A stretch of 64,000 nucleotides of DNA from Beroe forskalii (lineage: Eukaryota; Ctenophora; Nuda; Beroida; Beroidae). Below the pieces are notes generated by a model. The model saw nothing but the letters and a program-made list of their open reading frames with translations. It did no database searches and was not told the DNA's origin. The stretch lies in contig WFMF01000030.1 in assembly GCA_011033025.1 (NCBI GenBank), forward strand, positions 620,001 to 684,000. The letters run 5' to 3'. The position numbers and the translations under genes were made by a program. This document shows positions 1 to 64,000 of this stretch, piece by piece; the stretch's first letter is position 1, and each line of letters opens with the position of its first letter.

Positions 1-708
1 TATTTCCATTCTGGGCAACTTCATTCTTGCTTGTAAGGTTGAAAATATCTTTGTAGAACAAATACAGTCATCTTTGTAGTCAAGCCACAGAACTCTCTAA
101 CTGTAGTCTTAGATGGGATCCATGAAAGAAATGCCTTCATCAGAGAGCTACACAGAGCCAATAAAATGATATGGTTTTATGAAAGCTAACACTGTGGCAC
201 ACAGACTTGCAACCATGTTGTAAGTTTGTGACTGTGTTGTAAGCTGTGTTGTAAGTTTGAAAATATGGTTGATGGCCTATTGGTCCATAAAATGTCCTAG
301 TTAAGATTTCATACATTGTTTTCATTAATCAATTGTTTTATTCATCAATTTTCTTCATTGATATACTTACATGGCTAATCAATGAAAAAAGTTAATGAAT
401 GAAACAAGTTAATCAATATAAATCAAATGCCTATTGATTAGATTTATTCTGGAATTATTAGAAGGTTGATTCTGGGGATTATTAGAAGGTTGATTTGCAT
501 AATAAACTTAGTGCATGTTGTTGGTCATGATAGAACTTTCACAATTTTCTTGCTTACTGTTTTTTAAAAGGGTTTTATGGTTTTTGTATGTTTATGGTAT
601 TTTAGATTAGGTTTTCATTTAGATTTTTGCTAGTATGATGTACCTTGGGCTCACAAATAGGAGCTCTTAGATAAATTAATTAATTAATCATTCTGGAATA
701 TTTCTCAG
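1..708. other. intron or upstream flank of the SUGP1-like gene
   Basis: No coding exon is recognisable. The stretch is AT-rich and ends in a normal 3' splice site (TTTCTCAG, 701-708). At about 449-494 a 24-bp sequence containing ATTATTAGAAGGTTGATT is repeated twice in tandem. The first exons of the SUGP1-like gene must lie upstream of the window, because the exon at 709 starts in mid-codon. Confidence 0.6.
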
Positions 709-944
709 GATGGATCAGTTGCCATCAGCTCCACCAAACATCTTTGCCAATGATGGGAGCTTTTTTGATCAATTTAGGAAGAAAATTGCTAGTCAATCCA
801 AAAACTCTGAAGATGAAAGAAGTTGTTTAGAAAGTCCTAATTGTCAGAAACAGAGACCTGGATTCAGACCAAAAACAGCATGTAAACCTATCAACATCAA
901 AGCTTCACTGAAGAAGCAGCTTAAAAGTGATCTTGCTGTGAAGA
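709..944 (+). CDS. SUGP1: SUGP1-like exon with FANDGSF motif
   Basis: The acceptor TTTCTCAG lies directly before 709 and the donor AGA|GTAAGT directly after 944. It starts with the last base of a codon and ends with one base of the next. It encodes [11 protein letters not shown], matching the conserved N-terminal motif of SUGP1, followed by a Lys-rich tail with [17 protein letters not shown] Met codon at 710 is present but the acceptor argues for an internal exon. Confidence 0.8.
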
Positions 945-3900
945 GTAAGTATAATTTGTTCTACAGTAGTTCTGAGAAAGTGTTTATTGCATTATATTCT
1001 AATATTCAATTCTTTGGTGCCCTAATTGTATATTGACTTGAAACTTGGCAGAATCTAAATTTGTCATATCTGGTCATTCTAGTACAACATCTGAAGATGT
1101 TTGATGTTATTGATGATTCCAATAAAAAAAATATCTCCAGCTACTTTTTGAGGAGTTCTTTGCATGAAAGTAAAAGCTGATTAGTTTTAAGTATTCCTTG
1201 GGTTATAGCTAATCCAATTCTCACATCAGTTCTTAAGGTACTTTAGACTCGAAATCTGTGGTACCTTCACCTGTAACATCATCCTGCCCCACTCAACACA
1301 GATCCAGTTCAGTTACATCAAGGTAAAAGTGGAAACATCAACTTTAGATACCATATGTAGAATAACTTGAAATATATGGAAACAGTTGTCTGTTATGAAT
1401 CCTAGTCAAACTTTGTTCCCTATGTAATTCTTTGATCAACTCTCTTGGCCTCCTATTTAAATTGAAGGACAAGGAGATATTCAATTTCTTCCATTGAGTA
1501 CACTGGAAGACAACACAGGCTTACCTTCCAAAATTGGGTTGTATGGGTTACACTGTAACCAAGAGGATATTTATGAAAAGTGAGGGGATTTTGCCAAAAT
1601 TGAAACTCTACCCTATCATGCTAAATTTATAGTTCTAAATAGAATCTAGAAAATAAGGGACTTTTCACAAGAGAAATAGAGCCTCTATTATAAATTAAAA
1701 GGAACTAGAAAATTCCATTCAGTATAAATTGAAACATGCAATTGCACCCAATCCTTCCTTTCCTTGGTCCTTACCTGTGTTATTGAAACATGATCAAAAA
1801 GGAGAGTGACGCTTCTCTTACATTTAATTATCAATAGTGCAGACTTCCTTGTTCATTAACCAATATAAAAGTATTGTAGGGGTTATTTTTGGCCTGCATG
1901 CTCACTTTCAATGCTTAGATGGTCAACCCTCATGAAAAATTTACTGGTGATTTCTGGCAGGAAAACTTTCATTTTATTTTAAGCAAATCTACAATTTACA
2001 AATGTCATGAAATTGAATTTGTTCTGGAGTCAGCTTCAAATTTTAAACCTTGATAATTGTCGCCTACAGCACATATTGCAATCTCGTTTTTGATCAGAGT
2101 AATCTTGGTCCATTTATTCATGGAAGTTTTTGGCAAAGTTGTTCATATTATGTTTGTAAGATTGTTGAAATTTTAGCTTTCAGTATACTGGAACTATTTA
2201 GCAAAGTTGTTCAAGAATTGGTTCCATAGTCAGATTAATGTGCGAAATTCTTGAACTTTTCACCTGCAGTGGGCTATTGAGTATCTTTGGACATTTTTCT
2301 GTGAATTTGTTGCAGAATCAGCTTCAGATGATGAAGAAAGCTTCCAAAGATGTTCTGATAAAAAATGAATTAAGATAACCTGCCATAGGCACAAATTTTA
2401 CACAGGTAAAATTATACATGGAGTACCTAAAGAAGCAACTTTGCAAAAACGTCCATGATAACTCTGATAAAATAAGATCTCTCAATAGCCCGCCGCATGC
2501 GAAAATTTTAAGAATCTCACATTTAAAGCTGACTTTATAATTATATCTAAATTAAAATAGCATAGCCCCCTCCCCTCCACTGCCCTAATGGTAAAATACA
2601 TTATATCAGGTTTTCAAAAGATTGGAAGCCCCCCAGTCTCAATCCAGATACCAAGCACAAGTCCTCTTTGAATCTCCAGCAACATTGCCCAGCATCTGAG
2701 AAAAAGCCATCTCCAAACAGAACCTCCAAGAAGAAATCAGAGCGGTCACCAGAGGATCAGAGAAAGGAGCGGTCTGAAGAACGATCACCAGATAGAAGAA
2801 GGTGTGGGAGGCGATCTTCATCCAGGGATACGAGCAGACATTCCTCCTCAGAAAAGTCATCGAGTCCCAAAGAGAACTGTGTAGAAAATCTATCCCCTAC
2901 CTCATCAGGTTTGTTCTGCGAATTATTTCCAGAAGATGCTGCGAAGATCAAACGTGAATTTCTATCTCCATTCCATTCTCCCACCTTTTTATCCTTCTCG
3001 ATCCCGACTACATCATTTCATGAAAGATTTTTCCTCAGCAGATCAAAGCAGAAAACGGAAGCGTAAATCCCGATGGGGAGAAGGTCCTGCTGAGGTGGTG
3101 TCAACAATCCCTGCCCCGACAGCACTTGTCCCTGGTGATATCCCTGTTCCTGCCACCGTTCCTGGCACCATTCCAGGCGTTCCCGGCACCGTTCCCTGCG
3201 TTCCTGGCGCCATTCCTGGCGTTCCTGGCACCATTCCAGGCGTTCCTGGCACCGTTCCAAGCGTTCCTGGCTCTGTCCCTGGCTCTGTCCCTGGCTCTGT
3301 CCCTGCTACTAAACCTGTTATTGCAATGATCAACGGAGTCCCTGTCGTGGTGCCTACTGTGGTTGGTCTTTCAGTGTAAATTACATTTACCTAATTTCAA
3401 TACTTTATTAACATGATTCCATGTATGAAAACTCGTGTACAGGAACTTCGTTGATGAAAATCCTGATTCCTCGCAAGTTTTCCTCGTAACAGGAACCCGG
3501 GTGTTATGTGTGAAAGCTTATTGCTAATTTCTCCAACAATGTTGAGCTTCGTGATTTCGTATTTCTTTCTGGGCTGAATCGAATTGAGTTTTACGAATTG
3601 AGTTATCATATTTTAAATTCACTCCCCGCTTTTGCTTCGAATATAACGCCAGAATCCAGATCTATCCCACTACATTATTTCGTGATCTATTGACGATAAT
3701 CTGTCTTAGTGCTGTGTAACGGCAAACAAGGTGTCCACAGAACTCGACAAAGTCCTTTCACAGCTAGTCTAATAACATAATATGATATGCTTCATTAACC
3801 TCCCAGTCCCTCCTCAACATGCATGTTATTACACGTCACGTGACGAATAACGTGACCTGTCACGTGACCTTGTGTTGTTGCACGTGCACTCATCCTTCTG

Positions 3901-6900
3901 TGAGTGAGTGGTCGTGACGACAAGCACCGTTCTCAAGCACGTATCATGTGTAGCTGTTGTCATGGTGTGTGTAATACACTCCTTATTAAAATAACAGTTG
4001 CACCATTCGACCACCTGACACGCTCTCTTGCACGATGTTTAGGACGGGAGAGAGTTAAAATAGCACTAATGTTTTAACCGTTAGAGCACTGCGAGTAGAT
4101 TGTTCAACTATCTTACTAAGTAGACCGAAGCTCACAGAAATTTAATGTGTGTTATAAAACTGTGAAGTAAAAAGTCGTTGAGTGCAGGGCCGTAATTCTT
4201 AATTTCGAGTTGGGGGGGCTGGGCGAGCGAAGCGAGCCCAGGGAATGGGTCCAGGGGCGGAGCCCCTGGCGGCCGGGGTCTGGGGGCGCAGCCCCCAGCG
4301 GAGTCTAGGGGCAGAGCCCCTGGCCGAGGGTTAGGGGGGCGGAGCCCCCCGGAAAATTTTTGGGTTTTTCAATGTCTGAGAATGAATTTTGGGCTACAGA
4401 AATGGGTAAGAATCGTGAAAATTATGAGTCGTATAAAATGGTACTTGAGCAATTTTTCATGTTAAAAAACCGTGTGCAGACATATTGTGCCTCATAATCC
4501 TCCTTACCCAACTGATGACCCATTGTTAGCCCAGAGCACTTGTTTTAAGGCGTTAAATTATTATGAACATCATTGAATCTTTTGACTTCCCAAGATATCC
4601 CTGAGGCTGAAGGAGTCATGATCATTGAAAGCGAGCTCCAGATGGACAGAGTGTCTCCTAACCATTTGGCGAAACGGTCTGCCCAAAGTACACAAGCAAG
4701 GCACCCAACTCCGCCCCATCATTAGCATGACAGGTGCATTCAACCACCGTTTCGCCCAATGGTTAGAAAACACTCTATCCTCCATCCGGAGCTCGTCCTC
4801 AATCATTGAATCTTTTTTATTCATTCGAGTTTGTCACTTGCATAAATCTATGAGCATGTTATGAGCATGATATGAGCACGATATTTAGTTATTCCTTTCC
4901 TTATTATTATTATTTTTGCCTACTTACTATGGAGACATGGATTTATTTCAGCACTTCTGTACTGTGGTTTGTAGATAAAAAATACCATGATGAACCTACA
5001 AACTAGCATACATGAAGAGTTGATATGATGTTGAAACCTTCACAATTGCGAATGATGCATCAATATCATTCCCCATTCAATGAGTAAACTGTAAAGATCA
5101 GTAAAGTTGGAAATTTTAACAGGGAGTTAAAAATTTTTTGAGTCAGTTCAAAAATCTTGGGGGGGCTTCAGCCCCCCTAGCCCCCCCCCCGGGAATTACG
5201 GCCCTGGTTGAGTGCACCTACTTTACTGCACTCCTACTCAACTTCAATTGCTCCATCCCTCCAGGCGGACACGCCCCAAGAGGTGACCCTGAAAGCGCTG
5301 TCTACCCTCACCAAGACAGCAGACAACCGCAACAAGTACGAGTATGACAGTGACGAGGAAACAGAGAACGGAACGTGGGAACACAAGCAGCGGGCTCAGG
5401 AACTCGAGTGCACTGCACGTGAGTTACTTTAGCTCAGTGCTGGGTTGAGTGACGAGGTGAACCAACTTAGGGCACCTCGTCACTCAACCCACCAGGGCCT
5501 AAGTTGAGTGTAAATCAACCCACCAGGGCTTAAGTTGAGTGTAAATCTAAGCTGTTTCGCATTAAACATTGAGCAGGGCTGGGCAGTTCAGCCTGAATTA
5601 CTGTGAATTGAGTCAATTTACTTCAATTTCTAGCGCTCTAAGCTATTCCAAACTTAAGTAAAATGAAACTTTCACGTTATTCAGGACCGAAGTGTTCCTG
5701 TATATTAGTGCAACGTACGCTACACATTTTAAATTTTAATACTCCAGCATTCAGTGAACATATTTGATTTTTATACGTTCCTATAACTGTTGGGTAAGCA
5801 TGGCTTTTGTTTTGGTCGACTACTTTATGCGTCCTGCCCACTCATCATTGCCTCATGAGCGAGTCTCGATGTCTAGCTGTACCAAACACCGCATCGCACA
5901 TGACGTAACTCTCAAACCAGGAGTGGTTTTTAGGGAAAATAATCAGCGTTTTTCTGGTGAAATTAGGTTGAAATGGGTCCTTTATTACGAATCGCTTGGT
6001 TTTCCGCATGTTGCGTTTCTTCAAGCCTTTGTTTTTTGGGCGTGAATTTGCCATGAAAATGATATGCATTTTAAACAAAGTTTGCTGCGCTTTATATGCA
6101 ATAGTTAGCAAATCTTAGTGAATGCTATTATGAATGGATGGATAAATGAGTGGTCGAATATTATATGCGTATTTATTTTACGGTCTCCCTTTTCTTCAGA
6201 TCAGTACCGAAATCAGAATTCAGAATATCATGTCTATGAAATGGTCATGTGCACAAACTTTCCATATGACACAATGATTTCAACTTTTCAATGTCGATAT
6301 TGTTAAATAATCAGAGTTTATTGAACTGTGCATGATGTAGAGATTCACCATCGAAATCATATTCCGTTTCCTTCTCGGCCCTACTGAATTATTGAATGTA
6401 GTAACAATAATTGCTCAAGAGTCTCCACTCTGCAATGCTCGATCGTCACACATAAGAGCATAAAACACGTGATCTATGTTCATCTGTTAGCCCAATCGTA
6501 ATCGGCCCCTTTGCAACGTAAAACCATTCGAACCTATCCACTCCATAGAAATAGAGCTAATTCCTTTCTGACCTTCTCCGCCTGTTACCCGATAATTAGA
6601 GCTATGTTCCCTGATAATTAGAGTTCTGCAGTATAAACCTAGTTCCGTTGAAATGTTCTTGGTGTACGATTTAGCAGGAATCATTACATCGACGAAGATT
6701 TTGCAGACGATAAAGCAGCAATAATTATAATGAGGGAGACCATGGTCTATTCCACCTATTTAAGTTATATTGGATGAATCACATGAATCACGATATACGG
6801 TGTATCGCTTGAGGCCCCGGTTGGAATAAAGGTTAGGCTGGTTGCCAATCCTGTGCGAGCGAAGCGAGCACGGTAGCTTTTGGTTGAGAGCGAGGTGCCG

Positions 6901-9900
6901 CGAAGCGGCGCCGAGCGAGCTGCAGCAGGGGTCTGGGGGCGCAGCCCCCAGCGGGGTCCAGGGGCAGAGCCCCTGGTGGGGGGAAAATTTTTGCTAAAAA
7001 TGTATAATTTTGCAGGGTTTTCCTTCATTTGAGCAAGAAAATATCCGAGATTTAAACAGCGTGTTTCATTCAAAAATCTCTAATTTTTTGATTCAGAAGC
7101 CCCGAGTAGGCTACACATTATGTAATTCATGATTATTTCCACCTGACAGACAAAATTTGAATCACTTACTCACTGCTCACTATTCTTTTACTCAACCAAT
7201 TGATGAATTGTAAAAGTAAATGTTCATGTTTCAAAGATCAATTGTGTGTCAGGCTTATAACTTAATAACTAACAAATATAATCAGCTAAAAGGCTGTCGT
7301 TTGATATATTACTATCCTAAAAAATGGAAGCACAGATTTTTTGTTTGATAAGCGATTCAAAACGTCACCTTTACTCATACACAGGAGTTCGAAAAAAACA
7401 AATTTCAGGCTGAATATTGATCATGATTTAATATTGTCTATGTGTCGCTGTATCTTGAATACGAATATTAGATATACTCCTGGTTTTTATTTCTAATTGG
7501 ATTTTTGTTTTTGTTAAAATTAAGTCCACTCCTTAAAAGTTAAAACTCGATCAGATCACGCCGACTGGAAGTGCAACCACCGCTTTAGAGAGCTTGCAAG
7601 TTGCTGCTCTCAGCAGCAGTGTTTTACTACAGCTCACCCTCACAATAATCTAATCAGGTGCAACCAGGATCGCAACCAGGATTGCTAGAGAGCCTCCAGG
7701 ATTGTAAGCGGAGCTTACAATCCTCTGAAAAAAGTAACAAGTTGGGTTGCTCTGGTTGCGCTAGCATGGTCCATGGAATTCTGGATATATGCTGGATATT
7801 ATGAGGGAAGTAGATAGACTACGCATATCCTTCAGCTGTAGTAATTATTAAAGCGAGAAGGTGTAATATCATAATATGAATGATACCAACGTAGTAGGTA
7901 CGTTATTCAGTGTTTCTAATCCTGACTAGTGCTAAGAATAAAATGGGAATTTTATGCATTGCATACTGATGGTGATACAGTGAGTAGCAAACTATGATTG
8001 CACGTTTCACTCTCCATTTTTGAAAACTGACTGATGTAACAGTAAAATTGTAGCTGCACACCTAATTTTAAGTCGTTAAATTCTGAAATTTCATGGTTGC
8101 TTTAACAAATAATGTTGCCCAGCTAGGATTGCCAGGATTGCAGGTTATTCCAACCGGGCTTGAGGCTATGCTCTCCGCAATATTCTCACTATACTAACTT
8201 ACTACCAGTATAGTAAGTTAAGAGCTGTGTGAAGAACGGCACATATTTTGTTATAGTTACACATTAATAATAACGTAGACAAACAACTCTGTGGACACAC
8301 CAATCCATGAGTTACGTACACAAAATGGTGTAAATTGACACGACACAGTTTCGGATTACCATTATATGCCTGGAAAGGTCTGGGAGTATTGAACTATTTT
8401 GCTAAAAGCGGTCTCTGGACTGAGGCTGCCTCTCCTCAGTCGTGTGTCTGGTGATCCTACTTCTCTACATTCTGATGAAACAACATAGAAACTCCTAAGT
8501 TCTGGACATCCTGAGACGCCTCCTGAGTCCCGGCCATTCGTTTCTCAGTCATTGCATTGTGAAGATAAACCAATAGACTACAGTCTACGAGTAACATTAG
8601 AGATGTTTCTACATCAAGGCAATATATTACAGCATAGTCGAGTCCCCAAATACCTGCAACGTTTTACAACAGATATCCAGCTCTATTTGTTGCAGCTCAC
8701 GATTTCCTGATGAGACTTCATGATATGTCAGGCTTTTTGTTGAGCATAAGCCCTATTATATAGCTGCTAGGGGATTACGCTCCTCTGCCAACAGCTCCTA
8801 CTGAGCTACAGATTGTAATACTCGATAAACGGATAAATGGCAACTGGTCACATTTGAGAGCCACGTAGTTTCTATGGATTTAAATAGTACGTTAGTGACA
8901 TTGAACTGCCTGTTCTTTGTTCGGGAATAAAGGCTTTAGGATATCTGTCATGAGTGATATCTTGCAGATATCCCATCTAACCGGGGTGAGAGTATAGTAC
9001 AAAAGAAATATATGACATGACGTTTACCACAGCTCCTAGCCCTATTGATGTGTAGTAATGATATCCGCCTCCTTGAGATAACCATTGGTCCTGAGAGGTG
9101 ATGTCACTGTCATGTTTTAACATAGTAAATTGACGGCATTAGACCGCCTATGTAAGAGTGGAAGGTTTAGCTGCCTAGTAAGTAGTGGTAACTAGTGGGC
9201 TGTATATTGTTACATAATGATGACAGGGCACGCTACTGACATGGACTAACCAGACATTTAAACTTGTCAAGGTCTAAGAGTAGTAACTCTCCTTGGAATG
9301 TAGAACATCGAGATCTATGTGACATGTGCGATTATGTTAGGCGGTTTAGAAACGTCATCCATCCGTCATTTAAAATATTAATCGTGATGTCATCTTCAAC
9401 TTAAGATTGTTTATGCGGGACTTCGACTCGTGGTGTTTCAAGTGTTATGGTTCATTCAGAAATTCATTTAAATCTGGAAATTTTTGTTGCAATAGTGAAT
9501 AAATAAGCAACACATCTGAGGTGGTTCAAGGAATAATACTAAAATCTGATAATCTGTATCTCCCACTCATAACACTTTCTTTCAATTCATGAGATAGTCC
9601 TTTACACAGTGAAAACTACATTTACAACTTGATTGTACATTCTCTGATGGCACTTTTACTCTTTTATGCCTCATCTTTCTCTGAATAATCAATACTACAA
9701 TTGTATACTAAAAGGTGGTGCAGTGCCTATTATAGTGCTGTCTTTCATTGTGCTCTTTCTAACCTCGTGATCACGTTATGACGTCACGTGGCCTCATGTC
9801 ACGTGTTGTTGGATAATTCCGAATTCTGCCATCCAGGATAACTGTCCTACTTTCAAGTGTCATGAAGGATCCACAACTTCAGAATCTGGAAATTTCTGTT

Positions 9901-12900
9901 AAAACAGTAAATGAAATGGTCTCAGTTCTAGAAATGATGTAGTCACCATAGTCACATGTGTCACGTGACTATGCCTGGTCACGTGTCACGTGCAGTAGAT
10001 TAATGAGCGTCTCTGCAGGGGAGTTTTACCACTCACTGCAAGAGTCCCACCTCACTCACTGTGCGCAGTGATTAGGTAGCTGACTGAGAATGACGTCATT
10101 ACCATGGCTTAGAATGGTGAACTCATGATGCCGGACTGTATATGGTGGCTGCGAATGTGGTGTTGCTGTTAGACCATGTGAAGAGAGGAGAGAGTGTGCT
10201 TGTAGTGTTTGGAGTAATGACCTTCTGAGACTCTAACTCATGAGAAATGAGAAGGTGTGAACTGTGAGTGCTAGAACACAGTCAGCAACTCGCCGACCTC
10301 TGGTTTCCGACAAAGCACCTATCACGATTCACGTCTCTAGATAAAATGACATTTTTTGTCCCAAAGAAGTCTTAAATTTCCCCAACGACCGCAATAAGCA
10401 CACACGTTTTTATTCAACTTTCAAGTCGCATTCTGAGTGGTCGATAATCGATGTCAAAGGGACCTCGACTGAGCTAAATCTAATGCCAACAATTGCTACT
10501 AAACCCCTATTCTTAAAAGCCAATCATCGTAGACACTGCAGCCTTATTGATGCTAAGCGAGGTCAATGCTTGTGACAGCTGAAGTTTTTGTGATATTTTT
10601 TAGATGAAAAGGCCCGCTCGAGAATACCATGGAAAGTGATACACACGACCAAGCGTGAGGTGATAATTCAGAAGGAAAGTCAGGAGTGCATGTGCAGTGA
10701 TCTCCCTCTCTCTCTTTCTCTCTAATTAATCTCCCGTATATTGTCTATACACACTCCAGTGAAAACACACACTCCAGTGAAAACACACACTCTACATCTT
10801 AAGGGAGTAAGTAAGAGAGTACTATGATATATTGTTATACGGAGGAGAGCATAACATTATTATATGCAGCTGTTATTATACGCTCGGACATGCTTTATGA
10901 GTATTACAATTTACAATTTACTATAAAGTTAATGGTTCTATCATTAAACTCTTCTGTAATTTACAATGCTTATCGTATAATCATAAACTAGGTGTACAGG
11001 AACCGATGATCTTGTAAAATACACGGTCTGTAAAGTGTAAACGTCGGGAACGTATGAATTTGAATTAATCTGGGAGGTTGTGTTCAGAAACACTTTGTAT
11101 AGGTATGCCAACACTTAACACAATAGCTGCTCGGTTTATGACAATTTTACTTGCTCATCCGTAGGCTATTTACGTCTTGTCGGTAGCTCATGTAAAAATT
11201 TAAGATTATTAAGGGGTTTACCGGTTTCAGTTGCTTGAAAGCTAAAAGGTTAACTTTTATTTGTATGACCGTATAAAGGAAACACCAGTCTTTTGTTAAA
11301 GTGTATGGTGTCTCGCCGCTTTAAGCTGGTTTATAATTGCAGGCATTCCATTTTATATTCATTATAAAAGTGAGTATAATAATTATTGAAGCTGACCCAG
11401 ATGGAAATTCACGCTCAAATATGAACTCAAGAAGACTGTGGTATATATTTCACTACATGAACTAACTGATGCAATGGCACAGGTTAAAGTGTGGGGTTAA
11501 GATGACAATTAATGATTCTTCTTTAGTACTTTGTCAGTCCCGATAAGTGATTGACCACGCGATGAAAGTCCTATTACATGATTATAATTTTGTAGTGAAC
11601 CCTTATAACGCTAGTAGGGGGTTTGATTAGGGGGTTGAGGGGACTCAATTCTAGATTCAGCGGATTCTGGGTGCCAGAATATCCTTTACTTTTTTACTGT
11701 TAATGAAGGGCATTTTTTCAAATGGCTCTTGATTTTACTTTGTCCTTGATTTTGAAATTGCACCATTTTTTCTCATTTCTTCGTTTTCTGATTTTTCAAT
11801 TGGTTCCATTCTATTTATGAGTTTTTACATACCTGTTTTTGAAGTGTACTGTTTTTGTTTCTAATTTTTTCGCAGTTTCATCAAATGATACCATTTTAGT
11901 ATTTTTCACGCCTTTTTGGATGGCATTTTTTTCTGGGGGGGGGGGGGGGAGGGATGGCCAATAAATATTCCTGAGTGGCTCCTAGTCGTATGGTCCTAAG
12001 TAGCTACTGTACCAGACGCCCACGTCTGGTACTCACGTCTCACAGAAGCTCATAAAATAGGAATAGCCTACCCGCACTCAGAAAAAGCTGTTAAGACTTC
12101 AAGATGTCGTAGGCCACCATAACGTAATGAAGTAAGTCGATGACTTTGGCCTGCCTATTTGGTGCTCTCGAGGATTATATGTTGATGTTATTGGTGCTTA
12201 ATAACGGCTGCTAAAGAGTGGTGTCTTTGTCTATTCTCCTGTTCCCTTCCTACGACAACTGCCCCTACCGTCCTCTCCTCCTTGTTGAGTACAGACAATT
12301 TACCTAGGGAAGGGAGACGGGCATTGTTATAACTTACTGGAGCAGATAGAGTACTAGTCTACCAGAGCAGGTACCAGACGAAGAGTAAAGTACCAATATC
12401 TTCTGGATTCAGACTGTCTCCACAAGTCTCTCTGTTCTGAGTCGCCAGGGCAGCACTGCGCCTGCGAATGCAAATCATCCTCGAGCTCTCGAGAAATAAG
12501 CGATTCTCTATGGCATCAACTATCCACACAGATCTATGAAAATTGCATCGCTTCGTGCTTCATACGACCACTATAGTCTTGGGGTCTCCTTGATGATTAT
12601 ATTCACTATTCATTGAGTCGCCAGCATCTTGATTCACATGACTTCTAGGAGCACAAAACACAGTTTATAATACCGTTACATACATTGAAATATAGGTCCT
12701 TGATTTCTAATTGTCTGCAGTCTGCTACTACAACATGACACGTGACCCAGCTATTTCCAACGATATTTCACCCCTACTGTAATTATTCTACCAAATTTGT
12801 ATCTAGTTGTAATAGCATCCTGAACTCCGAATTCGGACGCACAATGTTCATGGCATTGTGAGTCAATGGATTATGTAAAGACATAGTACTAAAATTTGTT

Positions 12901-14162
12901 CTAAATACCAAATACCGTAAGTACGTTGCTCTATTGAGAACTTTAGAAGGGAACTTATTCATAATTTTGAATACTGAGATTTAACGATCTATAATATTCA
13001 TTCATTGAGCTAATTATCATTATTTTACGACTCTCGTGCAAGTAACTGATGTACAATCATTTTATATTGAGAGTATAACTATTACGGTAGTATAATAACG
13101 CCTCAAAAGTGTTGCACCAATTTGCACTCTCGGCCTCCCCTCATGCAATTACAACAACATTCACATCCGCCTCCTAATCGTGATTAGAGCTCCTACACTC
13201 CTCACACCATGACAGTGTGTGCAGCTGCTGTGCTGCTATTTCCACTACAGAGTTGAGTAATCATGGAGACCTTGTCCTGAACTATAGTTAGTTGAGAGTG
13301 ACGTCACTATCATGGCTTATAGTTGTGGAGTTGATGACGTTGAACTGCCTAGTGATCGTATGTGGCGTGTATATAAACCTTGGGATGTGTTATTAAATGG
13401 CAGATCTAATAGCGCAGTATCCCTCCACTGGCAGGCACCATCTCACCACCTAGTGAACAGTGTGGAGGCTAATTTACACCACGTTCACTGGGCCGATCTG
13501 CTGCATGAATAGGCAGTGCCATTCTCTTGCAACAAGAGAGCGAAATACGCTTTCACGCGAAGCACAATTATACTCCCCCAGTCATACGCGCTCAGAATAT
13601 ACGCAAATTCCTACGCGTACATTCTCTGGGTAGACTCACGGACTCACACATAAACTTCTTTCAAATCTACAGACTGCGGTCTGGAACTTGTAAAGGAGGA
13701 AGTGGGTTGTAGTTTGTGACTCAATGGTCACGATAATGTCAACAACTTGAGTTTTCTTAGTGCTAGTTCAGTAGTTCGTCCTATTTCCCAATTACAGCTG
13801 AAAATAAGCGGTTATTGTTCTATCGCGTTTAATAATTAATAAGTATCCCTGTTTATTATCTGTCTGATAACTAGATAGTAGATACTCAGATAAGACCCCC
13901 ATATTATAGTACGGAATACCTCGTATCATATCTAAATTATCCCCCAAGAAAAGAGGCCCCAATTTCAAGGATTCTGGGGGATTTGAACAGATTGGGGAGT
14001 AAAAAATGAGTGGGGATTAGGATCTGGCAGAAGAATTTCAACATTTTGGTTTATATCCAATTTCCGCGAGTATTATTTTTCAAGGTGACCACTTACCAGA
14101 CCGTATGTTGAGATGTCACAATTAACATGAACACTGAACAAGGATAGTATTATGATGTTATA

Positions 14163-14198
<36 letters not shown>

Positions 14199-17100
14199 CC
14201 CTATCGGAGGTTGATTGAGTCGCTGATTCTCCCGTGTCATTTTCGTTACCATTCAAATTTTAACCTTATAAAGCCTAGCTAGGAACTTTGTCGTAAAACT
14301 GCTTGCTTTCTTGGAGCATAAGAATATTGTGTGAAATTAAAAGCTCGGTTCATTTTAAGAAAGCTATCGCTTTTTAGTAAAATGAAACACCTCGAGATTC
14401 GAGAGTCTAACGACTCTCGAAGATGAATCACGTGCGTGTTTGTGGTTTTGGATGTATGTGGTCTTCAGTATTCTGACTGACGTCTGTGTGTCGACCTGTG
14501 TAAAAAGATGATCATCTGTGTTTGTCACTGAGCATGTATACTTATTATGGATTATGTGTGGTGCTAGATTATGTGTTTCCATGTACATTTCCGATCAAAC
14601 TCATTCATTTCATTACACATTGTGTTATGTGATGAAACGAAAATTTTCAAATATAATACATGAAACTCACAACCTCATTTACTTTTTCAATGTTCATTGT
14701 GAACACGGAATGATGTATAATATTATCGAATCCCCTGAGAAAACAATGCTCACATCTTCATAATATAGTGTGAAAGACGAAAGTAATTCCATCTATTAAA
14801 GCAATGTGCTAAGCTCTCTCTGGGTGTGACAGGAACTCCATTTTCATTAGTCGAGAACTTGACATGAACCTCGAATGGTTCTTTTTAGTTCGCCAAATTT
14901 GACATGATTTACTTCTTGTTTTAGCATGATTGCTCAATTCTGGGGTATCCTCACAGCGTTGAACTTGAAATTTTGATGGAAAATATAAGTCGTAGTACCT
15001 TAACACAATACTTTCAACATTTAACCTGAAAGAATCAAAAAGTGAAGAAAAATTACCATTTAGGCCATTTTAATCATGATTCTTCAGCAGATCTGCCCTT
15101 AATTTGTAACGCTTCCCTGAGCACAGCTCACTTGTCGATCGTGTGATAGAAGGCGTCTTCCTGCCACTTAACCTTATTAATTATTCACTTAAACTAATTA
15201 AGCGTGTGTACATTAGTCCCTCTACAACACACATACCTTCTCTCTAATAGTCTATTCATTCTACGAATATGGGTATCAACACATAGAACACAGTGCTCCA
15301 ATGTACAGTAAAGCAGCAAGGTAGAGAGATTGTGTAGTTACTGAAAAGTGATACTACTATACAATGTACATGGTAGAGAGTACATTGAAAGTATGGTGTG
15401 TTGTAGCTGAAACACAAATATTCCTCTGAGTAGCTGGATATTGAAAACCCCTCACATAAACAATTAATAATAATAGCCAGGCTCTAAAATGTATTTCTTA
15501 CAAAATCAGAGATGTGTCAATGAATAATGGATCTTGTCGACTACTTCCAGCATCAACTACATCCTCAGGTGACCCCCTGCATATCACGTGTCCCCTCGAC
15601 AATAATCTGCTGTTTTGCCATGTCCCTCTGTGTCCCTGTTTCCCTCAGTCCTCCTCAGTTCATGGAAACACCCTATATCCTCTTGATTCAATCGTTATTG
15701 CTGGCGTAATCAGAAACCTGACCGATCACACATCATTCAGTATCGTCTGCACTCCTAAACGTCTACAACGGTCAGCTAACACTATTTCCTATAAAAAGCA
15801 CTGTGTGTGTTGACTGATATGTGTTGCCGAGTGTGCATATTATATTGAGAGGTTCTTCCGCCTTCTAGGAATGCTACTTTCCGTCGTTACTTTATAACTG
15901 CTTTATTCCACACTCCATGATTTTCGCCCTACTTTCATACATAACATATGTTGTCAACGTAGCGAAGTAAAGCGTCGTACCATGGTGTGTCCATGGACCA
16001 AGTACGCATAATATCCTTTCACATAATATTATTGAGGCGACGGCAGCCGGTGTTGCTTCGCTTCTTTCGGACTTTAGGAATGGATACAATTTAGTTCCTT
16101 GTGGAATGTGGCTGTGTGTCAACCTTTTCAGCTATAAATCTAATCGCTCTATTTTGCAGTTCCAGTCTGAAAGCTTCCACTGTGCAATTGTACTGTACAG
16201 GGCTTACAAATGAGCATTCAATAAGAAAACCCCTTCCCGAAATAGTGCGACTGCGTTACTTCCCAGAAAGTTACATCATGAGCGTTCCATAACCAGGTTT
16301 CTACAGTCTCAGAACTACGTGACTTTGTGTACACAACAAGCTGATCTAGGTTACACGCACCCGTTTGGACGTTCAAACATGCAATTTGGTTGAAGTAACA
16401 TTCGAAGGATTTGTATTATACCTTGAATTTGTCTCTGCTTTGACGTTGAAGAAATGATCATGATTCGAGGAATTTAGCACTCAAGTTCGAGTGGAAATTT
16501 CAGATGGATGCAGTCAGAATCTTAACCATTTAGCTAAGTCAAATCAGCTAGGAAGTTTTTAGGATTTTTGAATTCGTGCACTATGATTTGCTGTAAGAGA
16601 CCAATCGACAAGATGAAACGATTTCAAGATTCTGTTATTATTTGCGATGATAATGACGAGGAGTGATTAAGTGGAATCATAGGGATTCTATGATGTATGT
16701 ATACCTTTGATTGTAGCGAATGACTCTACTAGAGTACTTGAAATATCGTATTTGATAAGAATAACGGTTCAAATCAAGTCCTCACTCGCTAAAATTCAAA
16801 CGATTCTCCCTTGCATACGATGACTTAAACTTTCCAGTGATTGGAATTCGTGTTTATCTCTTATTAAGCCCTTACGTCACGCGTTATGGCAACGCGCGCG
16901 CATAAATAGACGTACACGTGCAGTTTTAAGGCGCATGCTCCATTTAATACACTACCGTTTTTGGGTAGGTAGCTCTATAAACTTTTGATTGAAATGCAGT
17001 TGATAAGATGCAGTTGATGAGAGTAGGAGTATCAGAGTTCATGGCTGCTATGCATAATTTGCACGTGAAGATGTGTGTTATTACGCGTCATTTGTTCTAC

Positions 17101-20100
17101 TTTATGTGTCGTTAAAATCGGAAAACCTTAAAATCAGAGACATTAAAATGAAAAATCGTTGAAATCATCAACGGATCAGGTACTATAACGTTTACTCTTC
17201 ACTCTAAAGTGACCTTGACTTCTGAACCGAGCCTTTCAGTACGATATAAAATATAAAGCAATCTGAATATTATGCTCATATCAATACCATAGAGTTTAGG
17301 TCCATGTCAATCTTGATGATATTAGCACTGAATGTCTCAATCATAATGCGGGACATTTAATGCGTAGCATGGTCAACCACAAGGGGTGACCTCATTATCA
17401 TGGTTATGTCTATTCAATTGATGATTTCGAGCCCTTAATGTACATTTTATAATTAATGTATATTATGAACCTGTCTAATGTCTATGTCAAGTTCAGGCTC
17501 TGATGAATTCTATTATGAACCTGCCCTTCACCTACCAGCTTGTGCCTTATTAAGTTATTATATTTAGTTTACACACATATGTGTCATCAGTCAAATTGTC
17601 ATAACCTTATTAGACTCATCTCAAAACAGCTCTATACCTAGAAATCCTGTCTTGTTGAACTGCTTATATTATAAATCCACTGCAGTGCATTCTCATTGGC
17701 TCGTGCTAATAATTTAAACTGTGTTGATTATCGTATTAAAATATGCGCTCAGAAAAAGTAGGCGGTTGAGATGCCGTCATAACCATAGTGCGATGTAGTA
17801 AGTTAATGACATTTTGACATAGAACTACCTATTTTTCGCGTGCGGGGGCTAGAGTTTAATGCACTGCATTTAGAGTTTACCTTCAAGAACTGGTTTGTTA
17901 TTAATAAAGTACAAGGGAATGTTGGTTTACAAATTAGAATACAAGAATATGTAACGACGTTTTCTCAAGGAAATCTTGTGAATGTTTGGAAAAAGTTTTT
18001 ATCAATTTAGCGTTGTTGGAGGGTGTCAGTGTCATGCGCTATTAGAGTATTAGATGATATTTTTGGCATATCGATGAACTCTCCATATAGGTCCAGGTTT
18101 ATCGGACGTTTAGACAATGTCCTTGGTTATGGGACTAACTCAATGTCGAAGATTGTATACCTGTTGATCGAGATCGGGTTTGTTACTGATGGTTTGCCCT
18201 TCTTTATCAAGAGCTGAATTGAAATGAATTTAATGCCTAAGCTTGAGCGTCATCAATTCACGATTAGATTCCGCATACCGACTACTTGCCTCTCTACAGC
18301 CTATAGAATTCTCTCGATATGTAAGACATAACATGTTATTCTGGGCACAACTCAGTAAAACCACTCATAATTGTAGGTTTAGGTTGGCGGTCACTCAATT
18401 ATTCGCAGACCAATTTTCGTTGATAGATCAGTAGTTCTAAGTTGAATAATATTGAACTGTGTTTTTTATGTAAATATAGAATATGAGCTACAAATCTTTA
18501 TTCAGAGAGTTAGAGGTAAGTTGTCTAGCGTCTGTTAACTGTTGACCTATGATTTTGGGGTTATATATATTCTTTAGAATACCCAAAAAACATCATGTAG
18601 CTATTTCCCATTTCTCTTTCATCCGCTAAATTTAAATGGTCATTACAGGTTTATTTTGTACATGGTTCTTGTCATTAATCTGAGACTAATGGAACATGCC
18701 AGGATTTTTGGAGCTGGAAATCTGAACCATATCGAAAGCTTTGCTGGCATACAGTAAAAACTTTAAGACGCGTAATCAAATGTTTAGCGGGCGCTATTAT
18801 AACCCTTCGGATGCCATGTACTTGAGTTAATATGGGTTTGATACTATTTCTCATATGTATCCGTATTCGTTATGATATTTATATGACAGGTATGTTTCTG
18901 TTTTGAATGTCATGTGTATGTAGTTTGAAATGGTGACGTGTTTCAGCTCAAGTGGAGTTGGTGAATACGCTGAGTGAAGGGAAACACCACTTGGGAGACT
19001 TCCTTCCTGAGGAGGAGCTGCAGAGATTCATGACAAGGGTAAGTCGTAAGTAACAATAAATCAGAGTTAATGAATTAGTCATGACAAGGGCAAGTCATAA
19101 AGTCATAAGTTACAATAACTTAGTTTTAAAGAATTAGTCATGACTAAGGTAAGTCATAATAAACAATAAATAAGTTTTAATGAATTAGTCATGACCAGGG
19201 TAAGTCATAACTTACAATAAATCAGAGTTAATGAATTAGTATCCCTTACACCAGTACGTCAGTCCAGGTATCTCTCACACCAATGCGTCAGTGCAGGTCA
19301 GGCTGGTATCTATGACACCAGTACGTCAATGAATGCCGAGGTACGCCTTAACCAATGGTTCAGACTCCAGTTATAACGGTTCACACTTCACACCACATAC
19401 ATCTTTATGCGCTTTAATGGAACTTTCTTAGTAAATGAGTATATGGAGCCCTGGGATTTTTTTTCGAGCTCGAAACTCGAATTCATATTAGGCAAGGGTG
19501 TGAAGGTCTGAAAACTTTATCTGGCATCATACTTCATTACTTCATGATGGTCTCTTAATGGTTCCCATCGATGTTTCCTCCGAATCCATCCATCTGTTCC
19601 TCTATATTTGAGCCAGATATTGTATTGTTCAAAATTCCACTTACATTGTACAAAGTATGCTATACAATATGCCAATATACTACAATGTAGATTGAGTAAT
19701 GAGTACCATACACAATATCTAGAAGATATATTAGTCCTTGACAAAAGAGATTTGGAAAAAGACCTGTGTCTTCATGATGGAGAGCGCTTTATACAAGTGT
19801 ATCAATATGATATTATATGATATTATATGATGGAACCCGGGAACCAGGCTGTCTCTGAATAGAGCCCAATGTGGTCAATAGCAATAAGCAACCCCAGATA
19901 TCTGAGATATTGTCATCTCAAAATATAAAACAGTGAAGATTTGACGCTGAGTAATAACTAATAGGCCAACCATTATAGCGATATTTTGTGCTCTACAATC
20001 TCTGAAGTCTTTGATGCACAGTATCATTATCTTTAATTTTCTCTTGACGTACCGCGTGCTGTTATAGCCTACAAATTCGCTGAATGAGGTCCTCATAACA

Positions 20101-23100
20101 GTAAATCCGTAACAGATCATGAGAGAGGACCATGGTAAAGTACGAATAATTTATCCGGGGGTCCCGAGCTTATTCTGTAAAAGGTATAAACGTTTCTCCA
20201 GTGTTCCACTGGAGGAAGCAGGATTTTATCCTGAGCTGGGGCCGTGAATCACTTGTCTGGCCGGGGCTGAAGAGAACAAATGAAACTTTACTGGTGCTGG
20301 GAGATCACTAATTAAGCTGTGGCCGGGGTTGGTTTTATATGGTTTTTATGCGCCATAACTATTTCGATAGTTATGGCGCATATTTTAAAGGTGCTGCAGT
20401 AAATGCACTCATATACCTACCTATTGAAATGAACATACGTCAATCGTATACCTATACTGTTGTTTTAAGGTAAAAGTTGCTTAGGCGAGTGTTGCTAAGG
20501 TAGTTAGGTAACTGCTGATTAGGTAGTTGTTGCTACGGTAAAGTTGCGGTTAGGCAACATTTGCTAAGGCCTCTATTGTTAAGGTAACTGTTTCAAAGGT
20601 AAGGGTGGTGCGTTAAGTTATCTCCTCCACTGTCGACTAAGTAAACACAGGGCAGGTGGTTCTCCATGGCTATTTCCTGAGCTCGCACGTGCATATATTC
20701 AGTGTTGGGGTAGCAAGTGCCTCCCTTCAGATTTGCATCATTAGCCATACTTCCCCTGCCTGACACCCGACCTATTCCAGTGACGATGTCTGCAGCATTT
20801 ACTTCCTCCTTGTCCAGCTTGTATTCTGCTGTCTTGGACATTTCGGGGAAGAGAGACCTAGGGTCGAGGAGGGTGGTGAATGTTGATTCACTGCCTCACC
20901 AGCAGCTTCACTTGCTGGTGTGTCGAGTCAGCTGCCTCACCAGCAGTGTCCCCTGGTGTGTAGAGTCCAAGCCTCAGTGCCCCTTCCTCGAAAGGGAAGT
21001 TGTTAGGAAGTTATAGGTAGCATGTTTGATCTAAGGCAATGAGAAGAATGAGCTATTTCACTTCAATTGCTCTTTTCGGGCTAATTTTATTTTCATCGTA
21101 GTTGACATGAAAATATCGTCATGAATTGGAGTTTAATCTGCCGTCTGCAAGCGGGAGCCCCTAGAAGCCAAATGTAAATTATGGAAACGTCGGCTCTATA
21201 GGATTTTTCCTCTTATTTTGATTAAGTTTGCCGAATTACCTCTAAAAGGAATTTACCTAGAAGGGGTTTGTCTAGGGGGGACCAGGTGAGGAAGTCTCAG
21301 CATTGTTGCTGAGGCAGGTGCCCACTGACCGGTCTCAATATTAGAAAGTTAGAATAGAAGGAAGAAGAATTAATTTGTCGTGAAGAACCACTGAAATACA
21401 TTTGGCAGTGAAAAGGATACATTTGATACATGTTCATGTCCCTGATGACATTGCCCATGTCCACTGCATTGCACACTGTGTGTTTCGTGTGTGGAGAGGT
21501 CTATCTCGTATAGAACCACCCTCCGACTAATGCTCTATCGTATACCGTCAACTCATTAGTCTATTTCTTCTACCAAATTACCTTATGTAATTACATTACA
21601 TGATGGTTACAGCATTACCAATACCATACAGCAGACAATCAGACTTTTCCTAAAAAAGCGGAAGGAATGCGATTTATTTTTTCTTGAAATTTAATGTCCG
21701 TTGCCTTGCCACAGAAACCACCAAAGTCTGATACCGACATACCATGTCACCATTCTTTGACAAAAGCAGTGGTCGCTGTATTACTCAATATACCCTGATG
21801 TGTATATTATACAATTATACAATTATACAGATCTGATCTGTTCATCTGGCAAGTGTGTACTACACAGAATATACGACCTGTATTGTTCATTATGTATGTC
21901 GAACATAAATACTTACTCAACACAATACGTTTGAAACAGTTAAGTGGTCCACAACCAACAGCTTTTTAGGAGGCTGTATCCCTCAACCTTTCCCGTGTAT
22001 GTAATGTGTATCCATTTTGCACTGTATTTATGTGAAAAGGACACAGTATATATTATGTAACGTCAGATAAAACAGTCTCTGATAGGTGGTAAATGTTACG
22101 GCACTTGTCTTAAAACGGAAAACTGATAGGTCCATCGCTTGGTAACGTTGCTCTGATGCTCTGAAATCCGATAGATTCACCACCTGGTACTGTGTTATAG
22201 TTGAGAGACCTATCAAAGATGCTAGATACTAAGTACCGGCTGGTATATCGACTATCGAATGGAATCAGAGGGTGCTCGTCCATAATGCACTCAGTTTTTA
22301 TAAGAAACTGTAGAATAGTAGAATGTAGATAACTAGATAAGAAATTCGAAAAATTATGAAACTGAAAATTTTACGCTCAAAATCGCTGAAAATTTTAAAA
22401 ACTTTTTGGCTAGAATTTCAATACGTTTCTTATGGAAAAAAAACTCAGCGTAATAGTTCCTCAATTATAGATCCCCACAATGATTATAATAGTTGTCAAC
22501 ATGTGTCATCTCTCTTTATTAAGAATTAAGATGTTAGATGCCCCATTGCCCTACATTGTATATTATTATATAGAAGTAAATTCATGCTTGTTTTCCATCT
22601 TGTTGACATGCTAATTCCATTTAAACAAGTTCCCTGTACCATTTAACTTATCAGTGGCACTGTGTACATGAAGGTAATGTGTCTACATTTGCCATAAAGT
22701 ACTACGGCAGTGGTTTAATTGTACTGGTTGTTTGTCTATTTTAGTACAAATATTGAATACCTGAATCTGCTCACTACAGACAAAGTTGGAATATTCCAGA
22801 CAGTTAAGTTAAATATCGCAGACAGTGGAATTTACTGCGGAATTCAAATCAATGTCACCTGTCTCCTCATCTGCTGGAAATAGACTCTGCTTGACATCGT
22901 ACAATATATGAATATTTAGTACAAATGAGGCATGAGCACATGGTATTGAGTTGAAGAGAAAATAGTCAATCAGTGTCTCCTTGGCACAAAGAGACACTGC
23001 CTGAATAGATGCATAATTGTAGAGAAATGGGCGCATTGTGTTCAGACTTGTACACACATTCATACACTCCCATACAATACGTGACTACCCACGCACTTAG

Positions 23101-26100
23101 CCCACCATATTACTCTGGGGAGAGGCCACACTTCCCAGTGACAGTCCGCATCTGGCACAGAATCTCCACATTTGATTTGGTAATCACACTCCTGAAATAA
23201 CCGGAAAGACCGGTACGGGACGCCTCTGATCTAATGCGGCATTATTTTCCCTGCCCAGGGAATTGCCTAATTTAAACGACAGCAGTTTTCTGACGACCTT
23301 GCAGTGAGAGGTGAGGTTTGAAATAGCCTATTGCGACCCTTACCTCTTACTGCAAGGTCGTCAGAAAACTGCTGTCGTTTAAATTTTTGAGGTAGAAGTT
23401 GCTCAAGATGACAAGATAGGAGTTGCGTTTATGTCTTATGAACCATTTTTAAAAATTTGTCATGGAAATTATATGCAAAAGCATTTTTATTCAAATGATG
23501 CAGTGTAAGTGTCAATTAAATGACAAATGTGTATTGAAATCAAGCTAATCCCGCACTTGTGGTAACCTTTCTTTCAAAAGAGGTTTTTTCTCTCATTATC
23601 AGCATGTGAATCCTCCCATATTTCCTCAATTGTAATTTCTTAATAGGGTTTTACCTTCATTTCAGTCTGATTAATACTAAGAGTTCAAAATATGCCCGCA
23701 ACAAATTTTTGGTATAAGAAACTCAAAATTCCACTTTTATTTATGGAAAAAAGCTGTTCAGTAGTTTCCTATATTTATCAGTCGCTTCCTATAATTTATA
23801 TCGAATGGTTCCTAAGAAAAGCAAACTAAAATTATAATTTGACTGTCAGAATTATACTTAACTGTTTATTTTAGCTTTTTAGCCTTCATTTTGTAGGAGA
23901 AGGATTTGAAGATTATGATAGTCTAGGCTATGGGTTTTTGACAAACATTGCTTTTTACGTACATTGCTTGACTGTTTATGTATGTCTGTATGTCTGAGTG
24001 TCTGGTCTTGGTCGTTGGAGATCGTGAATATAACAGCACCTGTTATACCTGCCTCTCTCCACCAGCCTTCTAACGAACTGCGTTCTTATTTACCGTAATT
24101 ACCCACCAATAATTGCACTGTGCGTGACGAGGCTTCTTTGTCTTAGTTTTGTCTTTGTTGTGCTGTGATCGTGTGTCTGTACGTCAATGTTTGTCTAAAC
24201 GTGTGTCTGCTTGTGTGACTAATTAAAACTATCGGTGTGAGCAGCCTATTATCGTCTCTTATGAACTACAGCGTGCTGCTGTCTGCGTGATTCATACCTT
24301 GGTGCCTTGGTGTAAATTTAGTGTAAATACCGCTGATTACGGCTCTAACTGTGTAAACACGGAGTCGGATAGTGTTTTCGTCCTGGCATTCTACGGTGTC
24401 CATTATACCGGTATTGTGGTGCTCATTTTACTTGTATTTTAGCAGCAATTTTACTGGTATTTTAGTGCTCATTTTACCAGTATTTTGGAGGTCATATATA
24501 GCTCCATCTTCTTACTCAGGACTGTTGATGTTCATCAATTATGACAAATGAGTAAGGTAAACATGTCTACAAACGTTTGGTGCAATCCCGTTTTTGGTCT
24601 CCTGAAAAAAGGGTAGTCGTCAAAACTAAAATAACCAATGAGTGTATGCTTCTGCCGAGTAGTTTCAGATGGCTCTCCGCAGAAATTAAATCTATAGCTT
24701 GGAATGTTGAAAGAATATTTGTCTGTTCAGATGCTATGACCACAATCAAAAACTTGCTTTTGATTAATTTGATTTCAACACATTTAATTCATTACTACTT
24801 TCTACATTTCAACATTTTAACATTCCAATCACATTTGATTCAATACTGCTTTCTACAATTCATGGAGACATACTGTTTGTTAATCTACAAAGCACAGTTC
24901 AAAGGTGTGCAGTGATTCGACCAAATCCTGTCTTCATCAAACATGAGTATAATCTTCATCAGATCAGTGCAGGTTATCTCATCACTTTTCATCGTATCCT
25001 CATCTCATCTCATTAATCTCGATTTCGCAACGATTGTACCACTGTGCATTGTGTGACAAGCGCCAGACGAGAATGTACAATGTGCACTGAACATGGCACC
25101 TCGAACAGGGAGCTGATGCTGAAATAAGATGATTGATGAGTTAATTGAAAAGACGCAAGGCAACACCAGACCATGTAAATTTCTCAGGTTACGTTAACCA
25201 TTCACGCGGCTCGTAGTCTGTGGTTTTAACTCATGTAACTGTCTATTTAACATTCCAAGATCACATTTAATTTATTACTACTTTCTACATTTCCTGGAGG
25301 TATACTGTTTGTTAATCTATAAGACATAGTTCAAAGGCGGAGTTATTCGACCAACTCATGTCTCCATCAAACATGAGTATAATCTTCATCAGAGCAGTGC
25401 TGGTTATCTCATCACTTTTCATCGTAGCCTCATCTCATCTCATTAATCTCGATTTCGCAACTATTGTACCACTGTACCTTGTGTGACGAGCGCCAGACGA
25501 TAATGTACAATGTGCACCACTTGTACTGACCATGGCACCTCGAACAGAGAGCTGATGCTGAAATAAGATGATTGATGAGTTAATTGAAAAGACGCAAGGC
25601 AACAACAGACCATGTAAATTTCTCAGGTTACGTTAACCATTCACGCGGCTTTTATAGTCTGTGGTTTTAACTCATGTAACTGTGTAAGTTCTCGATTGAA
25701 TGCGTTGTTTATATTCTACCACATGAATCACTCCAGGCTTCACTCTGTTAATAACAATAATAACAATATTCCATGTCGTATGTGTTAATAAATCTAACTC
25801 CTTTCCGAACCCATATTTGCCTGTTTAACTGTGACCCGTGAAAGGGGTCGGATGTCCGTCTTACTTTACATTTGGTAAGGCTTTCCTCAGAACAAACAGC
25901 TGGTAATTAAACTCTTGTTCTCTTCCGCCTCATCAGACGGTGTATCAGTATTCTCCACATTCACAGGCATTTCTCATTACTTCAAGAGACAGGAAACCTT
26001 TCACTTAAAGATATGAAAAGTTTCATTTTCTTAAAAGCACTTTCACTCTCCGAAAGCTTTTATCGTTAATAATTGTGGGATTAAGTCGGTAATTGTGTAC

Positions 26101-29100
26101 GTGTGCTCGTAAAATTTATTTAACAGTTAAACGGAGTTCAGGTGGGAAATGCGATGGAAGGTGTTGAACTGTTGATACATGTTAAAGTTCTGTTCTTGTA
26201 TTCTTGGTTCCATGCAAAGTACAGTTTTAAAAGTATATATCTTTAAGATATACTATATAGGTACGCGTGTACACTGTACGTGAGCGTTAATACACTTCAG
26301 GTAGTGTTATACACATTAGATCTACAAAGTGGAACTTGTGTGTGTAACAGCATATAGGTAACTGTGTTATACCTTATCCGACATAATTATCACGGACCTA
26401 AAACTTCACAGAAATTAATCTTCGCGGTTGTTCGTTCAAATATCTAACTAAATTTTGAAATTTTTGGCTCGAATTTTCCAATATTCTTCCACGATTCGAA
26501 TACTTGAATTCGAATTTTTCGGTAAATGTTAATGATTTTCCATATTGCAGTTACTGAAGATGGAAAAGAACTATGATTTCATGAAGAATTTTATTATTTG
26601 TGTAGTCAGAAAATTTGTGTCTGTACTCTGTGCCCTAAAAGTTTTAAGAGGAAATACTGGACTTAATCCTCACGGTCCTGAAGATCACGGAAATTATCAT
26701 CACGACACAATTTTATTATTAATATTCACGCTGAGGCGCTGTAAGACAGGTCTTGGCAGTCTGCTGGGGCCAGACCAATGGACTACAAGGCGGGTGAAAC
26801 TTCTCGTTCAATAGGAATGCCATAGCCTGTTTTCTTTATGTTACACATGTAAACATGCTTCATTGTTAGGAAATCATTCTCTCGTCCGGTCTCATCAGAT
26901 TCTGTGTTCCTTTGTTACATATTATTATTATCATGGGACCAAGTGTAGAAAGTGGTGTTTCAGCATTCCATTCACCCAGTCCCCATGTTGCCCTATATTC
27001 TCCAGGTCTTTATTCTCCTATATTCCCTACCACGGACCCTGCATCCCTGGTTATTACTGGGATTTGGGGCACGGAATCCTTGATATATAAAGAAGGTGGA
27101 AGGGGTTCAGTTTGTTTATAATTAACAGCACCACAACTCATTAATATCATGCCTATAATTAATATTATAATGAACCGTAATGAAATGCACGTCTGATCGG
27201 CTTCTCTTTGGATAACCTTCACAAAGAACCACCTGTGATTAAACCTACGTTAATGTACAGCATGAGCATGGAAAGGGCGCTCTGACGTTGTCAGTTCACA
27301 ATGCTACAGCATGCTACTGACGTCAGTACCAGTTCCCTGTAATCAAGCTTACTCAGAGCATAATGCTCTGTGGAGGAAGAGCAGCCTGAATTTCAAGCAA
27401 ATTATATAAAACATTTACAAGCATTAAGCTTCTGATACCACTAGCACACAGAGCTGGCTTACTCCTGGACTTTTAGTGTACCTGTCGACAGGTACATGGG
27501 ACTAAATTCTGACAGGTAGCTGGTACCAGGTTCTACGTATCAGGGATCAGGTACCTTGGACTATCGGTCAGGTGCAAGGTACCTTGAACTATTTGGTGAT
27601 GCCCTGTTAGTCTGTATAGTGTAGGTATTTAGGTACTCAATTATAATAATTTGATGGTAACTAGGTATTTTGGGATCCGTACACACCTTTAAGAGGCATC
27701 GTAGGGTTTTGCCACTGGCACCACTGAGAGCTCATTTGGCCTCATTCAGTAAACAGTGGTTTACACTGCTCTATACATCATATACTAATCCTCTGGTTTT
27801 ATTTGGAGCCTTGCCTTAACCGGAGTTGTCAAATTCTCTAATGGGACTCATTACTTAATGAGGCTCATTATGTATCCCAATCTTTCAGATAGCTCGCACT
27901 AATGTTTCCCTTAAATCGTTTTAAAATCGTAAAATCAATACACCGTTCCTCAGTCTCAACTCTCTTGTGAAGATTTTTGTTTCCAAAATTTTATGGCTAT
28001 GCTCAGAAATGACATACCACATATTGCTAGATTTTGTTGGCTCAGATATGAATAATTTACAGAAACTGTTCAAAACATGTGATCAATTGTCCTTTTATTT
28101 CAGGTTACAGCGATCAAGTCAGGAAAGAACCCGGAAGAAGCAATAGGTCCGGACAACTCTAACGCTATACAGTCGGATAACGTGGGTTTCCAGATGCTAC
28201 AGAAGGCTGGCTGGAAGGAGGGGACTGGACTAGGGGCTTCCGGGTCTGGGATAGTCCAGCCCATTGACAGGTGAGATCCTCCAACTCTTGTCAAACAATA
28301 TATTGATCACAATAATGTTCCGCCTTCGTACATTGTTATTTGATAAGTTGATAGTACAACCAACAGTAGGGGTGTTACTATTGAATGCTTAGAAGTAGGT
28401 ACAATACACTGAAACTATGAGATAGAGACAGTGAATGTATTTGATAGAGGGATTCTGACAGCGTGTCTGTCGCTCTATTTTTTATCCCCTCCCTCCGGCT
28501 AAATCCTGAGGCAAATAGCCGGAAGAATCTATAAAACAGTAGGGGTGGATAAGAAATAATTCCGTTCGAACACGGAATTCATATTTTACTGAAGATCTAC
28601 TGCTGTAGCGTTATTTCATTTTGTATACAGAATTCGCGTCGTATATCTTAGCTGGGATTTACCCTCAAGAATTACACAGATACAACTTTCCATAGTTCAA
28701 CTTTACATAGTTCAACTTATCATAGTTCATGCTGAATGTAATTTACAATTATTTAGCGTACAAACATTTCAGGGATGTTATTTTCTATAAAAGCACTGTG
28801 TAATGAATGGAATTAGGTACTATTGTTTCCCCTACTGCACTATATACAAGCTAGCAATTTGAATGGTCAAATTGTAAACTTCCAATACACGCACTCGGGA
28901 CTGGCCGTGCCCACAGGGCCTCCACATATTCCTGCTTTCTTCAGTAATTTTCGAAGTAAAAAGCACATTGATGTATTGATCTTGCAGTAAGTCTGATCTC
29001 TACTAGAGCTCACCAACTTGTAGCCAGAGTGTCACTATATTTGGAATTTCCGCCAAAGTTCGCTACAACCCACATGATGTCACCATCAGGGATTAGAATA

Positions 29101-31634
29101 GCGCACTGGTGACATTAAGCTACCTTTCCCTGCCTACTTGGAGGTCGCCATATACCGCATGTTTACACAATACCTCCACCGGATACCATATTATATCTCC
29201 TGTATTTACATCACTTAGTGAGAGCTAACCGTAGACCAAATTACCACATTAATTTGTACCATCCTACGACGAATAATAATTCTCCGTGTGCCACTGCCAT
29301 GGCTTCCTCCGAGATTCCCGTCTTTCAAATAGTGCTCTCAAAACATGAGGTGGAAGCCGACCAATGGATGATCTCGGATCGGATCACGTGACAGGGGATG
29401 GCCTATCAGAAGACAGATCTAGCCCGAGCAATGCAGATGTTTACGTACATAGAGACCATTAATAAGCGTACGTTATATTAGTGTGTGTTGTCGGTATGTC
29501 TAACGTCGCATAATTGGAACACACTACCTCGCCACTTCCAGTGAAACAATTTACAACTTAAATGCATATCTTACGTCAACTACAGACATAGCCATGAATA
29601 TAGGTTCTAGGCTATGCCACCGTGTTAGGTTCTAGGCTACACCATCGAGTCCAAACCGACCTCAGAAATGGTTTTTCTGGTCCTTTGATGCTACGCTGAC
29701 TTAGAATAGCGACCCCTTATATCCCTGGGCTTTGTGTATGACTACATGACTCTATTCTGTTAGTAATCACGTGACCTTTCATTGTCCAATCAGAGGTGAC
29801 TGACGAACACGTGACCTTTCATTGTCCAATCAGAGGTGACTAGCGACCACGTGACCTTTCATTGTCTAATCAGAAAGGATCTGTGCGCGGTTGAAGCGGT
29901 GCATGTTTGTGGAAATATGTGACAGGCCGTGTCTGATCTGGCCGCACTGTACGCAGCCTAGAATACAGCTGAACATTGCTTCAGTCGACCTTATAGCATG
30001 ATACGAGCACACCAGATCTCTATGTGACCAATAACCTAATGTTATCTAACGTAATATTTTCAATGACATAATGAGCATGAATAGAATGATGGAAACAAAT
30101 GGATATAAAACTTCCAGTTTTTATGCTAGGATAGTGCATTATCCTAAAGGAAATTAAGGTTTATTGAGAGTTCAAAGCAATCTAACCCGGGGTCCTTATT
30201 TCTTATAAGAAGTGCCATTCTCCATCTGTTTCTTTACCTAATACTCAAAAGGCATTACCAATCATTGCAGTATTTCGGTATCGAGTAAGCTAGTAAGCTG
30301 TCAATGAAACACCTCTTTGATTATCAGTTTGTGATCCTACACTGATATCATTATAACACAAAAAACACATTTTACATTTATAGTGTTGTCGCTCTAATTT
30401 GATTTTACATTTCAGTAATTCAATCAGTAATCCCGTCTCTGACTCAAACTTCATTCCTAATTTCGTGATGTGTTACTTTAAACTCTTGCGGTGGCGCTGG
30501 GCCAAGCCCTTTTTGTCATATGTATCTAAAACTTCAAAAACACCAAAAATCATTGAAGACCGGTTGAAGCGTGTTCCCTAGTCCGTAGCTAGGAGTGACC
30601 CTGCAAGTGGTCATCGGACATTTTATCTGTCTGAAAATCGGAACAGTGAAAGAAAACAGTTATACAAAACTAGGAGAAAACTTTTTTATAAGCAGCTATG
30701 AACCTTTTCACTTGTTACTTGAAGAAATAATGAAATTTGTCGAATAACACTCGTTTTCTCCTGCTCTCTCTGCTGTCTGTCTCCCTCTTTCTGGGATTTG
30801 TGTCAAGTATTGTTATCATGTATGATTGTATGGTATGTATTAGTATGATATCATATTATCGTTGACTTTACATATTATGACATAATCTAGCAATGTATAC
30901 GCATTTCATGCCTCTTGTTGTTATTCACCCGACACCTGCCTCGGTTGGTACAATACAGTGATTATCTATACCTATTATCGTAATAATACATTTTCTCAGA
31001 AATCTGTTGCTACTTATCAATACCAACTTGTTTTGTGCATGCAAGTTTTGTCGAGGCTGATCAGTATCCTCGTGTAAACTTTGAGCTCGAAACCCTCTGG
31101 GGCCCATTATCAATTAGAGACTGAACGGAATGCGCGACCTTCTTTCTACTGTTGAATTTCGCGCGGCTTATCTTGTTGGACAGAACAAAGTGTTTTAATT
31201 AGAAATATTGTGGAATCAGCAAATAATTTTGGTGTCATTGACATGAAATTGGACACCGGAAATTAAGCAGGGACATGTGACAACAAGAAAAGTACGCTTG
31301 AGATAATAAGGGAAGTGTGAAACTGAGTTTTTATGACAGTGAATGTGCGCTATGTTATCTGTGAAGTAGAAATGTTATTTGCTGGCTTGTTAAGTCTCTC
31401 AACTTGGAAAGTCAAAGCGGTTATTCTGAATGGAAACTAGTAAGTATCCTACTTCCTATGTTTCTATTCTGTATTTCTACTGATTCCAATTGCCTCAGGG
31501 GAAATGGTGAAGCCTTGGGCAGGCTTGGGGCTGCTAAACCTGGATGAGCCTCTCTGCCGGGGACATTTACGAGTTTGATGTTTGGCAGAAAGAGAATGAT
31601 GCTGGCTTACAAAGGGCTGCACTCCAACCTCATG
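709..31634 (+). CDS. SUGP1: SUGP1-like splicing factor (G-patch protein), 5' incomplete, seven exons
   Basis: SUGP1 (SF4) is a spliceosomal protein; its family role is to work with SF3B1 and to activate the DEAH helicase DHX15 through its G-patch during branch-point and 3' splice-site choice. Exons seen: 709-944, 1247-1322, 2610-2908, 3039 to about 3373, 5265-5418, 18947-19038, 28104-28270 and 31499 to about 31634 (the last counted as the eighth, damaged piece). Phases join at every junction I could test. Family landmarks appear in order: [16 protein letters not shown] (a U2AF-ligand-type motif), [29 protein letters not shown], a G-patch with GWKEGTGLG, and RKRMMLAYK. Odd points: the two SURP modules expected between FANDGSF and KRKRKSRWG are not visible, and an RS-like and VPG-repeat region stands there instead; the last exon has frame breaks. 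The identification is strong; the gene's exact ends are not. Confidence 0.85.
1247..1322 (+). CDS. SUGP1: SUGP1-like small Ser/Thr-rich exon
   Basis: CTTTAG precedes it and GTAAAA follows. It takes two bases to complete the codon left by the previous exon and leaves two bases, which are completed by the single base that opens the exon at 2610. The 25 codons are Ser/Pro/Thr-rich with no domain. The call rests on the perfect phase chain rather than on homology. Confidence 0.6.
2314..2369 (+). CDS. possible alternative terminal exon of the SUGP1-like gene
   Basis: A good acceptor (TTTGTTGCAG) is followed by a short acidic reading frame, [12 protein letters not shown], that is in phase with the exon ending at 944 and closes at TGA after 17 codons. 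Joined to the exon ending at 1322 it would stop almost at once. It may be an alternative 3' end that removes the G-patch, or a chance acceptor. No AATAAA lies close by. Confidence 0.25.
2610..2908 (+). CDS. SUGP1: SUGP1-like RS-rich exon
   Basis: Acceptor TTATATCAG ends at 2609; donor TCAG|GTTTGT follows 2908. The 99 codons hold a run of Ser/Arg/Glu dipeptides including [20 protein letters not shown] and [19 protein letters not shown]. This looks like the RS-type low-complexity region of splicing regulators. It occupies the place where SUGP1 proteins normally carry two SURP modules. Confidence 0.75.
3039..3373 (+). CDS. SUGP1: SUGP1-like exon: KRKRKSRWG ligand motif plus VPG repeats
   Basis: Acceptor TTCCTCAG ends at 3038. 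The exon starts [18 protein letters not shown], the UHM-ligand type motif of SUGP1 that docks to U2AF-homology proteins. It continues into a Pro/Gly/Val-rich region with about ten imperfect GTIPGVP-type repeats (3150-3310), encoded by an exonic minisatellite built on GTTCCTGGCACCATTCCAGG. The frame reaches TAA at 3377. A phase-0 donor TCA|GTGTAA just before that stop would connect to the next exon; the donor choice is the weakest point. Confidence 0.75.
3125..3310 (+). repeat. exonic minisatellite coding VPG repeats
   Basis: Tandem units of about 12, 18 and 24 bases built on GTTCCTGGCACC/ATTCCAGGC run in frame through the exon and encode an elastin-like [10 protein letters not shown] chain. 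Lengths are multiples of three and there is no stop, which fits selection for an open frame. Confidence 0.8.
3835..3886. promoter_or_regulatory. CLEAR-like E-box cluster
   Basis: Two perfect GTCACGTGAC palindromes (3835-3844 and 3859-3868) plus CACGTG at 3881 lie within about 50 bp. GTCACGTGAC is the consensus of the vertebrate TFEB/MITF lysosomal network and is also bound by USF/MYC-type factors. It sits in a SUGP1-like intron. Function is inferred only. Confidence 0.4.
4185..5206 (+). mobile_element. hAT-type non-autonomous DNA transposon
   Basis: The element opens with CAGGGCCGTAATTC and closes with its exact complement GAATTACGGCCCTG. It is flanked by the same 8-bp sequence GTTGAGTG at 4177-4184 and 5207-5214. 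An 8-bp target duplication and a CAGGG terminus are typical of hAT elements. The interior has GC-rich self-complementary modules (GGGGGCGCAGCCCCC type, 4250-4350), no transposase, and a reverse-transcriptase fragment at 4676-4790. It lies only about 50 bp before the exon at 5265. Confidence 0.85.
4676..4790 (+). pseudogene. reverse-transcriptase fragment inside the hAT element
   Basis: About 38 codons read [17 protein letters not shown] and then [13 protein letters not shown]. This is the LPKxHKxGxxLRPI signature of the RT fingers/palm found in Penelope-like and related retroelements. Nothing of the remaining RT is visible, so it is a captured or inserted scrap. The assignment to Penelope-like elements rather than another RT clade is tentative. 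Confidence 0.5.
5265..5418 (+). CDS. SUGP1: SUGP1-like exon with YDSDEE/GTWEH block
   Basis: Acceptor CCCTCCAG ends at 5264 and donor GCAC|GTGAGT follows 5418. It starts in phase 0 and ends after the first base of a codon. [22 protein letters not shown] matches the highly conserved SUGP1 block before the G-patch. Confidence 0.85.
5442..5490. repeat. perfect 18-bp stem-loop just after a splice donor
   Basis: GGGTTGAGTGACGAGGTG (5442-5459) is the exact reverse complement of 5473-5490, with a 13-base loop. It begins 23 bases after the donor at 5419. It could fold in the nascent intron. A 31-bp tandem duplicate (CAACCCACCAGGGC.TAAG type) follows directly to about 5545. Confidence 0.7.
5546..6814. 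other. intron sequence, nothing recognised
   Basis: Part of the SUGP1-like intron. Short open frames exist but show no motif, no splice context and no family resemblance. I see nothing further. Confidence 0.5.
6815..8157 (+). mobile_element. second hAT-like non-autonomous element
   Basis: Left end CCCCGGTTGGAATAA and right end TTATTCCAACCGG are inverted repeats. GCTTGAGG occurs on both outer sides (6807-6814 and 8158-8165), an 8-bp target duplication. A module at 6925-6985 containing GTCTGGGGGCGCAGCCCCC is shared with the element at 4185-5206, and subterminal CCAGGATTG/CAATCC motifs recur near both ends. No transposase frame is present. Confidence 0.75.
9785..9992. promoter_or_regulatory. 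CACGTG E-box cluster
   Basis: CACGTG cores occur at 9785, 9800, 9962, 9980 and 9987, several as TCACGTG. Five in about 210 bp is far above chance. The role is unknown; it could be an intronic enhancer or part of an old repeat. Confidence 0.35.
11935..11949 (+). repeat. poly-G run of 15
   Basis: An uninterrupted run of 15 G in AT-rich sequence, a candidate quadruplex former and a likely site of length error in sequencing. Confidence 0.9.
13298..13352 (+). repeat. best copy of a dispersed CRE-containing repeat
   Basis: It opens with GTGACGTCACTATCATGG and ends near TTGAACTGCCTA. Diverged relatives in the same orientation occur at about 8856-8910, 9097-9155, 10088-10140, 12108-12165, 17376-17435, 17766-17835 and 29076-29145. 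All but one lie in the same intron. The core includes the CREB/ATF-type palindrome TGACGTCA in two copies. Confidence 0.5.
14164..14194 (+). repeat. (TG)n microsatellite
   Basis: About fifteen uninterrupted TG dinucleotides in the intron. Confidence 0.95.
18947..19038 (+). CDS. SUGP1: SUGP1-like exon with GDFLP block
   Basis: Acceptor GTTTCAG ends at 18946. The exon takes two bases to finish the codon left at 5418 and ends in phase 0 at AGG|GTAAGT. It encodes [18 protein letters not shown], matching the GKHxIGDFLPxxELxxFM block that precedes the SUGP1 G-patch. Confidence 0.85.
19030..19240 (+). repeat. tandem repeat carrying copies of an exon end and its splice donor
   Basis: Four units of about 51, 59, 51 and 50 bp start at 19030, 19081, 19140 and 19191. 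The first begins inside the exon (ATGACAAGG) and each carries the exon end plus a donor: GTAAGT at 19039, GCAAGT at 19090, GTAAGT at 19149 and 19200, followed by a TAATGAATTAGTC tail. Use of any later donor would read into TAA within five codons. Confidence 0.85.
20348..20381. repeat. perfect 15-bp hairpin
   Basis: ATGCGCCATAACTAT and its exact complement flank a 4-base TTCG loop. No adjacent U-run or gene makes this a terminator. It may be a small foldback insertion. Confidence 0.7.
20623..20871 (-). pseudogene. MCCC2: fragment of methylcrotonoyl-CoA carboxylase beta chain
   Basis: On the minus strand about 83 codons read [10 protein letters not shown], then [19 protein letters not shown], and [21 protein letters not shown]. 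These match the conserved start of the carboxyltransferase domain of the mitochondrial leucine-catabolism enzyme MCCC2. It lacks the rest of the protein on both sides and has local changes in the normally fixed IIANDA and SGGAYLP segments. I read it as a stray exon-sized or retrocopied fragment. A functional exon of an antisense gene is less likely because no further exons are seen. Confidence 0.7.
23271..23383. repeat. 113-bp foldback with 42-bp arms
   Basis: The arm at 23271-23312 (starting TTTAAACGACAGCAG) is repeated in inverse orientation at 23342-23383 with about one mismatch and a 29-base loop. It may be a tiny MITE or a hairpin RNA precursor. Nothing else supports either role. Confidence 0.85.
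24819..25685 (+). repeat. 430-bp segment duplicated in tandem
   Basis: Copy 1 runs from 24819 to 25248 and copy 2 from 25249 to about 25685, both opening AACATTCCAA and sharing long stretches such as CTCATCTCATCTCATTAATC. They differ by scattered substitutions and small indels. No coding content. Confidence 0.85.
28104..28270 (+). CDS. SUGP1: SUGP1-like exon with the G-patch domain
   Basis: Acceptor TTATTTCAG ends at 28103 and donor GACAG|GTGAGA follows 28270. It starts in phase 0 and leaves two bases. It encodes [19 protein letters not shown] and GSGIVQPID, a full G-patch core with the GW(K)xGxGLG signature. In SUGP1 this domain stimulates DHX15. An [10 protein letters not shown] linker precedes it. 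Confidence 0.92.
28271..31498. other. last recognised SUGP1-like intron
   Basis: No exon seen. It holds a 15-bp tandem of CATAGTTCAACTT at about 28690-28730, one diverged copy of the CRE-containing repeat (29.08 kb) and the E-box/CCAAT triplicate at 29768. Confidence 0.5.
29768..29878 (+). promoter_or_regulatory. three 40-bp repeats pairing CACGTGAC with a CCAAT box
   Basis: CACGTGACC starts at 29768, 29808 and 29848, an exact 40-bp period. Each is followed 10 bases later by ATTGTCCAATCAG, an NF-Y-type CCAAT box (the third has CTAAT). E-box plus CCAAT at fixed spacing is common in proximal promoters. No first exon is visible here, so a promoter is unproven. Confidence 0.5.
31499..31634 (+). 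CDS. SUGP1: SUGP1-like C-terminal exon with frame breaks
   Basis: Acceptor TGCCTCAG ends at 31498, and the exon's first base completes the codon left by the G-patch exon, giving [19 protein letters not shown] then interrupts at 31545. Beyond it RKRMMLAYK, the hallmark C-terminal motif of SUGP1, is in the same frame, while between them the expected acidic segment [11 protein letters not shown] is found in a neighbouring frame. This pattern fits two compensating one-base errors or mutations. The exon seems to end at CATG|GTAAGA. The usual Pro/Arg-rich tail after MMLAY is not found. Confidence 0.6.
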
Positions 31635-33807
31635 GTAAGAGTAATTCAAGCAAAAACCACAGAACAGTTACTGCAGTTTGATCCGTCTATATTCTGTGTT
31701 GAAGGATTATTTACATTGGCTGATAAGAAAGTTTGTTACAGCTGATTAATCAGTGAAAGGAAGTGCAAAATCTGATTGTTTTAATTAAAGGAGCCGTTAT
31801 GAAATCTAATTACTGTATCCTAAATTTCAAGGAAATCTTATTCAACCGGCCTTAAGCTCTGAAACGTATTTGAAAGTTTTCTGTTTTTGTCCAAAGTGCT
31901 TGTTTGAAAAATCGATCAGTGATGAAGATTCTATAGTACTTGCTCACAGGAAATTGGAACTGATTGGTGTCTACTATTTCTCCAGAACTGAGTATTTCGC
32001 GTAATTTTTTCCTCTCCAATTATGTTTTTGTTTTACAAAAAGGCAAATGAGGGTTAGCAGAGAGATCGTGGTTTGGAGGATTTGGGAGAAATTGTGTATA
32101 CTACCTTTATCCGTACTGTTACCCTGAAAAGTGCCCAAGTGGGGAGAAATTCAAATATGGGGGAGAAATTCTAAAAATGGGGAAATTTAAATATGGGGAG
32201 AAATTTCACAAATACATAAGAAATCATTCAAATCGCCTTTATAATATCAAATAAGTCGGGGGTATTTTTGGAGTTTTTGGTGTAGTGGCACGAGGAAACT
32301 TGCAAACTTCGTTAGCTGACAGTGAAATTCTGTCTGATGCTCGGGTCATTCTAACCTTGAAATTGATTGTTTCAAAATCTCGTCAGATCGATTTGACAAA
32401 TCTTTCACGCTAAAATAATGAATTCAAAATATTTTAAGGTATCAATTTCATTGTTTTTATTGGAGTTTGAAATATTTCTGGTCTTTTTTCGGCTTTCTGG
32501 AGCATCAAAGCAACTGACAAATTCATGATTTAAGTGCGATGGATCATGACAGATTATCCAAGGAAATTGAAAGGAAGTTTTCCTGTAATCACAGTATCCA
32601 AATCTGCAATTTTTTTTCATTTTCAGTACTAAGCGATCAGCTTCTCGTGACATGACTTTTTTGATTCATACTGGAGGCGGAATGCACAATAAATTCATAG
32701 ATGTGACGGCTTAATAAAATCAACAGCAAGCAAAATGTAAATGCACAAAAAATGGACTTTTGGTTATGAAATCTGGAAACAGCGCAACAAAACAAGAGCG
32801 GAACGAATTGTAGGATTGCATCTACATGCACTGGTACGATCTGCCTACGTGCATGTTAAATCGCCACATAGAGAGGGAAATTAAGCCTGCATACGGGAAC
32901 AAATGAACGACGAGAAATGCACCGATGTATGCAATTTTGTTTTGGGTTTACCTACCAATGGAAAATTCTTTCAGAAGTTCCTCGTCGTGCGTACTAATAA
33001 ATTCAGGCAGAAAGAATTAGTCAGAGATGGTGCTTAATGTGACGTCGGTGTGATGTCATGTGTGCTGACTTTTCCATGTGATTGGTGTTAACGTGCGTGT
33101 AGTTTCAGTGTATTCATATTTTGCATGATAATGATATGATGTTATGTTTGGTGGGATAATATTAATGATGCAAATTAGATATGAATATTGCGGGTTGTCT
33201 TGATTTAAAGTGGTATGTACTTTTTGAAGGTTAGATAATAGTTAAACCATTCATTTGAGATATTCTAGATGTTATTTAACTGATGAGATAAAACCAATTC
33301 AAATTTTTCCAAATCTAAAGTTAAACTTATAAACGTTTGCAAATTAGACGTTGGAATGGTATGATAAGAGTACTAATTGCAAATATTTGATGTACTAGCT
33401 TTAAATTTACTGCTGTGGAGGCTGCGATTTTTGCTGTTATTGTGTGTCATGAGCAGAAGATTTTAAGAATCTGTTATCACATAATAAAGCAACAAGATTG
33501 GTGGTTTGAATGCACCACAATTATTGCTTTGATAGGATTGTAGCAGTAATTATAGGTAATTCGTGCATGATTGTGATGTCGTATCAATGTCCGGAAGTTA
33601 TTGGGACTAGGAAAATGATGTTGCGACTGAGAATGAGAATCATTCGAAATTTCCGAGTCGCATCAAGTGTATGTATGGCCTCTACTATTAAATCAGTATA
33701 ACGCGCAAATGGTGGTCGAATGAAATTTCAGTCAAAGACTCACATCTACAAAGCGATGGAGTGTTTGGAAATAACAGTTTACAGTACGCCAGATTCTATA
33801 CTCTCAG
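31635..33807. other. intergenic or intronic, nothing coding recognised
   Basis: Only a short tandem of ATATGGGGAGAAATT (about 32135-32210) stands out. No gene is supported. Confidence 0.5.
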
Positions 33808-33809
33808 TA

Positions 33810-34631
33810 CAGGGTTAGTACAAGTCGGCACCCCTGTGCAGCCAAAAACCATAGGAAGTTGGCAACAAAATTGGCTTGGTACAGTTTTACTTTGATCCAT
33901 CTCGATTGACGGAGTGTGAAAATAATTTCCAAAAAGCAAAATAGGCTTTATTTTTGCATTTTCACCCCGATTTTTGCTTTTCAAATGAATTTTTGACATA
34001 CACTCATTAAAAACTTGTGTCAATCTAGACGCATGATGAAAATTTATGTTGTAAAACAATTTTTGGTTATTTGGTCTAACAGCCTAAAATAAGCAAACTG
34101 CATGGTTGGGTATCACTCTGACCAGTAAAGCTCTAGCCAAAACAGTAAAGACAGACTCTGTCCTTTTTAAATTGATCAATACCATCTTGAAGAGAGAAAA
34201 GTGGTAACATCATCAAAAATAGCAAGAAATGTTTCATGGAAGGAGCAATTTCTTCAAAAGCGACAAAATCGTAAGTAACAAGTGACACTTTTTGTATGCT
34301 CCTTCACAAATATCTTTTCTTTTGATGATCTGAATTCAGCTATTTTCTTTCTACTAAAAGATGGCATTTCTGATAAATTGAAAGGAAATGTCTGTATCTT
34401 TCAAACTGTTTTGGCTGGAAGTAGGACTCGTGGCCCATATGAACTCCAGCATATTCAAGCAATAATTGTTGGTGGTTCCAAATTGCTCTTCATAAAATAT
34501 TTCTGCATTCAGAGATTGATTTCATCACTTAAATTCAATCGCAATAGATCAATCTAAAATCAAAGCAATGATTTGCTTTTCAAATTTCAGGTTTTGGCTG
34601 CAGAGGGGTGCTGACTTATTACCAACTCCTG
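33810..34631 (+). mobile_element. TIR element with TA target site (Tc1/mariner-type MITE)
   Basis: The first about 42 bases, with TCGGCACCCCTGTGCAGCC, are mirrored at the other end by GGTTTTGGCTGCAGAGGGGTGC. The ends are CAGGG and CTCCTG, and TA flanks both sides (33808-33809, 34632-34633). The TA duplication suggests the Tc1/mariner superfamily. It has no transposase frame. Confidence 0.65.
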
Positions 34632-34633
34632 TA

Positions 34634-35990
34634 CTTTTAATTAATTCCAAAACCTCACGAGTTCCCCTAAGGATTTTAAATTAATCTATATGCGATATGA
34701 TATTACAGTTTTGCTTAAATGGTTATTGCTAAAATATAATACATTTCAAATATTATTGTGATGAAGTTGGAGTTCGAGTGACTGAAGATGATGCACTGAT
34801 ACGGCTTATTGGTTTGTTTTTTGCCTTTAGTCTGTGAGTTAAATCTCTTAATCATGATTTAATTGAACTGTAAATTGAATCATGTTTTGATTGCATGGTT
34901 AAACTGAATGTAGCAGAAAATTAAGGTATTGGTAATAGCTTGTTAAACTGTAAGTGAAGAGATTCACCTGCTTTTGATGTCGACTTATCTAAAACGAATA
35001 TGATTGCTAGAAAGTTAAAAGGAAAATATGACAAATATTTGTTTCAACTTAGGACGTTCACAAGTTACGTGTAATCACTTTTGGCCGATTTTGAATCCTC
35101 ATCCTCGTAATCGTTTACAGTAGTTTTTCGTTACAATTAGATGTTTATGCAATCATTCAGAACCCCCTCCCCAAGGTGACATGCAATATGCAGTCAAATC
35201 TCTCATCATTGAAGACTAAAAGTTTCCAGTATATTTGTATTATGTCTTACCAAATAAATATACATTTTGATTTTTGAAAATACTGTGTACTATGATCAGT
35301 ACAGTTCAGAAAATGTGATAAAATTCTATTTTCATCATCATGAAGGGTTCAGTAACAAGTCAAATGTAAAATCGTATTAAGAAGCAGCACTCGAAAGTGG
35401 GCTGAAAGCCCGACTGTTTTATATCGGCAAATTCATAAAAGATTTGTACTTTTTACTCATCTGAAGTGGAAGGTGCTTCAATAATTATTTCCTGCTGACA
35501 TGGCAACAGTATGACTGTGAAGGTCAGAATTATGTGTGCAGATCGCTCGATAGCATTACAATATTTTATTTTTTATAAAACAGATAAAGCTACGAAATTA
35601 GATATGAGATTGAGATAGTATTTTAATTTCAAGTGCCTTTATAGTTTGCAGTTTATCGAACGACCTGGCAACAAATCACTTGGATTATGTTACTGTAACT
35701 GCTAAGGGTTAACTCTCACTTTACTTCTAAGCATCTTCATTTGTGAAATGATAGTGCAAGTGGGTTATTTCAAAAATGCAATTTATGTTACTGTTATTTA
35801 TAACTTGAAAGCTCAACTACCGAGTTTCACTGAAGTCGACCGGAACCGCAGGTTCAATATTTCCATAAGTTATTGAACCTGCGCGTCATTGACCGTGACG
35901 TTCCTGCTCATCTGCATCAGACATTCAGGCAAATTACAAAAAGCTGTCAGAAGCTGCTTTATCGGCTGTCAAAACACACGCGCTGCCGCT
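34634..35990. other. no recognisable feature
   Basis: AT-rich sequence without motif-bearing frames. A short inverted repeat around GAACCTGCG (about 35847-35882) is the only structure noticed. Confidence 0.45.
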
Positions 35991-36143
35991 TCCCAAGCCC
36001 GCATAGGTAATGCGCGCCGCGCGCTTCCCTTAGAGGAAGGGCGTTTCAGTCAGACCCCTCTCTGGCGTGGGGGCGCGTTCGCCGAAGGTACCATGTTCGA
36101 CAAAAGCGCCGCGCAACACAAACAGGGGTATACGTATTAGCAA
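35991..36143 (+). mobile_element. 153-bp deletion derivative of the foldback family
   Basis: It begins TCCCAAGCCCGCATAGG and ends GGTATACGTATTAGCAA, the same two ends as the foldback at 36192 and the short copies at 62.6-63.0 kb. The interior is GC-rich (GCGCGCCGCGCGC). No clear target duplication. It lies only 48 bp upstream of the full foldback. Confidence 0.6.
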
Positions 36144-37329
36144 GATGAAGCGGCTAGGGGTCAGTGCAGTTCGACGGGCGATGTCCGTCCTTCCTAAGCT
36201 CCGCATAGGGCGCCGCGCGCTTCCTCATGCCGAAGATGCGCGAGCTACTAGGGTACCAAAAAAATTTCCGTTAAATTTTTTGGTGCTCAACCCTGAAAGC
36301 GACAGATCTGCATACACTGAGGATATCCGGTTTTTGGAAATTGAATCTCGGAAACCCTGAAAGCGTTGACGATTTGTATAGCCAAGGTTTTGTATGGAAG
36401 GTGCGGGGTATGGTGCATTCATCCGCAAGATTCTACGCGCTTATATCCGCGCAAGATTCTGCTGCAGTTCCGCGAGATATGATCGAAGTAGGTGCATTTC
36501 TGACTGATATTTGCTTATCGAAGTAGAGTACTTGGGACCGTTATTTCAAGGAAATTTTCAAATATAGTTTACAAAGGCGGAAGGCCGTGTTTATTGGAAA
36601 TATCACACACTAGCCTGGAATGTTAACAGGGTAAAACCGTGAAGTGGGTGATGATGCTGGAGCATTTGATAAACTGACGACATAGTATGGGCTATTGGGG
36701 GATGAAGCAAATGCAAATGATACAGACCAGTATGATATGCTGCTGCATGTAGAACGACAGGGGACAATCTCTGCCTAATTAGGGGACAATGTACATTAAA
36801 ATTCTGTACTGTAGTGTCGGTGCAACTGTTAGACTTGTAGCCGTAGGTCGGATGCAAGCACAATATAACATAACAATTACCAAAATTTATGATTCTTTAT
36901 AAGGTTATCATGAATGATCTGCCCAGGCTTCATGTCAGGTGAAGGAGGCCGTGCCACTTCTTCTTCTTCTTCAAACTTTCAAAACAGCGGAAGAGCACTG
37001 CACTGTTCCGTTCTGGTTCTTCCTGAACTAGTGGAAGGAAGCAATATCAATGCTCAACTTCGTCTTACCTGTAGTTTGAAGACGGGGTGAAGGCGCAAAA
37101 GGGAGGTTGTGCTGTCCTGAAGCTCAGCTCAACTGCGAGGAGCAGCTGCAGGGATGATGCTTGATGGGTCAGTACGTCATCGGAGGTGGAGGGCAGGCAG
37201 TTACGGGAGGTGATGGGGAGGAACTGAGGTAACCATAGCATGAAGTTCAGTGCTCGTTACTGACAGGATGAAATGTGATCTATATTTCTTATTCCAGGCT
37301 TAGAACCCAGGTATGTCAAGCACTAAATA

Positions 37330-38480
37330 GGCTCGGATATCCTACACGATCACGCTTCTATCCATCTACCCATACCGATCACGCCATCCATCTACCCATA
37401 CAAATCTGACTCACGCCACACTCCACCATACACTCACGCCATCCATCTACCCATACACTCACGTTGCTAATTCATCTACCCATACACTCACGCAACACTC
37501 ATCTACCCATACACTCACACCTACATACCTATACACCATGCCACATCCATCTACCCATACACTCACGCCATACTCATCTACCCATACACTGATCACACTC
37601 ATCTACTCATACACCTCACGCCACACTCATCTACCCAAGGCATTCATGCCAAGGCATCCATCTACCACATACACTCACGCCATACTCATCTACCCATAAA
37701 ACCTGCTACATCCATCTGGCCTACACTCACGCTACACTCATCTTATACCTGCCACACCACGCCATTCATCTACCCACACCACGCAACACTCATCTACCTA
37801 CACAACTCATGCTATACCTACCTACCTGCCACCACGCTACACTCATCTACCCACACTCACGCTACAATTCATCTAACGACCACCTCACGTCACTCATCTA
37901 CCACACTCACGCTACACTCATCTCCCACAATCACGCCAAGCACCATCTTACCCACAAGCACCACGCCACACCTCATCTACCCATACACTCACGCCACACT
38001 CACCTACCCATACACTCACACTCATCTACCTACACTACACCCCATTCACCTATTGCCATTCATGCTGCAATCCATCTACCCATACACCTACCATGCCACA
38101 CCTATCTACCCACACTCACACACTCATTTGCTTCCACACACTCATTTGTTACACTCATTCACCCATAGTCCTCATAAAGTTGCTATCTATTTCACCATTG
38201 CCACCATGCCACACTCATCTGGCCCACAAGCACCACGCGCAGCCTGTCTGCCTGAGCACCTCACGCCACAATCCATCTGCCTACAAGTTTGCTGATGTTG
38301 TTATCTCTGCCTGGCACTATACACCTCACATATACTGCCACCTCACGCTTCACCCTATCTACCATACTGGACGCCACGCCCATTCACCCACACTCATGCT
38401 GCCACTCATCTACCAGTACCCATGCACGCATACAATTACTTGCATACTGATCTACCCATACAACCACACCCCTGCACTAC
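37330..38480 (+). repeat. minisatellite, left array of the foldback
   Basis: About 27-bp units around CACTCATCTACCCATACACT, about 40 in number, very irregular in length. Open frames through it (His/Thr/Pro-rich) are products of the repeat, not genes. Confidence 0.85.
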
Positions 38481-39374
38481 CTGCTAGCCCAGGCCCCCTC
38501 CCGCGTGGTACGCCGCAGGACCCCAGGACTCCCTGCACAATTACCCAAATGATCAAGTAAAAATGGACGGTTTAAAAAAGAATACTGGGGCTGGGGGAAT
38601 TGAATACCAGCCATCAGTAGCCGGTACATTGCCTATCTTACCTGGAGTCAAAATTATATCTGGATGACCCTGTAGCCATACTCTTCATTCAATGACGAAG
38701 TATACTGCTCCGTGATGTCTAGTATCAAATTCAAGCTCTAACAGAGCCTACTGAGCTATATATTATATACTATAGAAATAGTAATGCAATTGGGCCACAC
38801 TTTAAGCAATAGTCGATTCACAAATACTTGATTAATCTATAACTCATTTCAAATCTTGTATTATGCTTGATCATCAAGTATATTTGAATTTTGAATCATC
38901 CTGCTCATAAGAAGGGGACAATCTCCGAGATGGGGACAATTACGGAGCGAGAGAGCGTGAGAATCTGCAATGTTCAAGACTGATTAAGTCCCTCACTTTT
39001 GTCCCCACCTTTGTCCCTCATTCTGGGAGAAAACAGCGGCCAAAAAGCATCCTTTGGAGTGAGAACGTTGAGAGACTCATACGAGCTAATGGCAGACAAG
39101 CTATCAATAGAGCTATCAGTAAGTCAGTCACCACTAAAGCTGCAGCCCAAATTCGTTTACTTCAACAAATGTTGCGTTCTTACTTGTGTTTAGAATTTCG
39201 AAATGCTGAGAGCTCAAAAATGACGCAACATTTAGTTTTGATGTAAGCTCCTCAAACGATTTGAGTACAATCTGAGAGTGAGACTGAAAGGTACCTCGCT
39301 CAGTTACTCAGATAATGAAAACCTCGCGCTGAACCAAGTGCAAGAGAAATTACCAGATTTAAAAAGAAGCTTAC

Positions 39375-39860
39375 CATGTATTCATCTACCCATACCTCAC
39401 GCTGCAACTACGCAAAAGGACGCAATTTGTTATATATATGTGACGTAAGTACAACTGAGTGGGAATTATGCATGGGGTGATGAGTGAGTGTATTAGATGA
39501 GTGTAGTGAGTGTATGGGCAGATGAGTGTAGTGATTGTAAGGGGTAGATGAGTGTAGCGTGTGAGTGTATGGGTATGGATGTGCGTGAGTGTAAGGTAGA
39601 CGGATGCAGACAGTAAAAGGGGGTAGAGAGTGTAGTGAGTGTAAGGGGAAGATGGATGTAGTGTGAGTGTATGGGTAGAGAGTGGAAGTGTGATCAGTGT
39701 ATGGGGTAGATGAGTGTAGTGTGAGTGTAAGGGAAGACGGATAGTGAGTGTAAGGGTAGATAGATGGGAAGCGTGGTGTATGGGTAGATGTATGTAAAGT
39801 GTGAGTGTATGTAGATGGATGTAGCGTGATCAGTGTATGCGGTAGATGGATAAAGTGTGA
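39375..39860 (-). repeat. minisatellite, right array of the foldback, inverted
   Basis: The same unit in reverse complement (GGGTAGATGAGTGTAGTGTG), about 18 units. It pairs with the array at 37330-38480. Confidence 0.85.
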
Positions 39861-41904
39861 GGAAAGCAACGCAAATGGTAGTTCTCTTACGCTTAGTTTC
39901 AGCGAGGTTTATTTTCTGAGTAATAAGCGAAAGAGGATTAAAAGTTAAAAGAGTTAATAAAATTAAATTTCTGCACAACATGGGGCGACACATTATTTTG
40001 ATTCATACAGTGTCGAGGCCCACACGCATGACCTACCCAGTCAAGTGATCTGTTCCCATAACAAGGTGATATCCGAACCCCTGCAGCCAAGACATACCTG
40101 AAGTTCTAAGCCTGAATAAGCTCTCAGATCATATTTCATCCTGTCAAAACGAGCACTGAAGTCATGCCTCTATGGTCACCTCGAGGTTCCTCCCCCATCA
40201 CCTCCCGTAGCTGCCTGCCTCTCCACCTCCGATGACGCACATTCATCAACATCATCCCCACAGCTGCTGCTCCCCTGCAGCTGAGGTGAGCTTCCGGGAC
40301 AGCTCAGCTCAACCCGCGCCTTCACCTGTCTCACCTTCTACGGGCAAGACTTAGTTGAGACTGATGATGCTTCCTTCCACTTGTTCAGGAAGAACCAAAA
40401 CGGAACAGTGCAGTGCTCTTCCTGCTGCTTGGAAGAAGAAGTGACAAGGCCTCCTTACCCTGAAAGCAAACTGTGCTTGCGAGCAATCTATAAATTTTCT
40501 GACATTACATCTTAGACCTACAAAAGTTCACAGTTACAATAATTATTACAGTACACACGGGGAGCAAGTACACTGTCCCTCAGTGAGCAGGATTGTCCCC
40601 TGCTCCTACATGCACAGCAAAGCATATCATACTGGTCCTGTCATTTGCTTCATCCCACCCCACAGCCCATACTATGTCAGATCAGTTTATCAAATGCTCA
40701 GCATCATCACCACTTCACAGCTTCACCTCACAATATCTCGAGCCAGTGATATTTCAACAAACACGGCCTTCAGCCTTGCTGAGAAACTATATTTGAAAAT
40801 TCCTGGAAATAGCGGCCCAAGTACTTCTACTGATCAAGCAAATATCGGCCAAGTGCCACCCCATTTCGACTATACTCGCGAAATCCGTGTTAGAATCTTT
40901 GCGCGCGGATATAAGCGTTATGTAGAATTGGTGATGGTGACGCCATACCGCGCTTCCATACAAGTATGGCTTACAAACTGTCAACGCCCAGGGGTTCCTC
41001 AGTCCACTAAAAACTGGATATCTCGGTCTTGTCTCACTGAGATCTATTGCTCAGGGCCGGAGCATACCAAAAATTAATTTTTTGGCAATTCTAAAGGAGC
41101 CACTGCAGGGACATACGTGTTTAGCAAAATGTCCGTCCTTCTTTTGACTTGTTGTTATGAAGGGCAAGGGGCATGGCCATGACGTCCAAATGGAATGCGA
41201 AGCGGTAGTAACATCAAACATCCTGGGCAAATGCAAAGCCCTTTCTCACTTGGGCTTTGAAATCCAAATCTTCAATAAGCAAATTTTTAATTACCTTACG
41301 AGGTAAGGTAGTAAAAGTGGCCCTTTGGACCAGGGTTATGAAAGGCAGTGGCCAAGGCACCTGTGCGCGAAACGCCAAAACCTTTCTCAATTCAGTGTCG
41401 ACATGACCTGGTTTAGTTGTTATGCCGCGCACTCAGTGCACCAGGGGCCTGGTTAGGGTGCCAAAACCAGGCGCTGGTTAGCACAAAAAGGGTGGCAAAA
41501 AAAGGAGCCGCAGAGAATGGAAGTCTGAAATAATAATAATAAATCACAATAAACTCTTTGATAGATTTTTAGTTGTCTAAAAACTGAAAGCCATATAGCA
41601 AACCTGCAAACAGTTTTCCCTGCAGTTAAAAAACTGCCCAAGATTTAAGCCTCACAAACTATTTTCTACTAAACATTTGGGCCAAAATTCGATTGTTTAT
41701 GGGTGTCTACAACAGAGCTCGGTATTTAGCACAAAAGATGTCAAGTTGTATGATCAAGTTGTATGATCTATTGACATTTCAAATATTTTCTGCTACAATC
41801 AATCAATCTTGATATTATCCTATCATTCAAAATTGCCATTCATGACTTTTGTTATTTTGCAAGAAGATATTTTATCATATTGTTGGGATGGTATTGTATT
41901 TGAA

Positions 41905-44900
41905 ATGGGTCACAAATTCAAAAAGCTGGAATGTTAATAAGGAGTTAGGATCGGTTTCCAGTACTAGACTATGCTGAATGGGATCTAGACCAAGTCGACA
42001 ATTTTTGCTTTGATGTGTCGACACCTATTTTTGACCACGCCCATTTTACCTGTCAGAAGCTAAAATGGGGCAACTTAAAAAATATTTTTCATGGCCATGG
42101 CATGGTGTCAAATAGTTTTCTGGGATTTATAAAGGAATGATGCAAATCTATTGGTTGTATTTCAAATTCATATCTGCACAGTGGGTGACTACGCCTATTT
42201 GGGCTTTTAAAGTGGCGAAGGAAAATGGGAAATATTGACCTAATCTCTTTGTAGTGTGGGTATCAAACAGTTTTATTATAAGAAACGATGCAAAACTACG
42301 TTTTTACCTCAAAACGTTTATACCTGGTTATGGTGAGACTGACCACGCCCATTTTTGGCCTTAAGTAATGGCTGAAAAATGTAAAACATGATTCATCCTT
42401 TTGGTAGTGTGGGGTACGAAATAGGGGTTTTCTGGGACGATAAGAACGTAAACTGGGTTGGTTTTACCCAAACGTTTATAGCCTGGAGTTATGCGATCAC
42501 GCCCATTTTTGGCCTTTAAGCGATGGCTGAAATGTTATTGATTCTAATTCCTTGCAGTGTGTATTTGAAATAGGCTTTCTTTATTGGTGTAAAGAACGAT
42601 GCAACCATTGGTTTTACTCTAAAACGTTTGTTATTCAAAGTTATGGAAGTAGAATCATGTCCATTTTTGCACGACATGAAATGGAAACATTGATTCTATC
42701 TTAAGTGGTTAAAGGCAAAATGAATAGGGGTTTCTTTCTTGGGCTCTATAAAGAATGATTTTTACCATTGGTTTGGGTTCCAACATGCATATGTGGAGTC
42801 ATGGTGACTACAAATTTTTTGCCTAGCGTGATCATTGAAATTTTGAAAACATTGATTCCATCCTTTGGGTGGCAATGTGTATCAAACAGTGGGGTTTTGG
42901 GGCTGTAAAGAACGATGCAATCATTGAAACGTCCGCTATGTGACATACTGTTTGACAACCCCCTATTTGCCCTGGTGCCATGGCACGGAAAACAGTCAAT
43001 ATCTTGATTCAATGTTTCTACATATCATGATTACCAAAATAGGGTTTCGGGAAGTAAAAAACGATGTTATCAAATGATGGCATCTTGTCATTAATTCCGC
43101 TTGAAAGGTCTATGTGATTTTGGCCATGCCTTGTTTCTGCCTGCACAATGGCTGTACTTTTGGAAAAACATTGAACTAAAATCAATACTTCAATACTGGT
43201 TTAAAGTCAGATCAAAAAAGCAAGCATTATTTTGGCAATGAGACAGCCAACAAAAGTTATAAGTTTTATTCAAGAATGGTCAAAAATGAGTTTAAGGCAA
43301 ATCATGGCCCAAAAGATGCATAACTAGGAAACCTCAGTTTAAAAAGGAACCCCTAATTAATAAGGTAAAAGCTCTTATGTAAAGGGAAATTACCTTATCC
43401 ATAAGCTCATATGGGCTGCGGGCCTTTCATAAGTACTGCTTTATAATATATAAGGAAAACAGTCGGATTTCACCGATTGACCAAATTACATCTGTGTGAG
43501 TTAGAGAGGGCATGCTTGAGTTGAGAAGGCCATGTTACTGTAGTTGAGGTGGGGCAAGTTATGAGTTGATGGGAGCGGGACAGAGTCAAGAGGGATATAA
43601 TGAGTTGAGAGGGGCTTGCTATGAGTTGGAGAGGCGTTTGTTCACATGATTGTACAAAGGTTCTTCAGTAGTGTGAGAGAGGGTTGTTTAGGAGTAAGCA
43701 GAAGTTACTTCAGAGTGATGGTTACCAGGAGCATGGTCAAGCGCTTCCAGAGTGTGATACAATATACAGTTACTTCAGGAGTGTAGAGCGGTTACTCAGG
43801 AGTGGATTGCACTCAGGAGGTGATAAGGTTACCAGGAGCAAAAAAGTTACGGCAAATTCAGGGAGTGTGATACAGTTACTCAGGAGGTGGACATTACTCA
43901 GACTAGAGTGTGATACGCAACTTTGTGAGTGTAATACGTTACTAGGAGGTGATACATTACTCGTGACTAGGGAGGGATACGGGCAAATTTGTGAGTGTGG
44001 AATGCTACTTCAGGAGTGATGATACGGTTACTTCAGGGAGTGTGATACGACATCAGGAACGGTTACGCAACTCTGTGAGTGTGACATGGTTACTCAGGAG
44101 TGTGATACGGTTACTTAAGTGATATGGTAAACTCAGGAGTGTTATACGGTATCTCAGGTGTTTGACATGATTACTCAGAGTGTGATAATGTTGGTTTTGA
44201 TATCCCACACGCTGCCCAAAGGATGGAAATCAACATCAAAAATTTCTCAGCCATGGCGCTAGTCTAATAAATGGGCGGGTCACCATAATTCCACAGATGG
44301 ACGGTTTGGAGTAAAATTGCCGATTGCCCAGTACCCCTGCCTTTGATACCTCACACGCTACGTCGCCACCCAAAGGGATGTAATCAATATTTTCCAAATT
44401 GTAGCCATCATGCAAGGCCAAATGGGCGTGGTCACTATAACTCGTCTCAGAAACTACTATTTCGATACCTCACACACTATCAAAGGATGGAATAATGTTT
44501 TCCTCATTTTCAGCCATTGCTAAGGCCAAAAAATGGGCGTTTTGGTCATCATAACTCCAGATATAAATGCTTTTTAGGTAAAACAATGGTTGCAAATCGC
44601 ATTTCGTCCCAGAAGACTCTCATTTCGATACCCACACACTACCAAAAGGATGGAATCAATGTTTTTCCATTTTCAGCCATTAAGCAAGGCCAAAAATGTA
44701 AGATAACTCCAGATATAAATGCTTAAGCGGCAAAAATTCAACAAGCGTAATGTTCTTCCTGTCTCAGAAAACCCCTCATTTCGATGCCCTGGCCACTACC
44801 AAAAAGCGATGGAATCTCACGTTTTCCCATTTTCAGCCACAGCAAGCGCCGTACGGGCGGCCCGGCCACCATAATCTCCAGATAGCAAATGTTTTAGGTA

Positions 44901-45165
44901 AAAACCAATGGTTGCAATGTGTTCTTCCTGTCCCAGAAAACTCCCTACTGATACCTCTAAGGCTGCCATGTTATGGAAAAATATTTTTAAGTTGCCCCAT
45001 TTTAGCTTCGACAGGTCAAATACGGGCGGCTAAAAATAGGTGTTTATTATCGAAACAAAAAATTGTCGATGCCCAAATGATTCAGCATAGCCCAAAGTAC
45101 TGAAACCGATCCCTAACTCCTTTTACAATACTCCAAAGCACGATTCCATTTCATCCCTGACTATG
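41905..45165 (+). mobile_element. second foldback element with about 150-bp repeats in both arms
   Basis: The left end has GGAGTTAGGATCGGTTT and CTATGCTGAAT; the right end has their complements ATTCAGCATAG and CCGATCCCTAACTCC. Each arm contains six or seven diverged units of about 150 bp marked by CACGCCCATTTTTGGCC (left: near 42046, 42192, 42346, 42499, 42656, 42811, 42957; right, inverted: 44271 to 45018). The centre holds a separate minisatellite. The uninterrupted copy at 47.66 kb shows the pre-insertion site. The exact ends are uncertain. Confidence 0.75.
43650..44190 (+). repeat. minisatellite at the centre of the second foldback
   Basis: Irregular units of about 20-30 bp around GAGTGTGATACGGTTACTCAG. 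No coding value. Confidence 0.8.
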
Positions 45166-45724
45166 GAGGTAATTATATTTATACTAAAGTACTGAAATAC
45201 TTCAAATTCAAATAAATTCCTGGTACTAAGATACTTGCCGAGATTTTCAAGTATGGGATTTGATTTTATAGTTCTATATCTATATCTGTCATTTCTTTCC
45301 TATAGTTTCTCACTTGAGATGCAACTGCCTTCTGAGGAAATTACCTCATGTTTATAGTGAGAATTAATTAATTACCACTTAATTATAGTAATTCCCAATG
45401 GCCAATAAAGTTGGCAGAAGTATTCATTAATCTATTATGAAGGCCCATCAGCCCTCAGCACTTCCTCGCTGACCTGCCGACCTCAAAGGCCCCTGTCCCT
45501 ACTGACCCCTCAGTTGACTACTTCTGGCTGCAGGCCGACCCTTGGTCAGTGTCACCTCCTACTGCTAAGCAAACCACCCCTAAAAACTATTCATGACCGT
45601 GCTTGAGCAAATTGTGCACCTTTAAAACAAATTCTAGACCTCTTGTTTTCATCAAGTGGAAAACTCCTAAAAACCTCTTAAACATTTTTTACAAAGCAAT
45701 TTTCAGTATTTTATTCCATTTGAC

Positions 45725-46520
45725 AGATATCTCAAGTTCTGAATCAAGCCTCTCCACTACCATTTACACTGCACAGTTATCTCCCATCCTACATTTTGTA
45801 TCAAATAAGCTTCACCTGCTCCATATGGCAAGTTTCTCAAAGACTGAAAAGTGTTCTGCACTGGAAAATTGATAGTTCAATAGCATGGCTTTTTGCAAGA
45901 ATGTCTCAAAGTATTTTTCATTCCATTGCCAAATCCTGTGTGTTAGATGGGACATCACTTTCTGGGGTTTCATTTCTAGCTTTGGTCATGTTTTGTCTAC
46001 ATTATTTCAAATCATCGTTCATCTATCTCTACATAAAGACATCTAGAAAAGCAATTCTCTCAGAAAACCTGCATTAGTGCATTTTTGTTTTGCCATTTAA
46101 TGGTTGGTTACAATCAAAGAGAGCATCATTACACAAGCAATGATTTCAACAGAAAGTGACATATCTTTCTTTATGGGTAATATTATTTTTGATCGGCATG
46201 TACATAAATATAGCTTCAGATTATCACTTAAAATGACTTAGCAAAACAAAGAGTGAAACTACCTGCTACCTCACAGAGGGATGTTCAAGCATGTTTCAGC
46301 CAAGCAACTATTTTGGTGAAATATTAAGCGGATAGGATTCATGCTTATTCAGACATTAGCTGCTGCATGGTTTTTGCTTTACAAGTATTTTCCTAGGTCA
46401 AAGAGGTTACCAAACTTACAGATTTTATGCAAAGAAAAAAATTCCTGCAGACTATCCCACTCTTGGAAGTTCTATCATTCCATTCTCACTGATTCTAAAA
46501 CTGCCTGGGAGACTAGGTTT
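45725..46520 (+). pseudogene. broken SRD5A-like copy
   Basis: It parallels the intact gene at 48176-48946. Recognisable pieces in different frames include DISSSESSLSTTIYTA, KIDSSIAW, VSFLALVMFC, FIYLYIKTSRKA, and QTLAAAWF. At least half a dozen small insertions shift the frame, so no protein longer than about 90 residues is possible. Either it is a pseudogene or the local consensus sequence is poor. Confidence 0.8.
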
Positions 46521-46750
46521 TACCTTTCTTTGCAATGCTTTATTGCACACAAGGTAAAAGAGCAGTATCAGCTAATTTCAATTATATGTACAGTATAAGA
46601 AAATTTATATCCCAAGAAATCACAAAATGTTCAAATTAGACATAGAATTGTTACTCAATACTCAATATCATGTGGTAAGTATGTGATTTGAATATTGCAA
46701 ATACTTGTGAGATTGATCTACTATGTTACATAAATAGTATTCTGCAAACG

Positions 46751-47124
46751 TGCGGTGCTGCATTTTGCAAGCGACGCTCTGGTTATGGGAACACCACTGG
46801 TTAAGGAAACGTCAAAATGTGGAACACTAGAACGCTGCGCGCTCGCGGCGCGGAAGGTAATATCAAGCGATAAAAACCACAAAATAAAAATTTTAAACTT
46901 TTTTTTGATTTAGTGTGGTCTCATGATAAATATTAAACAGTCTTTCCGGGGATAGAAAACCTTCTCAATTTGGGATTCATGTTTCAGAACCTTAAACTAA
47001 CCCTTAAACAATAAACTAATCTCAAAAGTGTTGCTGTATTTTATTTATTGTCAGATTTCCCAATGATGTTGAAGTTTTGAATTAAAAAAAACTAACTTTC
47101 AACTTTAATCAACCCTTTTGACGA
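46751..47124. other. spacer between the two duplicated segments
   Basis: No gene or repeat recognised apart from a short CGCGCTCGCGGCGCGG patch near 46838. Confidence 0.5.
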
Positions 47125-49205
47125 GGTAAGGTTGCAAAAATGGTGGTAAAGAAGGAGTCAAAAGAGAACAAAGTCTGAAATAATAATAATAAATTATTAA
47201 ACTCTTTCAATAGATTTTAGTTGTCTAAAAGCTCAAAATATGTAGCTAACAGTTTTCCTGAAGTTAAAAACTGTCTAAGATTTGCCTCTACCATTTTCAC
47301 TACCCTTTTGACGAGGTTCTTTTGACTGATGAGCACACATACATGTGGAGCCCAAAAAACAAGGCTTACTACCCTGCTTTTCTGAATTTCTGATTCTTGG
47401 GCTAGTTTTTTGTTTTTGGGTTACATTTTTAACAGCTTTCCTAACGATTTTTGGGCTAAAATTCGATTGTTTTATGATGCCTACAACAGGAGCTTGGTAT
47501 TTAGCACAAAAGATGTCAAGTTGTATGATCTATTGGATATAGTTAAATAATATTTACACACAATCAATCAATCTGATAATGGTCCTATTATTCAAAATTC
47601 ACATCCATGACAGATGACTGTTTTGTTATTTTGCAAGAAGATATTTTAACATTGTTGGGATGTAAGTAATTATACTGAAGTACTGAAATAACTCTGCTAC
47701 TAAGATACTTGCCGAGATTTTTTGGCAAGTATATAGGATGATTTTCTAGTTCTATAACTGCAATACTTTTCCTATAGTTTTTCACTTGAGATGCAACTGT
47801 ATTCTAAGGAAATAACCTCATGCTTATAATTAATTAATTAATTATAGTGACTCCCAATGGCCATCAGTTAAGTAGAAGCATTCATTAATCCATTATGGCT
47901 GACCCAATGGCCCTCAGTGACCCCTTGCTGACCTGTCAGGGACTCAAAAAGGGTCTCCCCTTGTCCCTACTGACCCCTAGTTGACTACGTGGCTGCAGGC
48001 TGACCTCTGGTCAGTGGTCACCCTCCACTGACACTAATTTAAAACTATTCATGACTTTGAATAAATTGTAGCACCTTAAAACAACTTAGACCTCTTGTTT
48101 TTATCAAGTGGAACACTCCTAAAAACCCTTAAAACATTCTTTACAGCAATTTTCAGGTATCTTAGCTCCATTTCGATGGATATCTCAAGTTCTGAATCAA
48201 GCCTCTCCACTACCATTTACACTGCAACAGTTATCTCCATCCTAACATTCTTGTATCAAATAAGCTCACCTGCTCCATATGGCAAGTTTTCAAAGACTGG
48301 TGGTGTGTTCTGCACTCTGAAAATTGATAGTTCAATAGCATGGTTTGTGCAAGAATCTCCAGCATTTTTCATTCCATTTCACAACCTGTGTGTTAGATGG
48401 ACATCACTTTCTTGGGTTTCATTTCTAGCCTTGGTCATGTTTTGTTCACATTATTTCAACAGATCATTTATCTATCCTCTAAGCATAAAGACATCTAGAA
48501 AAGCACCTCTAGAAACCTGCATTAGTGCATTTTTGTTTTGCACATTTAATGGTTGGTTACAATCAAAGAGCATCATTACCTACAATGATTACAACAGAGT
48601 GACATATCTTTCTTTTATGGGTGTAATATTATTTTTGATTGGCATGTACATTAATATAGCTTCAGATTATCACTTAAATGACTTAGCAAAACAAAGAGTG
48701 GGGAACCAATACCTGCTACCTCACAGAGGGATGTTCAAGTATGTTTCAGCTGCTAACTATTTTGGTGAAATATTGGAGTGGATAGGATTCATGCTTTTTA
48801 TTCAGACATTAGCTGCTGCATGGTTTTGTTTCTTTACAAGTATTTTCCTAGGTCAAAGAGGTTACCAAACTCATAGATTTTATAAAGAAAAAATTGCAGA
48901 CTATCCCAAATTTCGAAGTTCTATCATTCCATTCACTGGATTCTAAAAACTGCCTGGAGACTAGGTTTTACCTCTTTGTAATGCTTATTGCACACATAAG
49001 GTAAAAGAGCAGTATCAGCTAATTTCTAATTATATGTACAGTATAAGAAAATTTATATCCTGTAAGAAATCATTAAATGTTCAAATTAGACATAGGATTG
49101 TTACTCAATACTCATTGATTATGTGTAGGCATGTGATTTGAATATTGTTTGTGCAATACTTGTGAGATTGATTCATTATGTTACATATAATAGTATTCTT
49201 GTGTA
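47125..49205 (+). repeat. downstream copy of the segmental duplication
   Basis: Uninterrupted counterpart of 41490-46750. It contains the intact SRD5A-like gene and shows the sequence ATTGTTGGGATGTAAGTAAT at the point where copy 1 received the foldback insertion. Confidence 0.8.
48176..48946 (+). CDS. steroid 5-alpha-reductase-like protein, single exon
   Basis: SRD5A-family enzymes reduce the delta-4 double bond of 3-oxo steroids using NADPH in the ER membrane. The ATG at 48176 gives 256 residues, the usual family length (about 254-259). Family landmarks: PYGKFSK near residue 40, IPFHNL, FIYPLSIKTSRKAPL, FLFCTFNGWLQS, GMYINIASDY, LPHRGMFKYVSAANYFGEILEW, and the C-terminal RFYKEKIADYPKFRSSIIPF. 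Several hydrophobic segments fit a seven-helix membrane protein. The frame stays open upstream to 48095 but without an earlier ATG. It has no intron, unlike the multi-exon vertebrate genes, so it may derive from a retrocopy. The substrate is unknown; it is closer to SRD5A1/2 than to SRD5A3 or TECR by eye. Confidence 0.88.
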   Translation: MDISSSESSLSTTIYTATVISILTFLYQISSPAPYGKFSKTGGVFCTLKIDSSIAWFVQESPAFFIPFHNLCVRWTSLSWVSFLALVMFCSHYFNRSFIYPLSIKTSRKAPLETCISAFLFCTFNGWLQSKSIITYNDYNRVTYLSFMGVILFLIGMYINIASDYHLNDLAKQRVGNQYLLPHRGMFKYVSAANYFGEILEWIGFMLFIQTLAAAWFCFFTSIFLGQRGYQTHRFYKEKIADYPKFRSSIIPFTGF

Positions 49206-49287
49206 GTTCCCTGTACTATTTGTTGCTGTATGCTCAGTCAACAATGTAAACTTTAATTCATCACATTAAAGCAAAGTCTTGTATCTA

Positions 49288-49293
49288 AATAAA
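49288..49293 (+). terminator. possible polyadenylation signal of the SRD5A-like gene
   Basis: AATAAA lies 342 bases after the stop codon and about 160 before the V-ATPase start codon. It is the only canonical hexamer noticed in this interval. Confidence 0.4.
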
Positions 49294-49455
49294 TTGTTTA
49301 CTTTTGATAAAGTTTTGGTTTCCTTTTCTTTGCTTTTGACTGATAATGTTTTTGAACATCATGCAAGGTATCAGTCTGTTCCAATTTTTCAACTATTGAG
49401 AATGTTCTAGCTGCCCAGAATGACACAGTGTATATCCCAATGTAGAGATTTGGAC

Positions 49456-49551
49456 ATGTCTAAGCTCCTCCGGTCAGAGGAGATGACCCTTGTACAGATC
49501 TTTCTGTCACAAGAGGCATCTTACAACTGTGTCAGAGAACTTGGGGAACTC
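49456..49551 (+). CDS. ATP6V0A: V-ATPase a exon 1
   Basis: ATG at 49456 starts [15 protein letters not shown], the universally conserved N-terminus, which fixes the start. Phase 0 at donor CTC|GTGAGT. Confidence 0.93.
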
Positions 49552-52500
49552 GTGAGTAGCAATTATTGAATAACTTCAATAATAGTTCTCCTTGTACTTG
49601 TATTCCTTAGTCATTAGTGTCTTATTTATTCGTGAAATTAGTCTACAAATCAAACTCGGCTTCCACTCGAGTGACTAGTGCTGTAATTGTCACTTAGCTT
49701 CGCTTCTTGCAAGTACAGCCACAACAGTTCCACAATCTGCCGTTAGATTAGCATATATAATCTAATGTACAACTTAAATGATTTGAGAGATGGTACAATA
49801 TATCAATCACTTAATAGCCTTTTTTCCAGGGTGCCATCCAGTTCTCAGATGTAAGTTTTTGAATGACCACTTTTTCATTCGATCCTAATGTTAGACTCTG
49901 ATTTCCATCAGACATGGATATTGGATAAATTAAGTTTTTGTGAGATCTAAGTATTATCTATCGTAGTGATTTAATTTGGACTTTGACGAATCTTTATTAT
50001 TATATTCACAAGTCAGTTATTTTTCAAAATATTTATTTCACTTATTTTCTAATTACAGTTGATCAATTTAGTGGTCAATGGTTCCATGAGATTCCATCTT
50101 GTGACAAAATGATTATTCCTTCAGCTCAATGAGGAAGTTAATGCCTTTTCACGAAACTATGTTTCTGAAATAAGGAGAACCGAGGAAATGGAAAGGCGAC
50201 TTCGTAAGAATTATAACCGTTTATGCCAAATGAATTTGTCTAATTTGTCAAATCATTCTCCAAGTACCAATTTATGATCCATGAGCAGCCATGAGACAGA
50301 TGATATTCTTAATTATAGACTAGACGAATTCTAAAACGAACGTTAGGGCAAGTGTCTTACTTATTCAATAAACCCACTGCTGTATACACTACTGAGACAT
50401 GATAATGAGTACCCTGACAGGGTTCTTTGCTGGTGAGATAGAAAGAGAGAACCTGCCTATTCCTGCCGATTATAACGTTCCTGCTGCTCCAAATCAAAAA
50501 GATCTTATCGACTTGGAGGTATTGTAAATTGCTCAAAAGTTTGGGACATAGATTATAAAACTCTGGCGGTACTAGTAGGCATTAAATAGAGTCTTCCTTC
50601 GCTCCATGCGTCCATCGGGTCAATTCGAGGTAAATGTTTCAATAGCTCAATGACCAAGAGTTATTACTTTATTAGGGCGACTGTATGTATTTATTTCAGG
50701 CTACTTTAGAACAGTTGGAGGGCGAAACTAGGCAGATAAACGCTAATCAGGAGGCTTTGCTGCGCAACTTCTACGAGCTGAAGGAACTGAAGCATGTTCT
50801 AAACTCTGCTAGTCAGTTCTTCCAGGAGGTTTGCTTCTCATGGTCATTAAGCATTCGAACATTGTGTAATATACATGACTTGAAATTCAAATTTCAAAAT
50901 TTTAGGGACAAAATTTTACGTGTGAGCTGGCTGCGCTCAAATAAGCTTATTTTAACTGAACGGACTGTTCAATGAATGTTTATTTCTAGCGCTTGGTAAT
51001 TATATCACAATAGATTCACAATGCAGGCAGCCAGCAAGCTGCACGATACCCGATGTCAGCATTTGGGCTGACGGACATTCCCTGTCTAATGATCTACTCA
51101 CATGCCTAGCAAAAAATAATTTTTTTGTTTAGAAAAATAGAGTAGTTCAATTTTTATAGATTATTTCTAGAATCCATTCAATCACAGCCGCCTGCTTACT
51201 CGCCACTGTGTGCAGGGTGCTGCAATCCAAGAGGAAGAGAGAACCTCGCAACAGCCTAAGTATGACGAGGAAACTGGCAACGTACCCCGGCATCTGAGCT
51301 TCCTGTGTGGTGTCATTAACAGAGCCAAGATACCCGTGTTTGAAAGAGTCCTGTGGAGGGCAAGCAGGGGTGAGTGTCTTGAGTCGTAATACCCACATAG
51401 GGTATATAATATACAAAATTCGCAATATCATTTGTATTTTTGAACGGTGTCTGTACGTTCCTTCTTTCATTGAAATCCATTATTTTTCAATCATTGTGTA
51501 CATATCTCTAGTATATCTTAATATCTAACTCCACGGCGTTATAAGCATCCGTTTCTCAGGGAAAGCACTGTTACGACACATGGAAATAGCTGAAGTCCTG
51601 AAGGATCCTGCCACAGAAGAGGAAATTCCAAAGTCTACCTTTATCGTCTACTTCCAGGGCGAGCAACTCAAGATGAGGGTCAAGAAAATCTGCGAAGGGT
51701 ACGTACTTCTCAGTACTAGTAGCATTTTTACAGAATCTTTACAGAGAGGCATCATATCATGATTCTAAGATAGTAGAACAGTGAATGACACACTGAAGGA
51801 TCGTCATTGTTGGTTGATCGGAGGACTGTTTTGTTGATGTCATGCTATCCTATACAGGTTGGGAGCTACGACCTACCCCTGCAAAGAAGACTGGGAGGAG
51901 AGAAGACAGACTGAGTCTGAAGTGGATAAGAGGCTGGAGGAGTTGAGTAGCATTCTGCTGGAGACAAAGAACCACAGGTTCAGAATGCTGAACACAGTAG
52001 TTAGCAGCATCAACTCCTGGATTATACAGGTCAGTGTTCTTACAGAGCTTTATTATATACGATACGGTATCAGGACATTATATACTGGTAGAATGAATAC
52101 TGATAAGGTGAAAATAAAATAATACTTTTAGAGTTTTAGCATCTTTCCACCTGTTACTATTTTAGATAAGTAGCTATCAAATGTGCCATGATTAGGAAAA
52201 GTACCCCGGCAGGTGCGCAAAGTGAAGGCTATCTACTACACAATGAACAAGTTCAAGAAGACCGAGACTGGCTTGCTGCACGCTGAAGGCTGGTGTCCAA
52301 AGAACGCACTTGCTGATATTGATAGAGCTTTGAAGAAGGGAGCTGTGAGTAGTGTTGTGTGACTTGAATTCCTCTACACTGTCACTCACACACACGTGTA
52401 TTATTGTACAGTGTATTATTGTACAGTGTTAATTGTATTCTGTTAATATCGGAGAGACGGTTGAAGAGTCTGTGTTTACCGTCTGTCTCCAAGTGTGTGT

Positions 52501-55500
52501 GCAGTAGACAGCACGTTACACCGTTACAGGCAGCTGCAGGAAGTGGGGTGCCACCCATTCTCAATTACACCGTTACAGGCAGCTGCAGGAAGTGGGGTGC
52601 CACCCATTCTCAATTACACCGTTACAGGCAGCTGCAGGAAGTGGGGTGCCACCCATTCTCAATCACACCGTTACAGGCAGCTGCAGGGAGTGGGGTGCCA
52701 CCCATTCTCAATTACACCGTTACAGGCAGCTGCAGGAGTGGGGTGCCACCCATTCTCAATTACACCGTTACAGGCAGCTGCAGGGAGTGGGGTGCCACCC
52801 ATTCTCAATTACACCGTTACAGGCAGCTGCAGGATCAGGAAGTGGGGTGCCACCCATTCTCAATTACACCGTTACAGGCAGCTGCAGGAAGTGGGGTGCC
52901 ACCCATTCTCAATAACACCGTTACAGGCGGCGGCAGGGAGTGGGGTGCCACCCATTCTCAATAACACCGTTACAGGCAGCTGCAGGAAGTGGGGTGCCAC
53001 CCATTCTCAATTACACCGTTACAGGCAGCTGCAGGAAGTGGGGTGCCACCCATTCTCAATTACACCGTTACAGGCAGCTGCAGGGGAGTGGGGTGCCACC
53101 CATTCTCAATTACACCGTTACAGGCAGCTGCAGGAAGTGGGGTGCCACCCATTCTCAATTACACCGTTACAGGCAGCTGCAGGAAGTGGGGTGCCACCCA
53201 TTCTCAATAACACCGTTACAGGCAGCGGCAGGGAGTGGGGTGCCACCCATTCTCAATAACACCGTTACAGGCAGCTGCAGGAAGTGGGGTGCCACCCATT
53301 CTCAATTACACCGTTACAGGCAGCTGCAGGAAGTGGGGTGCCACCCATTCTCAATTACACCGTTACAGGCAGCTGCAGGGAGTGGGGTGCCACCCATTCT
53401 CAATTACACCGTTACAGGCAGCTGCAGGAAGTGGGGTGCCACCCATTCTCAATTACACCGTTACAGGCAGCTGCAGGAAGTGGGGTGCCACCCATTCTCA
53501 ATTACACCGTTACAGGCAGCTGCAGGGAGTGGGGTGCCACCCATTCTCAATAACACCGTTACAGGCAGCTGCAGGAAGTGGGGTGCCACCCATTCTCAAT
53601 TACACCGTTACAGGCAGCTGCAGGAAGTGGGGTGCCACCCATTCTCAATAACACCGTTACAGGCAGCTGCAGGAAGTGGGGTGCCACCCATTCTCAATAA
53701 CACCGTTACAGGCAGCTGCAGGGAGTGGGGTGCCACCCATTCTCAATCACACCGTTACAGGCAGCTGCAGGAAGTGGGGTGCCACCCATTCTCAATACAC
53801 CGTTACAGGCAGCTGCAGGAAGTGGGGTGCCACCCATTCTCAATTACACCGTTACAGGCAGCTGCAGGAAGTGGGGTGCCACCCATTCTCAATCACACCG
53901 TTACAGGCAGCTGCAGGAAGTGGGGTGCCACCCATTCTCAATAACACCGTTACAGGCAGCTGCAGGGAGTGGGGTGCCACCCATTCTCAATTACACCGTT
54001 ACAGGCAGCTGCAGGAAGTGGGGTGCCACCCATTCTCAATTACACCGTTACAGGCAGCTGCAGGTAGTGGGGTGCCACCCATTCTCAACACGGTCACCAC
54101 CCGCCGAACTCCCCCCACCCACCACCGAGTTAACAAGCTCACCAAGGGTTACCAGGCTATCATAGACGCCTACAGTGTAGCTACCTACCAAGAAATCAAC
54201 CCTGGTATGTGTATTCCTCTTTGTACTGGCTCTTCTGGCTCTTTTTGTTTGTGCACTGTCAACTTAATGTCGCAAAGTCATAGCTGGAAAAGACTTGTAA
54301 AATTAGAATTCCTAACAATATTCCCCATTCTTAGTGTATTGTCTCGCATTTCAACAAATATTACTAAAGAAATAAAGAATGTAATGTTTGATGATGCTTC
54401 AGAGCACCACTACGCGTAACATGCCACTGACATAGAAATAGTAATAATCCCATGCCCCCTGATCCGCAGCAATCTTCACTATCATCACCTTCCCCTTCCT
54501 GTTCGGTATCATGTTCGGGGATATCGGGCACGGCTTCATCATGTTCCTGGCTGGACTTTACCTCGTTGTCAAGGAGGCTCACTTCGGGAAACGCATCAAG
54601 TCCTACGAAGAGGTTTGTGTCTGCCTGTCTGTCTGTCTGTCTGTCTGTCTGTCTGCCTGTCAGTTTGTGTGTCATCTTTGAAAGTCAAAATGTTAGTAGT
54701 TAATAACAAGGAATTATCTCAGATATTTTAAATTTCAGATATTCACGATGATGTTCCATGGTCGTTACATCATTATGATGAATGGCCTGTTTGCGATGTG
54801 GGCTGGATTCCTCTACAACGACATATTTTCCCTTTCTATCAACATATTCGGCTCAGCGTGGACACCTGACTATGATGCTCTCACTAATGGGTTAGTGGTG
54901 ATTTGATTGACCCTGTTACCTCCATTCCAGTCCATTAGGTGACGTGCTTAGTGTGAAGTATTGACTACTTATCTACTACTGGTATGTGGACACCTAGTTT
55001 GACTTATTTCTATCTTTGACGCGTGTTCTGATTTATTCTTTTACCGGACGCGTATTGTGACGCTTTGTACATCGTGACGGGAAGTTAGAATATCCGCAGT
55101 TTCTGCCGTAGGACTGCCGTTCAGTTTCAAGAGTTTAGGTATTTGAATATCTACATTTAGTGTTATTAATTATAATCCCTCTGATAATTTCTTGCAGGTC
55201 AGTTATCAACAAAGAAGGAATGTACGGTCTCGATCCTCAGGACCCGAACCAGTACTCTGGCAATCCTTATCCCTTCGGGATTGATCCCTTCTGGAACTTT
55301 TCTGAGAACAAGCTGACTTTCATCAACTCTTACAAAATGAAAATGGCTGTGATTTTAGGCTTAGTACAAATGACCTTTGGTCTTGTCCTCAGTCTATACA
55401 ACTACAGGTAATTCGATATTTTCTTTGTTTTTTTGCTATATGTCACATATGCTGTGGTGTTTTGAGTCTATGTTTTGGCGACAAAATTCTGACATATCCT

Positions 55501-58500
55501 TAATCCTGGGTAGAAGTAACCGCTCAGCTAAGTTTAATTTGCATCCGATTTATGATTCTGAATGATGTGAGTGAATGGTAGACGTTTCAATATGTCAATA
55601 TTTTGTTCCAATTTTGGGAAGTTTTCGTGCAATTGGAAAATGGAACAAAATGTGTACGAAATGATGACATTTTGCGAATTGGAACGAAATGGATATAGTA
55701 CGAAATTTTGTCATATTTATTTGTGCGGTAACGGTCAACGAAACATCTAAACAATATACGCTATCGGTCATAGTCTTAGAATGAAAATAATCGGCTTAGT
55801 TGGTAAGACGTTGGACAAATCGTTTGGCGCACGCGTCGCGCGTTGTCCCTAATGTCCCACAATATTGCAATCCAATGTCTTATCTATAGAGGTGTGTGGG
55901 TAAACTACAAACATAACAAAATACTGCATATCGATTTTCTAATTCAAGGATTGACATGAGAGGCGGAAGAGACTGAACTGTGAATCATCAGCGGTTACCC
56001 TACAGTTGTAAGGTCTCCTGCCATCTGCGATGTAGGTGTACCATCAGCAGGTGACAAAGGGAAACGGAGGGATGCAATGTGTTCACAAATTCGTGAATCT
56101 GATGAACAAAAAACCGCATGGACTGAACAGAGAAGTAATTGTTGAGCTGCAGTAAGGACTCTACAGTCCGAGCTTCATCTGCAAGACGAGAGAGGAAGAA
56201 GGAAGGAAGAACAGGAAGTGGAAACCTGGTGAGGTTTTGGACGAGGCTGTCCAGCGGGTTACCTATAAACACGCCTTCAAAGGACAGTCGGACAGGAGAG
56301 GCCTTGGGCATGGTGTATACTGCAAAAATCGCTCAGAAAAAGAGATATCCCAAGAAGTATGCAACATCACTGAAGAGGAGAAGATCCTCATATACTGAGC
56401 CTTGCACAGCAGCAAAATGGCTGGAATGGGATAACCTCATCAATTTGGACATGAAATGGCAGGAAATGATGTATGCACTAAGTCCGAGTATGCTCTCTTT
56501 TGTACTGAACTCTGTCCAAGACACTCTGCCACATCCCAGGAATCTACGCAGATGGAAGTTGGATGTTGAGGCCGCTTGTGCAGCTTGTGTGGATGGAAAT
56601 CGTTCTGAACAGCGTCGGCCTTGTCTACACTGTGTGGTGCAAAGTCGCCCCTGGAACACAATTTCTTACTTTACCGACATGACAGTATCCTGAAGGAGAT
56701 AGCTGAGGCCCTGACTAAGAAGATCCAGGCTATTGAAGAAGTCGTCCCACTACCAAGCGGAGTACAAAAGGTTGACTTCTGGTTGAATCTGGCCAAAGAA
56801 CAAAGAAGAAGAAGAAAAGAAACCAGCGACAGGTCTATTAGATGTCGCCAAGGACTGGGGTGACGGTCGCGGACACACGTCGGAATCAAGCCCATTTCCC
56901 ACCCCACATCATGACAACGTCAGACAGACTGGATCTGGTCCTTTACCCAACAACACCAGGAATGTCGTCATGATAGAACTAACTTCGCCAGCAGAAGAAA
57001 AACATCGAGAAATGGCGGAGCATCAAGCAATCGAAGTATGAAAAGCTAGCCGAAATATCCGTGAGGTTGGTACATGGAAGCTTCACGGTACTTACTGTAG
57101 AAGTCGGGGGCCAGAGGATACGTTGCCAAACGGACGAATTATGTCTGGAGGAAGCTTGGGCTGTCATATCAGGATGGTAAATAAGCTGTCAGAAAGACTC
57201 TCAAGGGGTAGCATTGGTGGTGTTCCCATTTCATCTGGATATGCCGCAACACTAAGATATGGACATCACCCACGGAGAGTAAGTGACTGCATGGAGATGT
57301 CCCATGAAGTGTCCATGAAGAGTGCCCATGGGGAGTACCCACGGAGGGGTGCCCATGGAGAGTACCCACGAAAAGGTGCCCGGAGACTACCCACGGAGGG
57401 TGCCCATGAAGATCACCCCTGAAGGTGCCCATTGCAAGTACCCACGATGGTGCCAATGGAGAGTACCCATTGAGGGTGTACATGGAGATTACCCATGGAG
57501 AGTACCCATGGAGTGTACTCATGGAGAGTACCCTTGTTCACTTTTCAAAGATATGGAATCCTGGAAATCAAAGACCTGGAAATCACCTTTGGAGAGTGTG
57601 TGATTATTCCCACTCTTAGGTTGATCCCTGCTAACCTACCGTCCATATCTCAGTCTATGGGCGCTTGTGGCATGCACAAGCGCCGGGTGATCTTATGCTT
57701 TGGCCGGGACACACCCATCGGTGCTTCATATTTTGCCATAGCTCCATTGAGATATATCGTACACCCCTGTAAATGGGACAACCCAAAAGATGTAAAGTGT
57801 ACATAGTTTTGATGATGGATGTATTATTTGGATCCAAAGATGTATGCAGAATAACACTGCCCCATAACTCAAGCTAGCTTGAGTGAAGCGGTGTGGGGAT
57901 GTGGACGTTATGGGCAACGAGCACCTCTCCCCCCTTTCCTGCCCCCCTGGAAAAAGTTGTGTTAGATGAAAGATGGTGCCCTGGCAAAGTTGTGTTAGAT
58001 GACAGATGGTGATGGATGAAGTTGCTCTGCAAACAGGTCAGTATTGGTACAGTGGTACAGTGTCTCAGACCACGAATCGCATGTTTAAAGAAAAACTCAG
58101 TCCTTCCTGATTTACTGTGCACATTTCACACCCCTGTCATGTCCCTGTTCATTTCAGATTCAAAGGCAAGACGCTGGACATCTACTGCACGTTTATCCCC
58201 CAGATGATCTTCATGCAATGTCTCATCGGCTACCTGGTCTTCATGATATTCTACAAGTGGTTTGCCATCAGTGCTGCCTCTCCCGAGCAGCCATCTTTGC
58301 TCATCTGTCTCATCAACATGTTCCTGCAGTTTGGGGCCGAGATAGAGTTCGGCTCCAACCTTTATCCTTATCAGGTTTGTGAGGGAGCTGAGGAATCAGT
58401 GAGTCACAGCAACATTGATTTATAAATCTTAAAGATTGATTAATCAATCAATCTTTAAGATTAATTGATTATTTGCCCATTTCAGAGATATGTTCAGAGC

Positions 58501-60663
58501 GCCCTTGTGGTACTAGCTGTCATCTGTGTACCGTGGATGCTGGGTCTTAAGCCGCTCATTGAACACTGTTATCCACGAATCTCACAAGCGGTAAGTTTCC
58601 TCTATTCTTGAATTCTAGAAACTGAGTCCATTCTTATTGGGGAATATCGGAACCGTTTTTTATCTGACTTAAAACTCGTCGCTTTCTATGTCTTTTAATT
58701 ATCAATATCCAGCTTGTTCGAACCTGAAATATAGAAGAACAATGCCCTTAGCCCTTTATTCCTTAACTTCGAACTTTAAATCTTGCAAAGCTGAACTTCA
58801 TTATTTAGCAGCCCTATCATACTAAAATTGTTGCCTAAAAGCAGAAGTCTTACCATGCCTCCTTGATCTTGGTAATTTAGCAAAGCTCTGATGAAACTTA
58901 AAACAGATCAGTGTGTATCACCTAGAGCATCTAGCAACGCGGTCTTACTGGTCTTGGTACATTAAATTAATACATGTTCCATGTGCAATGTCTTATAATG
59001 TCTCCAAATCAGCGGTTCTAAGAGTAACTATGTATTCTTATTACATTATACATGTCTATGTTACCTAATTCAGTGTACCCTGTTATAATAACACGTGACA
59101 GTATTAAAGTTAATTATAACCTCATCAACAAATTGCTGCTGAGAATTCTATCTGATTCCTCTCTGATTCCTGTGCGCATGTATCGCTGATGCACCATCAT
59201 CTCACTCCACTAGAGCTACGCTCCAATACCACAGAGCTACGAGCAGTTTGATAATGAGGGGGAAGGTGGTGCCTCCGAAGGGGACGCCGAGGGGGAGGAA
59301 GAACCCCACTCCATGATGGACATCATGGTGCACCAGGGCATCGAGACCATCGAGTTTACCTTGGGCTGTATTTCCAATACTGCCAGCTACCTCCGACTGT
59401 GGGCTCTTTCTCTGGCTCACGCAGGTGAGAAATACCATATTATTATTGTGTCCAATGGAATCTTTAAGTCATCGTTTTACACTCTCAAGCTCATATGTTT
59501 GTAGAATGTAGTTGTCATGTAATCTCCGTGTTGATTTCATGAAGCTGTATTCCTTTTCATTCTATTTTCAAACGGAGGAAGACAGACTTAACTCAAACTG
59601 CCTCGGTTGAGCCACATCTCAACCTCCAACCAATGATGTTTGTAGAAGGTTAATGATCATACACATGAAACCAAGTGGTTGGAATGATGGCACCTGTTCA
59701 TGTTAAACGCTCTACAAACTCCCCTCTTGAATCATGCTATCCCATCCCCCCTCTCAACCTTACTTTCTCTTAGAGTTGTCCGAAGTGTTGTGGACCATGG
59801 TAATGCAGGCGGGACTCAGCATGGACATCAACCCCTACGTGAACCCCATCGCCATTGTCATCACCTTCGCGTTCTGGGCTACCCTCACTATCGCTATTCT
59901 CCTGGTTATGGAGGGGCTGTCCGCATTCCTGCACGCTCTCCGTCTTCACTGGTACGTATCTGTTAGCACGGTTAGATTAGAATAGTTACCATGGTGAAAT
60001 TACGCTGGTTACCATGGTAACATTACACTGGTTACCATGGTACCATTACACTGGTTACCATGATACCATTACACCGGTTACCATGATACCATTACACTGG
60101 TTACCATGGTACCATTACACTGGTTACCATGATACCATTACACTGGTTACCATGGTAACATTACACTGGTTACCATGGTACCATTACGCTGGTTACCATG
60201 GTACCATTACACTGGTAACGCCGGTAGCAATGGTAACATTTTAATGTGGTTACCATTACTTGAATTTCCATCACCGCGTTGCTGGCTCAATGGTGCCCAT
60301 CCCTGAAAATGTTGAAATTGAATTGATATTCGATTTACCACCCACCCCAGTGGTAATATAAGAGAAATTTAACGATGAGTCAGGGGACACGCCTCGCTCT
60401 TATGTATCAGAGCAATTTTGAACATCACGTCTCATGCTCTCCTATTCATCGCTTGATCGTACATTAGGTCTTCTTATTCCGTCTAGGCCAGTGCCTAGCT
60501 GAAGTAGAAATTTCACTGAATAATAATATATTTCACTGAATAATAATGATATTTCTCGTTTTCCAGGGTTGAGTTCCAAAACAAGTTCTATCAAGGAGAA
60601 GGGCACAAGTTCTCCCCCTTCTCCTTCCAGAGAGTTCTTGACGGAGACGATGAAGAAGTTTAG
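49456..60663 (+). CDS. ATP6V0A: V-ATPase V0 subunit a, complete, 18 exons
   Basis: Subunit a is the large membrane stator of the vacuolar proton pump; its C-terminal half forms the proton half-channels against the c-ring. Eighteen exons join in phase to 2463 bases (820 residues), or 2484 (827) with the alternative exon-16 acceptor. The N-terminal cytosolic part starts [13 protein letters not shown]. The membrane part contains [21 protein letters not shown], the essential channel arginine in [14 protein letters not shown] (Arg-720, equivalent to yeast Arg-735) and HALRLHWVEF (Arg-786, yeast Arg-799). It ends DGDDEEV. Length and landmarks match animal a1-type subunits; the paralogue cannot be fixed. 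Intron 9 holds an array of 32 copies of the exon-10 acceptor. Confidence 0.95.
49830..49850 (+). CDS. ATP6V0A: V-ATPase a exon 2, a 21-bp microexon
   Basis: Seven codons, GAIQFSD, between TTTTTTCCAG and GTAAGT. They correspond to the GKVQFRD segment of other a subunits and join phase 0 on both sides. Confidence 0.88.
50125..50203 (+). CDS. ATP6V0A: V-ATPase a exon 3
   Basis: [18 protein letters not shown] between CCTTCAG and GTAAGA; ends one base into a codon. It forms part of the N-terminal coiled-coil arm. Confidence 0.92.
50421..50518 (+). CDS. ATP6V0A: V-ATPase a exon 4
   Basis: [20 protein letters not shown] and KDLIDLE; acceptor CCTGACAG, donor GAG|GTATTG, phase 0 at the end. Confidence 0.9.
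50700..50828 (+). CDS. ATP6V0A: V-ATPase a exon 5
   Basis: 43 codons, [20 protein letters not shown] onward to SQFFQE; matches the LExNxKxINxNQEALKRNFxEL heptad region. Donor GAG|GTTTGC. Confidence 0.92.
51216..51369 (+). CDS. ATP6V0A: V-ATPase a exon 6
   Basis: Begins with a variable acidic linker, then [20 protein letters not shown], the conserved FxxGVIxRxxxxxFERxLWR motif. Donor AGGG|GTGAGT, one base over. Confidence 0.93.
51560..51698 (+). CDS. ATP6V0A: V-ATPase a exon 7
   Basis: [14 protein letters not shown] and [20 protein letters not shown], a conserved core of the cytosolic domain. Donor GAAGG|GTACGT. Confidence 0.93.
51858..52029 (+). CDS. ATP6V0A: V-ATPase a exon 8
   Basis: Starts GLGATTYPC and runs through [16 protein letters not shown] to SWIIQ; the YPCP-type motif follows the FQG block as in the family. 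Confidence 0.92.
52213..52344 (+). CDS. ATP6V0A: V-ATPase a exon 9
   Basis: 44 codons, [15 protein letters not shown] to [10 protein letters not shown], with the AEGWCP motif. Ends in phase 0 at GCT|GTGAGT; the next intron carries the acceptor array. Confidence 0.93.
52518..54090 (+). repeat. 49-bp minisatellite: 32 tandem copies of the exon-10 splice acceptor
   Basis: Units start (first base after the acceptor AG) at 52530, 52579, 52628 and so on to 54054: 31 complete units and a last one that runs into exon 10. Twenty-seven units are 49 bp; exceptions are 48 (52726, 53761), 50 (53074) and 55 bp (52823). Each has CCGTTACAG|GCAGCTG plus GTGGGGTGCCACCCATTCTC, i.e. the acceptor and the first 36 or so bases of exon 10. 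Most units have no stop in any frame; those with AATAACACC have TAA in one frame. Confidence 0.97.
54054..54204 (+). CDS. ATP6V0A: V-ATPase a exon 10
   Basis: Phase 0 requires the acceptor GTTACAG|GCA at 54053, giving [14 protein letters not shown], then [18 protein letters not shown] and [15 protein letters not shown], the conserved TPPTxxxxNKxTxxFQxIVDAYG block. The start of the exon is identical in design to every minisatellite unit. Confidence 0.9.
54470..54612 (+). CDS. ATP6V0A: V-ATPase a exon 11, first membrane segment
   Basis: [20 protein letters not shown], the hallmark of the membrane domain. Donor GAG|GTTTGT is followed by a TGTC microsatellite. Confidence 0.95.
54624..54662 (+). 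repeat. (TGTC)n microsatellite
   Basis: About eight TGTC units starting some ten bases after the exon-11 donor. Confidence 0.9.
54739..54890 (+). CDS. ATP6V0A: V-ATPase a exon 12
   Basis: [20 protein letters not shown] and [17 protein letters not shown]; matches F.GRYIILLMGxFxxYTGxIYNDxFS. Donor GG|GTTAGT. Confidence 0.94.
55198..55407 (+). CDS. ATP6V0A: V-ATPase a exon 13
   Basis: [10 protein letters not shown], then [18 protein letters not shown], highly conserved. Ends two bases into a codon at CAG|GTAATT. Confidence 0.95.
56150..57250 (+). mobile_element. decayed non-LTR-type retroelement, 3' part of its ORF
   Basis: Pieces in shifting frames read [59 protein letters not shown], then [21 protein letters not shown] and [10 protein letters not shown] Cys-containing finger, a YRHDxILxxIA block and an IELTxPxEE/VEVG nuclease-like segment in this order occur downstream of the RT in retroelement proteins of marine invertebrates. 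Several frameshifts and stops make it inactive. The family name is uncertain. Confidence 0.55.
57270..57540 (+). repeat. minisatellite of CCCATGGAGAGTACCCA type
   Basis: About a dozen units of 18-24 bp with alternating GGAGAGTACCCA and GGAGGGTGCCCA, palindromic CCATGG cores. Non-coding. Confidence 0.85.
58158..58374 (+). CDS. ATP6V0A: V-ATPase a exon 14
   Basis: [24 protein letters not shown] and [14 protein letters not shown]; matches the FIPExIFMxxLFGYLxxxIFYKW block. Donor CAG|GTTTGT. Confidence 0.95.
58486..58590 (+). CDS. ATP6V0A: V-ATPase a exon 15
   Basis: 35 codons, [20 protein letters not shown], the VPWMLxxKP membrane segment. An AT-rich inverted repeat (ATCAATCAATC) lies in the intron just before. 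Confidence 0.94.
59214..59424 (+). CDS. ATP6V0A: V-ATPase a exon 16 with two possible acceptors
   Basis: Acidic loop [15 protein letters not shown], then [20 protein letters not shown] and [14 protein letters not shown] with the channel Arg and His. Acceptors CCACTAG|AGCTACG (exon from 59214) and ACCACAG|AGCTACG (from 59235) are 21 bases apart and both keep frame, adding or omitting seven residues (SYAPIPQ). Confidence 0.93.
59774..59951 (+). CDS. ATP6V0A: V-ATPase a exon 17
   Basis: [39 protein letters not shown] and LRLHW; last transmembrane helices, with the second channel Arg. Donor CTG|GTACGT. Confidence 0.95.
59985..60255 (+). repeat. 23-bp minisatellite with GGTTACCATGGTACC cores
   Basis: About eleven units in intron 17; each core is nearly palindromic, so the array can form repeated small hairpins. 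Reading frames through it are not genes. Confidence 0.9.
60567..60663 (+). CDS. ATP6V0A: V-ATPase a exon 18 and stop
   Basis: [20 protein letters not shown] to DGDDEEV, stop TAG at 60661-60663. This is the expected family C-terminus. Confidence 0.95.
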
Positions 60664-60736
60664 AGGAAAGGAATATAGAAAAAGATGGTTAAAGTTTATC
60701 ACTCTGACGATGCTTGATTTAGCTATGGACTCTTTG

Positions 60737-61041
60737 GGGCCATCCATAAAGGACGTCCGCAAAATTTCGGCCATTTCAGACCCCTCCCTCCCCCCTTGTC
60801 CGCAAACGTCCGCAATCCAGAAACCCCTCCCTCCCCCCGGACGTCCGCATTTTCTTCAAAATCTTTTGGGTCATCATTTTTGGCACCGAAATTTCATGAT
60901 TTTCTAGTGAAATAGTCGTCAAATCGCCCAAAATTTCCATGAATTGCGGACGTCCGCATTTGGCCAAACACCCCCTCCCCCCTACGTCCGGAAACGTCCG
61001 CATTGGCCAGACTTCCCCCTCCCCCCTCATTGCGGACGTCC
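60737..61041. mobile_element. 305-bp MITE-like insertion 73 bp after the V-ATPase stop
   Basis: A perfect 19-bp duplicate, TTTAGCTATGGACTCTTTG, flanks it (60718-60736 and 61042-61060). Inside, AAGGACGTCCGC near the left end is mirrored by GCGGACGTCCTT at the right, and several CGTCCGCA-plus-poly-C units fill it. The left end has an extra GGGCCATCCATA not mirrored on the right, so the right TIR seems truncated. Confidence 0.7.
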
Positions 61042-61079
61042 TTTAGCTATGGACTCTTTGTGTTTATGATTTTGCACCT

Positions 61080-61680
61080 GCATCGTTGTTCGTCGATCGA
61101 TTGAAAAACGCGCACAATGCACAAGTTCTCGCGCATGTGCAGCTTTGCGCGGACGTTATTGTATTTGTAAAAATCTTACATAACATTGGGGAGCCGTTGC
61201 ATATTGCGTCATCACCCGAAGAGGGGTTTTCAAATGATGACAGGGGGAGGGAGAAGGTTTGAGGTTTCCTGTCGTCAACAAAATTTTTACTAAGGATACG
61301 ATTTCCAAACTTTGGAGTATCCATTGTACTTCTGCAATATTATGATATTTCCAATATAAATCAGACCTCACGTATATGATTGATAATCATAATGAGATTT
61401 CATGGCTGTTGTTTCGATCCGAAATAATCAAAATTTGTTTCATGAGGGGGTTGGTCAATGTTGGTGTCAGCATGGGGGAGGGGGTTACTGTTAGTGTTAG
61501 CCAATGATGACATGCTGACATACAGGGGAGGGGGTGGAAATAGCCAAAAAAGCGATGACGTATTATGTGACGGCTGACGGCTCCCTTGTTACAAATACAA
61601 TTACAATGACGTTCGGGCAAATCCGCACGAGCACTTGTGCGCGTTCAATCCCTCGGTTCAATCGATCGATTGGCACCACC
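61080..61680. repeat. about 600-bp element with long imperfect inverted ends
   Basis: The left segment 61092-61240 (GATCGATTGAAAAACGCGC, then GGACGTTATTGTATTTGTAA and GGGAGCCGTTG) pairs with the complement of 61530-61670. The centre carries GGGGAGGGGGTT runs. Probably a decayed TIR transposon; no target duplication found. Confidence 0.55.
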
Positions 61681-61798
61681 TGATGAAGTTAATTCGTGTA
61701 ATTTGAGTTTTAGTTATATTGCTTAGCTGGCTAAGTTTGGTATGTCTCCCATATAAACGGCTCTGAGTGACGTCACAGATCTAAACGTCAATTTTTCT

Positions 61799-61905
61799 GT
61801 ATCCTAAACCTAACCATAGCCCTAACCAAAACCCTAACCATAATCCTAACCCTAACCCTAACAAATCCTGACCCTAACCAGAACCCTAACCCTAGTCCTT
61901 AAAGC
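61799..61905 (-). repeat. degenerate telomere-like CCCTAA repeats
   Basis: About twelve imperfect CCTAAC/CCCTAACC units. The canonical animal telomere repeat is TTAGGG, so this may be an interstitial telomeric tract or a transposon part. Similar GGTTAGGG words recur at 62446-62470. Confidence 0.6.
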
Positions 61906-62502
61906 GCTAGGTGCGCTTAATTATATTTTTCTGAGTGACGTCATTGTCATAGATAATGAAGGCTCCCGTTTACATGGGAGACTGACCCCCAGCTTTAGAT
62001 ACTTATATTGAAATTGAATTTGATTTGAATATCCAAAATGTAAAAATTATGTCACAAAAAATTGAAGTGATTGTAGCAAGTTCAAAATTGTGTTTACTTT
62101 GTAAAATGGTATTGGTTAAAAATGGTATTGGGTCAGGATTTGTTTGGTTTAGGGTTACTGTTGATGGATTTCTCCCATCCCTGCGCGCAACACTCGGAGG
62201 TTTGGAGGGTCGTGTTGCGCGTGCGCGGCGGAGGGTAGGGTAACATCCTACAAGTGCTGCGCGCAAATTTTAACCATTTAACTCATCAAACCATTTGCTT
62301 CAAATTTTCACAGACGCTGTCCAATGTTACAAACTGTATCCATGCAAATTTTGGTACCGATTGGACATTAACAAATGGTTTTATGAGTGAACTGGTCGAA
62401 ATTTGCGCGCAGCACTTTCGGTCCGAAACTGATTCATATTGTGCATAAGGTTAGGGTTTTGGTTAGACTTAGGATTTTACCTTGTCGTACGATGTATGAC
62501 CC

Positions 62503-62535
62503 GCTGACGCCAGCCGCGAAGCGGCTGGCGTCAGC
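62503..62535. repeat. perfect GC-rich hairpin
   Basis: GCTGACGCCAGCCGC and its complement around a GAA loop. No gene context. Confidence 0.8.
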
Positions 62536-62585
62536 TGGCGTTATAGTTAGCGCGCGGCGCTGATTCTCGAGAGGGTCTCACTCTT

Positions 62586-62650
62586 TCTTAAGCCCGCATA
62601 GGTGTGTGTACGCGCCGCGCGAGCCACACAGGGATATACGTGTTTAGCAA
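62586..62650 (+). mobile_element. 65-bp micro-element, copy 1
   Basis: Starts TCTTAAGCCCGCATAGG and ends GGATATACGTGTTTAGCAA. Same ends as copies 2 and 3 and as the 36-41 kb foldback. No target duplication visible. Confidence 0.6.
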
Positions 62651-62818
62651 ACATCAGACACGATTTTACCCTACCAGTACCCGCCGCCGCGCGCCATTTT
62701 TTTCCGCAGGGACCCTCCAAATTTCTGAGTGTCTGTGTTGCGCTAGAGATGAATGAAATCCATCTAGTTAGGGCAATAATTAGGTTTAGGATACAAAAAG
62801 ATTGACGCTTAGGTCTGT

Positions 62819-62887
62819 TCCTAAGCCCGCATAGGTGTGTGTACGCGCGCGCCGCGCAACGCAGACAGGGATATACGTGTTTAGCAA
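62819..62887 (+). mobile_element. 69-bp micro-element, copy 2, with 10-bp target duplication
   Basis: TTAGGTCTGT flanks both sides (62809-62818 and 62888-62897). Ends TCCTAAGCCCGC and GTTTAGCAA. Confidence 0.75.
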
Positions 62888-62975
62888 TTAGGTCTGTGAC
62901 GTCACTCAGCCAGCTTTCCCCTAACCAGGGGCGTCGCGCTTGCCAGGGTCCTGGTTAGGGCAAAGCCAGCTGAGT

Positions 62976-63046
62976 TCCTAAGCCCGCATAGGTGTGTGTA
63001 CGCGCCGCACGAGCCACACAGGGATATACGTGTTTACTTTTAGCAA
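62976..63046 (+). mobile_element. 71-bp micro-element, copy 3, with 9-10-bp target duplication
   Basis: CAGCTGAGT flanks both sides (62967-62975 and 63047-63055). Ends TCCTAAGCCCGC and TTTTAGCAA. Confidence 0.75.
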
Positions 63047-63219
63047 CAGCTGAGTTATATGAGACACATACCGAAAGTAGGTGTGCACATGGATCGTAGG
63101 ACTAGGATGTTACAATTTACCCTCGCGCGCGGCGCAACGTTCCACATTTGGAATTGGACGTCACTTTGCGCCCTTGATAGCCATCCAGTCAGAAGAAATA
63201 GACTGGCAACGTCCGTCGA

Positions 63220-63344
63220 GCACATGGATTGATCGAAAGACCCGTCGACAGAACGCGCAAATTACAGTGCTTTGCTTAATTGATTTTTTGCTGAAATTTG
63301 CGCACTCTTTCGAATTCGACGGGTCTTTCGATCGATCCATGTGC
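63220..63344. repeat. inverted repeat with 29-bp arms
   Basis: 63220-63248 (starting GCACATGGATTGATCG) and 63316-63344 are reverse complements with one mismatch, 67 bases apart. Possibly a small TIR element. Confidence 0.8.
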
Positions 63345-63666
63345 ATACATTTACATACGCGTTGTAGGTACTTGTCAGGCGCTATACTTGGCTGCCGTTG
63401 AAATAATGGGTCTGACGACGTCAGACAACGTAGCCAGACGTTGCCTGCCCCATATTTTTTTTCAAAATAAGGGCCAGAACTTTAAGTTGAGAATCGGGAA
63501 AAGCCGCGCATGGGTTAAGAATAGGAACTCGCGTGCGCGGATTACAGCCCGCGCCGTACGTTGTACTTGAAGGTATAGACAATTAAATGCCAATATGCAT
63601 CAAAATTGCTCAAGATTAAGGATAATTGATTACAGTCGACACGTATCATATCATATCTGCGAGTCG

Positions 63667-63693
63667 GGGCGCGCGCGCTTCGCGCGCGCGAGG
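63667..63693. repeat. CGCGCGCGC hairpin
   Basis: A GC-alternating stem around TTC, followed by a second short hairpin GCCAGGCAACGCCTGGC. Could be Z-DNA-prone or a micro-TIR. No gene seen from here to the end of the window. Confidence 0.7.
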
Positions 63694-64000
63694 GGGCCAG
63701 GCAACGCCTGGCAAAGACAACGTTATACAAGTACAACTAAAACAAAGTAAAACGATGTAGATCCATTTCCAATTTCCATAATAGTAAAGTAATAATATAA
63801 TTCAAATCTGAATTATGATATTCAATAATTTCAACGATTTTAAAATTCAAGTCAAAAATATCAAGTTTCTCCAGACCTTGTAAATAAGAAATATTTTCAC
63901 ATATTTGAGAGCTACAGGTGTTGCACATGCCAAAAAGACGAAATATTAAATAAAAGAATGGACAGCGCGATAGCTATGTTTAAATAAAACTCTTAAAACC

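Follow-up and report, generated by a model that had tools for sequence, protein, structure and literature searches.

How does the spliceosome arrive at one normal protein when the acceptor of a single intron is present 32 times over? The question is raised by the gene for subunit a of the V-ATPase in the ctenophore Beroe forskalii, which lies in a stretch of 64,000 nucleotides (assembly GCA_011033025.1, contig WFMF01000030.1, positions 620,001 to 684,000; hereafter the window, to which the coordinates of the gene refer), and in which a minisatellite repeats the boundary between intron 9 and exon 10.

The V-ATPase a gene and its genomic setting

The coding part of the gene extends from 49456 to 60663 on the forward strand and comprises 18 coding exons, which are joined by GT-AG junctions throughout and yield an intact protein of 827 amino acids. 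The best matches of this protein were those of Mnemiopsis leidyi (82% identity), Bolinopsis microptera (81%) and a further record (83%), and the next named animals after the ctenophores were about 50% identical (among the 7998 candidates sharing most words); no match was similar enough to represent the protein of the species itself. Many animals possess several V-ATPase a-subunit genes. By searching the assembly (216 Mb, 1134 contigs) with PF01496 we recovered 12 matches, every one of them inside the gene described here (48 of 49 candidates scored), which thus appears to be the sole a-subunit gene of the genome; since only one such gene was found, its efficient normal splicing is presumably needed. 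Coding exon 9 (52213-52344, forward strand, phase 0, donor gtgagt) is followed by an intron 9 of 1709 nt (52345-54053) and, when read from the acceptor closest to the exon, by a coding exon 10 of 151 nt (54054-54204, donor gtatgt).

Elsewhere in the gene, TRF reported two minisatellites that do not lie at a splice boundary, one in intron 13 (57290-57533, 26 bp x 9.5, 71%) and one in intron 17 (59985-60216, 23 bp x 10.1, 93%). Upstream of the gene, the window holds an ORF of 283 amino acids (48095-48946) that matches PF02544 (3-oxo-5-alpha-steroid 4-dehydrogenase), a seemingly decayed copy of its sequence upstream of it (by eye, ~45700-46560), and two minisatellite fields (37360-38035 and 39483-39861) whose units, by eye, look like mutual reverse complements. 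A search of the whole window against Rfam gave no match at gathering scores.

Anatomy of the array in intron 9

The array occupies positions 52516 to 54088 of the forward strand (TRF: period 49, 32.0 copies, 96% matches, score 2901), where an earlier note on this DNA had let it run from 52518 to 54204. Each of its 32 units joins the last 14 nt of intron 9 (TTACACCGTTACAG) to the first 35 nt of exon 10 (GCAGCTGCAGG...CTCAA), i.e. it reads TTACACCGTTACAG up to the splice point and GCAGCTGCAGGAAGTGGGGTGCCACCCATTCTCAA beyond it, so that the intron and exon sequences of one and the same boundary are both contained in the repeat unit; the note had recognized this boundary and its 32 copies correctly, and had put the exonic part at about 36 bases. 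The acceptor TTACAG|G is intact in 32/32 units, and the pattern GTTACAG|GC[AG]GC occurs at 32 sites, whose first exon bases run from 52530 to 54054 with spacings that are mostly of 49 bp (27 of 31; two of 48, one of 50 and one of 55 bp). The array is not a chance feature. It makes up 90% of intron 9 (almost all of it, as had been claimed), and with a single unit the intron would measure 185 nt, a length in line with those of the 16 other introns of the gene (median ~270 nt).

The 32 units fall into 14 types that differ at about five variable positions and by small indels; unit 1 belongs to the most frequent type, and unit 32 alone carries GGT for GGA (a synonymous difference). The longest block of unit types that recurs within the array is two units long, and since 2000 of 2000 shuffles reached this length as well, we see no sign of recent block duplication. 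With only about five positions varying, no claim of selection on the unit acceptors is possible. Furthermore, a reading of the units as miniature exon-introns with a donor of their own was set aside, as by eye they contain no good GT donor. A two-unit DNA query against the assembly returned 12 matches, all at this locus, and although such a search is no proof of rarity, it found the locus in single copy; an origin by a dispersed element or by cut-and-paste is out, as the unit was found at one locus only and is built from the local boundary. Misassembly is frequent in tandem arrays, and the copy number, or the array itself, might in principle be an artefact; we regard this as very improbable, because the units differ from one another, the array is flanked on both sides by unique sequence (by eye), and similar arrays stand at other loci of the same genome (see below).

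Reading frames and productive acceptors

Successive acceptors rotate the reading frame, and in the frame of exon 10 stops lie at 52962, 53208 and 53649 (both as the earlier note had stated). Among the 32 main acceptors, only three (units 25, 29 and 32) are productive, i.e. in frame and stop-free: the acceptor of unit 25 (53712, forward strand) would add 114 residues, that of unit 29 (53907, forward strand) 49 residues, and that of unit 32 (54054) none. The note had named the same three sites as the only ones giving a full-length protein, which holds for the main acceptors and overlooks two further CAGs per unit, as a unit as a rule carries three CAGs (at offsets 0, +4 and +10). Counted over the whole of intron 9, 9 of 98 CAGs are productive (three per offset), among them two secondary CAGs in unit 31, which are in frame (first exon base 54009, +15 residues; first exon base 54015, +13 residues; forward strand); with AGs of any kind included (AAG, GAG and TAG as well), the count is 12 of 137.

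The existence of in-frame acceptors at 53712 and 53907, and the absence of stops, by eye, from all three forward frames of the commonest unit, could be taken to mean that the array is coding, or that an extended exon belongs to the normal protein. This reading is hardly credible, given that the paths from 29/32 main acceptors run into a stop, either within the array or within exon 10, and that the eight aligned relatives all lack an insert at this junction.

Acceptor strength and the probable choice of 54054

The junction produced from 54054 aligns without gaps to Mnemiopsis (which reads ALKRGAQAAGSEVAPILN), Bolinopsis and six other V-ATPase a proteins, and no insertion at the exon 9/10 junction was seen in these eight proteins or in the best solved structures shown. 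As the proteins of the relatives have no insertion at this point, 54054 is probably the normal acceptor, a conclusion drawn from protein comparison.

The strength of the acceptors was scored with a matrix built from just 16 sites (the other acceptors of the V-ATPase a gene), under which 54054 reached 5.5, close to the median (~5.35) of the leave-one-out scores of the 16 others (-4.6 to 10.8); a score this high is reached by about 4.4% of all AGs in the window. Within the array, 30 of the 32 unit acceptors score between 3.9 and 6.1, the exceptions being unit 1 (first exonic base 52530, forward strand, score -4.3), whose weak upstream context is unique sequence, and the acceptor at 53809 (-2.9), which sits behind a one-base deletion. 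A branch-point-like CTCAA is found at -16 of unit 32 and, by eye, at the equivalent place in the preceding units. Since the local upstream context of units 2-31 matches that of unit 32, nothing local separates the latter from the former, and the choice of acceptor would be set by exon definition (the exon body and the downstream donor), by position, or by decay of the wrong products. The same equality speaks against use of the proximal site, since a first-come or scanning choice would favour the upstream units. Moreover, according to a comparative study, the move towards exon definition took place in the ancestors of bilaterians (PMC6142364), and exon definition is for this reason not a given in a ctenophore.

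Boundary arrays at other loci of the genome

V-ATPase a is one of several genes with boundary arrays in this ctenophore. Our TRF survey covered 175.6 kb at 49 family loci (30 with kinase and 19 with ABC matches), a further 31.6 kb at 4 flanking loci and 19.4 kb at 4 myosin loci, and we checked by hand the arrays near matches or with visible splice signals, with the exception of those near kinase matches (e.g. L031 and L040). The families were picked, and two contigs (C785 and C29) were chosen partly for internal stops in the hits; as the loci are thus not random, no rate of boundary arrays can be given. Within this small, non-random survey, eight further boundary arrays were identified at ABC-transporter and myosin loci; four of these arrays (those of C773, C785 and C253, and the donor-side one of C29) are either short or of less certain placement.

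Five of the eight repeat an acceptor. In an ABCA gene on contig C463, 15 acceptors in units of ~64 bp (L063, 1927-2884; spacings 63-70 bp) include a single productive one, the last, whose junction is gapless against ABCA3, and in the next intron of the same gene five acceptors in units of 41 bp (L070, 509-710) precede ...YGDGYTITLTMPESK, two of them in frame and stop-free over the 66 codons read. A further ABC transporter (C773, L061, 1473-1580) has a 45-bp unit with two acceptors, the first of which gives a stop. In the myosin gene of C225 (L076, 756-1022 in gene orientation, the reverse of the locus), a 34-bp unit carries seven intact acceptors and again only the last is productive (junction FEIFD|FNSFEQL, gapless against myosin-6). 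The myosin gene of C29 carries an acceptor array (L077, 2798-4992, likewise in gene orientation and reverse of the locus), with ~32-33 units at spacings of 60-78 bp (31.9 copies by TRF; 33 by a pattern with up to two mismatches). As its units hold two CAGs 8 bases apart, we counted whichever agrees with the reading frame of myosin, and 2 of the 26 acceptors that fit a stricter motif proved productive (exon against myosin VI, E 1.6e-7). With a second array of about the same size, 32 acceptors are not unusual within this genome, where the earlier note had known of no described case with as many.

The remaining three repeat a donor: three donors in a 37-bp unit in the C29 myosin gene (L077, 1580-1690, gene orientation, reverse of the locus), where the exon match is weak (E 0.003); two donors in a 22-bp unit in the myosin gene of C785 (L074, 2807-2854); and a probable case with eight donors in a 32-bp unit in an ABCA gene (C253, L068, 849-1113, reverse strand), the upstream exon of which had no Pfam match. 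The fourth myosin locus (L075) had no boundary array in its TRF list, and at L060 and L064 the hand check found arrays without a boundary repeat that could be placed. In all six acceptor arrays together, the counted acceptors number 87 (32+15+5+2+7+26), of which 10 are productive; each array has its last acceptor among these, i.e. the copy that continues into the exon.

Comparison with known boundary repeats

Tandem repeats that span a splice boundary, at either end of an intron, have been described in amphioxus under the name of 'mirages' (Adh3, globins and troponin C, with imperfect ones in PGBD5; PMC3087553; PMC3902484), and the human ABCA7 VNTR is likewise on record, so the kind of structure is not new. 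Like the amphioxus cases (Adh3, BflGb6/BflGb9, troponin C and PGBD5), the arrays reported here are minisatellite-like tandem duplications of an intron-exon boundary, which occur on the acceptor and on the donor side and in which many units keep their AG or GT signals. They differ in their host, a ctenophore and not a cephalochordate, and the V-ATPase a array differs in size, having 32 units against the 6 and 3 given for two haplotypes of BflGb6, and a unit of 49 bp against 10-72 bp in Adh3 and 150-160 bp in BflGb6. The accounts of amphioxus further describe concerted evolution within a cluster from which the boundary unit is excluded, splicing that is reported or thought to be undisturbed, and somatic instability of the Adh3 mirage (PMC3087553; PMC3902484); length and somatic instability have been shown there, whereas the present array is known from one assembly copy. 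No report of mirages in a ctenophore was found among the matches listed (openly licensed papers), and what appears to be new is the host phylum, how large the array is, and that such arrays recur.

In human ABCA7, a VNTR in intron 18 has a 25-bp unit that begins with the donor of exon 18 and is present in ~12-427 copies; its length is reported to correlate with more skipping of exon 19 and lower expression, and one extra unit may be retained, with a frameshift, at a level that does not change with length (PMC5954066). As in V-ATPase a, a splice site of the adjacent exon lies within the repeat unit; unlike in V-ATPase a, it is the donor that is repeated, and effects of length have been measured. 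By this example, a boundary VNTR can alter splicing, a point against the tolerance proposed below. A further likeness is to intron gain by tandem repeats (the Rogers model; Zhuo et al. 2007, as treated in PMC3087553), where tandem duplication with splice signals also alters intron structure, with the difference that here an existing intron was lengthened and none created.

Proposed origin and tolerance of the array

Taken together, these observations make it very likely that the array is a tolerated mirage, which arose by duplication across the boundary, from which the exon-proximal acceptor is chosen, and which possibly causes waste at a low level. The ancestral intron 9 would have had a length of ~185 nt, and the mirage would have begun when sequence straddling the end of intron 9 and the start of exon 10 was duplicated in tandem, and would later have grown by slippage or unequal exchange. 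From unit 2 on, the 35 nt of copied exon could provide the next acceptor with a pyrimidine-rich stretch and with the CTCAA at -16, and each unit from the second would thereby be a self-contained acceptor module of ordinary strength. The spliceosome would mostly take 54054, probably since exon 10 (151 nt) and the donor that follows it are recognized jointly, and the other 31 units would act as intron. Occasional splicing to the main acceptors one or two units upstream (giving exons of 200 and 249 nt) would lead to frameshift and nonsense-mediated decay, a modest cost that may depend on copy number.

The earlier note had gone further, proposing that repeat number tunes the output of the gene. 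In its full form this would mean that many unit acceptors are used, that most of the products are destroyed by nonsense-mediated decay, and that V-ATPase a, together with rare isoforms extended by 13 to 129 residues, is produced in amounts fixed by repeat number. Such a role would suit an array with 32 intact acceptors, of which 30 have almost the same strength, and in which 29/32 main acceptors are non-productive, and the correlation of ABCA7 VNTR length with exon-19 skipping and expression (PMC5954066) gives it a precedent. Against it, retention of one unit in ABCA7 was independent of VNTR length (PMC5954066), and for amphioxus mirages undisturbed splicing is reported (PMC3087553). Furthermore, with so few variable positions selection cannot be read from the acceptors being intact; unrelated genes carry arrays in which productive sites are about as scarce, which looks like a general mutational habit; and the extended form is absent from the eight aligned relatives. 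We therefore judge a regulatory role of this extent to be improbable, and keep to the tolerated mirage, for which tuning of V-ATPase a by copy number is a possible consequence.

Implications

The broadest reading of these data would be that mirages are widespread in this genome, at donors as well as acceptors and in essential genes, that they form a class of copy-number-dependent splicing rheostats in which unstable arrays of equivalent sites tune the productive mRNA between individuals (and perhaps somatic cells), and that they are a main route of intron growth; we offer it as a long shot. Such arrays are likely to trip gene predictors and short-read aligners. A gene with ~32 near-identical acceptors, the last of which is needed for the normal protein, puts the spliceosome, in a natural experiment, before a row of equal 3' splice sites, and what is at stake is whether it takes the first AG from the branch point or follows exon definition. 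Moreover, mirages have now turned up more than once in a ctenophore, an animal far removed from amphioxus; this hints at a general way in which minisatellites make introns longer and may give rise to new splice variants.
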